NCBI GenBank assembly: GCA_003222195.1
Contig: QHVB01000042.1
Coordinates: forward strand, 1-52,300
Length of the DNA stretch: 52,300 nucleotides
Reading direction: 5' to 3'
From: Gemmatimonadota bacterium
GTDB lineage: Bacteria > Gemmatimonadota > Gemmatimonadetes > Gemmatimonadales > GWC2-71-9
Shown: piece after piece, positions 1 to 52,300 of the stretch
How the letters are laid out: each line of letters opens with the position of its first letter
Numbering within the stretch: the stretch's first letter is position 1
The notes under the pieces: model-generated
Told to the model about the DNA's origin: nothing
What the model saw: only the letters and a program-made list of their open reading frames with translations
Databases searched by the model: none
Position numbers and translations under genes: made by a program

Positions 1-2
1 CG

Positions 3-1210
<1,208 letters not shown>

Positions 1211-1214
<4 letters not shown>

Positions 1215-1756
1215 CAGATGCGCGCCAGGTCACCGAACCCGTTCCTCCCCGTCGCCCTCGCCCTGCCCCTTCCCATCCGCTTCCGCGGATCCTGGACGAC
1301 GATTGGGAGGCACCGCCCTCCAACAGGGGGCGTGGCAGAGTCGTGGCCGCGTGCATCGGCGTGGCGCTCATCGTGACCGGCGTGGCGCTGCTGAGCAGCG
1401 GCGCGCGCGTGTGGCAATCGGACGACGGGCGCATCTGGGGGCCAATCGCACCCGCACCGTCTTCGATAGCCGAGGCGTCGGGGGGAGGACCAACGCCTCG
1501 CCCCCGGTCGCGTGTGGCGCCCGCGGCAAACCGGCTCGCCGGCTACCTGTCCGTCAACTCGAGCCCGTGGGCCGCGCTATCGGTGGACGGGCGCGTGGTC
1601 GGCACCACGCCGCAAGTCAGGATTCGGGTGACGCCGGGCCGGCATCACCTGCTCCTCGTGCGCGTCGGCTTCCAGACACATAGCACGTGGGTCAGCGTGC
1701 CCGCCGGCGGCACGGTGCGGCTGACGGACATCACCCTCGCGGCAATCACCCGATGA
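1211..1756 (+). CDS. PEGA-domain single-pass membrane protein
   Basis: About 181 residues. The N-terminus is proline/arginine-rich and cytoplasm-like, followed by one membrane segment at about residues 44-64 (VVAACIGVALIVTGVALL), a low-complexity stretch, and a C-terminal PEGA domain at about 108-175. The PEGA signature appears as GYLSVNSSPWAALSVDG, GTTP and TPGRHHLLLVRVGF. PEGA domains are beta-rich modules found at bacterial surfaces and next to kinases; they have no catalytic role of their own. The ATG at 1211 overlaps the upstream stop (ATGA) and the gene overlaps the next in the same way, so the three genes form one operon. Function is not identified beyond the domain. Confidence 0.8.
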
Positions 1757-2760
1757 GGGTCCGCGTCGTAGTCCTGGCTCTCCTGCTCGCCGCACCCGCG
1801 CTTGCCGCACAGAACGGCAGCGCGAGCGAGGTGATGACCAGCGCCGTCCGCGCGTATCGGGACCTCGACTTCGAGGTGGCGGCGCGCCTGCTACGGCGGG
1901 TGCTCACCCCGCCGCTGGCGAGTGAGCTCGACGACTCGACGCGCTTACGGGCGCTCACGTACCTCGGCGCCGCCGAGCATTACCGCGATCGGCCGGACTC
2001 GGCGACCGCGGTGTTTCGCCGGTTGGTTGTCCTCGCACCACCTTACCGACCCGATACGCTGATCTTTCCGCCCGAAATCACTCGGTTGTACGACGCAGTC
2101 CAGGCGAAATTGAGTGTTGGCGAACCGCAGCGGATCGCCGTCAACGCGCGCGACAGACTGCCTCGCTTCAGACCGCCGCGGCCACCAGCCGCGCTCCACG
2201 TCCCGCCCGCGGCCCCGCCAGTCGGCGCAAGCGAGAGCAATGAGCTCAGAACCACCGCCAGCGCCGCCGGCCAGGTGCTGAACGTCCGCGGCGTACCGGC
2301 CCTGGGGTTTCTTGGCGACGTGCGCTTCCGCCGCCTTGAGCTCGACGTGCGATATGCCGAAGGTCAGCGCGAGGCTCTCGTCGAGGGAGCCGTGGCCCTC
2401 GGCTTCTTGGCTACGCCGTGGCTGAGCGTGCAGATGGGCCCGGACGCCCGCCGCTTCGACACGCCGTTCGGTGCCGAGCGCTGGGTCACGTGGCGATTGG
2501 GAGGACGCGGGGACGTCGCGATCGCCGGCACGGGCGTGCGCGGGCACGCGACCCTGTGGCGCGCGCTGGGCCTCCAGGTGAACGTGCCCCCGGGCTCGGG
2601 CAGCGCGTACGGTGGCGAGGTCGGCGTCACCATGGACCTGCGATCCCAGCCGTTTTGGTTCGGCGTGGCGTACGGGATCGACCAAGCACACGTACGCGAC
2701 GCTGCCCGGGGCGAAACCGTTAAAACTCTGACGTTCACGGCCGGGCTCCGGCAGCGCTGA
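1753..2760 (+). CDS. Exported TPR-like / beta-strand protein, unknown function
   Basis: 335 residues starting at the ATG that overlaps the upstream TGA. It has a clear signal peptide (MRVRVVVLALLLAAPALAAQ). The next ~120 residues look like TPR-type helical repeats (AYRDLDFEVAARLLRRVL, ALTYLGAAEHYRDRPDSATAVFRRLVVLAP). After a proline-rich linker comes a 150-residue part with alternating hydrophobic residues (LELDVRYAEGQREALVEGAVALGF and similar), resembling an outer-membrane or periplasmic beta structure. It follows the PKD and PEGA genes with no gap and probably works with them at the envelope. I do not recognise the family. Confidence 0.75.
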   Translation: MRVRVVVLALLLAAPALAAQNGSASEVMTSAVRAYRDLDFEVAARLLRRVLTPPLASELDDSTRLRALTYLGAAEHYRDRPDSATAVFRRLVVLAPPYRPDTLIFPPEITRLYDAVQAKLSVGEPQRIAVNARDRLPRFRPPRPPAALHVPPAAPPVGASESNELRTTASAAGQVLNVRGVPALGFLGDVRFRRLELDVRYAEGQREALVEGAVALGFLATPWLSVQMGPDARRFDTPFGAERWVTWRLGGRGDVAIAGTGVRGHATLWRALGLQVNVPPGSGSAYGGEVGVTMDLRSQPFWFGVAYGIDQAHVRDAARGETVKTLTFTAGLRQR

Positions 2761-2820
2761 GGAGCTTGCGCGTCTTCTAGACTCTCTCCATTCTCCCCGT
2801 TCCCTTCAACGGAGATATGG

Positions 2821-3333
2821 ATGCGCGCCCCACGTTATCTCCCGTTCGTCCTGCTCACGGCATTCGCCTGCAAGCCGGCCGACACCACCACCGGCGCGAA
2901 GCAAGCGATCGACGCGGCCAACGCCCAATGGCCCCGCCTCACCAGTGGCGGCCACGCCGACTCCATCGCCGAGTTCTATGCCGTGGACGCCGTGCTGATG
3001 CCGCCCAACATGGCCACCGTGCGCGGCCGCGACGCGATCCGCGCCTTCTTCACGGTCATGAACACCATCCCCAGCCCGCGGCCGACGCTTACGATCCGCG
3101 CCGTGCAGGTGTGGGGCAGCGGACCCATGGCGATCGAATCGGGACGCTGGAACTACGCCTGGCCCGCCGGCGTCAAACTGCCGCCGGGCACGCCCGCCGT
3201 GGACTCGGGCAAATACATCGTGCGGTGGGAGCAGCAGAACGGCCGCTGGGTCATGGTGGACGACATTTGGAATTCGGATCTCCCGATTCCGCCTCCCCCC
3301 CCACCCCCGCCGGCTCGCGGCGCGCGACGCTAG
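2821..3333 (+). CDS. SnoaL/DUF4440-like lipoprotein
   Basis: 170 residues. The N-terminus is a lipoprotein signal with a lipobox ending in FAC (Cys at about residue 17). The body resembles the SnoaL/DUF4440 (NTF2-like) fold: a helix with NAQWPRL, then IAEFYAVDAVLMPPN, VRGRDAIRAFF, and a C-terminal strand in WEQQNGRWVMVDDIWNSD. Such proteins are small cone-shaped folds that bind or isomerise small molecules, or act as scaffolds. The C-terminus ends in eight consecutive prolines. A purine-rich stretch (GGAGAT) sits just before the ATG at 2821. It stands alone, separated by 60 bp from the preceding operon. Confidence 0.8.
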   Translation: MRAPRYLPFVLLTAFACKPADTTTGAKQAIDAANAQWPRLTSGGHADSIAEFYAVDAVLMPPNMATVRGRDAIRAFFTVMNTIPSPRPTLTIRAVQVWGSGPMAIESGRWNYAWPAGVKLPPGTPAVDSGKYIVRWEQQNGRWVMVDDIWNSDLPIPPPPPPPPARGARR

Positions 3334-3355
3334 GGTAGACGCGCAGAGGTAGGCG

Positions 3356-3540
3356 CTCAGAGAATCAGGTACGGACGCAGAGAATCAGGTAGGGACCGCA
3401 GAGAATCAGGTAGGGACCGCAGAGAATCAGGTAGGGACCGCAGAGAATCAGTACGGACACAGAGAATCAGGTACGGACACAGAGAATCAGGTACGGACAC
3501 AGAGAATCAGGTACGGACACAGAGAATCAGGTAGGGGCGC
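3356..3540. repeat. Tandem repeat, ~20-bp unit, about nine copies
   Basis: Units of the form AGAGAATCAGGTACGGACAC recur about every 19-21 bp. Early copies carry GTAGGGACCG and later copies GTACGGACAC. There are no unique spacers, so this is not CRISPR. The last copy runs straight into the first 28-bp palindrome at 3531. Confidence 0.92.
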
Positions 3541-3558
3541 AGCATGCTGCGCCCCTAC
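3531..3558. repeat. REP-like perfect 28-bp palindrome, copy 1
   Basis: A perfect inverted repeat centred on GCATGC, with core GCGCAGCATGCTGCGC extended by GTAGGG/CCCTAC arms. It is identical to the copy at 4347-4374 and lies 55 bp beyond the stop of the RAYT gene. Confidence 0.92.
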
Positions 3559-3574
3559 ACTTTATCTGCCCCCT

Positions 3575-3685
3575 GCATCTTCACCTGCCTGCGTTTTCAC
3601 CTGCCTGCGTTTTCAACTGCCTGCGTTTTCACCTGCCTGCATTTTCACCTGCTCTGCATTTTCACCTGCCCCCAGCATTTTCACC
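3575..3685. repeat. Tandem repeat, ~16-bp unit TTTTCACCTGCCTGCG
   Basis: Six to seven degenerate copies of TTTTCACCTGCCTGCG. The array overlaps the 3' end of the minus-strand transposase and encodes its repetitive tail (GENAEQVKMQAGENAGS). The 16-bp unit is not a multiple of three, so the frame rotates through it, and the stop codon comes from a C-to-A change in one copy (TTTTCAACTG). Confidence 0.85.
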
Positions 3686-4188
3686 GACCGATTTCGCTCC
3701 CACCTAGCCGGGTTATCCCGAATGTACCGTCGGACACGATTCAGATGGTCACCATTGCGGACGACCTGATCGAAATAGTTCCGCTGCCAGATCCGGCCGA
3801 CTCCAGCGCCACGTAAGGCGTTGATCTGAGATGCTACCGCTGATTTGAATGATCTGATCACGGCGCCAAGCGATCCCGGAGCTATCCGTCCGATCGCGTC
3901 CGTGCGCGGATAGCGAGCCCCAAGCAACAAAATGCCGTGGACATGGTCGGGCATCACCACGAAGGCGTCTATTCGAACGTGTAGGAAATGGTTCGGAATA
4001 CTCACCCAACATTGGCGCGCAATTTCGCCAAATCGACTCAATAGCATTTCGCCAGTCCGCACACGACCAAAAAGGTGAGAGGACGCACAGATGGTAACGA
4101 AGTACGCACCGGGGCTGGAATAGTCATGGCCACGCCACCTGAGCGACCGCCGGTGCATGCTGACGCGTGGATGCCACGGTCTCTCCAT
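3613..4188 (-). CDS. REP-associated tyrosine transposase (RAYT, Y1/HUH family)
   Basis: 191 residues. The opening LRWRGHDYSSPGAYFVTI is the usual RAYT start. It is followed by the HUH metal-binding motif in VVMPDHVHGILLL, then FKSAVASQINALRG, RIWQRNYFDQVVRN and RRYIRDNPARW, which holds the candidate catalytic tyrosine. RAYTs are domesticated IS200/IS605 relatives that process REP palindromes as single-stranded DNA. Here the gene is flanked by two identical 28-bp palindromes, the arrangement expected of a REPtron. The C-terminal ~20 residues are translated from a tandem repeat and are probably not part of the fold. A later start at 4158 (MHRRSLRW) is possible. Confidence 0.9.
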   Translation of the reverse strand: MERPWHPRVSMHRRSLRWRGHDYSSPGAYFVTICASSHLFGRVRTGEMLLSRFGEIARQCWVSIPNHFLHVRIDAFVVMPDHVHGILLLGARYPRTDAIGRIAPGSLGAVIRSFKSAVASQINALRGAGVGRIWQRNYFDQVVRNGDHLNRVRRYIRDNPARWERNRSVKMLGAGENAEQVKMQAGENAGS

Positions 4189-4346
4189 TTGGACATTGAT
4201 GTGGTCCGTGGCGCCGGAACGCGTAACCTATTTGGCAGGGCATCCTACCCTTTTTCGGCGAATAACCTGGGGGCGCTGATGCAGCGCGAACCTCGTAGGG
4301 ACGCACCCCAGAGAGAATAACGTCGGGGCAGATTGCCCAGAGTGAT

Positions 4347-4374
4347 GTAGGGGCGCAGCATGCTGCGCCCCTAC
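4347..4374. repeat. REP-like perfect 28-bp palindrome, copy 2
   Basis: Identical in all 28 bases to the copy at 3531-3558. It lies 158 bp upstream of the RAYT start, so the transposase is bracketed by the pair. Confidence 0.92.
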
Positions 4375-4387
4375 TTTTCATCTTCCT

Positions 4388-4416
4388 GCCCCGCAGCGGT
4401 TCTTCCGCTGCGGGGC
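4388..4416 (-). terminator. Strong hairpin downstream of the lipoprotein gene
   Basis: A perfect 12-bp stem (GCCCCGCAGCGG, 4388-4399, with CCGCTGCGGGGC, 4405-4416) around a 5-nt loop. It lies 28 bp beyond the stop of the minus-strand gene at 4445. On that strand it is not followed by a T-run, so intrinsic termination is plausible but not proven. Confidence 0.5.
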
Positions 4417-4444
4417 TCTGGTTTGTACAACCGGGGACCGGGGC

Positions 4445-5275
4445 TTAGTGGCCTGTCTCCGCGTGATCGTCGTCGCCATCGTGGTCGTCGTCTTCGAACG
4501 CGCGGAACGACGCGCGAATGCTCCGCTCGATCGCCGATTCGTTTTCCGCGTTCGTCGGATCGATCACGGCTCCCGACGCGTCCTTGAACCACGTGCTCAC
4601 GTCCACGTCGACCGTGAGGTTCTTACTGCTCGCGTCGACGGTGACCGGACTGGCAAAGTCCACGGAGATCTCCGCCTCGACTCCCGAGGTAAACGTGAAC
4701 GGATGGTCCGTGCCGCCGGCGTCGGTGAACACCCCGACCACCTTCACGCTGACACCTTGGAATCCGGGGTGGGCGGTGAGGAAGTCGTTCGCGCCGTCAT
4801 CGTCGCTCTCGACGGCCTCGAGCTTCGCCCGCAGCCCCGTGTAGGTCCCCGCCGGAACCAGCCCATCCAGGATGAGTTTGGTTGACCCATCGAGCGGGAG
4901 GTCGACCAGCACGGGCCCCGCGTGGATGCTTGGGCACTCCGACTCGTCGTGGTTGTCGGCGTTGGATTCGTTGGTCTCAGCGTCGGGTGTTTCGTTGGGC
5001 TCGTCGGCGTCCGTGTCCGAGGTCGCCGTGCATGCCGCGTCGCTCGCCAGCTTGATACGCGACAGCACCATCTGCGCCGAGGTGATTTTCACCGACCCGC
5101 CGCTCCCGGTGACGACGACGTCCGCGAGAGCAGCTCCCGTCGCGGCAGGCGCGCCCGCTGACCCCGTCCTGGCCGACAGACTGATTCGCTGGGATGCGTT
5201 CGGCCCGGTCGAGTTGCAGCCGGCGAGCAGCAGCACTGCGGGGGCGACGAGCAAAATCCGTCGTGTAGTTTCCAT
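4445..5275 (-). CDS. DUF4382-like lipoprotein
   Basis: 276 residues. It has a lipoprotein signal with lipobox LLAGC (Cys about residue 20), then repeated beta segments typical of DUF4382-like surface lipoproteins: VVVTGSGGSVKITSAQMVLSRI, PVLVDLPLDGSTKLILDG and TYTGLRAKLEAVE. A central Asp/Glu/Asn-rich insert (about residues 84-112) and an Asp/His-rich tail (DDDHDGDDDHAE) could bind divalent cations. Expected location is the cell envelope. The biochemical role is unknown. A strong hairpin lies just downstream. Confidence 0.75.
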   Translation of the reverse strand: METTRRILLVAPAVLLLAGCNSTGPNASQRISLSARTGSAGAPAATGAALADVVVTGSGGSVKITSAQMVLSRIKLASDAACTATSDTDADEPNETPDAETNESNADNHDESECPSIHAGPVLVDLPLDGSTKLILDGLVPAGTYTGLRAKLEAVESDDDGANDFLTAHPGFQGVSVKVVGVFTDAGGTDHPFTFTSGVEAEISVDFASPVTVDASSKNLTVDVDVSTWFKDASGAVIDPTNAENESAIERSIRASFRAFEDDDHDGDDDHAETGH

Positions 5276-5397
5276 CAGTCCTCCGAAGTTCGAATGAGAT
5301 CCTGAGGAATACTACACCGACCAGTTGGGCGGGGAACGCGTCACCGTCCTCGCGAATGATGTCGCGCGAACCAAATGCGCGTGATCAGCGTCACGAT

Positions 5398-8043
5398 TTA
5401 CGCGCTCTTCTTCGTCGGCCGCCCGTCCGACCGCCGCTCCTCGCGCAACTGCGAGACCGCGGTCCGCACGGTGTCCGTGATCTCGCGCTCCTGCCGGAGC
5501 GCCGCGATCACGGTCTCCGCCTGCTTGGTCTGGAATTCGAGCGCGCTCGCCTGCGTGACCGCTTGATCGAGCAACGCCTTCTGGCCGTGCAGGCGCTCTA
5601 GGCCTGCCTGCACTTCCGCCAGCATCGCCTCCGCCCGCGCGAGCCGCTCCTCGGCTTGCTCCACCTGGCGCTTGCGATGATCCAGGCCGTTGGCCGCATC
5701 GTGCACGTGCGACACCATGCTGAGGACCGTCTCCAACATCGCGCGCGTCTGGCCGACTTCCTCCCGCGCACCCGCGATGGAGCGGACATCATCGGTCGTC
5801 TTCTCGGCGACCTCGTACAGGCGATGCATGTCCGCCTGCATGGCGTCGACCGTGGCCTGGCGCTGGCTCATCTGCTCGAGCGCGCGCGTCAATTGCGACT
5901 CGACCGCTTCCCACTTGGCGAGCCGTTCCTCGAACTGCGCCATGCGCTTTTGCACGAAGCGCAGACTGCCGGCCCGGTTATCCAGCTCGTCGAGCGTCGC
6001 GGTCAGCTCGATGAGCCGGGTGCCCGCGGTCGAGACCGCGCCGTTGAGCTGGCCAGAGCGCTCTTCGAGCTGCTGTGCGGCACTCGCCGCTTGCTCGCGC
6101 AGCTGGGCTACCCGGTCCAGGTGCTCCGTCGCTTTGTCCAGCGCGGTTTGTTTCAGCTCGAGCTCCTGACCCAGGGCGCGTGTGCGCTCGGCGAGCCCTT
6201 CGAGATTGTGGGCGCGCGATTCAAGCCCCGTCACGGCGGAATCGACTTCGCCCACCCGGCGCTCCGCGCGCTCGACGGTTGCGACGGCTGCCGGCACGAG
6301 CTTCTCGATCCGCGCGGCCTGGTCGGCGCGGGCGGCCAGCGCACCGAAGCGCTCGTCTGCGCCCTGCATCCGCGTCACCAGCTCGCGGCTACGGTCGTCG
6401 AGCTGCGAGCCGAGCGCTGTCAGTTCGGTGAGTCGCTTATTGAGATCTTCCACCATGCGACTGCGCGCATCGATCTGGCCCATCGCCTGTGATACGCGAT
6501 CGGCTTCGCTGCGCACCGATTCGACGGTCGGCTTCAGGTCCTCGATTGCGGCCAGCTCGCCACGCAGCGCCTTGATCTGGTCGGTCACGCCGGAGAGCCA
6601 CGCCTTGGTTCCTGACTGCTGCTCGAGCACGCGCGCCATCTCGTCGGCGGCACCCTCCACGTGCTCCAGCGCGCCCCTGACCGATTCGTGCGTGCCCCTG
6701 AGCATCGCGACATCTTGCAGCGCCGCCTGCACGCCCGGGTGCGACTTCTCCAGCTGCGCCACCCGCTGGGTCATCTCTTCTACTGTAGTGCCCAGCCGGG
6801 TGGTGCTCGTTTCCATCGCGCGCACGCGCTCGGCCTGCGTGCCGAGCAGCGCCACGTTCTCCGCGATGCTCTCGAGCTGCGTCGCGAGCGCATCGGCTTT
6901 GGAGCGGACGTCGGTGATGCCGCGGCTCGACTCCTCCAATGACTTGAAGCGTCCTTCTATCGCCGTGAGCGAGCCGCGGAGATCGACGATCCGTTGTCCC
7001 ACCGCGTCGAGCCCCTGGTTCTCGAGCTCGAAGCGCTTCACGGCGCGCTGCACGTCGTCGCGCAACGCCGCGAGACGAGCGCGCAGCTCGTCGTCGGCTT
7101 GCTTCACCGCAGCGTGATTCGCGGTGATCGCCGTGGAGCGCTCCAGCACTTCGGCGTGGAGCTCCTTGAGCTCGCCAACCTTCGACTCCAGGTCGCCGAG
7201 CCCTTTGGCACTCGCTTCGTGGCGGCGGATCTTCGCATCGACGTCGCCCATCAGCTCGTGGAGCTTGCCCACTTCGGCCGTGGCGCGGTCGACGACGTCG
7301 CGCTGCTGCTCGAGCGCGGCGACTTTTTGGGTCACGCCGTCGGCGAGCGCCTTGAGCGTCGTGAGCTGGCGCTTGGTCTGCGCGGCCTCGGCCGCGGCCT
7401 GGGTCAGGTCCTTGAGGGTCTGACCCACCGTCGCGGCGCGCGACTCGGTCTCACTGACGCTCCGCTGCGAATTCACCTGCCGCTCCTCAAATGCGCCAAA
7501 CCGCGCTGCAATAGACTCGCTCGACTTGCGGAGCTCTTCCTGCCGCGCCCGTACCTGATCGAAGCCGTTCGTGAGTTCGCGGACCGCGCCGCTCAACGTG
7601 TCGGCATCCATCCGCAGGGCCTTGAACCCACCGCCCAGCTCGAGGAAGCCGGCGACTTCATTCTTGAGCGCGAGCGCCTGCTCGAGCACGCCGCGCAGCT
7701 CGTCGATCTCGCCGCGCAACTCTTTTGCATTCTCGGAGTTCTGCGTGAGCTGCGTTTCGGTGCGGCGCTGCGTCTTCGAGACGTTCTCGGTCTGTTCGTC
7801 GAGGGTCGCGAGCACCGGCACCAGGCGCTCGAGTGATTTGACGCGCGACTGCAGCTCGGCGACGACCTTCTGCGCCTCGCTGAGCGGCTGCGTCAGCTGC
7901 GACAGATGCTGGCTGGATTCGCGCGCGGTGTTGGTCAGGTTTTCGAACGCCACGCGCTCGCGCTTCATCTCGGCGAGGATCGCGCGGAGTTCAGCGGGGA
8001 GCTGCTCGGGCGTGGTCTCGCGACCGAAGACATTCCAGGCCAT
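5398..8043 (-). CDS. Long coiled-coil protein, 881 residues
   Basis: From residue ~20 to ~870 the sequence is nearly continuous heptad-type helix rich in Glu, Arg, Gln, Leu and Ala. It is organised in recurring ~35-residue segments such as VESVRSEADRVSQAMGQID and ELTALGSQLDDRSRELVTRM. There is no signal peptide, membrane segment or globular domain. The N-terminus (MAWNVFGRETTPEQLPAELRA) is a short possible docking element. The architecture resembles SMC-like, myosin-tail-like or chemoreceptor-like rods, but no ATPase or HAMP domain is present. It is probably a cytoplasmic structural or scaffold protein. It is flanked by unrelated minus-strand genes, with 200 bp of untranslated DNA upstream. 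Confidence 0.8.
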   Translation of the reverse strand: MAWNVFGRETTPEQLPAELRAILAEMKRERVAFENLTNTARESSQHLSQLTQPLSEAQKVVAELQSRVKSLERLVPVLATLDEQTENVSKTQRRTETQLTQNSENAKELRGEIDELRGVLEQALALKNEVAGFLELGGGFKALRMDADTLSGAVRELTNGFDQVRARQEELRKSSESIAARFGAFEERQVNSQRSVSETESRAATVGQTLKDLTQAAAEAAQTKRQLTTLKALADGVTQKVAALEQQRDVVDRATAEVGKLHELMGDVDAKIRRHEASAKGLGDLESKVGELKELHAEVLERSTAITANHAAVKQADDELRARLAALRDDVQRAVKRFELENQGLDAVGQRIVDLRGSLTAIEGRFKSLEESSRGITDVRSKADALATQLESIAENVALLGTQAERVRAMETSTTRLGTTVEEMTQRVAQLEKSHPGVQAALQDVAMLRGTHESVRGALEHVEGAADEMARVLEQQSGTKAWLSGVTDQIKALRGELAAIEDLKPTVESVRSEADRVSQAMGQIDARSRMVEDLNKRLTELTALGSQLDDRSRELVTRMQGADERFGALAARADQAARIEKLVPAAVATVERAERRVGEVDSAVTGLESRAHNLEGLAERTRALGQELELKQTALDKATEHLDRVAQLREQAASAAQQLEERSGQLNGAVSTAGTRLIELTATLDELDNRAGSLRFVQKRMAQFEERLAKWEAVESQLTRALEQMSQRQATVDAMQADMHRLYEVAEKTTDDVRSIAGAREEVGQTRAMLETVLSMVSHVHDAANGLDHRKRQVEQAEERLARAEAMLAEVQAGLERLHGQKALLDQAVTQASALEFQTKQAETVIAALRQEREITDTVRTAVSQLREERRSDGRPTKKSA

Positions 8044-8247
8044 GATCCGACCCCTCTGAAAGAGGGCTCCGGAGCGTGCGCGGGAGCCGAGTGCGCGGCA
8101 CTTATAGATGAAAGCAGCTGCTGGGCGGGTGGGCGGGTCCCGACCTGGGACGGCGTGCGTGCCGCCGGGAAATGTAGAGAGAACTGCTCAGGCAAGCGTG
8201 ACCGGCGTCACGCGCTCAAAGGGACGCCTGAAGTCCCGAAATGTCCC

Positions 8248-8712
8248 CTACTGCGGCTGCGCGAGCTTCTTTCCCTCCGGGCCAACCTGAATTTCGGATC
8301 GCTTGGTCCCCGTCCGCACCTGGGCTTCGTACGCCACGAGCGTGCCATGCTTGGTCAGGGACTCGACTTTCGTGATTCTGCCGGACCCGGCGAGCTGCCG
8401 CAGTCCCGCCTGTACGGCCGCGGGAAGTGACTTGAGCGCCACTTGCTCTTCGATCTCCAACACTGTCCCATCGGCGCCAATGGTCACGTCGCGACCGTGC
8501 CCGTGCACGGTCATCTCGACCTCATAGACGTCCTGGCCGTTCTCCTTCTCCGTCGAGTAGCCGCGGACCGTCGCTCCAACGCTCTGTTCGTCGGCCGAGC
8601 GCTGGACTGCCGCTGGCAAATCAGACCGCTTGAGCTTCTTTTCCTGCGCCCCAGCCTGCGACGCCACAGCTGTCAGCACTAGCACGGCGACTGCCACTGT
8701 TCCGAATTGCAT
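8248..8712 (-). CDS. Periplasmic PepSY-like protein
   Basis: 154 residues from the ATG at 8712, which is preceded by AAGGGG. It has a signal peptide (MQFGTVAVAVLVLTAVASQAGAQ) and then two PepSY-like halves: LPAAVQRSADEQSVGATVRGY with DVYEVEMTVHGHGRDVTIGADG, and LPAAVQAGLRQLAGSGRI with YEAQVRTGTKRSEIQVGPEG. The pattern LP..V......G.I with a following YEV.. strand and a G-rich turn is typical of the PepSY-like family. These are small secreted folds thought to bind peptides or inhibit proteases. It lies 28 bp after the upstream outer-membrane gene and is probably co-transcribed with it. Confidence 0.75.
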   Translation of the reverse strand: MQFGTVAVAVLVLTAVASQAGAQEKKLKRSDLPAAVQRSADEQSVGATVRGYSTEKENGQDVYEVEMTVHGHGRDVTIGADGTVLEIEEQVALKSLPAAVQAGLRQLAGSGRITKVESLTKHGTLVAYEAQVRTGTKRSEIQVGPEGKKLAQPQ

Positions 8713-8740
8713 ATGGACCCCTTGGTGATCGTGAGACTCC

Positions 8741-9502
8741 TTAGTGCTTCTCGCCCAACGGCATCTCGAACGCCGCCTTGAAAACCAGGCGATCACCGGC
8801 CGACATCGTCCCGAAGCCTACCCCAAAGTGTAGCGACCGGTCGTCTCCGAGTAGGATGTCAGCGGTCGGATAAAACTGATGCCACCGCGTCAGCTCACCG
8901 AGCGAAGCATAATACTCGACGCAAAGCGTAATCGTCCGGCTGAGGTCGACGCTGGCGCGCGCCTTCGGCTCGAACTCGAACTCGTGCTCGGGCCCCGCCA
9001 GGTCGCGCTCGAACGTGGGATCGAAGAGCAATTGCACACCCGCCATTCGCCGCTCGAAAATCGCCGTCAGTTCGAAGGTGCGCGGGCTCTCGCCGAACGC
9101 CGGACGCGTTGCCTCGTACTCGATGCTGAGGCCCATGTTGACGGGCAGCCGCCACTCCTCGGGCGCGCGAAACCGTGAGCGCAAACGCCAGCCCGCATAG
9201 CGCGCCCCCAGGGTCGGGACCTGCGCCGCAAGCAGGTACGCCGACATTTCCCAATGATCGGTCAGGCCACGGGTGAGCTCGCCGGCAAACCGCACCTGGC
9301 CCTGCCGTGGCGCGATCGATCCAACGAACGCGGTGGTCCCGCGATTGGCGTAATTGACATGCCCTTCCAGCTCCCATTCGCCGCGATGCGCGGTGGCGTA
9401 GGGATAGACCGAGATTTCGAAGGCTTCTTGAGCGGGGAGTGGCGCGTTGGCGAATCCGGAGAGGACACCGAGTACTCCGAGAACGGCAATCAGACGAGGC
9501 AT
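8741..9502 (-). CDS. Exported outer-membrane beta-barrel-like protein
   Basis: 253 residues with a signal peptide (MPRLIAVLGVLGVLSGFANA). The remainder is a succession of amphipathic strands ending in aromatic residues: WELEGHVNYANRG, GQVRFAGELTRGLTDHWEMSAYLL, WRLRSRFRAPEEWRLPVNMGLSIEYEA, FELTAIFERRMAGVQLLF, TITLCVEYYASLGEL, SLHFGVGFGTM, and a last strand RLVFKAAFEMPLG. This is the layout of a small outer-membrane barrel. The C-terminus lacks a terminal Phe, so the membrane assignment is a moderate inference. It sits first in a pair with the PepSY-like gene. Confidence 0.7.
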   Translation of the reverse strand: MPRLIAVLGVLGVLSGFANAPLPAQEAFEISVYPYATAHRGEWELEGHVNYANRGTTAFVGSIAPRQGQVRFAGELTRGLTDHWEMSAYLLAAQVPTLGARYAGWRLRSRFRAPEEWRLPVNMGLSIEYEATRPAFGESPRTFELTAIFERRMAGVQLLFDPTFERDLAGPEHEFEFEPKARASVDLSRTITLCVEYYASLGELTRWHQFYPTADILLGDDRSLHFGVGFGTMSAGDRLVFKAAFEMPLGEKH

Positions 9503-9626
9503 GGCTCGAATGCTGGGTTAAAGGAAAGCCGAGTTTAATTGTCGGGATTCAACGGCGCAACCCTTCCGTTCGTACTCACTTGGCTGCACGATTCCAGCAC
9601 ACACCATTCATCGACTGAGGGCCGTC

Positions 9627-12600
9627 ATGTTCCAGCGCCTGTGGGCGGCTGCCGCCGTCCTCACCGTAGTCGCAGTCCCAGTGGTCTCTCAGAATCCGCC
9701 TGCTCCTCCCCCCGCACCCCCCGCCGCCCGCCCCGCCTCACCCCCACCAGCCGCCGCTGATACGAGCCGAGCGATGCGAGCTCCGCTCGCGCAGCCCCGG
9801 CCGCCGAGCGGCGTGACGGTGACAACGGGTACAAGCGGTGGTGGCATCGTGCTGGACTCGACACTCCTCGCCGGATTCCGCTGGCGCAATATCGGGCCGG
9901 CGAACATGGGCGGGCGCGTTTCGAGCGTCGCCGGCATTCCGAGCCCGTCGCGCACGTTCTTCGTCGCGGCTGCAGCCGGGGGCATCTGGAAGACGACCAA
10001 CGCGGGCACGACCTTCCGACCGGTGTTCGAAAACGAGAAGTGCGTGTCGATGGGCGAGCTCGCGATCGCGCCCTCCGACACCAGCCAAGTGTGGGCCGGC
10101 ACGGGCGAGGAAGATTCGCGCAACACGATCTCGCCGGGCTGCGGCATCTTCAAATCGATCGACGGCGGCCTCACCTGGAAACGGATGGGGCTGGAGAAGT
10201 CGGGCGCGATCGGGCGCATCGTCGTACACCCGACCAATCCCAACATCGTCTACGTCGCGGCTCTGGGCCAACCGTGGTCGGCCAATCCCGAGCGCGGCCT
10301 CTACAAGACGACGGATGGCGGGCAGACGTGGCAGCTCGTGAAGTTTGTCTCCCCGCAGGCGGGCTTCATCGACGTCGCGATGGATCCATCGAATCCCGAA
10401 GTGCTGTTCGCCGCGAGCTGGCAGCGCGTGCGCGGGCCCTACTTTCTGAATAGCGGCGGTCCCGGCAGCGCGCTCTGGAAGACGACGGACGGCGGCAAGA
10501 CATGGACCGAAGTCAAAGGTGGCGGTCTTCCGACGACCACCAAGGGCCGTATCGACATCGCCATCGCAGCCTCGGATCCGAAGGTCATCTACCTGATGGT
10601 CGAGGCCGATACCAATGCGAATGCGCAGGGAGGCGCGGGTAAGGCGCCGCAGGTGCGGCCCTCCGGTCTGTATCGCTCCGCCGACGGCGGCGCCACGTGG
10701 GAAAAGATGAATGGCAACAACGTGCGCCCCTTCTATTACTCCCAGGTGCGCGTCGATCCGAAGGACCCGAACCGGGTCTACTGGTCGTCCACGCCGGTGA
10801 ACTACTCGAATGATGGGGGCAAGACGGTCGGCAACGCGACCGTCGGCATTCATGTCGACCATCACGCGATGTGGATCGATCCGAACGATCCCAATCACAT
10901 CGTCGTCGGCGACGACGGCGGCGTGGCGCAGACGTGGGACAAGGGCGGCAACTGGGACTTCCTGAATACCTTCCCGATCGGCCAGCCCTACATCGTCAGC
11001 TACGACATGGCATTTCCGTACAACGTTTGCGCCGGTTATCAGGACAACGGTTCGTGGTGCGGGCCGTCGCGCCGGCGGCAGGGCGAAATCACCAACGCCG
11101 ATTGGACCACCGTGGGCGGCGGCGACGGCTTCTACACGGCGCAGGATCCAACCGACCCGAACACGATTTACGTCGAGTCGCAGGGCGGCAACATGTCGCG
11201 CCTGAACTTCGCGACTGGTGAGCGCGTGGTCCTCCAGAAGCCGAACTGGCGGCCGCGCTACACGATCTTCGAGGACTCGGTCGTCATCGAGCGCCCCGAC
11301 ACGACGAAGCCCGAGACGGCGGCGCAGCGGCGCCGCATCGCCGAGCTGCGGCTGCGCCAGAAGGCGGACTCGAACGAAATCGATCTCCGCTGGAACTGGA
11401 ACACGCCCTTCTTCATCTCGGCGCACAATCCGGAGACGTTCTACGCCGGCGCGAACAAGGTGATGAAGTCGACGCGCCGCGGCGAGGATCTGTATCCCAT
11501 CTCGCCCGATCTCACCACGAAGGATTCGATGAGAATCCGGGTGAGCACCCGGACGACCGGCGGCATCACGCCTGACGTGACCGGCGCCGAGACGTACTGC
11601 ACGATCGTGTCGCTCGCGGAGTCGCCGCTCCGGCCGGGGTTGCTCTACGCCGGCACGGACGACGGCAACGTCTGGATCACGACGAACGACGGCGGCGCCT
11701 GGGACAACATCACGGGACGCTTCCCCGGGGTCCCCGCGGGGACATACGTCAGCCGTATCGAGCCCTCGCGCTTCGACACGGCGACGTTCTACATCACGTT
11801 CGACAATCATCGCAATGGCGATTACGCGCCCTACGTGTACGTCACGACCGATTTCGGGAAATCGTTCCGCTCGCTCGTGAACAATCTGCCCAAGGGTGAT
11901 GACGGACCGGGCTACGTGCACGTGATCCGCGAGGACATCGCCAATCGCGATCTGCTGTTTGTCGGGACCGATGCCGGCCTGTACGTCTCGTTGAACCGCG
12001 GCGCGTCGTGGCAGCGGTTCATGACCGGCTTCCCGACGGTGCCGGTGCACGATCTGCGGATTCATCCGCGCGACCGCGACTTGCTCGCGGCGACGCATGG
12101 GCGCTCGCTGTGGATCGTGAACATCGCGCCGCTCGAGCAGCTGAACGACAGCGCGATCGCCGCCGGCGCCTATCTGTTCCAGCCGACGGTCGCGTATCAG
12201 TACGGCCAACAGCCGCTCGGCGGCGGCAGCTCCGGCCAAAAGGCGTTTCGCGCGCCGAGTCCGCAGTATGGCGCCGAGATCGTGTATCGCCTGACGAGCG
12301 GGAGCAGCGATCGGCGCGCGCGCACGTCGATCGTGATTCGTGACGTGCGTGGCGACACGGTCCGCACGGTGCAGGGGCCAGCGGGCCCCGGCCTGCATCG
12401 CGTCACCTGGAACTTCCAGGGTCGCAATCCCCCGCCGGTCGCGCTGTCGCCTTCGCAGAAGCGGGACAGTGCCTGGCTCGTGCAGCGCATCAACGTCGTC
12501 TTCGATTCCCTCGCGAAGAACGGCGGCAATGCGCAACAGCTCGAACCGATCAAGACGCTCCTGCTGGCCGGTGACGTGCAGGGGATCGCGCAACGGTTCG

Positions 12601-13040
12601 GGTTCGGCGGTGGCGGTGGAGGGGGGGGCGGTGGAGGTGGTGGTGGAGGCGGCGGTGGATCGTCCTTCGTGAACGGCCGGTTCGTGGAGCGGCCCGGCGA
12701 GACAACGCCGCGCGCGGCGAGTGCGGCAGCTGCGCTGCCCTCCGGGAGTGAGAGCGGTGGCGAATCGGGCGATGCGCCAGCCGACGCGAGCTTCCTCACG
12801 ACGCTCGGCACGTTGCTGCGCAAGCCCGGACAGGGCGGCGGCGGCGGCGGCGGGGGGGGAGGCTTCGGAGCCTTGGGGTTTGTCGCGCAGGCTTTCGGCC
12901 GGGCGCCCGCCGGTGGTGGAGGCTTTGGCGGATTCGGTGGCGCGGCGAATCAGGTCACGACCGGCGACTATCTCGTCACGATCACGGTTGACGGGAAGAC
13001 GTTGACGCGCGTAGTTCGCGTGGAGCGAGGTGGCCGCTAA
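9627..13040 (+). CDS. Secreted BNR/Asp-box beta-propeller protein (sortilin-like), 1137 residues
   Basis: It has a signal peptide and then a proline-rich linker (PAPPPAPPAARP). The body has at least seven Asp-box motifs: GIWKTTNAGTTF, GIFKSIDGGLTW, GLYKTTDGGQTW, ALWKTTDGGKTW, GLYRSADGGATW, NVWITTNDGGAW and GLYVSLNRGASW. These mark the blades of BNR/sialidase-type or Vps10/sortilin propellers. A C-terminal Ig-like segment (RTSIVIRDVRGDTVRTVQGPAGPG) follows, interrupted by two poly-glycine insertions, near 12604-12658 and 12833-12863. Proteins of this type are often labelled glycosyl hydrolase, but no sialidase catalytic Arg triad is evident, so binding or scaffolding at the surface is as likely. 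The stop abuts the next gene. Confidence 0.85.
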   Translation: MFQRLWAAAAVLTVVAVPVVSQNPPAPPPAPPAARPASPPPAAADTSRAMRAPLAQPRPPSGVTVTTGTSGGGIVLDSTLLAGFRWRNIGPANMGGRVSSVAGIPSPSRTFFVAAAAGGIWKTTNAGTTFRPVFENEKCVSMGELAIAPSDTSQVWAGTGEEDSRNTISPGCGIFKSIDGGLTWKRMGLEKSGAIGRIVVHPTNPNIVYVAALGQPWSANPERGLYKTTDGGQTWQLVKFVSPQAGFIDVAMDPSNPEVLFAASWQRVRGPYFLNSGGPGSALWKTTDGGKTWTEVKGGGLPTTTKGRIDIAIAASDPKVIYLMVEADTNANAQGGAGKAPQVRPSGLYRSADGGATWEKMNGNNVRPFYYSQVRVDPKDPNRVYWSSTPVNYSNDGGKTVGNATVGIHVDHHAMWIDPNDPNHIVVGDDGGVAQTWDKGGNWDFLNTFPIGQPYIVSYDMAFPYNVCAGYQDNGSWCGPSRRRQGEITNADWTTVGGGDGFYTAQDPTDPNTIYVESQGGNMSRLNFATGERVVLQKPNWRPRYTIFEDSVVIERPDTTKPETAAQRRRIAELRLRQKADSNEIDLRWNWNTPFFISAHNPETFYAGANKVMKSTRRGEDLYPISPDLTTKDSMRIRVSTRTTGGITPDVTGAETYCTIVSLAESPLRPGLLYAGTDDGNVWITTNDGGAWDNITGRFPGVPAGTYVSRIEPSRFDTATFYITFDNHRNGDYAPYVYVTTDFGKSFRSLVNNLPKGDDGPGYVHVIREDIANRDLLFVGTDAGLYVSLNRGASWQRFMTGFPTVPVHDLRIHPRDRDLLAATHGRSLWIVNIAPLEQLNDSAIAAGAYLFQPTVAYQYGQQPLGGGSSGQKAFRAPSPQYGAEIVYRLTSGSSDRRARTSIVIRDVRGDTVRTVQGPAGPGLHRVTWNFQGRNPPPVALSPSQKRDSAWLVQRINVVFDSLAKNGGNAQQLEPIKTLLLAGDVQGIAQRFGFGGGGGGGGGGGGGGGGGGSSFVNGRFVERPGETTPRAASAAAALPSGSESGGESGDAPADASFLTTLGTLLRKPGQGGGGGGGGGGFGALGFVAQAFGRAPAGGGGFGGFGGAANQVTTGDYLVTITVDGKTLTRVVRVERGGR

Positions 13041-13044
13041 AGAG

Positions 13045-14058
13045 ATGGCGTTTCTCGATACCAAGCACCAGCGCGCCGCGTTCATCGTTTTGGCGTTGGG
13101 CGTGGCGCTGGTGTGGTCCCTGGGGCCGTACGCCACGGGGATCATTGGTATTCCGGTCCTCGCGGTGCTGTTCGCGCCGGTGCACGGCTGGCTCGCGCGG
13201 CATGGCGTCCCGTCCGCGGTGGCGGCGCTCCTCATCACGCTGCTGGGCGCGGTGCTGCTCATCGTGCCGGGGCTTTTGATTGCCGGTTTGCTCATCAACC
13301 AGGCGCAGGGAATCACGCAGACCGTGCTTCAGAGTCCGATCATCGAGCGCTTCCGCGGTTTGCAGATCCGCGGAATCCCCATCGGGCCCCGGCTCGCCGA
13401 CGCGGCGGGCCGGATCGTGGCGGCGATTGGGTCGAGTGCGTTCGGCCTCGTCGGCACCGCCACGCGCCTGACGCTCAATCTCACGATTTCGTTCTTCGGT
13501 TTGTACTACGTGCTCAAGCATCGCGGCGACGTGTGGCTCGATGCGCGTCCCTACATCCCGTTCTCCGACGCCAACACGGCAAAGCTCGGGAAGCGGTTCA
13601 AGGACGTGACGGTGTCGACCGTCATCGGCACCGGCGTGACCGCAGCCATTCAGGGGGCAGTGCTCGCCTTGACGTTCGCGATTGTGGGCCTGCCGAATGG
13701 CTTGTTCTGGGGCGTGGTTACGATGGCATTCGCCATCCTCCCCGTCGTCGGCAGCGGGCTGATATGGATCCCGGCCGGGATTGCGCTGTTCATGCAGGGT
13801 AGACAGGTAACCGGCGTATTGCTCATCCTGTGGGGGGTTCTCGTCGCACAGCTCGTCGACAATCTCGCCCGACCCCTGATCTACCGCCGGTTTTCCGCGA
13901 TCCATCCGCTCATCACGCTGATCGGCGCGATTGGCGGCGTAAGCTACTTCGGGCTGCTCGGCCTGCTCATCGGCCCGCTCGCGTTGAGTTACTTCTTCGA
14001 GCTGATTCGGATGTATCGCGAGGAGTATCTCGAGCCGGAGGCGGCGGCATCGCGATAG
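13045..14058 (+). CDS. AI-2E/PerM-family membrane permease
   Basis: About 337 residues from ATG 13045; a GTG at 13030 overlapping the previous stop would add five residues. Seven to eight hydrophobic segments are visible: FIVLALGVALVWSLG, IIGIPVLAVLFAPVHGWLA, AALLITLLGAVLLIVPGLLIAGLLI, and a C-terminal set with ILPVVGSGLIWIPAGIALFMQG, LLILWGVLVAQLVDNLARPLIY and the hallmark GGVSYFGLLGLLIGPLALSYFF. The family includes autoinducer-2 exporters and Na+/H+ antiporter-like proteins, so substrate cannot be assigned. It closely follows the BNR gene and is likely co-transcribed. It is the last ordinary chromosomal gene before the cassette array. Confidence 0.88.
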   Translation: MAFLDTKHQRAAFIVLALGVALVWSLGPYATGIIGIPVLAVLFAPVHGWLARHGVPSAVAALLITLLGAVLLIVPGLLIAGLLINQAQGITQTVLQSPIIERFRGLQIRGIPIGPRLADAAGRIVAAIGSSAFGLVGTATRLTLNLTISFFGLYYVLKHRGDVWLDARPYIPFSDANTAKLGKRFKDVTVSTVIGTGVTAAIQGAVLALTFAIVGLPNGLFWGVVTMAFAILPVVGSGLIWIPAGIALFMQGRQVTGVLLILWGVLVAQLVDNLARPLIYRRFSAIHPLITLIGAIGGVSYFGLLGLLIGPLALSYFFELIRMYREEYLEPEAAASR

Positions 14059-14229
14059 CTCCGGTCCGCGGGCCGGGGGGCGGGCAGTGCACTGTAATAT
14101 AGCGTTTAGGCAGACCGGCCTATTTCATTTTGGGGAGCATGGATCGTCAGATTAGGCTGCGAGACATGCATTGCGAAATGGTTTACACAGGTCTGTCCAA
14201 TTCTCGTTAAGCCGCGGCCCAGATCTCTT
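14059..14229. other. Non-coding 5' boundary of the cassette array
   Basis: No gene is visible. GTTAAGC at 14206-14212 fits the GTTRRRY core of an attC/attI crossover site and would leave an 18-nt leader before pdxJ, a common cassette arrangement. No matching upstream R'' box (RYYYAAC) or attC arm was found, so this may be an attI remnant or a degraded attC. GTTTAGGC at ~14104 is a weaker alternative. Confidence 0.35.
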
Positions 14230-14973
14230 ATGACTCGCCTCAGCGTCAACCTGAACAAGGTCGCATTGCTTCGGAACTCCCGGAGTCTCGGGATACCGAG
14301 CGTCCTGCAGGCGGCCGAGCGTTGCATCCGTGCTGGCGCCCACGGGATCACCGTGCATCCGCGTCCGGATCAACGGCACGTGAAACCGCCTGACGTTCTT
14401 CAACTAGCAGAGTTGTTGCGAGACCATCCTCAGGTCGAGTTCAACATTGAAGGGAACCCCTTTCCTGAGTTTCTAGAGCTGGCGCGAAAGGCGCAGCCGG
14501 TGCAGTGCACCCTCGTCCCTGATGGCCCGGATGCTGTTACTTCGGACCATGGATGGGATCTTGATGCGGAAGCCGCATGGCTGAAGCCGATCATCTCAGA
14601 GCTCCACGACCGCGGTACTCGCGTGAGCGTTTTCATGGATGTGGACAGCGATCAATGGGAGCAAGCCCGGAAACTCGGGGCGGATCGAGTCGAGCTGTAC
14701 ACGCAGCCCTACGCAGCCGCCTATGCGCGGAATGACTTTCAGACAGTCCTTGGTAGATTTGGTGCGGCGGCTGAGGCTGCGCAGTTGGCTGGTTTAGGAG
14801 TGAACGCGGGTCACGATCTAAACCTGCAGAATGTTGGCCAATTCTGTCGCATCACTGGGATACTGGAGGTGTCTATTGGCCACGCGTTGGTGTCCGATGC
14901 GCTCGAGGTCGGGCTATACAACGCTGTGCGCGCGTACTTGCAGGTTTTGGCTTCGTCAGCGGCCGCGGCCTAA
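14230..14973 (+). CDS. pdxJ: Pyridoxine 5'-phosphate synthase, carried as a gene cassette
   Basis: 247 residues, the full length of the family (~240). PdxJ condenses 1-deoxy-D-xylulose 5-phosphate with 3-amino-2-oxopropyl phosphate, the last ring-closing step of the DXP-dependent vitamin B6 pathway. Visible motifs are LSVNLNKVALLRNSR, AGAHGITVHPRPDQRHV, FNIEGNPFPEF, TLVPDGPDAVTS, the glycine-rich LGVNAGHDLNLQNVG and the phosphate-binding EVSIGHALVSDAL. The VNLNK and HPRPDxRH variants resemble the Bacteroidetes-type subgroup. The TAA stop (14971-14973) lies inside the R'' box of attC1. A housekeeping biosynthetic gene is an unusual cassette passenger. The ATG at 14230 has no strong Shine-Dalgarno sequence. 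Confidence 0.93.
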   Translation: MTRLSVNLNKVALLRNSRSLGIPSVLQAAERCIRAGAHGITVHPRPDQRHVKPPDVLQLAELLRDHPQVEFNIEGNPFPEFLELARKAQPVQCTLVPDGPDAVTSDHGWDLDAEAAWLKPIISELHDRGTRVSVFMDVDSDQWEQARKLGADRVELYTQPYAAAYARNDFQTVLGRFGAAAEAAQLAGLGVNAGHDLNLQNVGQFCRITGILEVSIGHALVSDALEVGLYNAVRAYLQVLASSAAAA

Positions 14974-15057
14974 CCAGCGCTTGAAGCTGACGGCGCGCCT
15001 AGATTAGGGAATGAATCTTTTTTCTGCGCGCCGCAGCTTAAGCGCGCCCCGTTAGGC
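14968..15057 (+). repeat. attC site 1 (90 bp)
   Basis: R'' GCCTAAC at 14968-14974 and R' GTTAGGC at 15051-15057 are perfectly complementary. The inner arms GCGCTTGAAGCTG and CAGCTTAAGCGC pair with one extrahelical G. The site ends the pdxJ cassette and supplies its stop codon. Confidence 0.9.
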
Positions 15058-15257
15058 AGCCAGCTGATTACCCGCTCGAACTGACATAGTCTATAGAGCG
15101 GTGTCTCGACGCCGCAGAATACTCGACGGATGAAGCCTGGCAGCTACAAATAACCGCTTCACGCTGTCCGATTTAGAATGTGTTCGTCGCGCTCCGCGAG
15201 TATCGACCAATCCGTGAGGTCGTTTGGCCGCATAGATATCGTCCCGAACGGAGGACT

Positions 15258-16553
15258 ATGAGACGATTGCTGTTTCCTGCTACCGTTTGTCTAAGGAAAT
15301 CTCTGAGGGCCATTCGGGCGGTTGCCGTCCTCCTGCTCCTCAACGACGTGGTCCTTCACGCGCAGGAGCCGACGGCGCGCGATACCGCCTACCTGGACAG
15401 TGTATTCCGCGCGCACCGGTATAGCCTCGCGCTGGAAAACGGCCGGCTCACAGGCGCGGGCGCTCGCTTCCTGCTGGATGCAAGTCGCGACGCACAGTTC
15501 TTCGTGATCGGCGAATCGCACTACGTCGCCCAGATTCCACGGTTCGCGGAGGCACTTTTCAGCAGTCTGCATAGCGACCGTGGCTACAACTACTATCCGG
15601 TGGAATTCGGGCCTGTTATCACTGGGATGCTGTCAGCAGCGGGTGTCCGCGGTGATAGGGCAAGGAGCTTCGCGTTAGCGCGCAAGTATCCTCACGCATT
15701 CCAATTCTGGGACGACGAGGAGATTGACGCGTTCGCCGATATCGCTCGGACCTCAACCGCGCGCAGCCAACCGTTGTGGGGACTGGACAACGAGTGGGGT
15801 GCGCTCCATGCGCTCGACCGGCTCACCGCGATCGCGCCGACGGCCGAGGCGCGTGCGCTCGCACGTCAGCTCGACGAGCGTGCGCGCGCCATCGAGTCAA
15901 CACGCCCCTATGCGATCGTCGATGTTCCGCGCTTCATAAGCGATGCGGACTCCTCGAGCTTCGAAGCTCTCCGCGCCGCTTTCCACCCCGCCGCAGGTTC
16001 TGAGGCGGAGTCTCTGCTGGATGCGATCGAGATATCCAACCGGATCTACCTCCTGGATCGCGGGGCTAGACGGAATGAGATCACGGGATACAGGTCAAAC
16101 GCCGACCGCGAGCGCTACATGAAGGCGCTCTTCATGACCCAGTACCGCAATGCGCGGCGGAGCGGCGACACCCTTCCTCGCGTCCTCGTTAAGATCGGTA
16201 GCACGCACGGCGGGAACTGGCGCAGTCCCACCTACGTAGAGTCACTCGGCAACTTCCTCTATGAGTTCGCGCTTACGAACGAGCGCAGCTCATTCCACCT
16301 TGTGGTCTGGCTTGTCAACGAGCCAGGAACCTATTGGACACTCGCTGACGATCCACCATACTTGCCGCTCGCACGCGTCGGGTCGACGTCGGAGTGGGCG
16401 GTCGTAGACTTCCGTCCGCTGCGTGACCTCTGGTACGCGGGGAAGCTCCGCGCGCTCAGTAAAGAGCTTCGCGACGCGGTCTTCGGGTACGACGCCGTAC
16501 TGCTCCTCGGCAGTGGCACGCGCGGCACCTACGAGCAGCTCCGTGATCATTGA
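15258..16553 (+). CDS. Secreted EreA/ChaN-like (GESH-motif) protein
   Basis: 431 residues from ATG 15258, which has GGAGGA just upstream. A signal peptide runs to LLLLNDVVLHAQ. The core holds FFVIGESHYVAQIPRFAEALF, YYPVEFGP, PLWGLDNEWGALHALDRL and a late VLVKIGSTHGGNWR, then ends in YDAVLLLGSG. The GE(S/N)H motif, the acidic VEFG strand, the WGLD strand and a second SxHG motif are shared with the erythromycin-esterase/ChaN/Tiki superfamily of metal-dependent hydrolases and haem-binding proteins. Whether it hydrolyses a macrolide is not indicated. It is the only gene of the second cassette, which has a ~200-bp untranslated leader. Confidence 0.6.
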   Translation: MRRLLFPATVCLRKSLRAIRAVAVLLLLNDVVLHAQEPTARDTAYLDSVFRAHRYSLALENGRLTGAGARFLLDASRDAQFFVIGESHYVAQIPRFAEALFSSLHSDRGYNYYPVEFGPVITGMLSAAGVRGDRARSFALARKYPHAFQFWDDEEIDAFADIARTSTARSQPLWGLDNEWGALHALDRLTAIAPTAEARALARQLDERARAIESTRPYAIVDVPRFISDADSSSFEALRAAFHPAAGSEAESLLDAIEISNRIYLLDRGARRNEITGYRSNADRERYMKALFMTQYRNARRSGDTLPRVLVKIGSTHGGNWRSPTYVESLGNFLYEFALTNERSSFHLVVWLVNEPGTYWTLADDPPYLPLARVGSTSEWAVVDFRPLRDLWYAGKLRALSKELRDAVFGYDAVLLLGSGTRGTYEQLRDH

Positions 16554-16652
16554 AACGCGCGCTAGTTGTGGGATCAGGCACTCTCTTTCCAATCTAGACC
16601 GAACGATGATTGTCAACGAGCTGGATTGGATGCGTGCTTCGTGAACTCAGCT

Positions 16653-16744
16653 GCCTAACGAACGTTGCAGCTGGCAAGCACTTTTCGGACGCGGCTTCGC
16701 CGCAATGGTGGTAGCGTGCTTGCAGCTGAACTGAGGCGTTAGCT
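16653..16744 (+). repeat. attC site 2 (92 bp, divergent type)
   Basis: R'' GCCTAAC starts at 16653 and R' GTTAGCT is at 16738-16744. The arms GTTGCAGCTGGCAAGCAC and GTGCTTGCAGCTGAAC pair with extrahelical bases. The central part contains a second inverted repeat (GCGGCTTCGCCGC). The arms differ from those of the other four sites, suggesting an origin in another integron lineage. Confidence 0.82.
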
Positions 16745-16877
16745 CGCTACACCGGTGAAGGTGACGAACTCTGACGCGTAGGCCGGGCTGTCTCAAATGC
16801 ATCCGACGGCTGGCCGAGTGGGCAACGTCATCACAGCGAGACGGGGCTGTCATAACGCATCGAGAGGTAGACGCTGG

Positions 16878-17681
16878 ATGCGACGCTTTCCGAATCGACT
16901 CGCGGTTGTCGTTCTGGTGTCGATCTTTGGTTCGTGCAGTTCTCTCCGACCCATCGAAGGGCAGAATGCCCGAGGTTCGGATCCCGTTGACCCAGCGTGC
17001 GTGCTGCCCGGAGCTCCCGCAGTCGTTCTCGAGGATGGAGGGGTCGTGCTATGGGTTTGGAGGGTTCCGTGGAAGGATGCTTACGCGCGTCCAGCGCTTC
17101 CGAACAACGCGGGGCTTTTGGCCTATCGAGCGGCGATCCGTGAGGAGGGGGCGGAAGAACGATACCCCGCGCTCGCGGTCCCGACCGGAGCAAGCGGACC
17201 CAACGCTGATGTTTGGCGCGACGAGAGTTTCAACAACGACCTGGCCTATCGAGGCGTTGTGGGCGCGATCGGCCCGATCACCTGTCTCGATGCTCTCCTG
17301 TTTGCCCAGGAGAACGCTCGCGTACCACAGCTAGAGCGCCCCACCGAGTTTCTGGCCTCCGTTCTCAGGAAAGGCAGCGATGAGCATGAGGAGCTCGTGG
17401 TCGTGTTTGGGGCCGGGGCCGAGTTGTTCCCTCCCAAGACGGTCTACGGCTTCGACATCGTCGACGACTACCTGGCGCAGGGCTGGAGTTACTGGTATGT
17501 GTTGCACAACCACACGCGGCAAAGCAATGGCGCGCTGGGTATCCCGGTCCCCAGTACCTCCGACGTCCAGTTTGGCCGAGGCCTCGCGGCGAAACGCGGA
17601 CTGAAACGGGTCCGTGTGACGAACGGATTCTATTCGTTCGATGCCGGGATCGACGAAATGCGAGCGCTTCGTGCGAGGTAA
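16878..17681 (+). CDS. Cassette lipoprotein with JAMM-like motif
   Basis: 267 residues from ATG 16878, chosen because it begins a lipoprotein signal (MRRFPNRLAVVVLVSIFGSC). The mature part has no recognised full-length domain. The C-terminal third contains YWYVLHNHT, an eleven-residue spacer, then VPSTSD, followed by GRGLAAKRGLKRVRVTN. An HxH followed by SxxD is the metal site of JAB1/MPN (JAMM) metalloproteases and RadC (HNHPSGD..PS..D), here with a longer loop. ELVVVFGAG lies one strand earlier and could hold the acidic partner. This is a possible extracytoplasmic metallo-isopeptidase-like protein; the assignment is tentative. It is the only gene of the third cassette. Confidence 0.6.
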   Translation: MRRFPNRLAVVVLVSIFGSCSSLRPIEGQNARGSDPVDPACVLPGAPAVVLEDGGVVLWVWRVPWKDAYARPALPNNAGLLAYRAAIREEGAEERYPALAVPTGASGPNADVWRDESFNNDLAYRGVVGAIGPITCLDALLFAQENARVPQLERPTEFLASVLRKGSDEHEELVVVFGAGAELFPPKTVYGFDIVDDYLAQGWSYWYVLHNHTRQSNGALGIPVPSTSDVQFGRGLAAKRGLKRVRVTNGFYSFDAGIDEMRALRAR

Positions 17682-17733
17682 CCGGATGCCTGGCACGAAC
17701 CCTGCGATGTGACGACGGCTACGCAAGCCTGCG

Positions 17734-17873
17734 GCCTAACAAGCGCTTGAAGCTGACGAGCGGTGATCGCTTTAAGGGAATCGGAGCGTTGTGCCCTGGC
17801 GGGCACGGACGTACGTCCACTTCTCTTGCGCCGGCGGGCGAGTCGCCCGCAGCTTAGGCGCAGTCCGTTAGGC
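17734..17873 (+). repeat. attC site 3 (140 bp)
   Basis: R'' GCCTAAC at 17734-17740, R' GTTAGGC at 17867-17873. The arms GCGCTTGAAGCTG and CAGCTTAGGCGC pair with the extrahelical G. The long central region has further inverted repeats (GGCGGGCGAGTCGCCCGC), making this the longest site of the array. Confidence 0.88.
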
Positions 17874-17904
17874 GAACGATCTGCGTTCGTTTATATTCAG
17901 GCTC

Positions 17905-18105
17905 ATGACCAGGATCGAGAAGCTCGAACGCGACATCCGCAACTTATCGCCCCAGGAGCTCGCCACCTTTCGGGGGTGGTTTGCGGCTTTTGATGCGGCT
18001 GCGTGGGACCACCAGTTCGAGGAAGATGCGACGTCCGGCAAGCTGGATAAGCTGGCCGACGAGGCTCTCGCGGACCATCGCGCCGGTCGCTCCCAGAAGC
18101 TTTGA
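17905..18105 (+). CDS. Antitoxin-like protein of a RelE/ParE-type module
   Basis: 66 residues: MTRIEKLERDIRNLSPQE, FRGWFAAFDAAAWDHQFEED, then a basic tail GKLDKLADEALADHRAGRSQ. This matches the common short antitoxin family that precedes RelE/ParE toxins, with a conserved N-terminal 'I..LS..E...F..WF...D...WD..IE.D' pattern and a lysine/alanine-rich C-terminus that wraps the toxin. It starts 31 bp after the cassette boundary. The toxin reading frame begins at its stop codon. Toxin-antitoxin modules are common stabilisers of sedentary integrons. Confidence 0.75.
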   Translation: MTRIEKLERDIRNLSPQELATFRGWFAAFDAAAWDHQFEEDATSGKLDKLADEALADHRAGRSQKL

Positions 18106-18357
18106 GTCATTAGGCGGCACCGAGCTTCTGGCGTTGCTATCGAGAATTGCCGAAGCCGGTTCGCGATCTGCCTGATAAACAGTTCGAGCTTCTCAAGTCG
18201 GATCCACGTCATCCTTCTTTACACTTCAAGCGCGTAGGTCGCTTTCCATTCCGTCCGCGTAGGTTCCCACTATCGTGCATTGGCTGTGGATGCGCCCGAT
18301 GGAGTGCTTTGGTTCTGGATTGGCAGCCATGGGGACTATGATCGCATCGTCGCCTAA
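18102..18357 (+). pseudogene. RelE/ParE-family toxin, broken by nonsense and frameshift
   Basis: Two reading frames joined give a normal RelE/ParE toxin of this subgroup. The first part reads SFWRCYRELPKPVRDLPDKQ, then LLKSDPRHPSLHFKRVGRF up to ~18247; after one extra base the frame continues SVRVGSHYRALAVDAPDG, LWFWIGSHGDYDRIVA. A TAG at 18111-18113 also interrupts the fourth codon if translation starts at the TTG overlapping the antitoxin stop. The TAA stop (18355-18357) lies within the R'' box of attC4, as in the pdxJ cassette. Two independent lesions suggest a decayed toxin beside an intact antitoxin. A sequencing error could explain the single-base shift but not both lesions as easily. 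Confidence 0.75.
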
Positions 18358-18441
18358 CATGCGCTTGAAGCTGGCGGCGCACGTAGACTGTGGAATGAAT
18401 CGTTCTTCAGCGCGCCGCAGCTTAAGCGCGATCCGTTAGGC
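18352..18441 (+). repeat. attC site 4 (90 bp)
   Basis: R'' GCCTAAC 18352-18358 and R' GTTAGGC 18435-18441. The arms are identical to attC1 (GCGCTTGAAGCTG / CAGCTTAAGCGC) and the spacer is also similar (GGAATGAATC in both), indicating a shared origin. Confidence 0.9.
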
Positions 18442-18600
18442 GGACGATCCGGGAGGACAGCAATGTTCGGAAATCCGCGCACCACACCTGCCATCCGTTC
18501 TGCTTAGAAATCTCGCTCGAATGTCCTACGCTCCGCTGAGGTCGCCGACCCCTGAAGCAATCCCCTGAACGCAGTCTCCATCCCTCGAACGGAGCACACA

Positions 18601-19197
18601 ATGTCGAAGGTTGTCGCAATCATGTCCATGTCGCTCGACGGCTACGTCGCCGACCTCAACGATGGCGTGGCCGAAGTGTTCGACTGGTACTTGAACTCGG
18701 GCGACGTCGAAATCCACACCGGAGGGTCGGACCCCATGACGTTCAAGATGTCCGGGCCAAGCGCCGAGCACTTTCGCGATCTCACGTCCGGACTTGGTGC
18801 CGTGCTCACCGGCCGACGCACCTTCGACGTCGCCCACGGCTGGGGCGGAAACCACGCTTGGGGACCAGCATTCGTACTTACCCACCACGTCCCCGCCGGA
18901 TGGCCGCGACCCAACTCGACTGTCCACTTCGTGAGCGACGGCATCGAAAGCGCCGTGAACCAAGCCAAAACCGCCGCCGCCGGGAAATCCGTTGGTGTCC
19001 ACGGCCCCGACACCATCCAGCAATGCCTGAATGCTGGGCTCCTCGACGAAATCCACGTCGACATCGCGGCGGTTCTGCTTGGCTCCGGAGTTCGACTCTT
19101 CGACCGCCTCGCCGGCACGCCAGTCGTCCTTGGCAACCCGACGGTGATCCGGGGCGTCGGCGTTACACACCTGCGCTACCCAGTACGCAAGGCGTAG
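18601..19197 (+). CDS. DHFR/RibD C-terminal family reductase
   Basis: 198 residues. The opening SKVVAIMSMSLDGYVADLNDG is the typical N-terminus of the DHFR-like/RibD-C family. The middle has VLTGRRTFDVAHGWGG and FVLTHHVP, and the C-terminal part has KSVGVHGPDTIQQCLNAGLLDEIHVDIAAVLLGSGVRLFD, with the glycine-rich NADPH-binding turn and the conserved DE(I/L).(L/V)...PVLLG.G.. strand. Members are NADPH-dependent reductases; most cassette and chromosomal homologues have no known substrate. It differs from trimethoprim-resistant DfrA/DfrB proteins and should not be read as resistance. It is the single gene of the fifth cassette, after a ~160-bp leader. Confidence 0.88.
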   Translation: MSKVVAIMSMSLDGYVADLNDGVAEVFDWYLNSGDVEIHTGGSDPMTFKMSGPSAEHFRDLTSGLGAVLTGRRTFDVAHGWGGNHAWGPAFVLTHHVPAGWPRPNSTVHFVSDGIESAVNQAKTAAAGKSVGVHGPDTIQQCLNAGLLDEIHVDIAAVLLGSGVRLFDRLAGTPVVLGNPTVIRGVGVTHLRYPVRKA

Positions 19198-19226
19198 TCG
19201 CGCTAGAATCGGCTCGTGACGCCGCT

Positions 19227-19322
19227 GCCTAACCAGCGCCTGAAGCCGGCGGCGCGGCAAAGGAGCCATTCACTTGTGCAGACTCGAACTAGGCGCCGCA
19301 GCTTAGGCGCGGCCGGTTAACC
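19227..19322 (+). repeat. attC site 5 (96 bp), 3' end of the array
   Basis: R'' GCCTAAC at 19227-19233 and R' GTTAACC at 19316-19322. The arms GCGCCTGAAGCCG and CAGCTTAGGCGC pair with the extrahelical G. No further attC was seen downstream. Confidence 0.85.
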
Positions 19323-19396
19323 AGCACATAATGCCTGCTGAGGTAGAGGCAGCATGCCGAGATAGCTTGCGCTGTGCTAGCATCTTTGGAGACCTC

Positions 19397-20209
19397 ATGC
19401 ACTGTCGCGCCCTGATCGTCCTCACACTTGTGCTTCCCGCGGTGCTGGCAGGCCAGTCGCCGCCCACTCCGGAGTTGCCCAATGCCGTGATGCTGCAATT
19501 CATCCGGTTTGCCGACATCTTCGGGAGCCGGCTCGTCGCGGCCTTCGATTCCATCCCTGCAGCCCGATACGACTACCGGCCTACCCCGTCACAGCAGACC
19601 ATCGGCTATATCGCCCAACACCTCGAGGATGCGAACTACAGCCTGTGTGAGCGCCTCGGGGTCCTGAAGCACCCCAGGACTCCAAAGGATTCGTTGTCGG
19701 ACACCGTCAAAGCGCAGTGGCCGAAGGACACGCTCGTCGAACGTCTCGAGGCCTCCCTCCGCTTCTGCGACACAGCCATGGAGCGCGTGGCGAAACTCGA
19801 GTCGCCGGCGCTTGCGAGCACCTTGCTCGCGTTCGAGACCGATTTGGCAGAGCACTACAGTCAGATCTCGAGCTACATGCGACTGCTCGGCATGGTGCCG
19901 CCTTCGGCGCTGCCGCAGAGGGCGCGCGTGGCGATCGAGTTGCCGGCATCGGCGCTGTCACCATACGTCGGCGTCTACGAGCTCGCGTCAGGCCTGGAGC
20001 TCGACGTCACGCTGCAGAACGGGGCGCTCCATATCAGATCGAGCATAGGCAACGCCGCGGTGCAACTTTGGCCCGAGAGCAACAACGACTTCTTCGCCAA
20101 GGGCGTGGACGCACAAGTCACCTTTGTTCGCGATGCGAGTGGAGCGGTATCGGGCCTCGTCCTCCACCAGTATGGCCGCGACCGGCCGGCGAAGAAACGT
20201 CGATCGTGA
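19397..20209 (+). CDS. Secreted DinB-superfamily protein
   Basis: 270 residues from ATG 19397, with GGAG six bases upstream and a signal peptide (MHCRALIVLTLVLPAVLAGQ). Residues ~30-180 form a four-helix DinB-like bundle: FDSIPAARYDYRPTPSQQTIGYIAQHLEDANY, then RFCDTAMERVAKLES, and AEHYSQISSYMRLLGMVPPSA at the position of the usual HxxxHRGQ helix. The last His triad is only partly kept (EHYSQ), so metal binding is doubtful. The C-terminal ~90 residues are a separate strand-rich domain (YVGVYELASGLELDVTLQNG, ALHIRSS). It starts 75 bp beyond the last attC and is not itself followed by one. Confidence 0.7.
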   Translation: MHCRALIVLTLVLPAVLAGQSPPTPELPNAVMLQFIRFADIFGSRLVAAFDSIPAARYDYRPTPSQQTIGYIAQHLEDANYSLCERLGVLKHPRTPKDSLSDTVKAQWPKDTLVERLEASLRFCDTAMERVAKLESPALASTLLAFETDLAEHYSQISSYMRLLGMVPPSALPQRARVAIELPASALSPYVGVYELASGLELDVTLQNGALHIRSSIGNAAVQLWPESNNDFFAKGVDAQVTFVRDASGAVSGLVLHQYGRDRPAKKRRS

Positions 20210-20255
20210 GGTTGCCTTGCGGCCTTGGGAGGACGCCCCACAGACGTATCCTGAA

Positions 20256-20597
20256 GTGATCGCCGCCGCATTCGTGGCTGCCGCCGTGGCCGCGAGTTGC
20301 GCGGCACCGCGTCAGGAATTGGTCACACCGGCGAGCTGCGAGTTCGCAGTCTATAATTTGACGCCCCATGCGCTGGAGATCCGGATGAGAGTGCGACGCC
20401 TATCGACGACGCCAATCGGCGCATTGAACCCTGGTGAGGTCTTGACCGATGCGGTGCCGTGTGATCGAGGTACCGTGTGGATCGTCGGCATTCCGATCCC
20501 GTCGCAGGTCGGTGCTCGGGTCAGCTTCAGTTCGGTGCAAGGGCACGTGGACCTGATTGAAGGGCAGCGCGTGCAAATCGCGCTGCAGTGGCCGTGA
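20256..20597 (+). CDS. Small exported protein, unknown
   Basis: 113 residues if it starts at the GTG 20256. The N-terminus VIAAAFVAAAVAASCAAP looks like a short lipoprotein signal but lacks the usual positive charge, so the start may be wrong. The body is a single beta-rich unit: CEFAVYNLTPHALEIRMRVRR, LNPGEVLTDAVPCDRGTVWIVG, VDLIEGQRVQIALQW. Two further cysteines may form a disulphide. The 3' end overlaps the next gene by 10 bp. Confidence 0.55.
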   Translation: MIAAAFVAAAVAASCAAPRQELVTPASCEFAVYNLTPHALEIRMRVRRLSTTPIGALNPGEVLTDAVPCDRGTVWIVGIPIPSQVGARVSFSSVQGHVDLIEGQRVQIALQWP

Positions 20598-20971
20598 ACG
20601 CCGACAGCCTCGAAGCGTCCCTGACTGTCAAGGACCTCGAGACCAGCGTCAGCTGGTATCGCGATGTGATGGGCTTCAGCATCGACCGCAAACACGAACG
20701 CGCCGGTAAGCTCATCGCGGTGTCGCTGAAAGCCGGTGCCGTCCGCATCCTGCTCAGTCAAGATGACGGAGCGAAGGGGCTGGATCGGGTCAAGGGCGTG
20801 GGCTTCTCCTTGCAGATCACGACGCGGGAGAACGCCGATGACATGGCACGCCGAATCAAACAACAGGGCACCGTTCTCGACACCGAGCCGGTCGATATGC
20901 CATGGGGAGCGCGGGTATTCCGGCTGCGAGATCCAGACGGGTTCCGCTTGACGATCTCCTCAGTGCACTGA
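20588..20971 (+). CDS. VOC-family (glyoxalase/bleomycin-resistance fold) protein
   Basis: 127 residues from a GTG overlapping the upstream stop. It shows the paired beta-alpha-beta-beta-beta modules of the VOC fold: LEASLTVKDLETSVSWYRDVMGF, AVSLKAGAVRILLSQDD, FSLQITTRENADDMARRIKQQG and WGARVFRLRDPDGFRLTI. The C-terminal DPDGFRLTI is the classic VOC ending, although a metal-binding Glu is not obvious. The substrate is unknown. Confidence 0.82.
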   Translation: MAVNADSLEASLTVKDLETSVSWYRDVMGFSIDRKHERAGKLIAVSLKAGAVRILLSQDDGAKGLDRVKGVGFSLQITTRENADDMARRIKQQGTVLDTEPVDMPWGARVFRLRDPDGFRLTISSVH

Positions 20972-20996
20972 ATTCTGTCCCCGTTTGGGAGGTCGT

Positions 20997-21356
20997 ATGC
21001 CCCACGGCAAGATCTGTTACCTGGAAATACCGGCGAAGACGGCCGAAGCCTCGGCGGATTTCTACAGCAACATTTTCGGCTGGAAGGTGAGGAAGCGTGG
21101 CGACGGTGCGCTGGCCTTCGATGACAGCGGCTGCGTGAGCGGAACCTGGGTCAAGGAAAGCGACCGGACTCCCGACGAGCGCACCCGAACCTACATCATG
21201 GTCGATAGCATAGCGGACACGTTGAAGCGCATTCAGACCGCTGGTGGCCGGGTGCTGACGCCTCGGACGGACATCGGGCCAGGCATGGGCGCATTTGCGG
21301 CATTCACAGACCCCGTGGGCAATGAATTCGGTCTGTACGAGGAACCGAGCCGCTGA
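20997..21356 (+). CDS. VOC-family protein
   Basis: 119 residues. The ATG at 20997 follows GGGAGG. The sequence KICYLEIPAKTAEASADFYSNIFGWKV is the usual start of single-domain VOC proteins, followed by SGTWVKESDRTPDE, TYIMVDSIADTLKRIQTAGGRVL and FAAFTDPVGNEFGLYE. It lies 25 bp after another VOC gene but the two are only distantly alike. Likely a small-molecule-binding or isomerase-type protein. Confidence 0.85.
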   Translation: MPHGKICYLEIPAKTAEASADFYSNIFGWKVRKRGDGALAFDDSGCVSGTWVKESDRTPDERTRTYIMVDSIADTLKRIQTAGGRVLTPRTDIGPGMGAFAAFTDPVGNEFGLYEEPSR

Positions 21357-21430
21357 GCAATCATCTACAAGCCAGCCTACTCGCGGCCTGGCGAACGAAT
21401 AACCGGGTCACGACACGGCTCATCCAACAC

Positions 21431-21856
21431 GTGCCGGCCACCCTTTGGGATCTCCGTATTCCTGGGGCATCGCGCACGATCCGCGCGGTAGCGGCTCACC
21501 TGCACAACGCCAGGTGCATGTGGCTCAAGACGCTGGGGCGTGAGCACGGCATTCGCACACCAGCTCGCGTCGATTACCGTCGGGTCACGCCGCGGCAGCT
21601 CGCTGCGGCATTGAAACGGAGTAGCGTCGGGATGGAAGCGTTGCTCAAGCTCGGCTTGGCTTCCCAGGGCCGGGTCCCGCCCTCGAAGGGCTACGTGTGG
21701 CGCAACCTCTCTCTTGACGTCGGCCATGTGCTCACCTACTTCGTGGCACACGAGGCTCACCACCGTGGTCAGATCGTCATGGTGGCGCGCCAAGCGGGCC
21801 AGCGGTTGCCACGCCCGGCGACCGACGGGCTGTGGCAATGGAAAATGGACCTTTGA
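21431..21856 (+). CDS. DinB-family metal-binding protein
   Basis: 141 residues from GTG 21431. The helix VLTYFVAHEAHHRGQIVMVARQ carries the HxxHHRGQ metal motif of DinB/YfiT proteins, and VAAHLHNARCMWLK provides the first histidine. The reading frame continues upstream without a stop to the end of the previous gene (LLAAWRTNNRVTTRLIQH), and that stretch looks like the missing first helix. No ATG, GTG or TTG precedes it, so translation may begin at a CTG (21353) coupled to the previous stop. Confidence 0.78.
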   Translation: MPATLWDLRIPGASRTIRAVAAHLHNARCMWLKTLGREHGIRTPARVDYRRVTPRQLAAALKRSSVGMEALLKLGLASQGRVPPSKGYVWRNLSLDVGHVLTYFVAHEAHHRGQIVMVARQAGQRLPRPATDGLWQWKMDL

Positions 21857-21871
21857 CATGAGGAGGACGCG

Positions 21872-22285
21872 ATGCCGCTTCGCCTCCGGGTCTTCTATTC
21901 GCTGCTAACTGGGGCGTTGTTGCTCATTCCGCTCGTTGCCCTCTACAGCGAACTCTCGAAGCGCTCCGATATTTGGTGGACGCCGGCAACCAACCAGCTG
22001 CCGCTGGCTGAGAGCCGGGACCGCGTAGAGATCTACGTGCGCGGCCGGCCGCTCGGCATGTTGGTCGATCAGGGGCACCTGGCCATCACCGACAGCGCGG
22101 GACCGCATGTGCTCACTTCTCAAGACATCGCGGTCCGGCTCAACAACTGGGACCGCGTTCGCATCCAGCGCCTGCCGGTCTTGCTGATCTACACGGCGGT
22201 CTTGGGTGCTGGAATCCTCGCCCTGGTGGTTGTCGCGACTGGTCGCCTGGCGTATCGCGAGGAACGCGAACCCGTTGCCGGCTAG
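21872..22285 (+). CDS. Small membrane protein with two transmembrane segments
   Basis: 137 residues. The ATG follows a strong AGGAGG. Membrane segments are near residues 7-24 (VFYSLLTGALLLIPLVAL) and 104-124 (VLLIYTAVLGAGILALVVVA), enclosing an ~80-residue periplasmic-type loop with VEIYVRGRPLGMLVDQGHLAITD. The C-terminus is short and charged. No family recognised. Confidence 0.65.
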   Translation: MPLRLRVFYSLLTGALLLIPLVALYSELSKRSDIWWTPATNQLPLAESRDRVEIYVRGRPLGMLVDQGHLAITDSAGPHVLTSQDIAVRLNNWDRVRIQRLPVLLIYTAVLGAGILALVVVATGRLAYREEREPVAG

Positions 22286-22661
22286 ACTGAACGAAACGCG
22301 CCAAGCTCGTGGCGTGCAGGTCGCGGAGGTCCGTCGCCTCCTGCTGAGTTTTGCCAAGGTGGTCGAGGGCCGCTCCTATGGGATGCCGTCCTTCCTCCTG
22401 AATGGCCACTTCCTCGCGCGGTTTCGGGATGAGGACACGGTGCTCGTGGTCCAGCTGGCGACGATCGGCGAGCGGGACGTGCTCATGGAGCTCGACCCGC
22501 GGGCGTTCTTCTTCACCGACCACTACCGGAATTATCCCGCGGTTCTCGTTCGTTTGGCCGAGGTGTCGCCGGCGCTGCTCCGTGACGTACTCCAGGAGTC
22601 TTGGAGCCACGTGACGGCGCTGCCACCGGCGCGACCGCGCCGGAAGGGAAGGAGGGGTTGA
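22275..22661 (+). CDS. MmcQ/YjbR-like protein
   Basis: About 128 residues. The start is uncertain: a TTG at 22275 overlaps the previous stop and a GTG at 22314 is closer to the conserved fold. The sequence VAEVRRLLLSFAKVVEGRSYGMPSFLLNGHFLARF, then DTVLVVQLATIGERDVLMELDPRAFFFTDHYRNYPAVLVRL, matches the MmcQ/YjbR (CyaY-like) fold: Glu-Gly-x-SYG.P.F...G..F.R, then a phosphate- or DNA-binding-like strand set. Function in bacteria is unknown; some homologues bind DNA. Confidence 0.72.
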   Translation: MPARLNETRQARGVQVAEVRRLLLSFAKVVEGRSYGMPSFLLNGHFLARFRDEDTVLVVQLATIGERDVLMELDPRAFFFTDHYRNYPAVLVRLAEVSPALLRDVLQESWSHVTALPPARPRRKGRRG

Positions 22662-23125
22662 GCTCGGAGCCGGAGCCGCGACGCGCCGAGGGCAAGCGAA
22701 TCGCGGGCCTCGCGATTCGGACGACCAATGCCGCGGAGTTCAGCCCGGCAACAGCGAAGATTCCCGCGCTGTGGGGACGCTTCGCGAGCGAGCGTTGGGC
22801 CGACAAGCTGGAGCGGATCGGTGGCTTTGGCCCGGTCACCGCCGTCTATTCAGCGTACGAAAGCGATGTGTCCGGCAGCTACCAGTTGTTGGTAGGTCGC
22901 CAAGTATCGGAGACAGCGACCCTAGTAGAGCCGCTGCAAGTCGTCAGCGCCGCGCCAGGCTCGTATCTCATGTTTCGCTGCGTCGGCCCCCTTCCTCAGG
23001 CCGTCATTGATGGCTGGCGCGATGTGTGGGCGTACTTTTCCGGGCGTGCACCCGCCCGCGCCTATACGTACGATCTCGAGATTTACGCCGAGGCAGGGGC
23101 GGTGGAGATTTGGGTAGCCGTGTAG
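22658..23125 (+). CDS. GyrI-like effector-binding domain protein
   Basis: 155 residues from TTG 22658, which overlaps the upstream TGA and follows AAGGAGG. The sequence RIAGLAIRTTNAAEF, ALWGRFASERWADKL, VTAVYSAYESDVSGSYQLLVGRQV, SAAPGSYLMFRCVGPLPQAVIDGWRDVWAYF and YTYDLEIYAE is the GyrI-like/AraC effector-binding fold. There is no DNA-binding domain, so it is a stand-alone ligand-binding or gyrase-inhibitor-like protein. Confidence 0.78.
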   Translation: MSSEPEPRRAEGKRIAGLAIRTTNAAEFSPATAKIPALWGRFASERWADKLERIGGFGPVTAVYSAYESDVSGSYQLLVGRQVSETATLVEPLQVVSAAPGSYLMFRCVGPLPQAVIDGWRDVWAYFSGRAPARAYTYDLEIYAEAGAVEIWVAV

Positions 23126-23139
23126 CTCTGGAGACGCTG

Positions 23140-23919
23140 ATGAAATACACCGCGATCTTGATCTTGGCGGCCGTGAACGGCGCGTTCGCCCAAAGCGCGC
23201 CCCGCACCATCAAAGGCATCGTCGTGGACTCGGCGAACCACAAGCCGATCTCGCAGGCAGTGATCTACGTCGGTCGCACGACCGCGGGGCGCACGGGAAA
23301 TGACGGGACGTTCCGCGTATCGGCCGACCCGGATCCGACCGTACTCATGGTCCGCCGGTTGGGCTACATCCCGGCGCTGGTCGCCCTCCCGCAGGATACC
23401 ACGGCCACCGAGAAGGACCTCGGCACGCTGAGCCTGCCTCCGGTCAAGACAGACGCCGACCGCGCCGTCGTGCAGGACGTCGACACCCGAATGTTCCCTG
23501 AGCTCGCGAGTTTCTACGATCACAAGGCACGGTTTCGCCAGGGAGTGTTCCTGACCCCGGATGATCTGGAGCGCCTGGGCGGGAACCTCTTCGGCTGGAT
23601 CCGCCAGAAGCAAGGCTTCCACTTCATCTGCATTTTCACGCGCCGAGGTGATGTGGACTGCGGGCAGGAGGCCAGCCGTGGCCGGACGTCGATCTCGAAT
23701 CCCCGTCCGACGAGCCGCGAGACAGAGCCATGCCTGCTGTCGGTGTGGACGAATGCGCTCGGACCGCAACACACGTTAGACGAGTTTCAGATGAGCGACG
23801 TGCTGGCGGTCGAGGCGTTCCCCACTCCGGGTGTCACCCCGCCGGAATTCGCGGGGAGTCCGTGTGCGACGATCATGCTGTGGATGAAGCACGGTGGTCC
23901 GGTGACGGCGCACCCTTGA
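23140..23919 (+). CDS. Carboxypeptidase-regulatory-like secreted protein
   Basis: 259 residues with a signal peptide (MKYTAILILAAVNGAFAQ). A CarboxypepD_reg-like domain follows (IKGIVVDSANHKPISQAVIYVG, GNDGTFRVSADPDPTVLMVRRLGY). The rest contains FYDHKARFRQGVFLTPDDLERLGGN and ends VEAFPTPGVTPPEFAGSPCATIMLWMK. This resembles the plug region of TonB-dependent receptors but stops where the barrel would begin. Four cysteines in the second half may form disulphides. Probably an envelope protein derived from a receptor; the cargo is unknown. Confidence 0.72.
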   Translation: MKYTAILILAAVNGAFAQSAPRTIKGIVVDSANHKPISQAVIYVGRTTAGRTGNDGTFRVSADPDPTVLMVRRLGYIPALVALPQDTTATEKDLGTLSLPPVKTDADRAVVQDVDTRMFPELASFYDHKARFRQGVFLTPDDLERLGGNLFGWIRQKQGFHFICIFTRRGDVDCGQEASRGRTSISNPRPTSRETEPCLLSVWTNALGPQHTLDEFQMSDVLAVEAFPTPGVTPPEFAGSPCATIMLWMKHGGPVTAHP

Positions 23920-24091
23920 GTGTCACTGCGCCCTGACGGACTCGAGCGACCGCCTCGGGTTAGCGCGTTCGCGACCGCGATCGCGCGCGAGTCTGCGGCA
24001 TTGAGCTCGGAGATCAGGCGCAGCGTCCAGGCGGGCGCCGCCGTATCAGCCGGATTGGTCATGCCGAACAATATGGGTAGACTTTTCGGTC

Positions 24092-24634
24092 ATGACCTCC
24101 TCCCCACCAAGACCGCTCATCGTTCGCCTGCTCAGTGGGATCGCCGGTGTCGTCATCTGCCTCGTTGCGCTGGTCGGATCGCTCGGCGCCGCGCTCGGCG
24201 CCCCCTTCGGGATGTATCTCGTGGCGCGCTGGGCCAGCCGTCGCGAGCGCCAGCCCAACCGCATCGCGTCGCTGTTCGGCGCGGTGGTGGCGTCCTCCGT
24301 CCTCGCCATGCTGATCTGGGGGATGGTATTCCTGCTGATGCCGCGTCCCACCCAGGACCAGCTCAACTCGGCGGTGACAGAGGCGCAGCGCCAGCCGACG
24401 AAGTTACCCGAGTGGTACACACGACTCTTCCCCCAAGCCGCCCGCACCGATTCGGTGAGTCAGCGCCTGATGCGGTCGCCGGGGTTCGTGAGAGCCACCC
24501 TGATCATGGGCGCCGTCATCACGGGACTGTTCCTTGGAATCATCGGTGGATCGTTGACCTGGTTGGCATCCATGCTGCTGAATCTCGCCAGGTCGGCCCC
24601 GGCCCCGGCCCCCGCACCGGTCGAATACAGTTGA
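24092..24634 (+). CDS. Three-pass membrane protein, unknown
   Basis: 180 residues. Three hydrophobic segments are visible: LLSGIAGVVICLVALVGSLG (possibly two short helices including LGAPFGMYLVA), LFGAVVASSVLAMLIWGMVFLL, and ATLIMGAVITGLFLGIIGGSLTWL. A charged loop of ~60 residues separates the last two. The C-terminus is alanine/proline-rich. Its TGA overlaps the TTG of the next gene. No family recognised. Confidence 0.6.
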   Translation: MTSSPPRPLIVRLLSGIAGVVICLVALVGSLGAALGAPFGMYLVARWASRRERQPNRIASLFGAVVASSVLAMLIWGMVFLLMPRPTQDQLNSAVTEAQRQPTKLPEWYTRLFPQAARTDSVSQRLMRSPGFVRATLIMGAVITGLFLGIIGGSLTWLASMLLNLARSAPAPAPAPVEYS

Positions 24635-24978
24635 TCCCCAACATCGGGCCGCGTGGCCAGCGGCAGCGGTTGCGGCTGGGGATCATCGCCGTGGCGGCGG
24701 CCGGAGTGCTCACGGTGTTGCTCTTCCTTTTCGACGCCCCGCGGCTCTGGCGGTTCGCCTGCTTTCTCCCCCTGTGGATCGGCGCACTTGGCTTCCTACA
24801 GGCGTTCGACAAAACCTGAGTCCGCCTCGCTGCGCGCGGTCTGCGCGACCTGGACACGGGACCTGAACCCATCAGCGCCGCCGTTGAGCTCGCACAAATA
24901 CGCGGACAGGCGCGGCTCGTTCACCTGAAGTCGATCGTGAGCGCCGCGATTTTGACGGCGCTTCTCGTTCTCCTGTAA
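24631..24978 (+). CDS. Candidate selenoprotein: small membrane protein with in-frame TGA at codon 63
   Basis: A TTG at 24631 overlaps the previous stop. Residues 1-62 read LIPNIGPRGQRQRLRLGIIA ... WIGALGFLQAFDKT, with two membrane segments (about 16-34 and 41-57). Codon 63 (24817-24819) is TGA. The frame then stays open for 52 codons with normal GC-rich codon use (VRLAARGLRDLDTGPEPISA ... SIVSAAILTALLVLL), adding a third hydrophobic segment, and stops at TAA 24976-24978, just before the kinase. In relatives as I recall them, the KT-x-V position is cysteine. A GGUCU-loop hairpin sits 18 nt after the TGA, as in E. coli fdhF. Readthrough would give 115 residues. Without it, a 62-residue truncated protein is made. 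The family function is unknown to me. Confidence 0.55.
24817..24855 (+). promoter_or_regulatory. Candidate bacterial SECIS hairpin
   Basis: Directly after the TGA (24817-24819), bases 24833-24837 (CGCGC) pair with 24843-24847 (GCGCG) around the apical loop GGTCT (24838-24842). An outer GTCC (24820-24823) can pair with GGAC (24852-24855). The GGUCU loop and the 18-nt distance from the UGA match the E. coli formate-dehydrogenase element bound by SelB. The internal bulge differs, so the assignment remains a prediction. Confidence 0.5.
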
Positions 24979-24993
24979 GTTTGTTGGACCGTC

Positions 24994-26139
24994 ATGACAC
25001 GACCAGTAACGCGCCTGAAGACGCGACGCCCGTCGCGCGCCGCCGAGCCTGCTCCGGCCGGCCCGGTGCTGCCCACACTCTACAGCAATGAGACGGGGCG
25101 GTCGTATCGGCTGGATCGGCTGATCGGCAAAGGCGGATTTGGCGAGATCTATCTCGCCACCCCGAGCTCTGCCGGAGCGATTCCCCCGCGCGTCTGCGTC
25201 AAGATCAGTTACCGGATCGCGGGATGGCTGCGCGAGGCGTACTTCGCGGAGCTGCTCGCGCGCCAGGCCCGCGCGCTCCGCGTGTTCGACCGGTTCGTCC
25301 AGGTCGAGTCGACGACCACGAGATACTGCCTCGTCATGGAGTACGCCGAGCATGGCGACCTGAGCGCGTGGCTGACGGCGCAGGGCGGACAGCCCGAGAG
25401 ATTCGTGCGACACGAGATCGCCGCCATTCTCGAGACGCTGGATGTGCTGCATCGCGGGCAGGCATTGCACCGCGACTTGACGCCGTTCAACGTCTTCGTC
25501 TGCGAGAACGAGATCCTGAAACTCGGAGACTTCGGGATCGCGACGCACCAGGCGAGCCGGCGCGGCGTCACGGCCGACGCGTTCAACCCGCTGGGTGCGC
25601 CGACCGAGATCGCGTGGGGGAAGGTGCGCAAGTGGCAGCAGCGCGACGACGTGTATCAGGTCGGCCAGCTCATCGCGATGCTGCTCCGCGGCGACGTGCA
25701 CAGCCCGATGCGGAGCCGCGACGTCCGCCGGCTGCCGTGCAGCGACCATCTCAAAGAGGTGATTCATCGCTGCCTCGGCGCACGGGGGAAGCGCTATCAG
25801 TCGGCCGGCGAGATGATCGACGCGCTCAACAACCCGCCCAAGCAGATCCACAAAGGCGTGGTCAAAAGTCTCAAGGGACGGCGTGTGTCCTTCACCGGAT
25901 TCCTGAACCGGCCGCGCCGCGATGCGATCGCGGCGGCCAAGCGATCCGGCGCCGTCTTCCAGGCGAGTCCCGGACCTTCGACCGACATCCTGGTGCGCGG
26001 GCGGCCCAATGCACTCCAGGTGGCGGGCAAGGATGGCGGGCTCAAGCTGATGGAAATCAAACGCCTGGCCGCTAAGGGGCACCGCGTCACGGTCATTGGC
26101 GAGGCGCAGTTCTGGAAGCTGGTCTCGCGGAGAAGCTGA
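24994..26139 (+). CDS. Ser/Thr protein kinase fused to a BRCT domain
   Basis: 381 residues. The kinase spans about 38-285: glycine loop GKGGFG at 45-50, an ATP lysine in VCVKIS (K70), the catalytic loop HRDLTPFNVFV (D161, N166) and DFG at 179-181. All key residues are present. A BRCT domain follows at about 293-377 (LKGRRVSFTGFL, AAKRSGAVFQASPGPSTDILV, KLMEIKRLAAKGHRVTVIGEAQFW). In bacteria BRCT domains are mostly known from NAD-dependent DNA ligase and mediate binding to phosphopeptides or DNA ends. A kinase carrying its own BRCT suggests phosphorylation-dependent recruitment, perhaps in DNA damage. No membrane segment is present. It follows the selenoprotein candidate by 15 bp. Confidence 0.9.
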   Translation: MTRPVTRLKTRRPSRAAEPAPAGPVLPTLYSNETGRSYRLDRLIGKGGFGEIYLATPSSAGAIPPRVCVKISYRIAGWLREAYFAELLARQARALRVFDRFVQVESTTTRYCLVMEYAEHGDLSAWLTAQGGQPERFVRHEIAAILETLDVLHRGQALHRDLTPFNVFVCENEILKLGDFGIATHQASRRGVTADAFNPLGAPTEIAWGKVRKWQQRDDVYQVGQLIAMLLRGDVHSPMRSRDVRRLPCSDHLKEVIHRCLGARGKRYQSAGEMIDALNNPPKQIHKGVVKSLKGRRVSFTGFLNRPRRDAIAAAKRSGAVFQASPGPSTDILVRGRPNALQVAGKDGGLKLMEIKRLAAKGHRVTVIGEAQFWKLVSRRS

Positions 26140-26243
26140 TTCCCTCACGGATCATCGCACGTCGTCTCATCAGCCAGCGCCTTCATGCAAATGCCGGTCG
26201 AGTTGGAGGAGGTCACCGGCACAGGTAATTTAGAAGGACTGCC

Positions 26244-26711
26244 ATGACTGACGAATACAAGACCAAGCTGCAGGCGCTCCTCCAGGCATACGCCGAGCGC
26301 GCCGCAAAGAACCCGGCCGCGACCCAAACGCCGCAGGATCAGACGGACCGTCGGGCGTGCGGAGAACGGCTGCGGTCGGTCGTGCGGCCGGTGCTGGACG
26401 CGACCCTGGCCGATCTCAAAAGCGCCGGACACGATGGCGCCGTCCGGGAGCACACCGAGCGCGAGGACGCCTACCCGAGCGTTGCGCTCTCCTTCACACC
26501 GCGCGGCGGGCTTGCTTCAGCCGTCATTTTCCGCTACGACCCCCGGCACGGCATCGTCGTCCACCGCGAGGTCAAGCAAGCGCCCTGGAAAGGACGGCCA
26601 GCGACGGGAAGCGGGGACCGGCTCGGCACGATCGGCATCACCGCCGTCTCGGCGGCCTGGGTCGAAACCAAGACGCTCAGTTTTATCGAGGCTGTCCTGA
26701 GAGCGAATTAG
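26244..26711 (+). CDS. Hypothetical protein, 155 residues
   Basis: A soluble protein starting at ATG 26244 after GAAGGA. The first ~65 residues are helical (LQALLQAYAERAAKN, CGERLRSVVRPVLDATLADLKSAG). The rest is strand-rich (YPSVALSFTPRGGLASAVIFRYD, HGIVVHREVKQAPW) and ends in a helix SFIEAVLRAN. It lies 104 bp after the kinase and could be a partner or substrate. Its 3' end overlaps the convergent minus-strand gene by 29 bp. No family recognised. Confidence 0.6.
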   Translation: MTDEYKTKLQALLQAYAERAAKNPAATQTPQDQTDRRACGERLRSVVRPVLDATLADLKSAGHDGAVREHTEREDAYPSVALSFTPRGGLASAVIFRYDPRHGIVVHREVKQAPWKGRPATGSGDRLGTIGITAVSAAWVETKTLSFIEAVLRAN

Positions 26712-28320
26712 TCGCCCGGGCAATCTCCGCGCGGTCGCCGTCGCCGTGCTCCATCTGCTTCAAGAAGCTGGCGTAGCTGGCCGCGGCGCCGTCACGGTCG
26801 CCCGCGAGCTCAGCGGCTCGCCCCGCCCCGTAGAGACTCCGCGCGCGCCGCGGCTCCCGTGAGAGCGTCGCGGTATAGGCAGTGCGAGCCTCGGCATACC
26901 GTCCCACCGCAAGCAGCATGTCCGCCTCGAGCTCGCGCGCCGGCAGCAGCTCGGCGGGCGTGACCGGCTGCTTTTCCGTGACGTCCTCGATGTCGGCCGC
27001 CGCCTTCGCGTCCCTTAGGGCCGCCGCGGTGTCTCCCGCCGCAAGCTCCCGCCACGCGGTGACCACCTGCCGCTTGATGTCCACGACGGTCGCCCAATCG
27101 TTATCTCCGCGGCGCGTCATATCGGCCTGGATCGCGGCGAGCGCGGCGATTTCGACCCCGGTGCGCGCGGTATCGCCGAGGCGACCCGCGCCGATGCCGC
27201 GGGTGAAATGGGCGAGCGCCGCGCCAATCGTCAGCTCGGCGGCGCGCACCGGCAATCGTGACGCCGCTGCCCAGTCGCCGCGCTCGAGCGGCAGCCGTGC
27301 CTCCATCGCGATCTGGTTGTAATTCGCGATCAGCGCGTCCGAGGCGATGGACGCCGTCATCAGGTGCTGCGCCGTATCGACGGTGGCGCGGGCTTCCCGG
27401 TCACGGCCCTGCTGCAAATACGCGTAGACCATGTAGTCGAGCGCGTGGAGGCGCTCCGGCGCGACCGGTTGGTGGTGCGCCCGGGCGTACCCGAGGCCGG
27501 CTTCGAAGGCGCGTGTGTTGGCGGTGATCGTTTCGTCCCAGAGGCCGAGGCGCACGAAAATGTGCGACGGCATGTGCTGCGCATGCGGCGCGGAGGCTGC
27601 GATCTGCGCGTAGCGGCGCGCCGCGTCGAGGCCGAGCGCCGCCAAGCGGGGCGAGTCGTTGGCGTGGATGATGTAATGCGCGAGACCCGGATGCTCCGGG
27701 AATCGCTGGAACAATGGATTCAGGATTGCGGCGGCGCGTTTCTGCCGCGCAAACGTCGTGTCGGTCTTGGGGGCCGTTTCCACCAGGGAGAGCGCGTAGT
27801 AGATCGCCACTTCCGGATCGGCCGGGAAGTCGTGATAGACCCGCGCCAACGTATCGGAGTACGCCTGCAGCCGCCGGGTGTTGGGGATCGAATCGGAGCC
27901 GCGATACAGCGCCGCGCCCGCCGCGAGGAAGCCGCGTTCTCGCGCCGTCGCGGCACCCAGCGCGAGCGCGCGCTCGGCGAACGCCGCGCCGCGGCGCAAC
28001 GGCTCGCCCTTGCCCGCATTGCCGCCCGGGCCGCCTGCGAACGGGTTCCCCCAGGCATTGACCGCCATGCCCCAGTAGGCCAGCGCGCACGTGGAGTCGG
28101 CGTCCGCGACCGCCTCGAACGCCGGCTGCCCCTGCTCCCACCAGAACGAATGCAGCAGCGCCATCGCCCGCGTGAAGCGCTGCTGGGCTTCGGCATTGCA
28201 CGAGATCGGGAAGTCGACGCGTCCAAGTTGCTCCGCGGACCGGCCGTGGTCGTGCTGTGCCAACAGGGGGGGAGCGAGCAGCGCTGCCGCGAGCGCGGCG
28301 AGGCAGGTCGTGCGTGTCAT
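26683..28320 (-). CDS. Exported TPR-repeat protein, 545 residues
   Basis: The ATG at 28320 overlaps the upstream TGA (ATGA), so the two genes are coupled. A signal peptide (LAALAAALLAPPLLAQ) is followed by HDHGRSAEQLGRVDFPISCN. A long helical-repeat region then has TPR-like units: FTRAMALLHSFWWEQGQPAFEAV, CALAYWGMAVNAWGNPF, HPGLAHYIIHANDSPRLA, MPSHIFVRLGLWDE, ALDYMVYAYLQQGRDREARATV, YAEARTAYTATLSREPRRARSLYGAGRAAEL. This periplasmic TPR family is common in soil bacteria and has no defined partner. The HYIIH and HMPSHIF segments are family hallmarks and may bind metal. Confidence 0.82.
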   Translation of the reverse strand: MTRTTCLAALAAALLAPPLLAQHDHGRSAEQLGRVDFPISCNAEAQQRFTRAMALLHSFWWEQGQPAFEAVADADSTCALAYWGMAVNAWGNPFAGGPGGNAGKGEPLRRGAAFAERALALGAATARERGFLAAGAALYRGSDSIPNTRRLQAYSDTLARVYHDFPADPEVAIYYALSLVETAPKTDTTFARQKRAAAILNPLFQRFPEHPGLAHYIIHANDSPRLAALGLDAARRYAQIAASAPHAQHMPSHIFVRLGLWDETITANTRAFEAGLGYARAHHQPVAPERLHALDYMVYAYLQQGRDREARATVDTAQHLMTASIASDALIANYNQIAMEARLPLERGDWAAASRLPVRAAELTIGAALAHFTRGIGAGRLGDTARTGVEIAALAAIQADMTRRGDNDWATVVDIKRQVVTAWRELAAGDTAAALRDAKAAADIEDVTEKQPVTPAELLPARELEADMLLAVGRYAEARTAYTATLSREPRRARSLYGAGRAAELAGDRDGAAASYASFLKQMEHGDGDRAEIARATNSLSGQPR

Positions 28321-29606
28321 AGACGGCTCCGCCAAGAGAGGAAGGCCGGGACGCCGAGCGCGATGAGCCCGGCACCGATTGCGGCATTCTTGGGATTCGA
28401 CGCTACCGCGCTGAAAACGACGTACGCCGCGGCCAGGACGAACAGCGCCGGTGTGACCGGGTAGCCCGGCACTCGAAAGCCGGTCTGGATGCCCTGATCG
28501 CGTGCGCGGTACACGTACAAGCCAGCAACAGTCGCGCCGAAAAAGATCCAGTCACCGAAGGTCACATAGTCGACCAACTGTCCAAACGTCCCGGTCAGCG
28601 TCAAGACCACCGCGAAGATCGCCAGGGCCACAATCGCCGCGGTCGGTGTCTGGTAGGTGGGATGCAACACCGCAAACCGCCGGAAGAACACTCCGTCAGC
28701 CGCCATGGCCTGCAAGACTCGGGGAGTCACGAGGATCACGAGGTTGAGGAATCCGAACGTCGACACCGCAATGCCCGCCGCGATGATCTTGCCACCGGCC
28801 GCTCCCAGCAGCGAATGCATCATGTCGGCAGCTGGAGCAGTGCTTGCCGCCAGCCCGTCGACACCGAGCACGCGCAGATACGCGATGTTCGCGAGCAGAT
28901 AGACCATCACGACGATCGCCACGCCGTATACCAACGCCTTGGGCAGGTTGCGTTCCGGCTCAACGATCTCTTCGGCGATGAAGTTCGTCTGCTGCCAACC
29001 ACCGTAGGTGAAGAGGATCGGGACCAATGCGGCTCCGATGCCGGAGGTCAACGGCGCGGGTAAGGCGCGTGAAGGCGCGGCGGGTGACGCAGCAAAGATC
29101 CCGGCACCGATCAACACCGCGAGCGCTGCCAGCTTGAGGAGCGTGAAAATGTTCTGCGTGATCGCCGCGGGACGTACGCCGACGTAGTTGATGGCGGTAT
29201 GGAACACGATCGCGGCCACGGCAAGCGGCATGGAAAAACGGTGCGGCAGGCCGAACAACGCGAGCGTGTAGTCGGCGAATGTGACGGCAACGGCGGCAAT
29301 CGCCCCGGTCGCAATGACCAACACCAGCGTCCAGCCGTACAGAAACGCCGGTAAAGCGCCGAACGTCTCGCGCAGATAGACGTACCCACCACCCGCGCGC
29401 GGGCGGCGGTGACCCAGCTCTCCGAAGCAGAACGCGCCGATGAGCGCCACAATCCCGCCGATCACCCAGGCCAGCAGGACCAGTCCCGGAGACCGAAGCC
29501 GCTCGGCGACGGTCGCCGGCGTGCGGAAGATCCCGCCCCCGATGATGCCGCCGACCACGGCCATCGTTCCTGAGAACAACCCCAGGCGCCGAGCGTATGT
29601 CGTCAT
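28317..29606 (-). CDS. Amino-acid permease, APC superfamily
   Basis: 429 residues and about 12 membrane helices. The N-terminal MAVVGGIIGGGIFRTPATVAE is the unwound substrate-binding TM1 motif of APC transporters. GAFCFGELGHRRPRAGGGYVYLRETFG follows, and TM6 is in PILFTYGGWQQTNFIAEEIVEPERNLPKAL. APC members move amino acids or amines by proton symport or exchange. The downstream exported TPR protein is translationally coupled to it. The substrate cannot be told from sequence. Confidence 0.9.
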   Translation of the reverse strand: MTTYARRLGLFSGTMAVVGGIIGGGIFRTPATVAERLRSPGLVLLAWVIGGIVALIGAFCFGELGHRRPRAGGGYVYLRETFGALPAFLYGWTLVLVIATGAIAAVAVTFADYTLALFGLPHRFSMPLAVAAIVFHTAINYVGVRPAAITQNIFTLLKLAALAVLIGAGIFAASPAAPSRALPAPLTSGIGAALVPILFTYGGWQQTNFIAEEIVEPERNLPKALVYGVAIVVMVYLLANIAYLRVLGVDGLAASTAPAADMMHSLLGAAGGKIIAAGIAVSTFGFLNLVILVTPRVLQAMAADGVFFRRFAVLHPTYQTPTAAIVALAIFAVVLTLTGTFGQLVDYVTFGDWIFFGATVAGLYVYRARDQGIQTGFRVPGYPVTPALFVLAAAYVVFSAVASNPKNAAIGAGLIALGVPAFLSWRSRL

Positions 29607-29992
29607 GGAACACCTAACTAGCGCCTTCTCGGTTTGTCCGCCACGTCTGAATCAACCTCTGCTCCTGAGGCCCTGCGTATGCCCGCGTATTCCCTTCTCG
29701 TCATGCGCTCGACGGACGCGGCATATCACCCACGCTCGACCGTCCTATTTGATCAGCTGAGGAGAGCGGCCCTCTCTATCGAACTCAACATTGTCGAGCG
29801 CTACGCTCTCGCGACGCGAGCTCAATTTATTCGGCACGGGGTTCTGCTCCGTGCAGGCGAGGGAGCAGGGCTGCGGGGACGATCAACAGCAAGCGACGCA
29901 TGGCGAACTCCTGGTTGAGACCAGTACGACGGGACGTAGCAGCATCGTGGGAAGCCGTCAAGCGACATCAAGGGTTCACAGGAGGGTGGGAA
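29607..29992. other. Intergenic 386 bp without a gene
   Basis: The only reading frames here are short and lack coding character. The interval separates the permease start from the FecR-like gene's 3' end, so it should hold the permease promoter. No clear hairpin or repeat was found. Confidence 0.6.
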
Positions 29993-30976
29993 CTACCGGG
30001 CTCTCCCGGTGCGTGGATCGATGTCGCGCACGCCGCGCAGCACCATGATGCGGAAGTGGATGCGCCGGATCGTCGTCCAATACCCTTCTAAGTCCCGCGA
30101 ATGGAGCGCGATGGCGCCACGGCGCGTGACACCCGGCGGCGGAGGGACGAGCGCGGCGAGACGATCGTACACCAGCCCGCGCATCGCGGGATCGACGCGC
30201 TGCAGCACATGCCAGAGCGAGAGCGCATCCTGCGCGCGCGCGAGCGCGAGCACGGTGCGAATCGCGCGCGCTCGCGTGCCACGCTGCTCGAAGTCGAACG
30301 CGATCAGCGCGCGCACGAACGGCGCCGGCGCGTCCTCCACGTACGGAATCCCCGGGCCGGTGGTGGGGCGAATCTGGATGAGCGCGCCGAGGGGGACGCG
30401 CGCCGAGCGCAGCCCGGTCTGAAACTCCACCTCGCCGGCGGTGACGTGCAGCACGCCCTTCCCGATGGAATCGGTGGCCAGCGTGTAGGCGCAGCCGAGA
30501 TCGATCGCCGTCCCCGCGGGTGTCTCGACAAAGAAGAGACGCGGCACGGCGTCGACTTTCGCGGCGATCGTCCCGTGCGCCAGCGCCAGCCGATGCTCGT
30601 CCGCACGCGCAACGACGAGCTGCACGCGCGTGTCCGGCTGCACTTCGACCTGTCCAATCCGGCCCACCGCCACGAGCGCGCGCGACGAGTCGTCGGTCTG
30701 CAGCCAATCGCCCACCCGCAGCCGCCCGGAGGCGGTCAGCCGCTGCGTGCCGATGAGGGGACGGCCGGCCAGGGCGGTGACATCCCAGGCGGTGGGCTTG
30801 ATCGAGCGCCCGATCATCACGACCACGAACACCGCCGCCGCGGCGAGTGGGACCCAGTACCAGCGTCGCCACTGGCGGACATTGATCCGCGCGGAGATAT
30901 CGGGCCACAGATCGCGCGGTGGCTCGATGCTCTTCGGCAGGCGGCTCACGGCCTCGTGCAGCTCTTGTTCGTTCAT
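29993..30976 (-). CDS. FecR-type anti-sigma/sensor protein
   Basis: 327 residues from the ATG at 30976, which overlaps the sigma-factor stop. An N-terminal cytoplasmic helix (MNEQELHEAVSRLPKSIEPP) is followed by one membrane segment (YWVPLAAAAVFVVVMIG). A FecR-like periplasmic part comes next: LTASGRLRVGDWLQTDDSSRALVAVGRIGQVEVQPDTRVQLV and LFFVETPAGTAIDLGCAYTLATD, GVLHVTAGEVEFQTG. FecR proteins hold the cognate ECF sigma inactive until a signal arrives. The C-terminal third is alpha-helical and less conserved. Coupling with the sigma gene supports the pairing. Confidence 0.82.
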   Translation of the reverse strand: MNEQELHEAVSRLPKSIEPPRDLWPDISARINVRQWRRWYWVPLAAAAVFVVVMIGRSIKPTAWDVTALAGRPLIGTQRLTASGRLRVGDWLQTDDSSRALVAVGRIGQVEVQPDTRVQLVVARADEHRLALAHGTIAAKVDAVPRLFFVETPAGTAIDLGCAYTLATDSIGKGVLHVTAGEVEFQTGLRSARVPLGALIQIRPTTGPGIPYVEDAPAPFVRALIAFDFEQRGTRARAIRTVLALARAQDALSLWHVLQRVDPAMRGLVYDRLAALVPPPPGVTRRGAIALHSRDLEGYWTTIRRIHFRIMVLRGVRDIDPRTGRAR

Positions 30977-31497
30977 CGTTCCAGCTTCTCCCGTAGCAGG
31001 CGCCGCGCCCGAAACAGCTGCGCCTTCGACGTCCCCTCCGCTATACCCACGAGCTGGGCGATGTCGCCATGCCCGTATCCTTCGATGTCGTACAGCACGA
31101 ACACCTCGCGCGCTCCGTCCGGCAGATCGGCAATGGCGCGCTCGAGGTCGATGTTCAGATGGAGGGGCGCAGCATGCTGCGCCCCTACCACCGTGTCCGG
31201 ATCCTCCGCCAGGGTCACGCGCCGCTCGCGCCGTCCTGTCGTCCGGCGTTCGTTCAAGACGACATTGACGGCGAGCCGGTGCAGCCAAGAGCTGAACGCG
31301 CTCTCGCCCCGGAACGAGCCCAACTTATCCCACAGCCGGACGAAGACATCCTGGGTGCGCTCGTCGGCATCGCGCGCATCGCCGGTGAGGCGCAGACACA
31401 ACGCATACACGCGGCCGGCGTGCTGACGATATAGGTCCCGGAAAGCCGTCTGGTCGCCAGCCTGCGCACGGGCGACGAGATCGTCCGGGGGGGGCAC
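30973..31497 (-). CDS. ECF-family RNA polymerase sigma factor with an inserted REP palindrome
   Basis: 174 residues from GTG 31497. Region 2 reads FRDLYRQHAGRVYALCLRL, DADERTQDVFVRLWDKL, FSSWLHRLAVNVVLNERR. Region 4 reads LPDGAREVFVLYDIEGYGHGDIAQLVGIAEGTSKAQLFRARRLL. The linker between them contains VGAQHAAPL, encoded by a 28-bp element matching the RAYT palindromes (31161-31188). The insertion keeps frame and sits where length varies between family members, so the protein may remain active. It is followed, with ATGA overlap, by its FecR-like regulator. Confidence 0.9.
   Translation of the reverse strand: MPPPDDLVARAQAGDQTAFRDLYRQHAGRVYALCLRLTGDARDADERTQDVFVRLWDKLGSFRGESAFSSWLHRLAVNVVLNERRTTGRRERRVTLAEDPDTVVGAQHAAPLHLNIDLERAIADLPDGAREVFVLYDIEGYGHGDIAQLVGIAEGTSKAQLFRARRLLREKLER
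31161..31188. repeat. REP-like palindrome, copy 3, inside the sigma gene
   Basis: Matches the palindromes at 3531 and 4347 at 27 of 28 positions (G for T at 31162). The inner 24 bp (31163-31186) remain a perfect palindrome. It is read in frame as VGAQHAAPL within the sigma-factor linker. Confidence 0.9.
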
Positions 31498-31539
31498 AGA
31501 ACTAAGACGCCGTCGGGTGCTGCGGCGTTTGGAGCGGAA

Positions 31540-33309
31540 TCACGGCAGGCGGATCCGCGTAAGCTCGCGCAGCCGCTGCTCGAGCTGGTTCTGCACTTCC
31601 TCCAGGCGCGCACGCTGTTGGGCGACTTGCGCCTGCGCCTGCTTCTGGACTTCGGTCACGCGCGCCCGTACGGGGCCCACCTTGTCGTTCACCACGGCGT
31701 CCACTCGATCGCGCATCTGCTTCTCGGCGCCGGCCACCTGCTCGCCGAACACGCCGCGCAGCTGCGCGCCGATCGCCTGATCGAGATTCGAGCGCACCGC
31801 GAAGCCGGGCTTGTGCAAGGCGCCCGAGAGCCGCGCTTCGACATCGAGGTTCGATACCCCAGAGACAGCCCGCCAGATCAACTCACCAATTGTGCTGTTC
31901 GCGAAGCCGGAGTCGCGCGTCCAGTGCACGCTGCTGGAACGGATGGCGAAGCGCGCGTGAATCGTGTCGCCGTTGAGATTGAAGCCAAGCTGTGTGGTGG
32001 CGGCACCGGGATCGAGTCTCAGCGGCACGCCCGGCACTTGGAATGCCGGGAAGCGAACGCCGCCGACCGACGCGCCGGCGGTATCGACCGGAATGTCATG
32101 CAAATGATTCAGCATCAGGCCAGCGCCAAGCTGCGGCCCTGTGGCCGTGGCAATGGTCGGCCGGCCGTACAGCGCCGGATCGCTGGTGAGGCCGCTCAGC
32201 CGGCCGGCGTAGCGCTGTGGCTGCTCCGCATTCGGCTGCAGTTGGAACGACAACTCAGCGCTGCGCACGAGAAAGCCGGGGAGGTTGCGCTCCTTGGGGA
32301 AGCGCACGTTCTCGCCCGCTCGGCGCACGCGGCTGGGTCCGGTCGTCGCGCGCGGCAACAGACCCGGTGGCATGTACCGGCGCGCCAGCTGCATGTAGTA
32401 GAGCACCTGCTCGAATGGCCTGATCGCGCCCGGCCCGAACAGCGCGGCGCCAACCGCCGGTGCATCGAGACTCGGCAATTTGAGCAAGCCGCGCGCGAAC
32501 GCGTAGTCGCGTTGCCGCGCGGTGTCGAGCCCGGCGAGCCCTGATTTCAGATTGGACACGCCCTGCGTGACGTTGCGCTCGAGCATGGTCACCCGATCAC
32601 GCGCGCGCTTGAGCCGCTCGATCGCCTGCCGCGCTTCGTTGAGCGTGGCAAGATCGGTGGCGCGCGCGTGGCGCAGCTTCTCGAGCGTGGCGCGTGCCGT
32701 GTCGAGCGTTGGGCCCAAGCGCAGCGTGTCGACCGCCAGCTGCCAGGCGCGGCGGCTCGAGTCGGCGCGCGCGCCGAGCGCGTCAGCGGCCGGGATCGTG
32801 GAGAGCCGCCGGGGGTCGAGGGAATCGAAGCTGATCTTGCCGGTCGCAAGCTGGAGCACGGGTACCTGGAATTGGCTCGCCCACTGATGCGTCTCGGCCA
32901 GGACCCGGCCGGCAATCCCCTGCCCCTCCCCCGATTTCGCCGCGACGCGGCCGTCGGTCTGGCGCGCAGTCCCGAAGCGGAGTCCGTTGGCGGCGATGCG
33001 GTTGATGATGAGTTTCTTTTCCGTGAGCGGCACGAGGTCGACATCCGCGACCAGCTCGTCCGCCTGGAGCAGGTTGCGCAACGCCTCGTGCGGGCTTGCA
33101 ACCGTGAGGCCCTGGATCAGGACTTTGCCGTGAGCCAGATCGAGATGGAGCCTTTGGATCTCGACTTTCGCCCCGAGCAGCTGCGTGCCGACCTTCTGCG
33201 ATTCCCGCCGCGCGATCGTATCGGCGAACACCCACCACAATACACCCGCGATCACCAGCAGAATCAGCAGCGGTCCGATCGCCTTCCACCGGAAGATCTT
33301 GACCCTCAT
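31540..33309 (-). CDS. TIGR03545-family envelope protein
   Basis: 589 residues from the ATG at 33309, which overlaps the stop of the upstream partner. One N-terminal membrane segment (IGPLLILLVIAGVLWWVFA) is followed by AsmA-like motifs (VGTQLLGAKVEIQRLHLDLAHGKVLIQGLTVASP). A coiled-coil middle (ATLEKLRHARATDLATLNEARQ) and a C-terminal helical stretch rich in Glu, Gln and Arg complete it. It corresponds to the TIGR03545 family, which is regularly found beside TIGR03546 proteins. The resemblance to AsmA/TamB-like proteins suggests a role in lipid or outer-membrane transport, not demonstrated. Confidence 0.8.
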   Translation of the reverse strand: MRVKIFRWKAIGPLLILLVIAGVLWWVFADTIARRESQKVGTQLLGAKVEIQRLHLDLAHGKVLIQGLTVASPHEALRNLLQADELVADVDLVPLTEKKLIINRIAANGLRFGTARQTDGRVAAKSGEGQGIAGRVLAETHQWASQFQVPVLQLATGKISFDSLDPRRLSTIPAADALGARADSSRRAWQLAVDTLRLGPTLDTARATLEKLRHARATDLATLNEARQAIERLKRARDRVTMLERNVTQGVSNLKSGLAGLDTARQRDYAFARGLLKLPSLDAPAVGAALFGPGAIRPFEQVLYYMQLARRYMPPGLLPRATTGPSRVRRAGENVRFPKERNLPGFLVRSAELSFQLQPNAEQPQRYAGRLSGLTSDPALYGRPTIATATGPQLGAGLMLNHLHDIPVDTAGASVGGVRFPAFQVPGVPLRLDPGAATTQLGFNLNGDTIHARFAIRSSSVHWTRDSGFANSTIGELIWRAVSGVSNLDVEARLSGALHKPGFAVRSNLDQAIGAQLRGVFGEQVAGAEKQMRDRVDAVVNDKVGPVRARVTEVQKQAQAQVAQQRARLEEVQNQLEQRLRELTRIRLP

Positions 33310-33821
33310 GGCCGGAACATCTTGTAGACGTTGTAAGCCTTGGACGCCGTGACGGCGCGATACCACTTCGACTGCCGCACCCGCTCCCCGATCGTGGCCC
33401 GATAACGAGTCACGCCCAGACGAGTCGCAAAGAACAGCGGGAGCGCGAACAGCACGGCAAACACAAAGCTGCCGAGGACGATCGTGTTGTTGAAATTCGT
33501 GAGCGGCACGATCGGCATGTTGTACAGCGACGTCCACAGCCCCCGCAGCGACGGCGCCAGGAGAAGGTTATGGCCGATCCAGTCGAACAGCGGGTCGAGC
33601 AGGAATCCGAACGGGATCAAGAGCGCCCAGCCCAGCACCCCGCCGGCGAACGAGACGTTGAGGAGCACCAGCGCCGCGAAAATCACCGCGTTGTGGACGT
33701 TCACGAGCGGTGTCAGACCGAGAAACGAGCCCAGGACGATGCCGGCGGCGAGCTGGCCGGGCGTGCCCTCGGAATGCAGCGCACCGAAGAGGGACTGGAT
33801 CAGCTTGATGAGGGCGAACAT
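33306..33821 (-). CDS. TIGR03546 / DUF2062-like membrane protein
   Basis: 171 residues with three to four membrane segments: LAAGIVLGSFLGLTPLVNVHNAVIFAALVLLNVSFAGGVLGWALLIPFGFLLDPLF and, later, TIVLGSFVFAVLFALPLFFAT. The GTPGQLAAGIVLGSFLGLTP motif is typical of DUF2062-like proteins of the TIGR03546 type, known to pair with TIGR03545. The TGA overlaps the partner's ATG. Role unknown, probably at the inner membrane. Confidence 0.82.
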   Translation of the reverse strand: MFALIKLIQSLFGALHSEGTPGQLAAGIVLGSFLGLTPLVNVHNAVIFAALVLLNVSFAGGVLGWALLIPFGFLLDPLFDWIGHNLLLAPSLRGLWTSLYNMPIVPLTNFNNTIVLGSFVFAVLFALPLFFATRLGVTRYRATIGERVRQSKWYRAVTASKAYNVYKMFRP

Positions 33822-34280
33822 TCAGACTTCCCCCTGTTTGAGCCGATCCTCGGCGATCGCCAGAATCTCTCGCAACGCCGTCCGGCGCTCCTCGTCGCGC
33901 GTCCCCCGCAGCCGAGCCTCGAGCACCGGGACGATGGCTTCCTTGGATCGCCGGTTCACGAACACCACGAAGCGAAACCCGAACTTCTGTTCGTATTCTT
34001 CGTTGAGCGTCGCCAGCCGCCGCAGGACCTCGGGCGGCGTCGTATCACGATCGTAGCCTTGCTCCCTGAATGAGAGCGCCGACACTTTGTCCGGGCGATC
34101 ACCGATGCGCGGGTGCGCGTTGATCACCCCGATCTGCTCGGCCTCCGAGAGCGATTTCAGGATTTCGCGGCCGCGGGCGAGCATCGCGGCACCGCTGGGG
34201 AAGGGCTCTTCCGCACCAAGCCGTTCCAGCAACGGACCCGCGTTTTCGAAGAGGTTCAACTGCCTCGGTAGCTCGAGCAC
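33822..34280 (-). CDS. uraD: 2-oxo-4-hydroxy-4-carboxy-5-ureidoimidazoline (OHCU) decarboxylase
   Basis: 152 residues, slightly shorter than the usual ~165. UraD decarboxylates OHCU to S-allantoin, the third step of urate breakdown. The catalytic motif is visible as GVINAHPRIGDR, followed by ALSFREQGYDRDTTPPEVLRRLATLNEEYEQKFGFRFVVFVNRRSKE. His, Glu and Arg residues of the active site are present. The gene overlaps the 3' end of the HIU hydrolase by 25 bp, so the two are translated together. Confidence 0.93.
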   Translation of the reverse strand: MLELPRQLNLFENAGPLLERLGAEEPFPSGAAMLARGREILKSLSEAEQIGVINAHPRIGDRPDKVSALSFREQGYDRDTTPPEVLRRLATLNEEYEQKFGFRFVVFVNRRSKEAIVPVLEARLRGTRDEERRTALREILAIAEDRLKQGEV

Positions 34281-34606
34281 GCAAACGGTGACATCAACAG
34301 CGGGATGTGGTAACGACGGTTGGGATCGGTGATCTCCACATCCAGGGTGGCCCGCTGGAGGAACGCCGCCGTTCCTTTCTTCTTATAGTACGCGCCCACC
34401 TCGAAGGACAGCCGGTACGTCCCCGCGGTCAGGGCGCCATCGCCAAGCGCGGCGATCCGACCATCGGCATCGGTCTCCCGCGTCCCTTGCGCGACCTGCT
34501 CCTTGCCGTCGAGCCGCCATAGCGTCACCGCGACGCCGGCGGCGGGCTCGCCGCGCGTGGTATCGAGGACGTGCGTCGAAATCGTCGGTCGGTTAGTGTT
34601 GGGCAT
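34256..34606 (-). CDS. uraH: 5-hydroxyisourate hydrolase (transthyretin-like)
   Basis: 116 residues. The enzyme opens 5-hydroxyisourate to OHCU, the second step after urate oxidation. The N-terminal ISTHVLDTTRGEPAAGVAVTLWRL and the terminal YRGS tetrapeptide are the diagnostic transthyretin-related motifs. RRYHIPLLMSPF supplies further active-site residues. The start codon (34604-34606) overlaps by two bases the divergent ATG of the DUF3830 gene at 34605. The next gene downstream on this strand is uraD. Confidence 0.93.
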   Translation of the reverse strand: MPNTNRPTISTHVLDTTRGEPAAGVAVTLWRLDGKEQVAQGTRETDADGRIAALGDGALTAGTYRLSFEVGAYYKKKGTAAFLQRATLDVEITDPNRRYHIPLLMSPFACSSYRGS

Positions 34607-35015
34607 GCTCAAGATCCGCGTGGGACCCCTGACGTTCACGGCGCGACTCGAAGAGCAGGCCGCGCCCAAAACCGTCGCCGTGATTCGCAAAATGCTGCCG
34701 TTCAAATCCAAGATAGTCCACTGCCGCTGGAGCGGCGAGTCAACCTGGATTCCAATGGGCGAGCGAAAGCTTGGGCTCGAATTCGAGAATCACACCAGCC
34801 ATCCCGCGCCGGGGATGCTGCTGCTCTACCCCGGTGGCATCAGTGAGACCGAGCTGCTTTTTCCCTATGGCTCGACCATGTTCGCGAGCAAGGTGGGGCA
34901 GCTCGCGGGGAATCATTTCGCCACGGTCACGGAAGGGCACGAAAACCTGCCGGAGATCGGTCGCCTTACGCTGTGGGAGGGAGCGCAGGAGATCACCATC
35001 GAAGAAGTGCGGTGA
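34605..35015 (+). CDS. DUF3830-family protein
   Basis: 136 residues. MLKIRVGPLTFTARLEEQAAPKTV, CRWSGESTWIPMGE, ENHTSHPAPGMLLLYPGGISETELLFPYG and NHFATVTEGHENL match DUF3830, a cyclophilin-like beta-barrel family. Members are often found with hydantoinases, amidases and nucleobase-degradation genes, but have no proven activity. Here it is the first gene of an operon with allantoinase, which overlaps its stop by four bases. A role on a purine-ring intermediate is an inference from position. Confidence 0.82.
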   Translation: MLKIRVGPLTFTARLEEQAAPKTVAVIRKMLPFKSKIVHCRWSGESTWIPMGERKLGLEFENHTSHPAPGMLLLYPGGISETELLFPYGSTMFASKVGQLAGNHFATVTEGHENLPEIGRLTLWEGAQEITIEEVR

Positions 35016-36376
35016 GCGCTCTCGTCATTCGGGGTGGTACGGTCGTTCTTCCCACCGGGCAACGCCCAGCCGACATCGCGATCCTCGACGGCACCATCAC
35101 GGCAGTCGGGAGTGAAGTGCGGGATGGTGACGAAACCATCGACGCGCGAAATCTGGTGGTGCTTCCGGGTGTCATCGACGCGCACGTCCACTTCAATGAG
35201 CCGGGCCGTGCCGATTGGGAAGGTTGGGAGGCCGGTACGCGCGGTGCGGCCGCCGGGGGCGTGACGACCGTGCTCGAGATGCCCCTCAACGCCCATCCCC
35301 CGACGACGACTCCCGCAGCCTTTGATGAGAAGCTCGCGATCGCGTCGCAGAAAGCCCTCGTCGATTTCGGCCTGTGGGGCGGCCTCGTTCCCGACAACCT
35401 CGACAACCTCCAGATCCTCCACCAACGGGGCGTCATCGGCTTCAAAGCGTTCATGAGTCACAGCGGCATCGACGACTTTCAGCGCGTGCCCGACGGCATC
35501 CTCGCGATCGGGCTCAAGACCACGGCGCGTCTGAACGCGATCGTCGGCGTCCACGCCGAGAGCCACGAGACGGTGGAACGGCTGAGCACTGGAGAGCGGA
35601 GCAGCGGCGCGGACCGGCTGTCGTGGTGCCGGGCTCGGCCCTCCCGCGCCGAGGTCGAAGCGATTCAACGGCTGCTCGTGTGCATGCGGGGCACTGGCAG
35701 AGGTGTGCGCGCGCATGTCGTGCACGTGAGCTGCGCGGAAGGGTTGGCGCAGGTGGATGCAGCCCGCAGCAAGGGCACGACGATCACGGCCGAGACGTGC
35801 CCGCATTATCTCGCCTTCACCGAGGAGGACTTCGAGCGCATCGGGCCAGCGCTCAAATGCGCGCCGCCGATCCGCGATCCGGCGACGCGCGAGGCTCTCT
35901 GGGCCGAAGTGCTCGCGGGCCGCGTCGACCTGATCGGTTCGGACCACTCGCCCTGCCCTGCCGCCGACAAGCAGAAAGGTGAGCACGACATCTGGCAGGC
36001 GTGGGGCGGCATCGCGGGCATCCAGGCCACGCTTCCCGTGCTGCTGACCGACGGCCTGCACGCGCGTGGCCTCTCGCTCGAGCGCATCGCCCATCTCACC
36101 GCGACCGCGCCGGCGCAGCTCTTCGGCTTGTTTCCCCGCAAAGGGGGGATCGCCGTCGGTGCCGACGCGGACTTCGCCATCGTAGATCCGGAGCAGCGTT
36201 GGACCTTTGGCTCGAACGACCTCCAGACGCGCAGCGGTGTCAGCGCATACCTCGGCCGCGCGTTCACGGGCAAAGTGGTAAGAACCATTGTCCGAGGAAC
36301 AACGGTATTTGTGGATGGCGAAATAGTTGGGAACCCCGGTTGGGGCCAGTTCGTGAAGCCACAACCCACAAGATGA
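35012..36376 (+). CDS. allB: Allantoinase
   Basis: 454 residues from the GTG overlapping the DUF3830 stop. It hydrolyses allantoin to allantoate. Amidohydrolase-superfamily motifs in order are DAHVHFNEPGRADWEGWEAGTRGAAAGGVTTVLEMP, the carboxylysine strand in VIGFKAFMS, VGVHAESHETVE, VHVSCAEG, TAETCPHYL and LIGSDHSPC. All metal ligands (HxH, Lys, two His, Asp) are present. A short low-complexity stretch (RLSTGERSSGADRLSW) after the HAES histidine looks like a small insertion. It is followed 8 bp later by allantoate amidohydrolase. Confidence 0.95.
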   Translation: MSALVIRGGTVVLPTGQRPADIAILDGTITAVGSEVRDGDETIDARNLVVLPGVIDAHVHFNEPGRADWEGWEAGTRGAAAGGVTTVLEMPLNAHPPTTTPAAFDEKLAIASQKALVDFGLWGGLVPDNLDNLQILHQRGVIGFKAFMSHSGIDDFQRVPDGILAIGLKTTARLNAIVGVHAESHETVERLSTGERSSGADRLSWCRARPSRAEVEAIQRLLVCMRGTGRGVRAHVVHVSCAEGLAQVDAARSKGTTITAETCPHYLAFTEEDFERIGPALKCAPPIRDPATREALWAEVLAGRVDLIGSDHSPCPAADKQKGEHDIWQAWGGIAGIQATLPVLLTDGLHARGLSLERIAHLTATAPAQLFGLFPRKGGIAVGADADFAIVDPEQRWTFGSNDLQTRSGVSAYLGRAFTGKVVRTIVRGTTVFVDGEIVGNPGWGQFVKPQPTR

Positions 36377-36383
36377 GAGACCT

Positions 36384-37577
36384 GTGACTGGCAACGCGCT
36401 TCTTGAGCGCCGATTAGACGAGCTTTACGCCATCGGCGCCGAGCCGGACGGAGGGGGGGGAGCGTATCGGCCGCTCTACGGCAGCGCCTGGGCAGCCGCC
36501 GGTGAGCGGGTCGAACGCTGGATGAAGGACGCCGGTCTCGAAACCCGGCGGGACGCGGTCGGGAATCTGTGGGGGCGAATCGAGGGGACCGGGAAGTCGA
36601 TAGTCACCGGCTCACACATCGACACGGTGCGTCACGGCGGCCGGCTCGACGGCGCACTCGGCATCGTCGCGGGACTCAGCGCCGTCGAAGCGCTGCTCAA
36701 AGCCAACGGCAAGCCCAAGCGCCCGCTCGAAGTCGTCGCGATCTGTGAAGAGGAGGGCTCTCGCTTCAAGACAAGCTTCTGGGGGTCTCACGCGATCACG
36801 GGCACGATCGACACCGTCGATCCCGAGATCGCAGCCGCGATGCGCGAGCTCGGTCTGGACCCCGCCAAAGTGGCGAGCGCGGCGCGCGATGATATCGATA
36901 CCTTCGTCGAGCTGCACATCGAGCAAGGCGCGGTGCTGGAGTCCTCCGGCACGCCACTGGCGATCGTGAGCGCGATCGTCGGCACGGCGCATCTCGAGGT
37001 CACGGTCACCGGCCGGTCCGACCACGCGGGGACGACGCCGATGGACCTGAGGCTCGACGCGCTCGCCGGTGCGGCCGCGATGGTGCAAGCCGTCGAGTCC
37101 ATCGCGAAATCGCTGGGTAGACCCGCCGTCGCGACGGTCGGGAAGCTCGAGGTCGAGCCCGATCAGATCAACGTCGTCCCGGGCAAGGTGGTATTCATCG
37201 CAGACCTCAGGCATCCCGATCTGGCGGGCCGCCGTGCGCTCGAGGAGCGCGTTCGATCGCTGTGCGGCACCATCGCGTCGGAGCGCGGACTCGGACTCGA
37301 CATTCGGATGCTCCAGGAGCGGCCTCCCGTGCCGATGCATTCGGATGTGCGCGCGCTCCTCGCGCGGGCCGCGACGGACTGCGGCGTCCAGGCTGCCGAG
37401 CTGGTCAGTGGCGCCGGACATGATGCCCAGATTCTGGCGGCGCGAATGAAGGTCGGGATGTTGTTTGTGCCGAGCATTGGAGGACGGTCGCATTGCCCCG
37501 ATGAAGCCACGAACCCGCGGGACTTGGAACTCGGGACCAGGGTATTGGCCAAGGCCTTGGAATTGATGGCGTATTGA
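36384..37577 (+). CDS. allC: Allantoate amidohydrolase / M20 N-carbamoyl hydrolase
   Basis: 397 residues from GTG 36384. M20-family dinuclear metal motifs are visible: GSHIDTVRHGGRLDGALGIVAG, ICEEEGSRF, ELHIEQGAVLESSG, TGRSDHAGTTPMDLR and SGAGHDAQILAA. It matches the AllC/ureidoglycolase-carbamoylase group, which turns allantoate into ureidoglycine or ureidoglycolate plus ammonia and CO2. The adjacent allantoinase supports the allantoate assignment over N-carbamoyl-L-amino-acid hydrolase, although the two cannot be separated by sequence alone. Confidence 0.92.
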   Translation: MTGNALLERRLDELYAIGAEPDGGGGAYRPLYGSAWAAAGERVERWMKDAGLETRRDAVGNLWGRIEGTGKSIVTGSHIDTVRHGGRLDGALGIVAGLSAVEALLKANGKPKRPLEVVAICEEEGSRFKTSFWGSHAITGTIDTVDPEIAAAMRELGLDPAKVASAARDDIDTFVELHIEQGAVLESSGTPLAIVSAIVGTAHLEVTVTGRSDHAGTTPMDLRLDALAGAAAMVQAVESIAKSLGRPAVATVGKLEVEPDQINVVPGKVVFIADLRHPDLAGRRALEERVRSLCGTIASERGLGLDIRMLQERPPVPMHSDVRALLARAATDCGVQAAELVSGAGHDAQILAARMKVGMLFVPSIGGRSHCPDEATNPRDLELGTRVLAKALELMAY

Positions 37578-37595
37578 GATCGTTCTAACCGTGCC

Positions 37596-38396
37596 CTAAA
37601 GGGCCGGCTTCACGGACAACAGCTCCCGAAGCACGTTCTGCGTAACCGTGCGACGATAGGCGGCAGTCGATCGCACGTCGTCTATCGGCCGGATGTCGTC
37701 GGCGACCGCGGCGATGGCGCCTTCCATATCCCCCCGCTCCAGCGCAGCCTCGGCGCGGCGCGCGCGCAGCGGCACCTCGGCGACCGAGCCGATCGCTACG
37801 CGCGCAGGTGATCGGCTCACCGCCGTGACGACCTTCGAAATCGCCTGTGCGGCCCGCGTCCCGACTTTGCGAAATACGACCCGACGTCCGAGGGGCATCC
37901 GCACCGCCACGATCAGCTCATCGGCCTGCAGCGCGGTCTTGCGATAGCCGGTGAAAAACTGGTCGATCGGAATCGAGCGCCGGTCGGTCACCACGACGGC
38001 ATCATAGGCGAGCAGCACCGGCAACGTGTCGCCGGCGGGAGACGCATTCGCCAGGTTGCCGCCGAGCGTGCCGCGATTCTGGATCTGCGCCGCCCCGATC
38101 GTGCGCGCCGCCGCCACCAGCGCCGGGACATGCTCCTGCGCGTCGCGCGACCGAATGATGCCGGTGTAGGACTCCGCCGCACCGATTTCCAACATGCCCT
38201 GCGTTCGCCGCACTCCCTTGAGCTCGAGTAACGACCACACGTCGAGGACGGCCCGCGGCGGTGGGCGGAGCGTTCTCGCGTGCAGCATGACGATCAGATC
38301 CGTACCGCCGGCGAGCGGGCGGCATCCGGGGGTCGTGCGATACAACTGCACCGCATCCTTGAGGTCCGTGGGGCGGAGGTATGTCACGTCGTGCAT
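37596..38396 (-). CDS. Xanthine dehydrogenase-type FAD-binding subunit
   Basis: 266 residues from ATG 38396. This is the CoxM/XdhB-like medium subunit of a molybdenum hydroxylase. The FAD-binding PLAGGTDLIVMLHARTL and the second flavin motif RTIGAAQIQNRGTLGGNLANASPAGDTLPVLLAYDA are clear. The subunit passes electrons from the iron-sulphur clusters to FAD and NAD. It overlaps the iron-sulphur subunit by 13 bp and runs tail-to-tail with allC, 18 bp apart. With the purine genes around it, xanthine or hypoxanthine is the expected substrate. Confidence 0.92.
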   Translation of the reverse strand: MHDVTYLRPTDLKDAVQLYRTTPGCRPLAGGTDLIVMLHARTLRPPPRAVLDVWSLLELKGVRRTQGMLEIGAAESYTGIIRSRDAQEHVPALVAAARTIGAAQIQNRGTLGGNLANASPAGDTLPVLLAYDAVVVTDRRSIPIDQFFTGYRKTALQADELIVAVRMPLGRRVVFRKVGTRAAQAISKVVTAVSRSPARVAIGSVAEVPLRARRAEAALERGDMEGAIAAVADDIRPIDDVRSTAAYRRTVTQNVLRELLSVKPAL

Positions 38397-38835
38397 GACA
38401 GCACCGCCTCGATGATTTTCGTGTAGCCGGTGCAGCGGCACAAATTACCGGCGAGCCCCTCCCGAACGTCAGCGGCGCTCGGTCGGATCGTGCGCTGCAG
38501 CAGGACGTGGGCCGCCAGCAACATCCCCGGCGTGCAGATCCCACATTGCGCCGCGCCGTGCTCGATGAAGGCCTGCTGCAGGCGGGACAACGTGCCGTCC
38601 GGTCCGGCGAGTCCTTCCACGGTTAGGACATTGCGGCCTTCGACCTGACCCACCGCCACCAGACAGCTGTCCACGACCTCGCCGTCGATGAGGACCGAGC
38701 ACGCGCCGCACTCCCCTTCGCCGCAGCCCTCTTTCGTGCCTGTCTTGCCGAGATCTCCGCGCAGTGTATCGAGGAGTCGCCGTGACCCCGCGCATTCGAC
38801 GCTGACAGGCACACCGTTTAGCGTGAACCGGACCG

Positions 38836-38839
<4 letters not shown>
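38384..38839 (-). CDS. Xanthine dehydrogenase-type [2Fe-2S] subunit
   Basis: 151 residues. It holds two [2Fe-2S] centres. The plant-type N-terminal cluster is in CGEGECGACSVLIDG with a later Cys (VVDSCLVAV). The C-terminal four-helix domain carries CGICTPGM and CRCTGY. It transfers electrons from the molybdenum centre to the FAD subunit. Both stop/start junctions overlap (ATGA with the large subunit, 13 bp with the FAD subunit), typical of one operon. Confidence 0.94.
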
Positions 38840-40986
<2,147 letters not shown>

Positions 40987-41351
40987 GTGCGGTAATATTG
41001 CCACAGAATTCGCTGCGCCGGGCAGGGAGCCTCCACGTTCCCGTGCCGCAACGACGCTCGTCCGCAGAGGCTCGACACGACCCCAGATGGCATGAGGGTT
41101 GCAAACGCAAAGCTGACAGAAGCAGGATGCGGACGTCGGGGGGACAAAGCCGGCAAAGGCGGAGCCAGGTAAACGCTGGTAACGCGCCGGCTGCCGCAGC
41201 GGCCGTGCACAGCCGCTGCGGACCCTCCTCACCACTGTAGAGGGCATAAGGGGGCGGCTGGGAAGCGCTGCGTGCCGTCGCGCGGCATCCCGGCTCGCCC
41301 CGCTTGTTTCACCGGGAACGTCACCGCATCGGGGGCACTACATTGCCGATC
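40987..41351. promoter_or_regulatory. Divergent intergenic region between xdh and aceB
   Basis: 365 bp with no convincing gene. It should contain promoters for the minus-strand molybdenum hydroxylase operon and the plus-strand glyoxylate-bypass operon. A 10-bp inverted repeat sits inside it at 41194-41221. No sigma-70 hexamers could be assigned with confidence. Confidence 0.5.
41194..41221. promoter_or_regulatory. Inverted repeat, 10-bp arms, in the divergent promoter region
   Basis: CCGCAGCGGC (41194-41203) and GCCGCTGCGG (41212-41221) are perfect inverted arms around 8 bases containing GTGCAC. It could be an operator for a dimeric regulator or an RNA hairpin. No regulator gene lies next to it. 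Confidence 0.4.
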
Positions 41352-42941
41352 ATGACGACCGCGCGAGAGAGTTCAGGCGCCGGGCTGGAACTGCACGCGC
41401 CCCTGGAGCCGGGGTTTGCGAAGATCCTGACGGCCGAGGCGCGGCGCTTCCTTACGGCGCTGGCGCGGGCGAGTGAGCTGCGCCGCCAGGAGCTGCTCGT
41501 GCGCCGCGTGGCGCGCCAGCGACGTCTCGACGCCGGCGAGCGCCCCGACTTCCTGCCGGAGACGCGCTCGGTGCGCGAGGCGGACTGGACTGTCGCGCCG
41601 ATTCCCGCTGACCTGCTGGACCGCCGCGTCGAGATTACGGGCCCCGTGGACCGCAAGATGGTCATCAACGCGCTGAACTCGGGCGCGCGAGTCTTCATGG
41701 CGGATTTCGAGGACTCGAACGCCCCCACCTGGCGGAACAATCTCGAGGGGCAGCTGAACCTGCGGGACGCAGTGCGCGGCACGATCGAGTACACCAGCCC
41801 CGAGGGGAAGCGCTACGCGCTCGCACCGCGAACGGCCACGCTGATGGTACGGCCGCGCGGCTGGCATCTCGACGAGAACCACGTGACCGTGGACGGACGC
41901 CCGATCTCCGCCGCCCTCTTCGATTTCGGGCTCTTCTTCTTTCACAACGCCGCGGCGCTGCTGGCCAAGGGCACCGGACCATACTTCTACTTGCCCAAGC
42001 TGGAGAGCCACCTCGAGGCCCGCCTCTGGAACGACGTCTTCAACCTCGCGCAGGACGAGCTCGGCATCCCTCGCGGCACGATCCGCGCGACGGTCCTGAT
42101 CGAGACGGTCGTCGCCGCGTTCGAGATGGACGAGATTCTCTACGAGCTGAAGGACCACTCCGCCGGCCTGAACTGCGGGCGCTGGGACTACATTTTCAGC
42201 TTCATCAAGAAGTTCAGACAGCGGCCCGACTGCGTCCTCCCCGACCGCGCCCGCGTGACGATGGACCGTCACTTCCTCAAGTCCTACGTCGATCTCCTGA
42301 TTCAGACCTGCCACCGCCGCCGCGCCCACGCGATGGGCGGGATGGCTGCCCAGATCCCCATCAAGCACGACCCGGCGGCCAACGAGGCCGCGCTCGAGAA
42401 GGTGCGGCAGGACAAGCTGCGCGAGGTCCGCGCCGGGCACGACGGTACGTGGGTGGCGCACCCGGGGCTCGTGCCGATCGCGGCCCAAGTCTTTGATGCC
42501 GCGATGCCGGGTCCGAATCAACTCCACGTTGCGCGGGAGGACGTGCGCGTCACGGCAGCGGACCTGCTGGCCGTACCAGACGGTGAGATCACCGAGGCCG
42601 GGCTGCGCACTAACGTCGATGTCGGGATTCAGTATCTCGAATCGTGGCTGCGCGGCGTGGGCTGCGTCCCGATCTACAATCTGATGGAAGACGCTGCGAC
42701 CGCCGAGATCTCGCGGTCGCAGGTATGGCAGTGGCTGCGCCATGGCGCCAGGCTCACCGATGGACGGCCCATGACGGCGGCGTTGGTCGAGCAGACCATC
42801 GCCAGAGAACTGCAGCGGTTCGAGGGTGCGGGCGGGGGGGGCGGGAAGTTCGCCCTGGCCGCTGATCTGTTCCGGCGGATTTCGATGGCGCCGGAGCTAC
42901 CGGAATTCCTGACGGGGGTGGCGTATGAGTACCTCGACTGA
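41352..42941 (+). CDS. aceB: Malate synthase A
   Basis: 529 residues from ATG 41352. The enzyme condenses glyoxylate with acetyl-CoA to malate. Family motifs are [92 protein letters not shown] and the C-terminal [22 protein letters not shown]. Magnesium and catalytic residues (Asp/Glu in DFEDS, Arg in RPRGWH) are present. It overlaps isocitrate lyase by 17 bp. Besides the acetate bypass, it can take the glyoxylate released from purine breakdown. Confidence 0.96.
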
Positions 42942-44196
42942 TCTCGAGCGAAGCTGGACCAGGGACGAACGGTGGATGGGCATCACGCGCCCCTACCGAG
43001 CCGACGATGTCGAGCGACTGCGCGGCACACTGCCGATCCAATACACGCTCGCAAGCCATGGTGCGACGCGCCTGTGGAAACTGATGCGCGACGAGCCCTA
43101 CGTCGCCGTGCTGTCTGCCGTCACCGGAAACCAGGCGGTGCAGGAAGTCCGCGCCGGGCTCAAGGCGATCTACATCAGCGGCTGGCAGGTCGCGGCCGAC
43201 GCGAACTGTGCCATGACGATGTATCCAGACCAGAGTCTCTATCCATCCGACAGCGTTCCGAACCTCATCTGTCGCATTCAGAATGCCCTGCGGCGCGCCG
43301 ACGAAATCCACCACATGAACGGCGACCAATCGATCGACTGGTACGTGCCGCTGGTCGCCGATGCCGAAGCGGGTTTCGGCGGCGTGCTCAACGCCTATGA
43401 GCTGATGAAGCTGATGATCGCGGCCGGCGCCGCCGGCGTGCATTTCGAGGATCAGCTGTCGTCGGTCAAGAAATGCGGCCATCTCGGCGGCAAAGTGCTC
43501 GTGCCCACGAGCGAGTTCATCGCCAAACTGATCGCGGCGCGTCTCGCGGCCGACGTGTGCGGCGTGGACACCCTGCTCATCGCTCGCACCGATGCGAACA
43601 GCGCTGGCCTCTTGACCAGCGACATCGACGAGTACGACCGCCGCTGGTGTACCGGCAAGCGTTCGCCCGAAGGCTTCTTTGTCATCGAAGACGGCGTCGG
43701 GGCCGCGATCGCGCGGGCGCGCGCCTATGCGCCATATGCCGACATGCTGTGGTTCGAGACGGCGAAGCCCGACCTCGCCGAGGCACGCCAATTCGCCGAA
43801 GCGATCCACCAGGAGTATCCCGGCAAACTGCTTGCGTATAACTGCTCGCCGTCGTTCAACTGGAAGCGCCATCTCACTGAGGCGCAGCTCGCCGGCTTCC
43901 AACGAGAGCTTGGCGCGATGGGCTACAAGTTCCAGTTCGTCACCCTCTCCGGCTTCCACGCCCTGAACCACGGCATGTTCACGCTGGCGCAGGACTTCCG
44001 CGAGCGCGGGATGGCGGCATACGCCGACCTGCAATCACGGGAATTCGCTGCCGAGCACGAGGGCTACGAAGCGGTGAAGCACCAGGAATTCGTGGGTGTG
44101 GGATACTTCGATGAAATCACGCAGATCGTGCACGGCGGCCGCAGCTCGACCGTCGCGCTCGAGGGATCGACCGAGAAGGCCCAGTTCGTGAGTTGA
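42925..44196 (+). CDS. aceA: Isocitrate lyase
   Basis: 423 residues. The enzyme splits isocitrate into glyoxylate and succinate. Motifs are [32 protein letters not shown], the catalytic loop [17 protein letters not shown] and [11 protein letters not shown]. All active-site groups of the class are visible. It starts within the 3' end of aceB, so the two are translated together. The hairpin following its stop may separate it from, or regulate, the next gene. Confidence 0.97.
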
Positions 44197-44199
44197 CAA

Positions 44200-44226
44200 C
44201 CCCTTAGCCGTGCCTAGGCTAAGGGG
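44200..44226 (+). promoter_or_regulatory. Hairpin covering the ribosome-binding region of mmsA
   Basis: CCCCTTAGCC (44200-44209) and GGCTAAGGGG (44217-44226) form a perfect 10-bp stem with a 7-nt loop. The right arm ends one base before the ATG at 44227 and contains the only Shine-Dalgarno-like sequence (AAGGGG). It could block translation initiation or mark mRNA processing. There is no T-run for intrinsic termination. Confidence 0.5.
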
Positions 44227-45672
44227 ATGAAAACCCTGCGCAACTATATCGGCGGTGACTGGGTCAGTCCCGCCACCGCCGGTTACCTGGACATCACGAA
44301 TCCCGCCACGGGCGAGCAGCTCGGCCGCGTGCCGCTGTCGGGCGCCCGCGAAGTCGATCAGGCAGTGGCCGCCGCGCAGGCGGCGTTCCTCAAGTGGCGC
44401 GAAGTCCCTCCGGTCGTCCGAGCCCGCTACTTGTTCAAGCTCAAGGTCTTGATGGAGGAGCAGTTCGACGATCTCGCGGCGACCGTCACCCGCGAGAACG
44501 GCAAGACGCTGGACGAGGCCAAGGGGTCGGTGCGCCGCGGGATCGAGAATATCGAACACGCCTGCGGGATCCCGACCTTGATGATGGGGAAGACGCTCGA
44601 GGACGTCGCGGCAGGGATCGACTGCGAGTATGTCCGCCAGCCGCTCGGCGTCTTCGCCGCCGTCACGCCCTTCAATTTTCCGGCCATGGTGCCGTGCTGG
44701 TTCTGGCCCTACGCCATCGCGACCGGCAATGCCTTCATCCTGAAGCCCAGCGAGCAGGTCCCCTTTGCGCCGACGCGCATCATCGAGCTGGCACACCAGG
44801 CCGGCGTCCCGCCAGGCGTGCTCAACCTGGTCCACGGCGCGAAGGACGTGGTCAACGCCCTGCTCTCGCATCCGGGAATCGCCGGCATCTCGTTTGTGGG
44901 ATCGTCACCGGTCGCCAAGTACGTCTATCAGGAGGCGGCGAAAAACGGCAAGCGGGTCCAGGCGCTCGGCGGCGCGAAGAATCACATCATCGTGATGCCT
45001 GACGCCGACATGGATCGCGCCGTGGCCAACGTCAGCGAATCGCTCTTCGGCTGTGCCGGACAGCGCTGCCTGGCGGGCAGCGTGGTGGTCGCCGCCGGCA
45101 AAGCCTACGAGCCCTTCCGGGAGCGGCTCCTGAGCGCAGCGAAGGATCTCCGGCTCGGCTACGGTCTCGAGCCGGGCGTGAACATGGGACCGGTCGTGTC
45201 GGCGAAGCACAAAGAGAAGGTGCTGTCCTACGTCGAAGCGGGCCGCAAGGACGGCGCGACACTGTTGCTCGACGGTCGCACGACCAAAGTCGAGAAGCAT
45301 CCGCGCGGCCACTTCGTCGGGCCGACCGTGTTCGACGGTGTCCAGCCCGACATGACGATTGGCAAGGAAGAGATCTTCGGGCCAGTCGCCGCGGTCACGC
45401 ACGTCAGCAATCTCGACGAAGGGATCGATCTGGTGCAGCGTTCCGGGTTCGCCAACGCGACGTCGATCTTCACGCAGAGCGGCAAGGCCGCGCGCGAGTT
45501 TCGCTACCGCGTGGGGGTCAGCATGATCGGTGTGAACATTGGCGTCGCGGCGCCCATGGCGTTCTTTCCGTTCGGGGGAACCAAGGGGTCATTCTTCGGG
45601 GATCTAAAGGTACACGGCCAAGACTCTATCGAGTTTTACACGGACAAGAAAGTCGTCATTTCGAGGTGGTAA
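44227..45672 (+). CDS. mmsA: CoA-acylating methylmalonate-semialdehyde dehydrogenase
   Basis: 481 residues. It oxidises methylmalonate semialdehyde to propionyl-CoA, or malonate semialdehyde to acetyl-CoA, with NAD and CoA. Class-specific motifs are ENGKTLDEAKGSVRRGIENIEHAC, TPFNFPAMVPCWFWPYAIATGN, ISFVGSSPVAKYVY, QALGGAKNHIIVMPDAD and the catalytic cysteine in GCAGQRCLA. Its place just before the beta-ureidopropionase gene (the stop overlaps that ATG by one base) fits the last step of uracil and thymine degradation rather than valine breakdown. Confidence 0.95.
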   Translation: MKTLRNYIGGDWVSPATAGYLDITNPATGEQLGRVPLSGAREVDQAVAAAQAAFLKWREVPPVVRARYLFKLKVLMEEQFDDLAATVTRENGKTLDEAKGSVRRGIENIEHACGIPTLMMGKTLEDVAAGIDCEYVRQPLGVFAAVTPFNFPAMVPCWFWPYAIATGNAFILKPSEQVPFAPTRIIELAHQAGVPPGVLNLVHGAKDVVNALLSHPGIAGISFVGSSPVAKYVYQEAAKNGKRVQALGGAKNHIIVMPDADMDRAVANVSESLFGCAGQRCLAGSVVVAAGKAYEPFRERLLSAAKDLRLGYGLEPGVNMGPVVSAKHKEKVLSYVEAGRKDGATLLLDGRTTKVEKHPRGHFVGPTVFDGVQPDMTIGKEEIFGPVAAVTHVSNLDEGIDLVQRSGFANATSIFTQSGKAAREFRYRVGVSMIGVNIGVAAPMAFFPFGGTKGSFFGDLKVHGQDSIEFYTDKKVVISRW

Positions 45673-46541
45673 TGAGTAAAGTCGTCGGCGGGCTCATCCA
45701 GATGTCGAATCCGATCAACGACCCCAACGCGCCGGTCGCCAAGATCAGCGACGCCATGCTGGAGAAGCACCTTCCTTATATAGAGGAAGCAGGCAAGAAG
45801 GGCGTGCAGATCCTCTGCCTGCAGGAAGTCTTCAACGGCCCGTACTTCTGCCCGAGCCAGGACGCGAAGTGGTGCGACATCGCCGAGCCCATCCCGGGTC
45901 CGACGATCGAGCGCATGCAGAAGCTCGCCAAGCAGCACAAGATGGCGATGATCGTGCCGATCTACGAGCGCGAGATGGCGGGCGTCTATTACAACACGGC
46001 CGCCGTCATCGATGCCGACGGCAGCTACCTCGGCAAATACCGCAAGAACCATATCCCACACACCGCCGGCTTCTGGGAGAAGTTCTTCTTCAAGCCGGGC
46101 AATCTCGGCTATCCGGTCTTCAAGACGCGGTACGCCACGATCGGCGTCTACATCTGTTATGACCGCCACTTCCCCGAGGGCGCGCGACTGCTCGGTCTGC
46201 ACGGTGCGGAAATCGTGTTCAATCCGTCCGCCACCGTGAAGGGGTTATCCCAGTATCTGTGGAAGCTGGAGCAGCCGGCACACGCCGTCGCCAACGGCTA
46301 CTTCATGGGCTGCATCAATCGCGTCGGCGTCGAAGCGCCGTGGAACGTGGGACAGTTCTACGGCTCGAGCTATTTCGTGGATCCACGCGGCAATTTCCTC
46401 GCGCAGGGCAGCGAGGACAGGGACGAGCTCGTCGTCGCCGAAATGAACCTCGATATGATCGAGGAGGTGCGGCGCACCTGGCAATTCTTCCGCGACCGGC
46501 GCCCGGAGACGTACGACGACATGGTGAAGCAGCTGCCGTAG
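45672..46541 (+). CDS. Beta-ureidopropionase (N-carbamoyl-beta-alanine amidohydrolase)
   Basis: 289 residues of the nitrilase superfamily. The Glu-Lys-Cys triad is visible: ILCLQEVFNGPYFCPS, LGKYRKNHIPH and IGVYICYDRHFPEGARLLGLHGAE. It releases CO2 and ammonia from N-carbamoyl-beta-alanine to give beta-alanine, or beta-aminoisobutyrate from thymine. Context, with dihydropyrimidinase and an aminotransferase in the same operon, supports this over other nitrilases. It overlaps the mmsA stop and is immediately followed by a membrane protein gene. Confidence 0.93.
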   Translation: MSKVVGGLIQMSNPINDPNAPVAKISDAMLEKHLPYIEEAGKKGVQILCLQEVFNGPYFCPSQDAKWCDIAEPIPGPTIERMQKLAKQHKMAMIVPIYEREMAGVYYNTAAVIDADGSYLGKYRKNHIPHTAGFWEKFFFKPGNLGYPVFKTRYATIGVYICYDRHFPEGARLLGLHGAEIVFNPSATVKGLSQYLWKLEQPAHAVANGYFMGCINRVGVEAPWNVGQFYGSSYFVDPRGNFLAQGSEDRDELVVAEMNLDMIEEVRRTWQFFRDRRPETYDDMVKQLP

Positions 46542-47024
46542 ATGATTGTTCTCTTCCGCGCGCTGACGTACGCCACACTGTTCATCGGGCTGCTGCTGGT
46601 GTTCGTGCCCGATCGCATTCTCGCCCCCGCGGGGATCGTGCGGCCCGCGACGATCGGGCTCTTGCAGATTCTCGCGATGCTCGTGATCGTGGCCGGTGCG
46701 GGCTTGGCGATCGCCTCGATCCTCACGTTCGCCTTCATCGGCAAGGGCACACCTGCGCCATTCGATCCGCCGCGCAAGCTGGTCGTTGCGGGGCCGTACC
46801 GCTGGGTACGGAATCCGATGTACATCGGCGCCGGTCTCGTGCTGCTCGGCGCCGCGATGTTCTACGGCTCCATCGGTCTCGTCCTGTACACGATCATCTT
46901 CTGGTCCATGGCCCATCTCTTCGTGCTGTTTTACGAGGAGCCGGTGCTGCGCCGGAAATTCGGCGCCGATTACCACGCATACGCCGCCACCCGCCGCCGC
47001 TGGATGCCCCGATGGCGCTCCTGA
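46542..47024 (+). CDS. Isoprenylcysteine carboxyl methyltransferase-like membrane protein
   Basis: 160 residues with four hydrophobic segments. The signature KLVVAGPYRWVRNPMYIGAGLVLLG, followed by FYEEPVLRRKFGADYHAYAATRRRWMPR, is that of the ICMT/PEMT-like integral membrane methyltransferases: a Gly-Pro-Tyr-x-x-x-RNPMY motif for S-adenosylmethionine, then the E-E-P-x-L...Y..Y...V/RW motif. The substrate in bacteria is often unknown; lipids or phenolics are possible. Its start directly abuts the upstream stop and its end overlaps the hydantoinase start by 13 bp, so it is a fixed part of this operon. Confidence 0.85.
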   Translation: MIVLFRALTYATLFIGLLLVFVPDRILAPAGIVRPATIGLLQILAMLVIVAGAGLAIASILTFAFIGKGTPAPFDPPRKLVVAGPYRWVRNPMYIGAGLVLLGAAMFYGSIGLVLYTIIFWSMAHLFVLFYEEPVLRRKFGADYHAYAATRRRWMPRWRS

Positions 47025-48400
47025 TTCGCGGCGGCCGCATCATCACGGCGACGGAGGACTTTGCCGCGGACATCTACGCCGAGGCGGAGACGATCACGCG
47101 GATCGAGCCCCGGATCGACGACAAGCTGCTCGCGCCCGGCACCGAGATTGTCGATGCGCGCGGCAAGTACGTCTTCCCCGGGTTCATCGATCCGCACGTC
47201 CACATCTACCTGCCCTTCATGGGCACGTACGCCGCAGACGATTACGAGTCCGCCAGCAAGGCGGCGCTCGCGGGCGGTACGACCACGCTGATCGAGATGA
47301 TCTGTCCGGGCGCGTCGGACGAGCCCCTCGCCGCGTTCGAGCTGTGGAAATCCAAGGCTGAGAAGCTCGCGGCCGTGGACTACACGTTTCATATGTCGGT
47401 CGTGCGGTTCGAAGCGCACGTTCGCGAGCAGTTTCGGGACATCGTCAAAGCGGGGGTCGCGTCCTTCAAAGTCTTTCTCGCCTACAAGGGCGCGTTGAAC
47501 CTCTCCGACGAGCACCTGTTTGCGGCCATGAAATTCGCGAAAGACCTCGGCGTGATCGTGACCGCGCATTGCGAGAACGCGGACGCGATCGACGCGCTGC
47601 AGCAGTCGCTGCTCGGCGCCGGAAAGACGGGGCCCGAATGGCACGGTCCGTCACGCCCGCCCGTGGTCGAGGCGGACGGGGTGCATCACCTTTGCACGTT
47701 CGCCGAGCTGCTCGGCACCCACGTCTACATCGTGCATACGTCCTGTGAGCCGGCCGTGCGCGCGGCGCTGGATGCGCGCAAGCGGGGCGTGAACGTCTGG
47801 ATCGAATCGGTGATCCCGCACTTCGTGCTGGACGAGACGTACGCCGAGCGGCCGGCGTTCGAAGGCGCGAAATACGTGATGTCGCCCCCGCTGCGCGCCA
47901 AAGCCAACCAGAACGTGCTCTGGAACGGCGTGAAGTCGCGCGAGATCAGTACCATCGCGACCGACCATGCGCCGTTCCGGTTCGAGGATCAGAAAAAGAT
48001 GGGCCGGGAAGCGTTCACGAAGATTCCGAACGGCATCCCGTCAGTGCAGGAGCGCGTCGATCTCGTCCATACCTGTGGCGTCGCCGCGGGACGGCTCGGA
48101 TTACAGGCGATGGTGGACGCCTGCGCGACGCAGGCCGCCAAGTTGTTCGGGCTCTATCCCAAGAAGGGCACCATCCAGCTCGGCAGCGACGCTGATCTGG
48201 TCGTCTACGACCCGAGCTATCGGGGCACGTTCTCCAAGGAATGCGCCTACTCGAACGTGGACTACAACGCCTATGAAGGCTGGGAGCAGAAAGGCCGTGC
48301 AGCAGCCGTGTCGGTTCGCGGGCAAGTCCAGGCACGCGACGGAGAGTTCGTCGGGACTGTCGGTCGAGGCCAATTCTTGAAGAGGGAGCCTACCCACTGA
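47012..48400 (+). CDS. Dihydropyrimidinase (hydantoinase)
   Basis: 462 residues from the ATG at 47012, chosen because MALLIRGGRIITATEDF is the family start. It hydrolyses dihydrouracil or dihydrothymine to the N-carbamoyl-beta-amino acid. Motifs are PGFIDPHVHIYLPFMGTYAADDYESASKAALAGGTT, the carboxylysine in ASFKVFLAYKG, VTAHCENADAID, YIVHTSCEPA and ISTIATDHAPF. The nucleobase context makes dihydropyrimidinase more likely than a specialised hydantoinase. Confidence 0.95.
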   Translation: MALLIRGGRIITATEDFAADIYAEAETITRIEPRIDDKLLAPGTEIVDARGKYVFPGFIDPHVHIYLPFMGTYAADDYESASKAALAGGTTTLIEMICPGASDEPLAAFELWKSKAEKLAAVDYTFHMSVVRFEAHVREQFRDIVKAGVASFKVFLAYKGALNLSDEHLFAAMKFAKDLGVIVTAHCENADAIDALQQSLLGAGKTGPEWHGPSRPPVVEADGVHHLCTFAELLGTHVYIVHTSCEPAVRAALDARKRGVNVWIESVIPHFVLDETYAERPAFEGAKYVMSPPLRAKANQNVLWNGVKSREISTIATDHAPFRFEDQKKMGREAFTKIPNGIPSVQERVDLVHTCGVAAGRLGLQAMVDACATQAAKLFGLYPKKGTIQLGSDADLVVYDPSYRGTFSKECAYSNVDYNAYEGWEQKGRAAAVSVRGQVQARDGEFVGTVGRGQFLKREPTH

Positions 48401-49686
48401 TGGATTCGCAGACCGTACGCCAGAAGCACAAAGACTTTCTGTTTCCCTGCGTCGCCAACTATTACGCCGAACCCGTGGTGATCACCGAGGCCCACGGGTC
48501 TTCGGTCAAGGACCTCGACGGCCGCGAATACCTCGATTTTTTCGGCGGCATTCTGACAGCGGGGATCGGGCATTCGCATCCAGAGTTCGTCAAGCGCCTG
48601 CAGGATCAGCTCGCGCGGCTGGTGCACACCTCGAGCGTCTACCCGACTGTCGAGCAGGTGCGCGTCGCCGAGCGATTGACGCAGATCACCCCGGGCAAGC
48701 TCAAGAAGAGCTTCTTCACGACCAGCGGCACGGAAGCGGACGAGACCGCGATCATGCTGGCAAAGATCTATACCGGCCAGCAGGAGATCATCGCGCTGCG
48801 GCACAGCTACGCCGGGCGCAGCCAGGGGGCGATCGCGATCACGGGGCAGCAGCCCTGGCGTGTCCTGCCCACGCAGATCCCCGGCGTCAAGCACGCGCTG
48901 TCGCCCTACTGCTATCGGTGCCCCCTGGGCCTCGAATATCCCGACTGCGGCATCCGTTGCGCCCAGGACATCGAGGATCTGATCAAGACGACGACGACCG
49001 GCCGGCCGGCGGCGTTTATGGCCGAGCCGATTCAGGGCGCCGGCGGTTTCATTACCCCACCCAAGGAATATTTCGAGATCGCCGTCGGCATCATCCGCAA
49101 GTACGGCGCGGTCTTCATCTGCGACGAGGTGCAGACGGGCTGGGGCCGCACGGGCGACAAATGGTGCGGCATCGAGCATTGGGGCGTGGACCCCGAGATC
49201 ATGACGTTCGCGAAGTCGATCGCGAACGGCTTCCCGGTGGGTGCCACGATCGCCACGGAAGAAGTCGCGAATGCGTTTACGGGTCTCTCGCTCTCGACAT
49301 TCGGGGGCAATCCCATCTCGATGGCCGCGGTCGACGTGACGCTGGAAGTCATGCAGCGCGAGAACACGCCACAGCGGTCCGCGGTGCGCGGTGCGCAGTT
49401 GCGTGAGGCCCTGGAAGAGTTCAAGAAACGGTTCGCGTTCATTGGCGACGTGCGCGGAATGGGGTTGATGCAGGGCATCGAGTTCGTCGAAGACCGCAAA
49501 ACCAAGGAGCCGTCGCCCAAGAAGACGACGGCGTTTCTCGAAGCCGCCAAGCGACAGGGCCTGCTGCTCGGTAAAGGCGGGCTGTATGGCAACGTGATCC
49601 GCATCGCCCCGTCGATGTTGATCAGCAAGGCGGATATCGACGACGGCTGCAAGCGGATGGAGCGCGCACTCGCTGAGGTCAAATGA
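48400..49686 (+). CDS. AGXT2-like class III aminotransferase
   Basis: 428 residues. This is a PLP fold-type I enzyme with FFTTSGTEADETAIMLAKIYTG, RHSYAGRSQGAIAITGQQ, the cysteine-rich segment HALSPYCYRCPLGLEYPDCGIRCAQDI, FICDEVQTGWGRTG (Asp for PLP) and the lysine in MTFAKSIANGFPVGA. It closely resembles alanine-glyoxylate aminotransferase 2 / beta-aminoisobutyrate-pyruvate aminotransferase. In this operon it should convert beta-alanine or beta-aminoisobutyrate to the semialdehyde used by mmsA. Glyoxylate or pyruvate would be the acceptor, which links it to the purine genes. The ATG overlaps the upstream stop by one base. Confidence 0.93.
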   Translation: MDSQTVRQKHKDFLFPCVANYYAEPVVITEAHGSSVKDLDGREYLDFFGGILTAGIGHSHPEFVKRLQDQLARLVHTSSVYPTVEQVRVAERLTQITPGKLKKSFFTTSGTEADETAIMLAKIYTGQQEIIALRHSYAGRSQGAIAITGQQPWRVLPTQIPGVKHALSPYCYRCPLGLEYPDCGIRCAQDIEDLIKTTTTGRPAAFMAEPIQGAGGFITPPKEYFEIAVGIIRKYGAVFICDEVQTGWGRTGDKWCGIEHWGVDPEIMTFAKSIANGFPVGATIATEEVANAFTGLSLSTFGGNPISMAAVDVTLEVMQRENTPQRSAVRGAQLREALEEFKKRFAFIGDVRGMGLMQGIEFVEDRKTKEPSPKKTTAFLEAAKRQGLLLGKGGLYGNVIRIAPSMLISKADIDDGCKRMERALAEVK

Positions 49687-51170
49687 CGCTCCCGGTCCGG
49701 ACCCAGCTCGCCAACGAGGACCTGCTCCCGGTCGCGCCGAACCGGCGTACCTGGAACTGGTGGCACATCGCGTCGCTGTGGATCGGGATGGCGATCTGCA
49801 TCCCCACCTACACGCTGGCGTCCGGTCTCGTCGATCAAGGCTGGACCTGGCAGGCGGCTGTCACCGCGGTCGTCCTAGGCAATGTCGTGGTGCTGCTCCC
49901 CATTGCCCTGAATTCGCACGCCGGGACGCGCTACGGCATCCCCTTCCCCGTGCTCGCCCGCGCCCCGTTCGGCGTCCTCGGCGCGAACATTCCCGCGATT
50001 CTCCGTGGACTCGTGGCGTGCGGGTGGTTCGGTATCCAGACCTGGATCGGCGGGTGGGCAATCTACAAGCTGTTCGAGGCGATCTGGCCGGGCATCGCCA
50101 CCCTGCCGCAGATCCTGCCGGCCTTCGTCGGGCTCAACACGGGGGAGTTCGTCTGCTTCATGCTGTTTTGGGCGATGAATGTCTGGATCGTGCTGCGCGG
50201 CATGGATTCGATCAAGTTCCTGGAGACCTGGGGCTCTCCGTTTCTGCTCGCCGTTGGGGCGGCATTGTTCATCTGGGCCTGGGTTCGCTCGGGGAGCCTG
50301 GCCACGATGCTGGCAAATCCACCGGCCGTCGGACCGTCCGGCCGTCCGGCCGTCGCCACCGTGTTCGGCGCGGGGCTAACGTCCGCGGTCGCGTTCTGGG
50401 GCACCATGGCGTTGTCCATTCCGGACTTCTCTCGATACGCGCGTTCCCAGCGCGATCAGGTGATCGGACAGGCGGTCGGCTTGCCTGGGACGATGGCGTT
50501 GTTCGCCTTCATCGGCGCCGCGGTCACCAACGCGACGCTCGTGATCTTTGGGACCCGGATTGCCGACCCGGTGGCGTTGCTCGCCAAGATCGGCGGGCCG
50601 TTGATGATCATGCTCTCGATGGCGGGACTCGTCGTCGCCACGCTCACCACGAACATCGCCGCCAACATCGTGGCGCCCGCCAACGCGTTCTCGAACATCG
50701 CGCCGCACAAGATCAGCTTCAAACAGGGCGCGATGATCACGGCGATCATCGGGATCGTCATGCTGCCGTGGCGGCTCTACAACAACGCCGCCGCGTACAT
50801 CTTCACCTGGCTGATCGGCTACGGCGCGCTGCTCGGCCCGGTCGCCGGGATCATGATTGCCGATTACTTCGTCGTCAGGCGCGGGGAGCTGGTCGTCACC
50901 GATCTCTATACGCGGCGCGGGACCTACGAATACGCGCGAGGCTTCAATTGGATCGCAATTGCCGCCCTGATCATCGGCGTGGCGCCGAGCCTGCCGGGAT
51001 TCGTGGCGGCGCTGCGCGGCGCGCCGGCGAGCGGCCTGTTCGGTACGATTTACAACTGGGCGTGGTTCGTTGGGTTCCTGCTCGCGGCGCTCCTCTACGT
51101 GGTGGGAATGCGCGTGATGACGGGGCAAAGGCGTGGGGAGTGGGGAGTGGGGAGTGGTTCGTTCCGGTGA
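49683..51170 (+). CDS. NCS1-family nucleobase (uracil/allantoin-type) permease
   Basis: 495 residues and about 12 membrane helices. The NCS1 signature NRRTWNWWHIASLWIGMAICIPTYTLASGL, NSHAGTRYGIPFPVLARAPFGVLGANIPAILRGLVACGWFGIQTWIGG, WGTMALSIPDFSRYARSQRDQ and LTTNIAANIVAPANAFSN is complete. It takes up pyrimidines, hydantoins or allantoin with protons or sodium. The position between the aminotransferase and dihydropyrimidine dehydrogenase genes points to uracil/thymine. The last residues (RGEWGVGSGSF) come from a 7-bp tandem repeat and differ from usual family ends. Confidence 0.95.
   Translation: MTLPVRTQLANEDLLPVAPNRRTWNWWHIASLWIGMAICIPTYTLASGLVDQGWTWQAAVTAVVLGNVVVLLPIALNSHAGTRYGIPFPVLARAPFGVLGANIPAILRGLVACGWFGIQTWIGGWAIYKLFEAIWPGIATLPQILPAFVGLNTGEFVCFMLFWAMNVWIVLRGMDSIKFLETWGSPFLLAVGAALFIWAWVRSGSLATMLANPPAVGPSGRPAVATVFGAGLTSAVAFWGTMALSIPDFSRYARSQRDQVIGQAVGLPGTMALFAFIGAAVTNATLVIFGTRIADPVALLAKIGGPLMIMLSMAGLVVATLTTNIAANIVAPANAFSNIAPHKISFKQGAMITAIIGIVMLPWRLYNNAAAYIFTWLIGYGALLGPVAGIMIADYFVVRRGELVVTDLYTRRGTYEYARGFNWIAIAALIIGVAPSLPGFVAALRGAPASGLFGTIYNWAWFVGFLLAALLYVVGMRVMTGQRRGEWGVGSGSFR
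51135..51155 (+). repeat. Short tandem repeat GGGGAGT x3 at the permease 3' end
   Basis: Three exact copies of GGGGAGT (51135-51155) followed by a partial one. The array lies in the last codons of the permease and ends 11 bp before the next start. Confidence 0.85.
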
Positions 51171-52300
51171 TTGATCAGGCCCGCGTCCTTTCGGATGATC
51201 AGCTCGAGCGGAATTTCGCCGACATCGCGCCGCCGCTCACGCCCGACGCCGCCCTGCTCGAAGCCACCAAGTGCCTCTTCTGCCACGACGCGCCCTGCAC
51301 CATCGCCTGCCCCACCCATATCGACGTCCCGGCGTTCATCAAGAAGATTGCCAGCGGCAATCTGCGCGGCTCCGCGCGCGTGATTCTCGATGCCAATCCG
51401 TTTGGCCACTCCTGCGCGCGCGCCTGCCCGGTAGAAGTGCTGTGCGAAGGCGCCTGCGTCCTCAACGACCGCGACGAGCAGCCGATCAAGATCGCGCTGC
51501 TGCAGCGCCACGCCACCGACTACGTCCTGGAGAAAAAGCTCAGGCTATTCGAGGGAGGTCGACGCACGGGGAAGCGCGTGGCGGTCGTCGGCGCCGGCCC
51601 GGCGGGGCTGGCGTGCGCGCGCGATCTGCGGCGCTTTGGTCACGACGTGACGGTCTTCGAAGCGAAGGACCAGCCCGGCGGCTTGAACACCTACGGCATC
51701 GCCGAATACAAGCTCAAGGCCGCTATCGCGCTCGCGGAAGTCCAGGACATTCTGGATCTGGGGGTGGAGCTGAAGACCGGCGCGACGATCGGATCGCTCG
51801 ACAAGCTGCTGACCGATTACGACGCCGTATTTGTCGGCATCGGACTCGGAAGCACCAAGCGACTCGGCATCCCGGGCGAGGACCTCCCTGGCGTGGTAGA
51901 TGCGCTCACCTTCATCGAGCATCTCAAGACACATCCGTACCGCGAGACGACGGTGGGGCGGCAGGTCGTGGTGATCGGCGCAGGCAATACGGCGATCGAC
52001 GCGGTCACCCAGGCGAAGCGGCTGGGCGCGACGGCCGCGACGATCGTGTACCGGCGGAGCGAGGCGGACATGCCCTGCTATCACTACGAGTACGAGCTCG
52101 CCAAGCGCGATGGCTGCGGCTTCCGGTTCAATGCAGCACCGCAGCGCATTATCGGCAACGGCTCGGGAGGGGTCTCGGGACTCGAGGTTCGGACGGACGG
52201 CGGCAGCGAGACGATTCCGTGCGACATGGTGATCGTCGCGATCGGACAAGGGGCGCGGGCCGAGCTCACGTGGCCCAAGGACCATGCGAAGGTTTTCGTC
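51167..52300 (+). CDS. preT: NAD-dependent dihydropyrimidine dehydrogenase subunit PreT (3' truncated by window)
   Basis: 378 residues from the GTG overlapping the permease stop; the frame is still open at the window end. Two N-terminal cysteine clusters for [4Fe-4S] centres are visible (KCLFCHDAPCTIACPTHID and HSCARACPVEVLCEGACV). An FAD motif (VAVVGAGPAGLACARDLR), GGLNTYGIAEYKL, and a second dinucleotide motif (VVVIGAGNTAIDAVTQAKRLGA) follow. The partner PreA (dihydrouracil dehydrogenase catalytic subunit) is expected just downstream but lies outside the window. Together they reduce uracil or thymine, the first step of the pathway encoded upstream. Confidence 0.94.
   Translation, partial: MIDQARVLSDDQLERNFADIAPPLTPDAALLEATKCLFCHDAPCTIACPTHIDVPAFIKKIASGNLRGSARVILDANPFGHSCARACPVEVLCEGACVLNDRDEQPIKIALLQRHATDYVLEKKLRLFEGGRRTGKRVAVVGAGPAGLACARDLRRFGHDVTVFEAKDQPGGLNTYGIAEYKLKAAIALAEVQDILDLGVELKTGATIGSLDKLLTDYDAVFVGIGLGSTKRLGIPGEDLPGVVDALTFIEHLKTHPYRETTVGRQVVVIGAGNTAIDAVTQAKRLGATAATIVYRRSEADMPCYHYEYELAKRDGCGFRFNAAPQRIIGNGSGGVSGLEVRTDGGSETIPCDMVIVAIGQGARAELTWPKDHAKVFV

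Follow-up and report, generated by a model that had tools for sequence, protein, structure and literature searches.

The window, as we call the whole stretch of DNA that was analysed, comprises 52,300 nucleotides from a Gemmatimonadota bacterium. On its plus strand, a reading frame at 24631..24978 begins with TTG, contains a single in-frame TGA as codon 63 (24817..24819), continues for 52 further codons and ends with the TAA at 24976-24978; the next gene begins with the ATG at 24994. We checked these coordinates, on which an earlier note had based the proposal of a candidate selenoprotein, and they are correct. Read with selenocysteine (Sec) at codon 63, the gene codes for 115 residues. The TTG is a probable start, inferred from a methionine at the same place in the homologue L012 and from a NIG motif three residues later. 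It overlaps the TGA stop codon (TTGA) of an upstream open reading frame for a membrane protein of 180 amino acids (24092..24634, plus strand), which is given here for context only and is not kept beside the genes of the relatives. Directly downstream, 24994-26139 codes for a Ser/Thr protein kinase, which shows weak BRCT-like similarity at its C-terminus (E 0.0087). The neighbours vary among the relatives, and no conserved neighbourhood or operon was seen around the selenoprotein gene when the gene lists were inspected by eye.

Downstream of the TGA lies a hairpin (24833..24847, plus strand) that consists of a 5 bp stem, formed by CGCGC (24833-24837) and GCGCG (24843-24847), and the apical loop GGTCT (24838-24842). 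The stem begins 13 nt and the loop 18 nt after the TGA, and the hairpin alone has an energy of −7.4 kcal/mol, the 50-nt stretch one of −14.9. The published model of the bacterial SECIS element (bSECIS) specifies a loop of 3–9 nt with a G within its first two positions, a distance of 16–37 nt from the UGA and a stem of at least 4 bp (PMC13188914). The hairpin of the window, with a loop of 5 nt at 18 nt from the UGA and 5 bp, fits this model. Its likeness to the SECIS of Escherichia coli fdhF (formate dehydrogenase H), likewise put forward earlier, is confirmed by comparison with the fdhF sequence: there a GGUCU apical loop also starts exactly 18 nt past the UGA, whereas the stem sequence is another one and the protein is unrelated.

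The presence of any hairpin alone means little, because 58 of the 162 TGAs of the window with long open frames on either side (both strands) have a hairpin compatible with the model. A GGTC loop is much rarer and was found at only two of these 162 TGAs, one of them being the TGA of codon 63. The other one (minus strand of the window, reverse-complement position 20203, 27 nt) was judged to be a probable chance match. From the window sequence alone, the energy of the hairpin is no better than that obtained by synonymous recoding (p 0.23), and on this ground we rejected the significance of the hairpin in a single sequence as evidence. It is the comparison with the relatives, not the window alone, that lifts the hairpin far beyond chance.

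A first search in 101 genomes of the order gave seven matches; each of them contains a single in-frame TGA, and this always lies in the motif KT-TGA-[V/I]. Among 395 Gemmatimonadota genomes 34 clear matches were found, 30 with one TGA and four with the cysteine codon TGC at the same position. Two further phyla were searched with a profile after a match had been found in each: the Acidobacteriota (396 genomes) have five clear members, all with Cys, and the Planctomycetota (392 genomes) have 15 TGA members and three Cys members. In addition, a scan of reference genome contigs revealed one Cys member in Melghirimyces (Bacillota), and a tblastn search of plasmids with a Cys homologue as query gave no match. 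In total, the family comprises 45 TGA members from two phyla and 13 Cys members from four phyla with the motif KT[Sec/Cys]V; the Cys homologues mentioned in the earlier note are real. In a 43-row alignment Asn4, Arg13 and Sec/Cys63 are invariant, and Cys is the sole alternative residue at the Sec63 site. Parsimony places about 11 changes between Sec and Cys on the tree, at least three of which are forced by well-supported branches, and one Cys member (L063) is nested within a Sec clade. As the inner branches are mostly poorly supported, we do not claim a number of Sec or Cys origins.

The most obvious alternative is that the TGA is a real stop codon, such that the protein would have 62 residues and the downstream frame would be a product of chance or a separate small gene. 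Chance open frames are indeed common in the GC-rich DNA of the window, and the upstream neighbour also stops at a TGA. However, the sequence following the TGA is kept in the 45 TGA homologues and is fused in frame in the 13 Cys homologues, and no homologue ending at residue 62 was found among the relatives searched. Furthermore, in most pairs dN lies well under dS on both sides of the TGA; for L009/L060, to give one example, dN and dS are 0.35 and 2.39 before it and 0.28 and 1.37 after it. Judged from these substitution rates, purifying selection acts on the protein part encoded after the TGA; the residues kept there include RG.RD.D.G, Q93 and A94. In the ungapped comparison of L066/L070 and of L086/L087 the distal part is not conserved, which we attribute to gaps, an explanation that is unchecked. 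The comparison with the relatives refutes the real stop, and we regard it as very improbable.

The hairpin itself is also conserved. In the 21 TGA members from Gemmatimonadota with the RG motif, the codon choice at positions +5 to +9, which form the hairpin, departs from expectation: Ser is encoded by TCG in 15/16 cases, Arg by CGC in 21/21, Leu by CTG in 17/17 and the second Arg by CGC in 20/21, and the rare codon GGT is used for Gly in 20/21 with an expected frequency of 0.15 (p 5.7e-16). These p values treat the sequences as independent, which is not fully true; neighbouring codons of equally conserved residues serve as control, and the codons tested elsewhere near the TGA are close to expectation with a few at p 0.01–0.05. 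Hairpins with 5 bp or more are present at this place in 44 of the 45 TGA genes, whereas synonymous recoding would yield 11.7 (z −13.1). The same test applied to the Cys genes gave 4 of 13 versus 1.7 expected (z −1.7). In a set of 18 members both partners have changed in three pairs of the stem, among them a doubly synonymous change from G-C to U-A in L077, and the covariation score of the set is higher than in any of 500 shuffles and in the slid controls. This set was picked by hand and has mostly the register with the 5-nt loop; it speaks for the pairing without being an unbiased sample. In a second clade (LG type; L078, L080, L081, L082, L084, L086, L087 and L015) the hairpin register is shifted and an invariant Gly codon GGG replaces GGT.

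As to the selenocysteine machinery, which the earlier note had named as a check, the draft genome of the bacterium (G000) contains a tRNA-Sec with UCA anticodon (77.8 bits), SelA and a SelD (L029, G000:C17:261399-262331) that is itself Sec-encoded, with an in-frame TGA that is followed at 32 nt by a hairpin with a GGTCT loop. The close relatives G023 and G069, which are congeners, possess SelB, but no SelB was found in the draft. The estimated completeness of the draft is 99.8%, yet the congeners' segment of ∼13 kb holding selB (L088/L089) is nearly absent. Since this segment has only scattered matches in the draft, mainly to Clp paralogues, the missing SelB suggests an assembly gap; without a closed genome a loss is not excluded. 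A Clp match on C85 was considered as a guide to SelB and was rejected as a ClpC-type paralogue with other neighbours. Within the phylum, tRNA-Sec was detected in 28 of the 30 genomes that carry a TGA member as compared to 249 of the 365 others (p 0.003), and the two TGA-carrying drafts G259 and G324 have no tRNA-Sec at the threshold used.

The failure to find SelB in the draft could be taken to mean that the UGA is recoded otherwise, by near-cognate readthrough or by reassignment of the codon, and is not read as selenocysteine. Against this, the SECIS, the tRNA-Sec, SelA and the Sec-encoded SelD are all present, UGA is a stop codon elsewhere in the window and only Cys alternates at the site. 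Codon reassignment is rejected by the multi-genome comparison, and recoding to another amino acid retains hardly any probability. A pseudogene or a sequencing error, that is a Cys codon TGC mutated or misread to TGA, is only one base away from the codon of the homologues and conceivable in a draft metagenome assembly, but is refuted for the family by the same TGA in dozens of independent assemblies from two phyla and by a hairpin tied to the TGA state, so that practically nothing is left of it.

We conclude with high confidence that 24631-24978 encodes an integral membrane selenoprotein of 115 residues with Sec63, as had been suspected, although there is no experimental evidence for selenium. 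SelB with GTP and Sec-tRNA(Sec) would bind to the GGUCU hairpin just 3′ of UGA63, selenocysteine would be inserted and termination avoided, and translation would then continue through a small cytosolic β-hairpin segment and a third helix. This recoding part is strongly supported; what follows on the function is inference only.

An AlphaFold2 model computed from 14 rows has a pLDDT of 97.2 and a pTM of 0.85 and includes the part after the UGA in the confident fold. The model predicts a membrane protein of three helices, in which Sec sits where helix 2 ends. Helix 1 (residues 7–33; 24649..24729, plus strand) would be the first membrane segment, helix 2 (residues 38–60; 24742..24810, plus strand) the second one ending just before Sec63, and helix 3 (residues 84–114; 24880..24972, plus strand), which contains the conserved Q93 and A94, is coded wholly after the UGA. 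In addition, there is a short helix (64–68) and a small β-hairpin (71–80). According to the positive-inside rule, an Arg-rich segment faces the cytosol. Sec63 is predicted to lie on the cytosolic side of the membrane, probably, because the Arg-rich N-terminus is on the same face of the model. No other Cys is found in the core of 24 of the 45 Sec members, and 18 of the 45 have a Cys within the four residues before Asn4, which would share the face with Sec63.

Neither a sequence search of the PDB nor fold searches gave a convincing match, the top structural rows being generic helical bundles. The membrane domain of YgaP is absent from the structural match list, an absence that excludes nothing. 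Scanning 43 members against Pfam and NCBIfam we found no convincing family, only scattered weak matches, of which PF11127 (YgaP-like_TM) is the commonest (5 of the 43 members, best E 0.012, below the gathering cut-off). The Sec family resembles the YgaP membrane domain in the Arg/Gly-rich start of helix 1, in the two-helix hairpin and in the Cys position where helix 2 ends (C159 in E. coli YgaP). Unlike YgaP it has no rhodanese domain (115 residues, no match), and it has an extra β-hairpin and third helix as well as Sec. A direct profile comparison between the Sec family and YgaP gave no match.

Small two-helix proteins with an N-terminal CNID motif and with GWCAVRAMGFKT near the C-terminus were observed in planctomycetes (L135, L136, L138, L139 and L140). 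The profile of the planctomycete intermediates (MxCNID...GWCAVRAMGFKTP) matches the Sec family with 97.6% and an E-value of 3e-12. Their match to PF11127 is below the cut-off (best E 0.0004) and their profile match to YgaP is weak, and their Cys aligns with C159 of E. coli YgaP. As far as such profile comparisons allow, the planctomycete CNID proteins may form a bridge between the Sec family and the YgaP-like membrane domains. A distant tie between the Sec family and the membrane domain of YgaP is a lead and not a membership, and Sec63 probably corresponds in position to the YgaP Cys with which helix 2 ends. For the YgaP membrane domain, thiocyanate export has been proposed, and C159 lies in a helix that tightens on binding (PMC4730233).

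Our preferred suggestion for the function is tentative, as it is based on weak homology and topology only: Sec63 may be a reactive selenol for thiol/selenol redox chemistry or for a sulfur (persulfide) relay at the membrane surface. The solitary selenol would act as the reactive centre, with Asn4 and Arg13, both invariant, on its side of the membrane, and Cys would do the same job in the Cys homologues. A membrane peroxidase-like selenoenzyme, which reduces lipid- or quinone-derived peroxides and is re-reduced by a soluble thiol, would agree with the single Sec at the membrane interface of the model and with the fact that redox enzymes make up most of the known selenoproteins to which a role has been assigned (PMC13188914). 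As neither a peroxidase motif or fold similarity nor a conserved partner gene is seen, we consider this role possible but somewhat less likely. Sec63 might also bind metal or metalloid ions such as mercury, copper or arsenic for transport across the membrane without any redox or sulfur relay. Sec-containing membrane transporters are known, namely the catalogued mercuric transport protein and the SO_0444 Cu/Zn transporter (PMC13188914), and the protein of the model is likewise small, has several membrane helices and carries a selenol that stands alone. On the contrary, there is no CC or CxxC pair, more than half of the Sec members have no other core Cys as stated above, no metal-resistance neighbours were recognised by eye in the gene lists and no family match was obtained; transport is possible but again less likely. 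Returning to the selenol at the membrane surface, we hold with no more than even confidence that the family represents old uncatalogued three-helix membrane selenoenzymes with a lone surface selenol that lacks a resolving core Cys, with either an unrecognised fold or a remodelled YgaP-type domain and with repeated exchange of Sec and Cys in several phyla.

The selenoprotein family cannot be matched to a described one, in agreement with what the earlier note had supposed. A recent catalogue lists 119 prokaryotic selenoprotein families (Zhang et al. 2026, PMC13188914, Table 1), among which there is no such membrane family and no entry with a KTU motif. The Sec family shares the UGA-encoded Sec, the bSECIS and the Cys homologues with the catalogued families, but the NCBIfam and Pfam models that are used for many of them give no match. 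The Sec-containing mercuric transport protein (PF02411) and the SO_0444 transporter (NF033936) are also membrane selenoproteins; these, however, have C/SxxU or UxC pairs and family models of their own, which do not match the Sec family. The new families described with deep-Sep (PMC12013277) gave no match by name. A prior annotation as a nameless selenoprotein is not excluded, as only open-access papers were searched and supplementary tables, for example those of PMC4807772, were outside the search.

Catalogues of selenoproteins serve to tell which bacteria depend on selenium and for what reason. Here, a gene that is easily annotated as a fragment of 62 residues, or missed, appears to code, in at least two phyla, for a complete selenoprotein of the membrane. 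A thioredoxin-like fold is found in the majority of characterised selenoproteins (PMC13188914). How a lone Sec works in a small membrane protein without a close Cys partner is a chemical question that is directly testable, and the Sec and Cys versions found side by side are ready experimental pairs. In the open-access literature searched, no title or abstract reports selenoproteins of Gemmatimonadota, a large Sec-using group that is barely mentioned there. The phylum is broadly Sec-using, as tRNA-Sec is above the threshold in 277 of the 395 Gemmatimonadota genomes.

Follow-up and report, generated by a model that had tools for sequence, protein, structure and literature searches.

A predicted serine/threonine kinase fused to a BRCT domain in Gemmatimonadota and its possible link to DNA ends

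What does a serine/threonine kinase do with a BRCT domain in a bacterium, and could the joined protein respond to broken DNA? We addressed this question for a gene in a Gemmatimonadota contig that is complete in the window (the whole stretch of DNA analyzed here, 52,300 bases) and belongs to a 3.5 Mb genome in 95 contigs that is 99.8% complete. A single open reading frame at window positions 24994-26139 on the forward strand, running from ATG to stop, encodes a protein of 381 aa. An antisense open frame of 450 aa (24796-26148, reverse strand) spans the entire gene and has the look of a shadow frame in high-GC coding sequence. A scan for promoters and terminators, which used a sigma-70 consensus that may not apply to this host, found nothing. 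The features of the gene are as follows.

24994..26139, forward strand: whole gene, Hanks-type kinase, linker and BRCT domain, 381 aa, stop included (open reading frame, Pfam, 20-row alignment A1)
24994..25083, forward strand: N-terminal 30 residues, variable, Arg/Pro/Ala-rich, of low model confidence (alignment A1, model)
25105..25833, forward strand: kinase domain, about residues 38-280 (Pfam Pkinase, match to PknB)
25474..25476, forward strand: codon of D161, predicted catalytic Asp of HRD, invariant (alignment A1)
25528..25530, forward strand: codon of D179, predicted metal-binding Asp of DFG, invariant (alignment A1)
25570..25572, forward strand: codon of T193, invariant Thr in the activation loop (VTAD; D195 invariant too), with a putative role (alignment A1)
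25870..26127, forward strand: BRCT domain, about residues 293-378 (profiles, domain model, structure matches)
25894..25899, forward strand: codons of T301-G302, first half of the putative phosphate pocket, invariant (alignments)
25915..25917, forward strand: codon of R308, equivalent of Rfc1 R174 by alignment, invariant (alignments)
26044..26046, forward strand: codon of K351 at the start of helix alpha2, invariant, equivalent of Rfc1 K209 by position rather than by printed alignment
26122..26136, forward strand: short basic tail following the conserved FWKL; most homologues have a longer one that is rich in Lys/Arg (sequence rows)

The original prediction, of a kinase and a C-terminal BRCT domain in one chain, is borne out at both ends of the protein. 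At the N-terminal end, the Pfam Pkinase profile matches residues 38-304 (E = 9.4e-22; 78.1 bits against a cut-off of 31.7), and the kinase model superposes on Mycobacterium tuberculosis PknB with a Z of 18.8 over 213 residues at 3.0 A. Invariant in all 20 rows of alignment A1 are the Gly loop (G45/G47/G48-F49-G50), K70, E81 (probably the alphaC Glu), H159-R160-D161, N166, and D179 and G181 of the DFG motif. We assign the domain to the Hanks-type Ser/Thr kinases with an intact catalytic set and predict that it is active. The earlier statement that all catalytic motifs are present holds for the Gly loop, K70, HRD and DFG but is slightly too strong, since at the end of the activation segment the canonical GTxxYxAPE is replaced by NPLGAPTEIAWG, with APTEIAWG in the APE position and low model confidence there. 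This is a divergent kinase, since it scores 78 bits with Pkinase against 189 for the best among the 31 kinases of the same genome. The source genome and 11 related genomes are kinase-rich, with 11-79 Ser/Thr kinases each (E ≤ 1e-15).

The activation loop reads RRGVTADAFNPLGAPTEIAWG and is poorly modelled, with a pLDDT under 50 across residues 180-216. Both T193 and D195 are invariant in alignment A1, and T193 is a candidate autophosphorylation site. PknB carries VTQTA at the matching loop position, with two Thr phosphorylated, the first of which T193 would equal and the second of which D195 would replace; we treat this correspondence as a lead only.

At the C-terminal end, the sequence profiles by themselves are borderline. 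PF00533 gives E = 0.0087 with the whole protein, its 20.8 bits falling just under the curated cut-off of 21.3, and E = 0.00047 when the last 99 aa are searched by themselves; the C-terminus also matches NCBIfam PRK06195, an exonuclease with BRCT, at 9.4e-8, and a profile of the kinase-BRCT family matches the ligase BRCT 1l7b at 0.0014. In a fold search with the full-length model the matches listed were kinases only, and because the kinase fills that list, the BRCT was modelled separately (residues 287-381, alignment of 19 rows, pLDDT 80.8). Among the matches listed, phospho-readers of other kinds such as FHA were not represented, an absence that carries no weight as evidence. The resulting model has strands and helices in beta-alpha-beta-beta-alpha-beta-alpha order, and Foldseek places LigA (9a6z_B, E = 3.3e-5) first and Rfc1 (7u19_A, 1.2e-4) next, with tandem BRCTs of the phosphopeptide type ranking behind both. 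Direct superposition gives a Z of 10.2-10.3 with the Rfc1 BRCT (77 residues, 2.4 A, 35% identity), 10.2 with LigA, 9.2 with Rad4 and 7.9 with BRCA1 (1t2v_A), the phosphopeptide complexes of Rad4 and TopBP1 lying close behind at 8.6-9.2. Because the domain model matches LigA and Rfc1 first, we assign the C-terminus, at the level of the model, to the BRCT domains of the ligase/clamp-loader type, although the gap in Z between Rfc1 and Rad4 (10.3 versus 9.2) scarcely exceeds the tie margin. The match to BRCT on which the original prediction had staked itself is therefore found in the LigA and Rfc1 folds and, marginally, in the PF00533 profile.

The nearest BRCT sequences outside the family are the C-terminal BRCTs of DnaQ-type exonucleases (loci L077 and L078), and an exonuclease of this type is the likely source of the domain; with PF00533, two exonuclease BRCTs score 22.7 and 21.1 bits. 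Two BRCT matches occur in the source genome, one in a 698-aa frame and the other in the kinase-BRCT gene; most bacteria are described as having only one or two BRCT proteins, the ligase and a DNA polymerase III subunit (PMC10386641).

Part of the case for a DNA ligand is a set of four residues, T301, G302, R308 and K351, which are invariant in all 20 family rows of alignment A1. In yeast Rfc1, Thr166, Gly167, Arg174 and Lys209 are reported as the site for the DNA 5'-phosphate (PMC9359705). Alignments of an exonuclease BRCT with Rfc1, read together with the family alignment, pair T301-G302 with Thr166-Gly167 and R308 with Arg174, and K351 is paired by position; a T-G-R-K pocket of the Rfc1/LigA type is thus predicted. 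The isolated Rfc1 domain is reported to bind with a Kd of about 10 nM and to prefer 5'-phosphate ends (PMC9293009), and binding of such ends at about 10 nM is also given in PMC9293004. Such a pocket does not by itself establish that a BRCT binds ends: Rfc1 docked in the RFC complex is described as hardly using the 5'-phosphate (PMC9293009), and XRCC1 BRCT1 is described as taking poly(ADP-ribose) in its pocket and binding DNA via another face (PMC6334254). Beyond the BRCT, K+R outnumber D+E in the tail of every one of the 20 rows, and the C-terminus consists of the BRCT and this basic tail, with no hydrophobic stretch and no transmembrane helix in the sequence.

To place the gene among its relatives, we scanned 84,980 species genomes, one per species, with a pattern that reaches close relatives only. 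The scan returned 22 family loci and one unrelated kinase (L048), all family loci but one being Gemmatimonadota and the exception lying in a MAG labelled Chloroflexi; the named relatives are nearly all Gemmatimonadota MAGs. Alignment A1 comprises the window and 19 intact homologues from these 23 loci, omitting L039 for its broken frame, L044 for an N run, L045, which a contig end truncates, and L048; A2 (19 rows) also omits L027, and A3 (18 rows) omits L027 and L030. A profile of the kinase part, applied at E ≤ 1e-38 to 6-10 scored candidates per genome, detected the family, as one copy per genome, in 26 of 390 phylum genomes and in 28 of 250 genomes from the order; at least 13 genera of Gemmatimonadota are represented. 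The weakest full copy scored 1.9e-148, the sole other match (1.4e-43) was a copy cut by a contig end, and no close cousin lacking the BRCT was seen at that threshold among the candidates scored.

The BRCT is also present in all 26 phylum genomes that carry the kinase, and the fusion lies in one open frame in 24 of them, one of these being cut by a contig end. The other two, G010 (L039/L074) and G162 (L075), have frames broken inside the same part of the BRCT. In G389, locus L076 has the last half of a BRCT only, with no kinase within 1.5 kb on either side; this half and the broken frames may reflect either sequencing error or decay. A BRCT profile matched 31 of 395 genomes, namely the 26 kinase carriers, G370 (a copy cut short), G389, and a further three, G178, G078 and G241, whose BRCTs are of the exonuclease type (confirmed individually for G178 and G078). 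Across nine pairs, dN/dS ranged over 0.038-0.134 in the kinase and 0.044-0.361 in the BRCT, where one close pair (L041-L084) gave the highest value, and both domains are under purifying selection. The 19 intact homologues and the low dN/dS mark the gene as more than a chance frame.

The rarity in bacteria that had been predicted is consistent with 22 loci in 84,980 genomes, within the reach of the close-relative scan, and no family member was found in viral contigs or phages. Similarly, a plasmid search gave no match covering 80%; the plasmid BRCT matches were a small BRCT protein of Ligilactobacillus, none of whose four surrounding features was named a kinase, and an exonuclease-domain protein of Desulforapulum. 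We found no description of a bacterial kinase-BRCT protein in the open-licence literature, and while kinase and BRCT are each known, their pairing appears to be undescribed as far as this search extends.

The gene has moved between lineages. In a tree of 29 proteins, from which broken, partial and duplicate records were left out and to which L085, L089 and L090 were added for the tree only (they are absent from the flank comparison), families f1 and f2 require three label changes, at least two of them forced by well-supported branches, and two genomes of the genus to which the window belongs, G005 and G008, are placed well away from the rest of that genus. Among the four pairs with at least 85% DNA identity, homology continues past the gene in two (window-L026 and L041-L084) and ends at or near it in two (window-L027 and L033-L088); the window and L027 have two downstream neighbours in common as proteins. 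The genes at L033:2778-3919 and L043:7985-9126 are about 90% identical in DNA, a similarity limited to the gene and set in unrelated flanks. The L043 contig is labelled Gemmatimonadota and the 4.7 kb L033 contig Chloroflexi, and the latter may be misbinned; it carries a tRNA-Gln upstream of the gene. A tRNA-like stretch at 24840-24880 of the window was considered as a mobile-element signature and rejected: ARAGORN found no tRNA in the window and Rfam nothing, and a 24-mer from the stretch occurs once in the genome.

The kinase-BRCT gene is a single-copy lone gene without conserved neighbours. Clustering of open reading frames for an operon or partner gene yielded no family in more than five loci besides the gene and its antisense or alternative frames, and in a repeat with called genes no family outside the kinases reached beyond 4 of the 26 loci. 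Its neighbours in the window are of ordinary or unknown kinds: a glyoxalase, a DinB-like gene, a gene with a weak match to YjbR, a TPR gene and an amino acid permease. A 155-aa frame downstream (26244-26711, forward strand) matches nothing in Pfam or PADLOC; L026 and L045 have relatives of it, also on the downstream side of the gene. Further Ser/Thr kinase genes were seen within about 10 kb in 6 instances over 15 loci, against 2.3 expected from the kinase density in 12 genomes (Poisson p = 0.028); such flanks occur at L079, L084, L086, L090 and L092 and, outside that count, at L029, L031, L041 and L047. At L086:7852-8727 a PP2C-type phosphatase gene sits just upstream on the same strand and was not seen as a conserved partner.

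We also compared carriers and non-carriers of the gene for the end-joining protein Ku, the only repair family compared. Within the order, Ku is encoded in 27 of 28 carriers (the exception being G229) and 125 of 222 non-carriers (Fisher 6.9e-6, uncorrected for ancestry). Within family f1 the counts are 13/13 carriers versus 69/89 (p = 0.048) and within f2+f3 14/15 versus 56/133 (p = 1.2e-4), a split which assumes that all Ku-less f1 genomes were among those listed; by genus, the association is not significant (12/13 versus 47/62, p = 0.17). Catalase, the only control family, moved in the opposite direction (0/28 carriers versus 28/222 non-carriers, p = 0.03), so that clade structure alone can shift such counts, and we treat the link between the kinase-BRCT and Ku as a hypothesis.

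Our tentative preference, to which we give somewhat less than an even chance, is that the protein is a soluble, stand-alone, DNA-damage-sensing Ser/Thr kinase, recruited or activated at 5'-phosphorylated DNA ends or nicks in the manner of YabT or RqkA. The BRCT, aided by the basic C-terminal tail, would grip the 5'-phosphate at an end, nick or gap in DNA; kinase molecules gathering on the damaged DNA could then phosphorylate one another in trans, most probably at T193, and the activated kinase would phosphorylate nearby repair, replication or division proteins. By analogy, the output might resemble that of YabT of Bacillus subtilis (RecA, SsbA) or RqkA of Deinococcus radiodurans (RecA, PprA, FtsZ). 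What suggests this reading is that a competent kinase, a ligase-type BRCT with a complete pocket and basic tails come together in a lone gene. The BRCT is moreover single rather than tandem, its nearest outside relatives sit on DNA enzymes (the DnaQ-type exonucleases), and the fusion is kept together under purifying selection and co-occurs with Ku. Against it, no repair gene adjoins the kinase-BRCT gene, the same type of pocket receives phosphopeptides in BRCA1 and, in XRCC1 BRCT1, poly(ADP-ribose), and the Ku association is not significant by genus.

The main rival is phosphopeptide binding by the same pocket, in which the BRCT would dock on phosphorylated partners or on the kinase's own phosphosites as a read-write module, so that phosphorylation would be processive or propagate itself without the protein touching DNA directly. 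In phosphopeptide binding, flanking contacts usually come from a second BRCT; here that second domain is absent, and the single BRCT is nearest in sequence and structure to those of DNA enzymes (LigA, Rfc1, DnaQ-type exonucleases). A phosphopeptide reader would nevertheless be a natural fit to a kinase, the T-G-K triad is common to phosphopeptide BRCTs, the complexes of Rad4 and TopBP1 rank close (Z 8.6-9.2), and the likeness of the Rfc1 5'-phosphate site to the phosphopeptide site of BRCA1 is described as remarkable (PMC9359705). We regard this reading as possible but rather unlikely. The invariant Rfc1-type pocket makes the originally predicted role at DNA ends or phosphopeptides a reasonable one, but sequence alone cannot decide between the two ligands.

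Quite unlikely, in our view, is a mobile accessory kinase for defence or competition, which would detect free ends on foreign DNA that enters the cell or is degraded and would arrest growth by phosphorylating targets in the host. The patchy spread (28 of 250 order genomes), the family changes in the tree (at least two, on well-supported branches) and the frequent end of homology at the gene boundaries would suit such a role, whereas five window neighbours scanned with the gene showed no defence match and the family was not found in viral contigs or phages. Among PADLOC models, PD-T4-6, a kinase defence model, gives the best match (6.8e-28), but seven of seven ordinary kinases of the same genome do far better with the PD-T4-6 models, their best values running from 6.6e-55 to 1.5e-83. 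The match is therefore generic, and identity with that anti-phage kinase was rejected. Another alternative is a kinase of general signalling in which the BRCT serves passively in dimerization or protein contact and has nothing to do with DNA ends or phosphate; it would accord with the 11-79 kinases per genome in 12 genomes and with the protein contacts that BRCTs are said often to mediate (PMC9293009). Such a module would have no need of a pocket invariant in 20 of 20 rows, and a housekeeping gene would be less patchy; we consider this explanation improbable.

Returning to the DNA-end kinase, its proposed parts have precedents in other combinations. LigA and Rfc1 share with it the BRCT fold, the T-G-R-K pocket and a single domain, but carry the BRCT on a ligase or clamp loader rather than a kinase, and in the DnaQ-type exonucleases (PRK06195 type), which have the nearest BRCTs, the catalytic part is an RNase_T/DnaQ exonuclease. 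In eukaryotes, DNA-PK and ATM, with Ku, are kinases switched on by DNA ends; kinase family and sensor are unrelated to those here, and the parallel is one of analogy only. The sensor part of RqkA is of another kind than BRCT. RqkA is reported to act on repair and division proteins after irradiation, and the likeness lies in the role proposed for it, an alternative DNA damage response based on phosphorylation, while no BRCT is described for it in the cited passages of that account (PMC6052341). YabT is described as a Hanks kinase activated by DNA, with RecA among its targets (PMC3708118, PMC6333020). Like the kinase-BRCT protein, it is a bacterial Hanks-type kinase without an extracellular receptor, and the closest structural homologue named for it in these accounts, PknB, is also the top match here. 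Its C-terminal region couples DNA to activity, which is shown for YabT and proposed for the kinase-BRCT; according to the same accounts, YabT relies on a basic, disordered juxtamembrane segment together with a transmembrane helix, in place of which the present protein would use a folded BRCT with a phosphate pocket.

Bacterial DNA damage signalling has been described almost solely as the LexA/RecA SOS response, and DNA-responsive kinases, such as YabT and RqkA, are few. If true, the coupling of a kinase to a defined DNA-end pocket would be a clean and directly testable case, and a tractable one, being one soluble protein of 381 aa with four pocket residues and DNA ligands known from Rfc1. In its broadest form, which we consider unlikely, the proposal is that the family is a mobile bacterial counterpart of the DNA-end-activated checkpoint kinases, in which a ligase-type BRCT would sense 5'-phosphorylated breaks and phospho-signalling would act beside or instead of SOS in bacteria with Ku-type end joining. 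The family belongs to a poorly studied phylum, and it indicates that a eukaryote-like pairing of sensor and kinase can arise in bacteria through domain capture.
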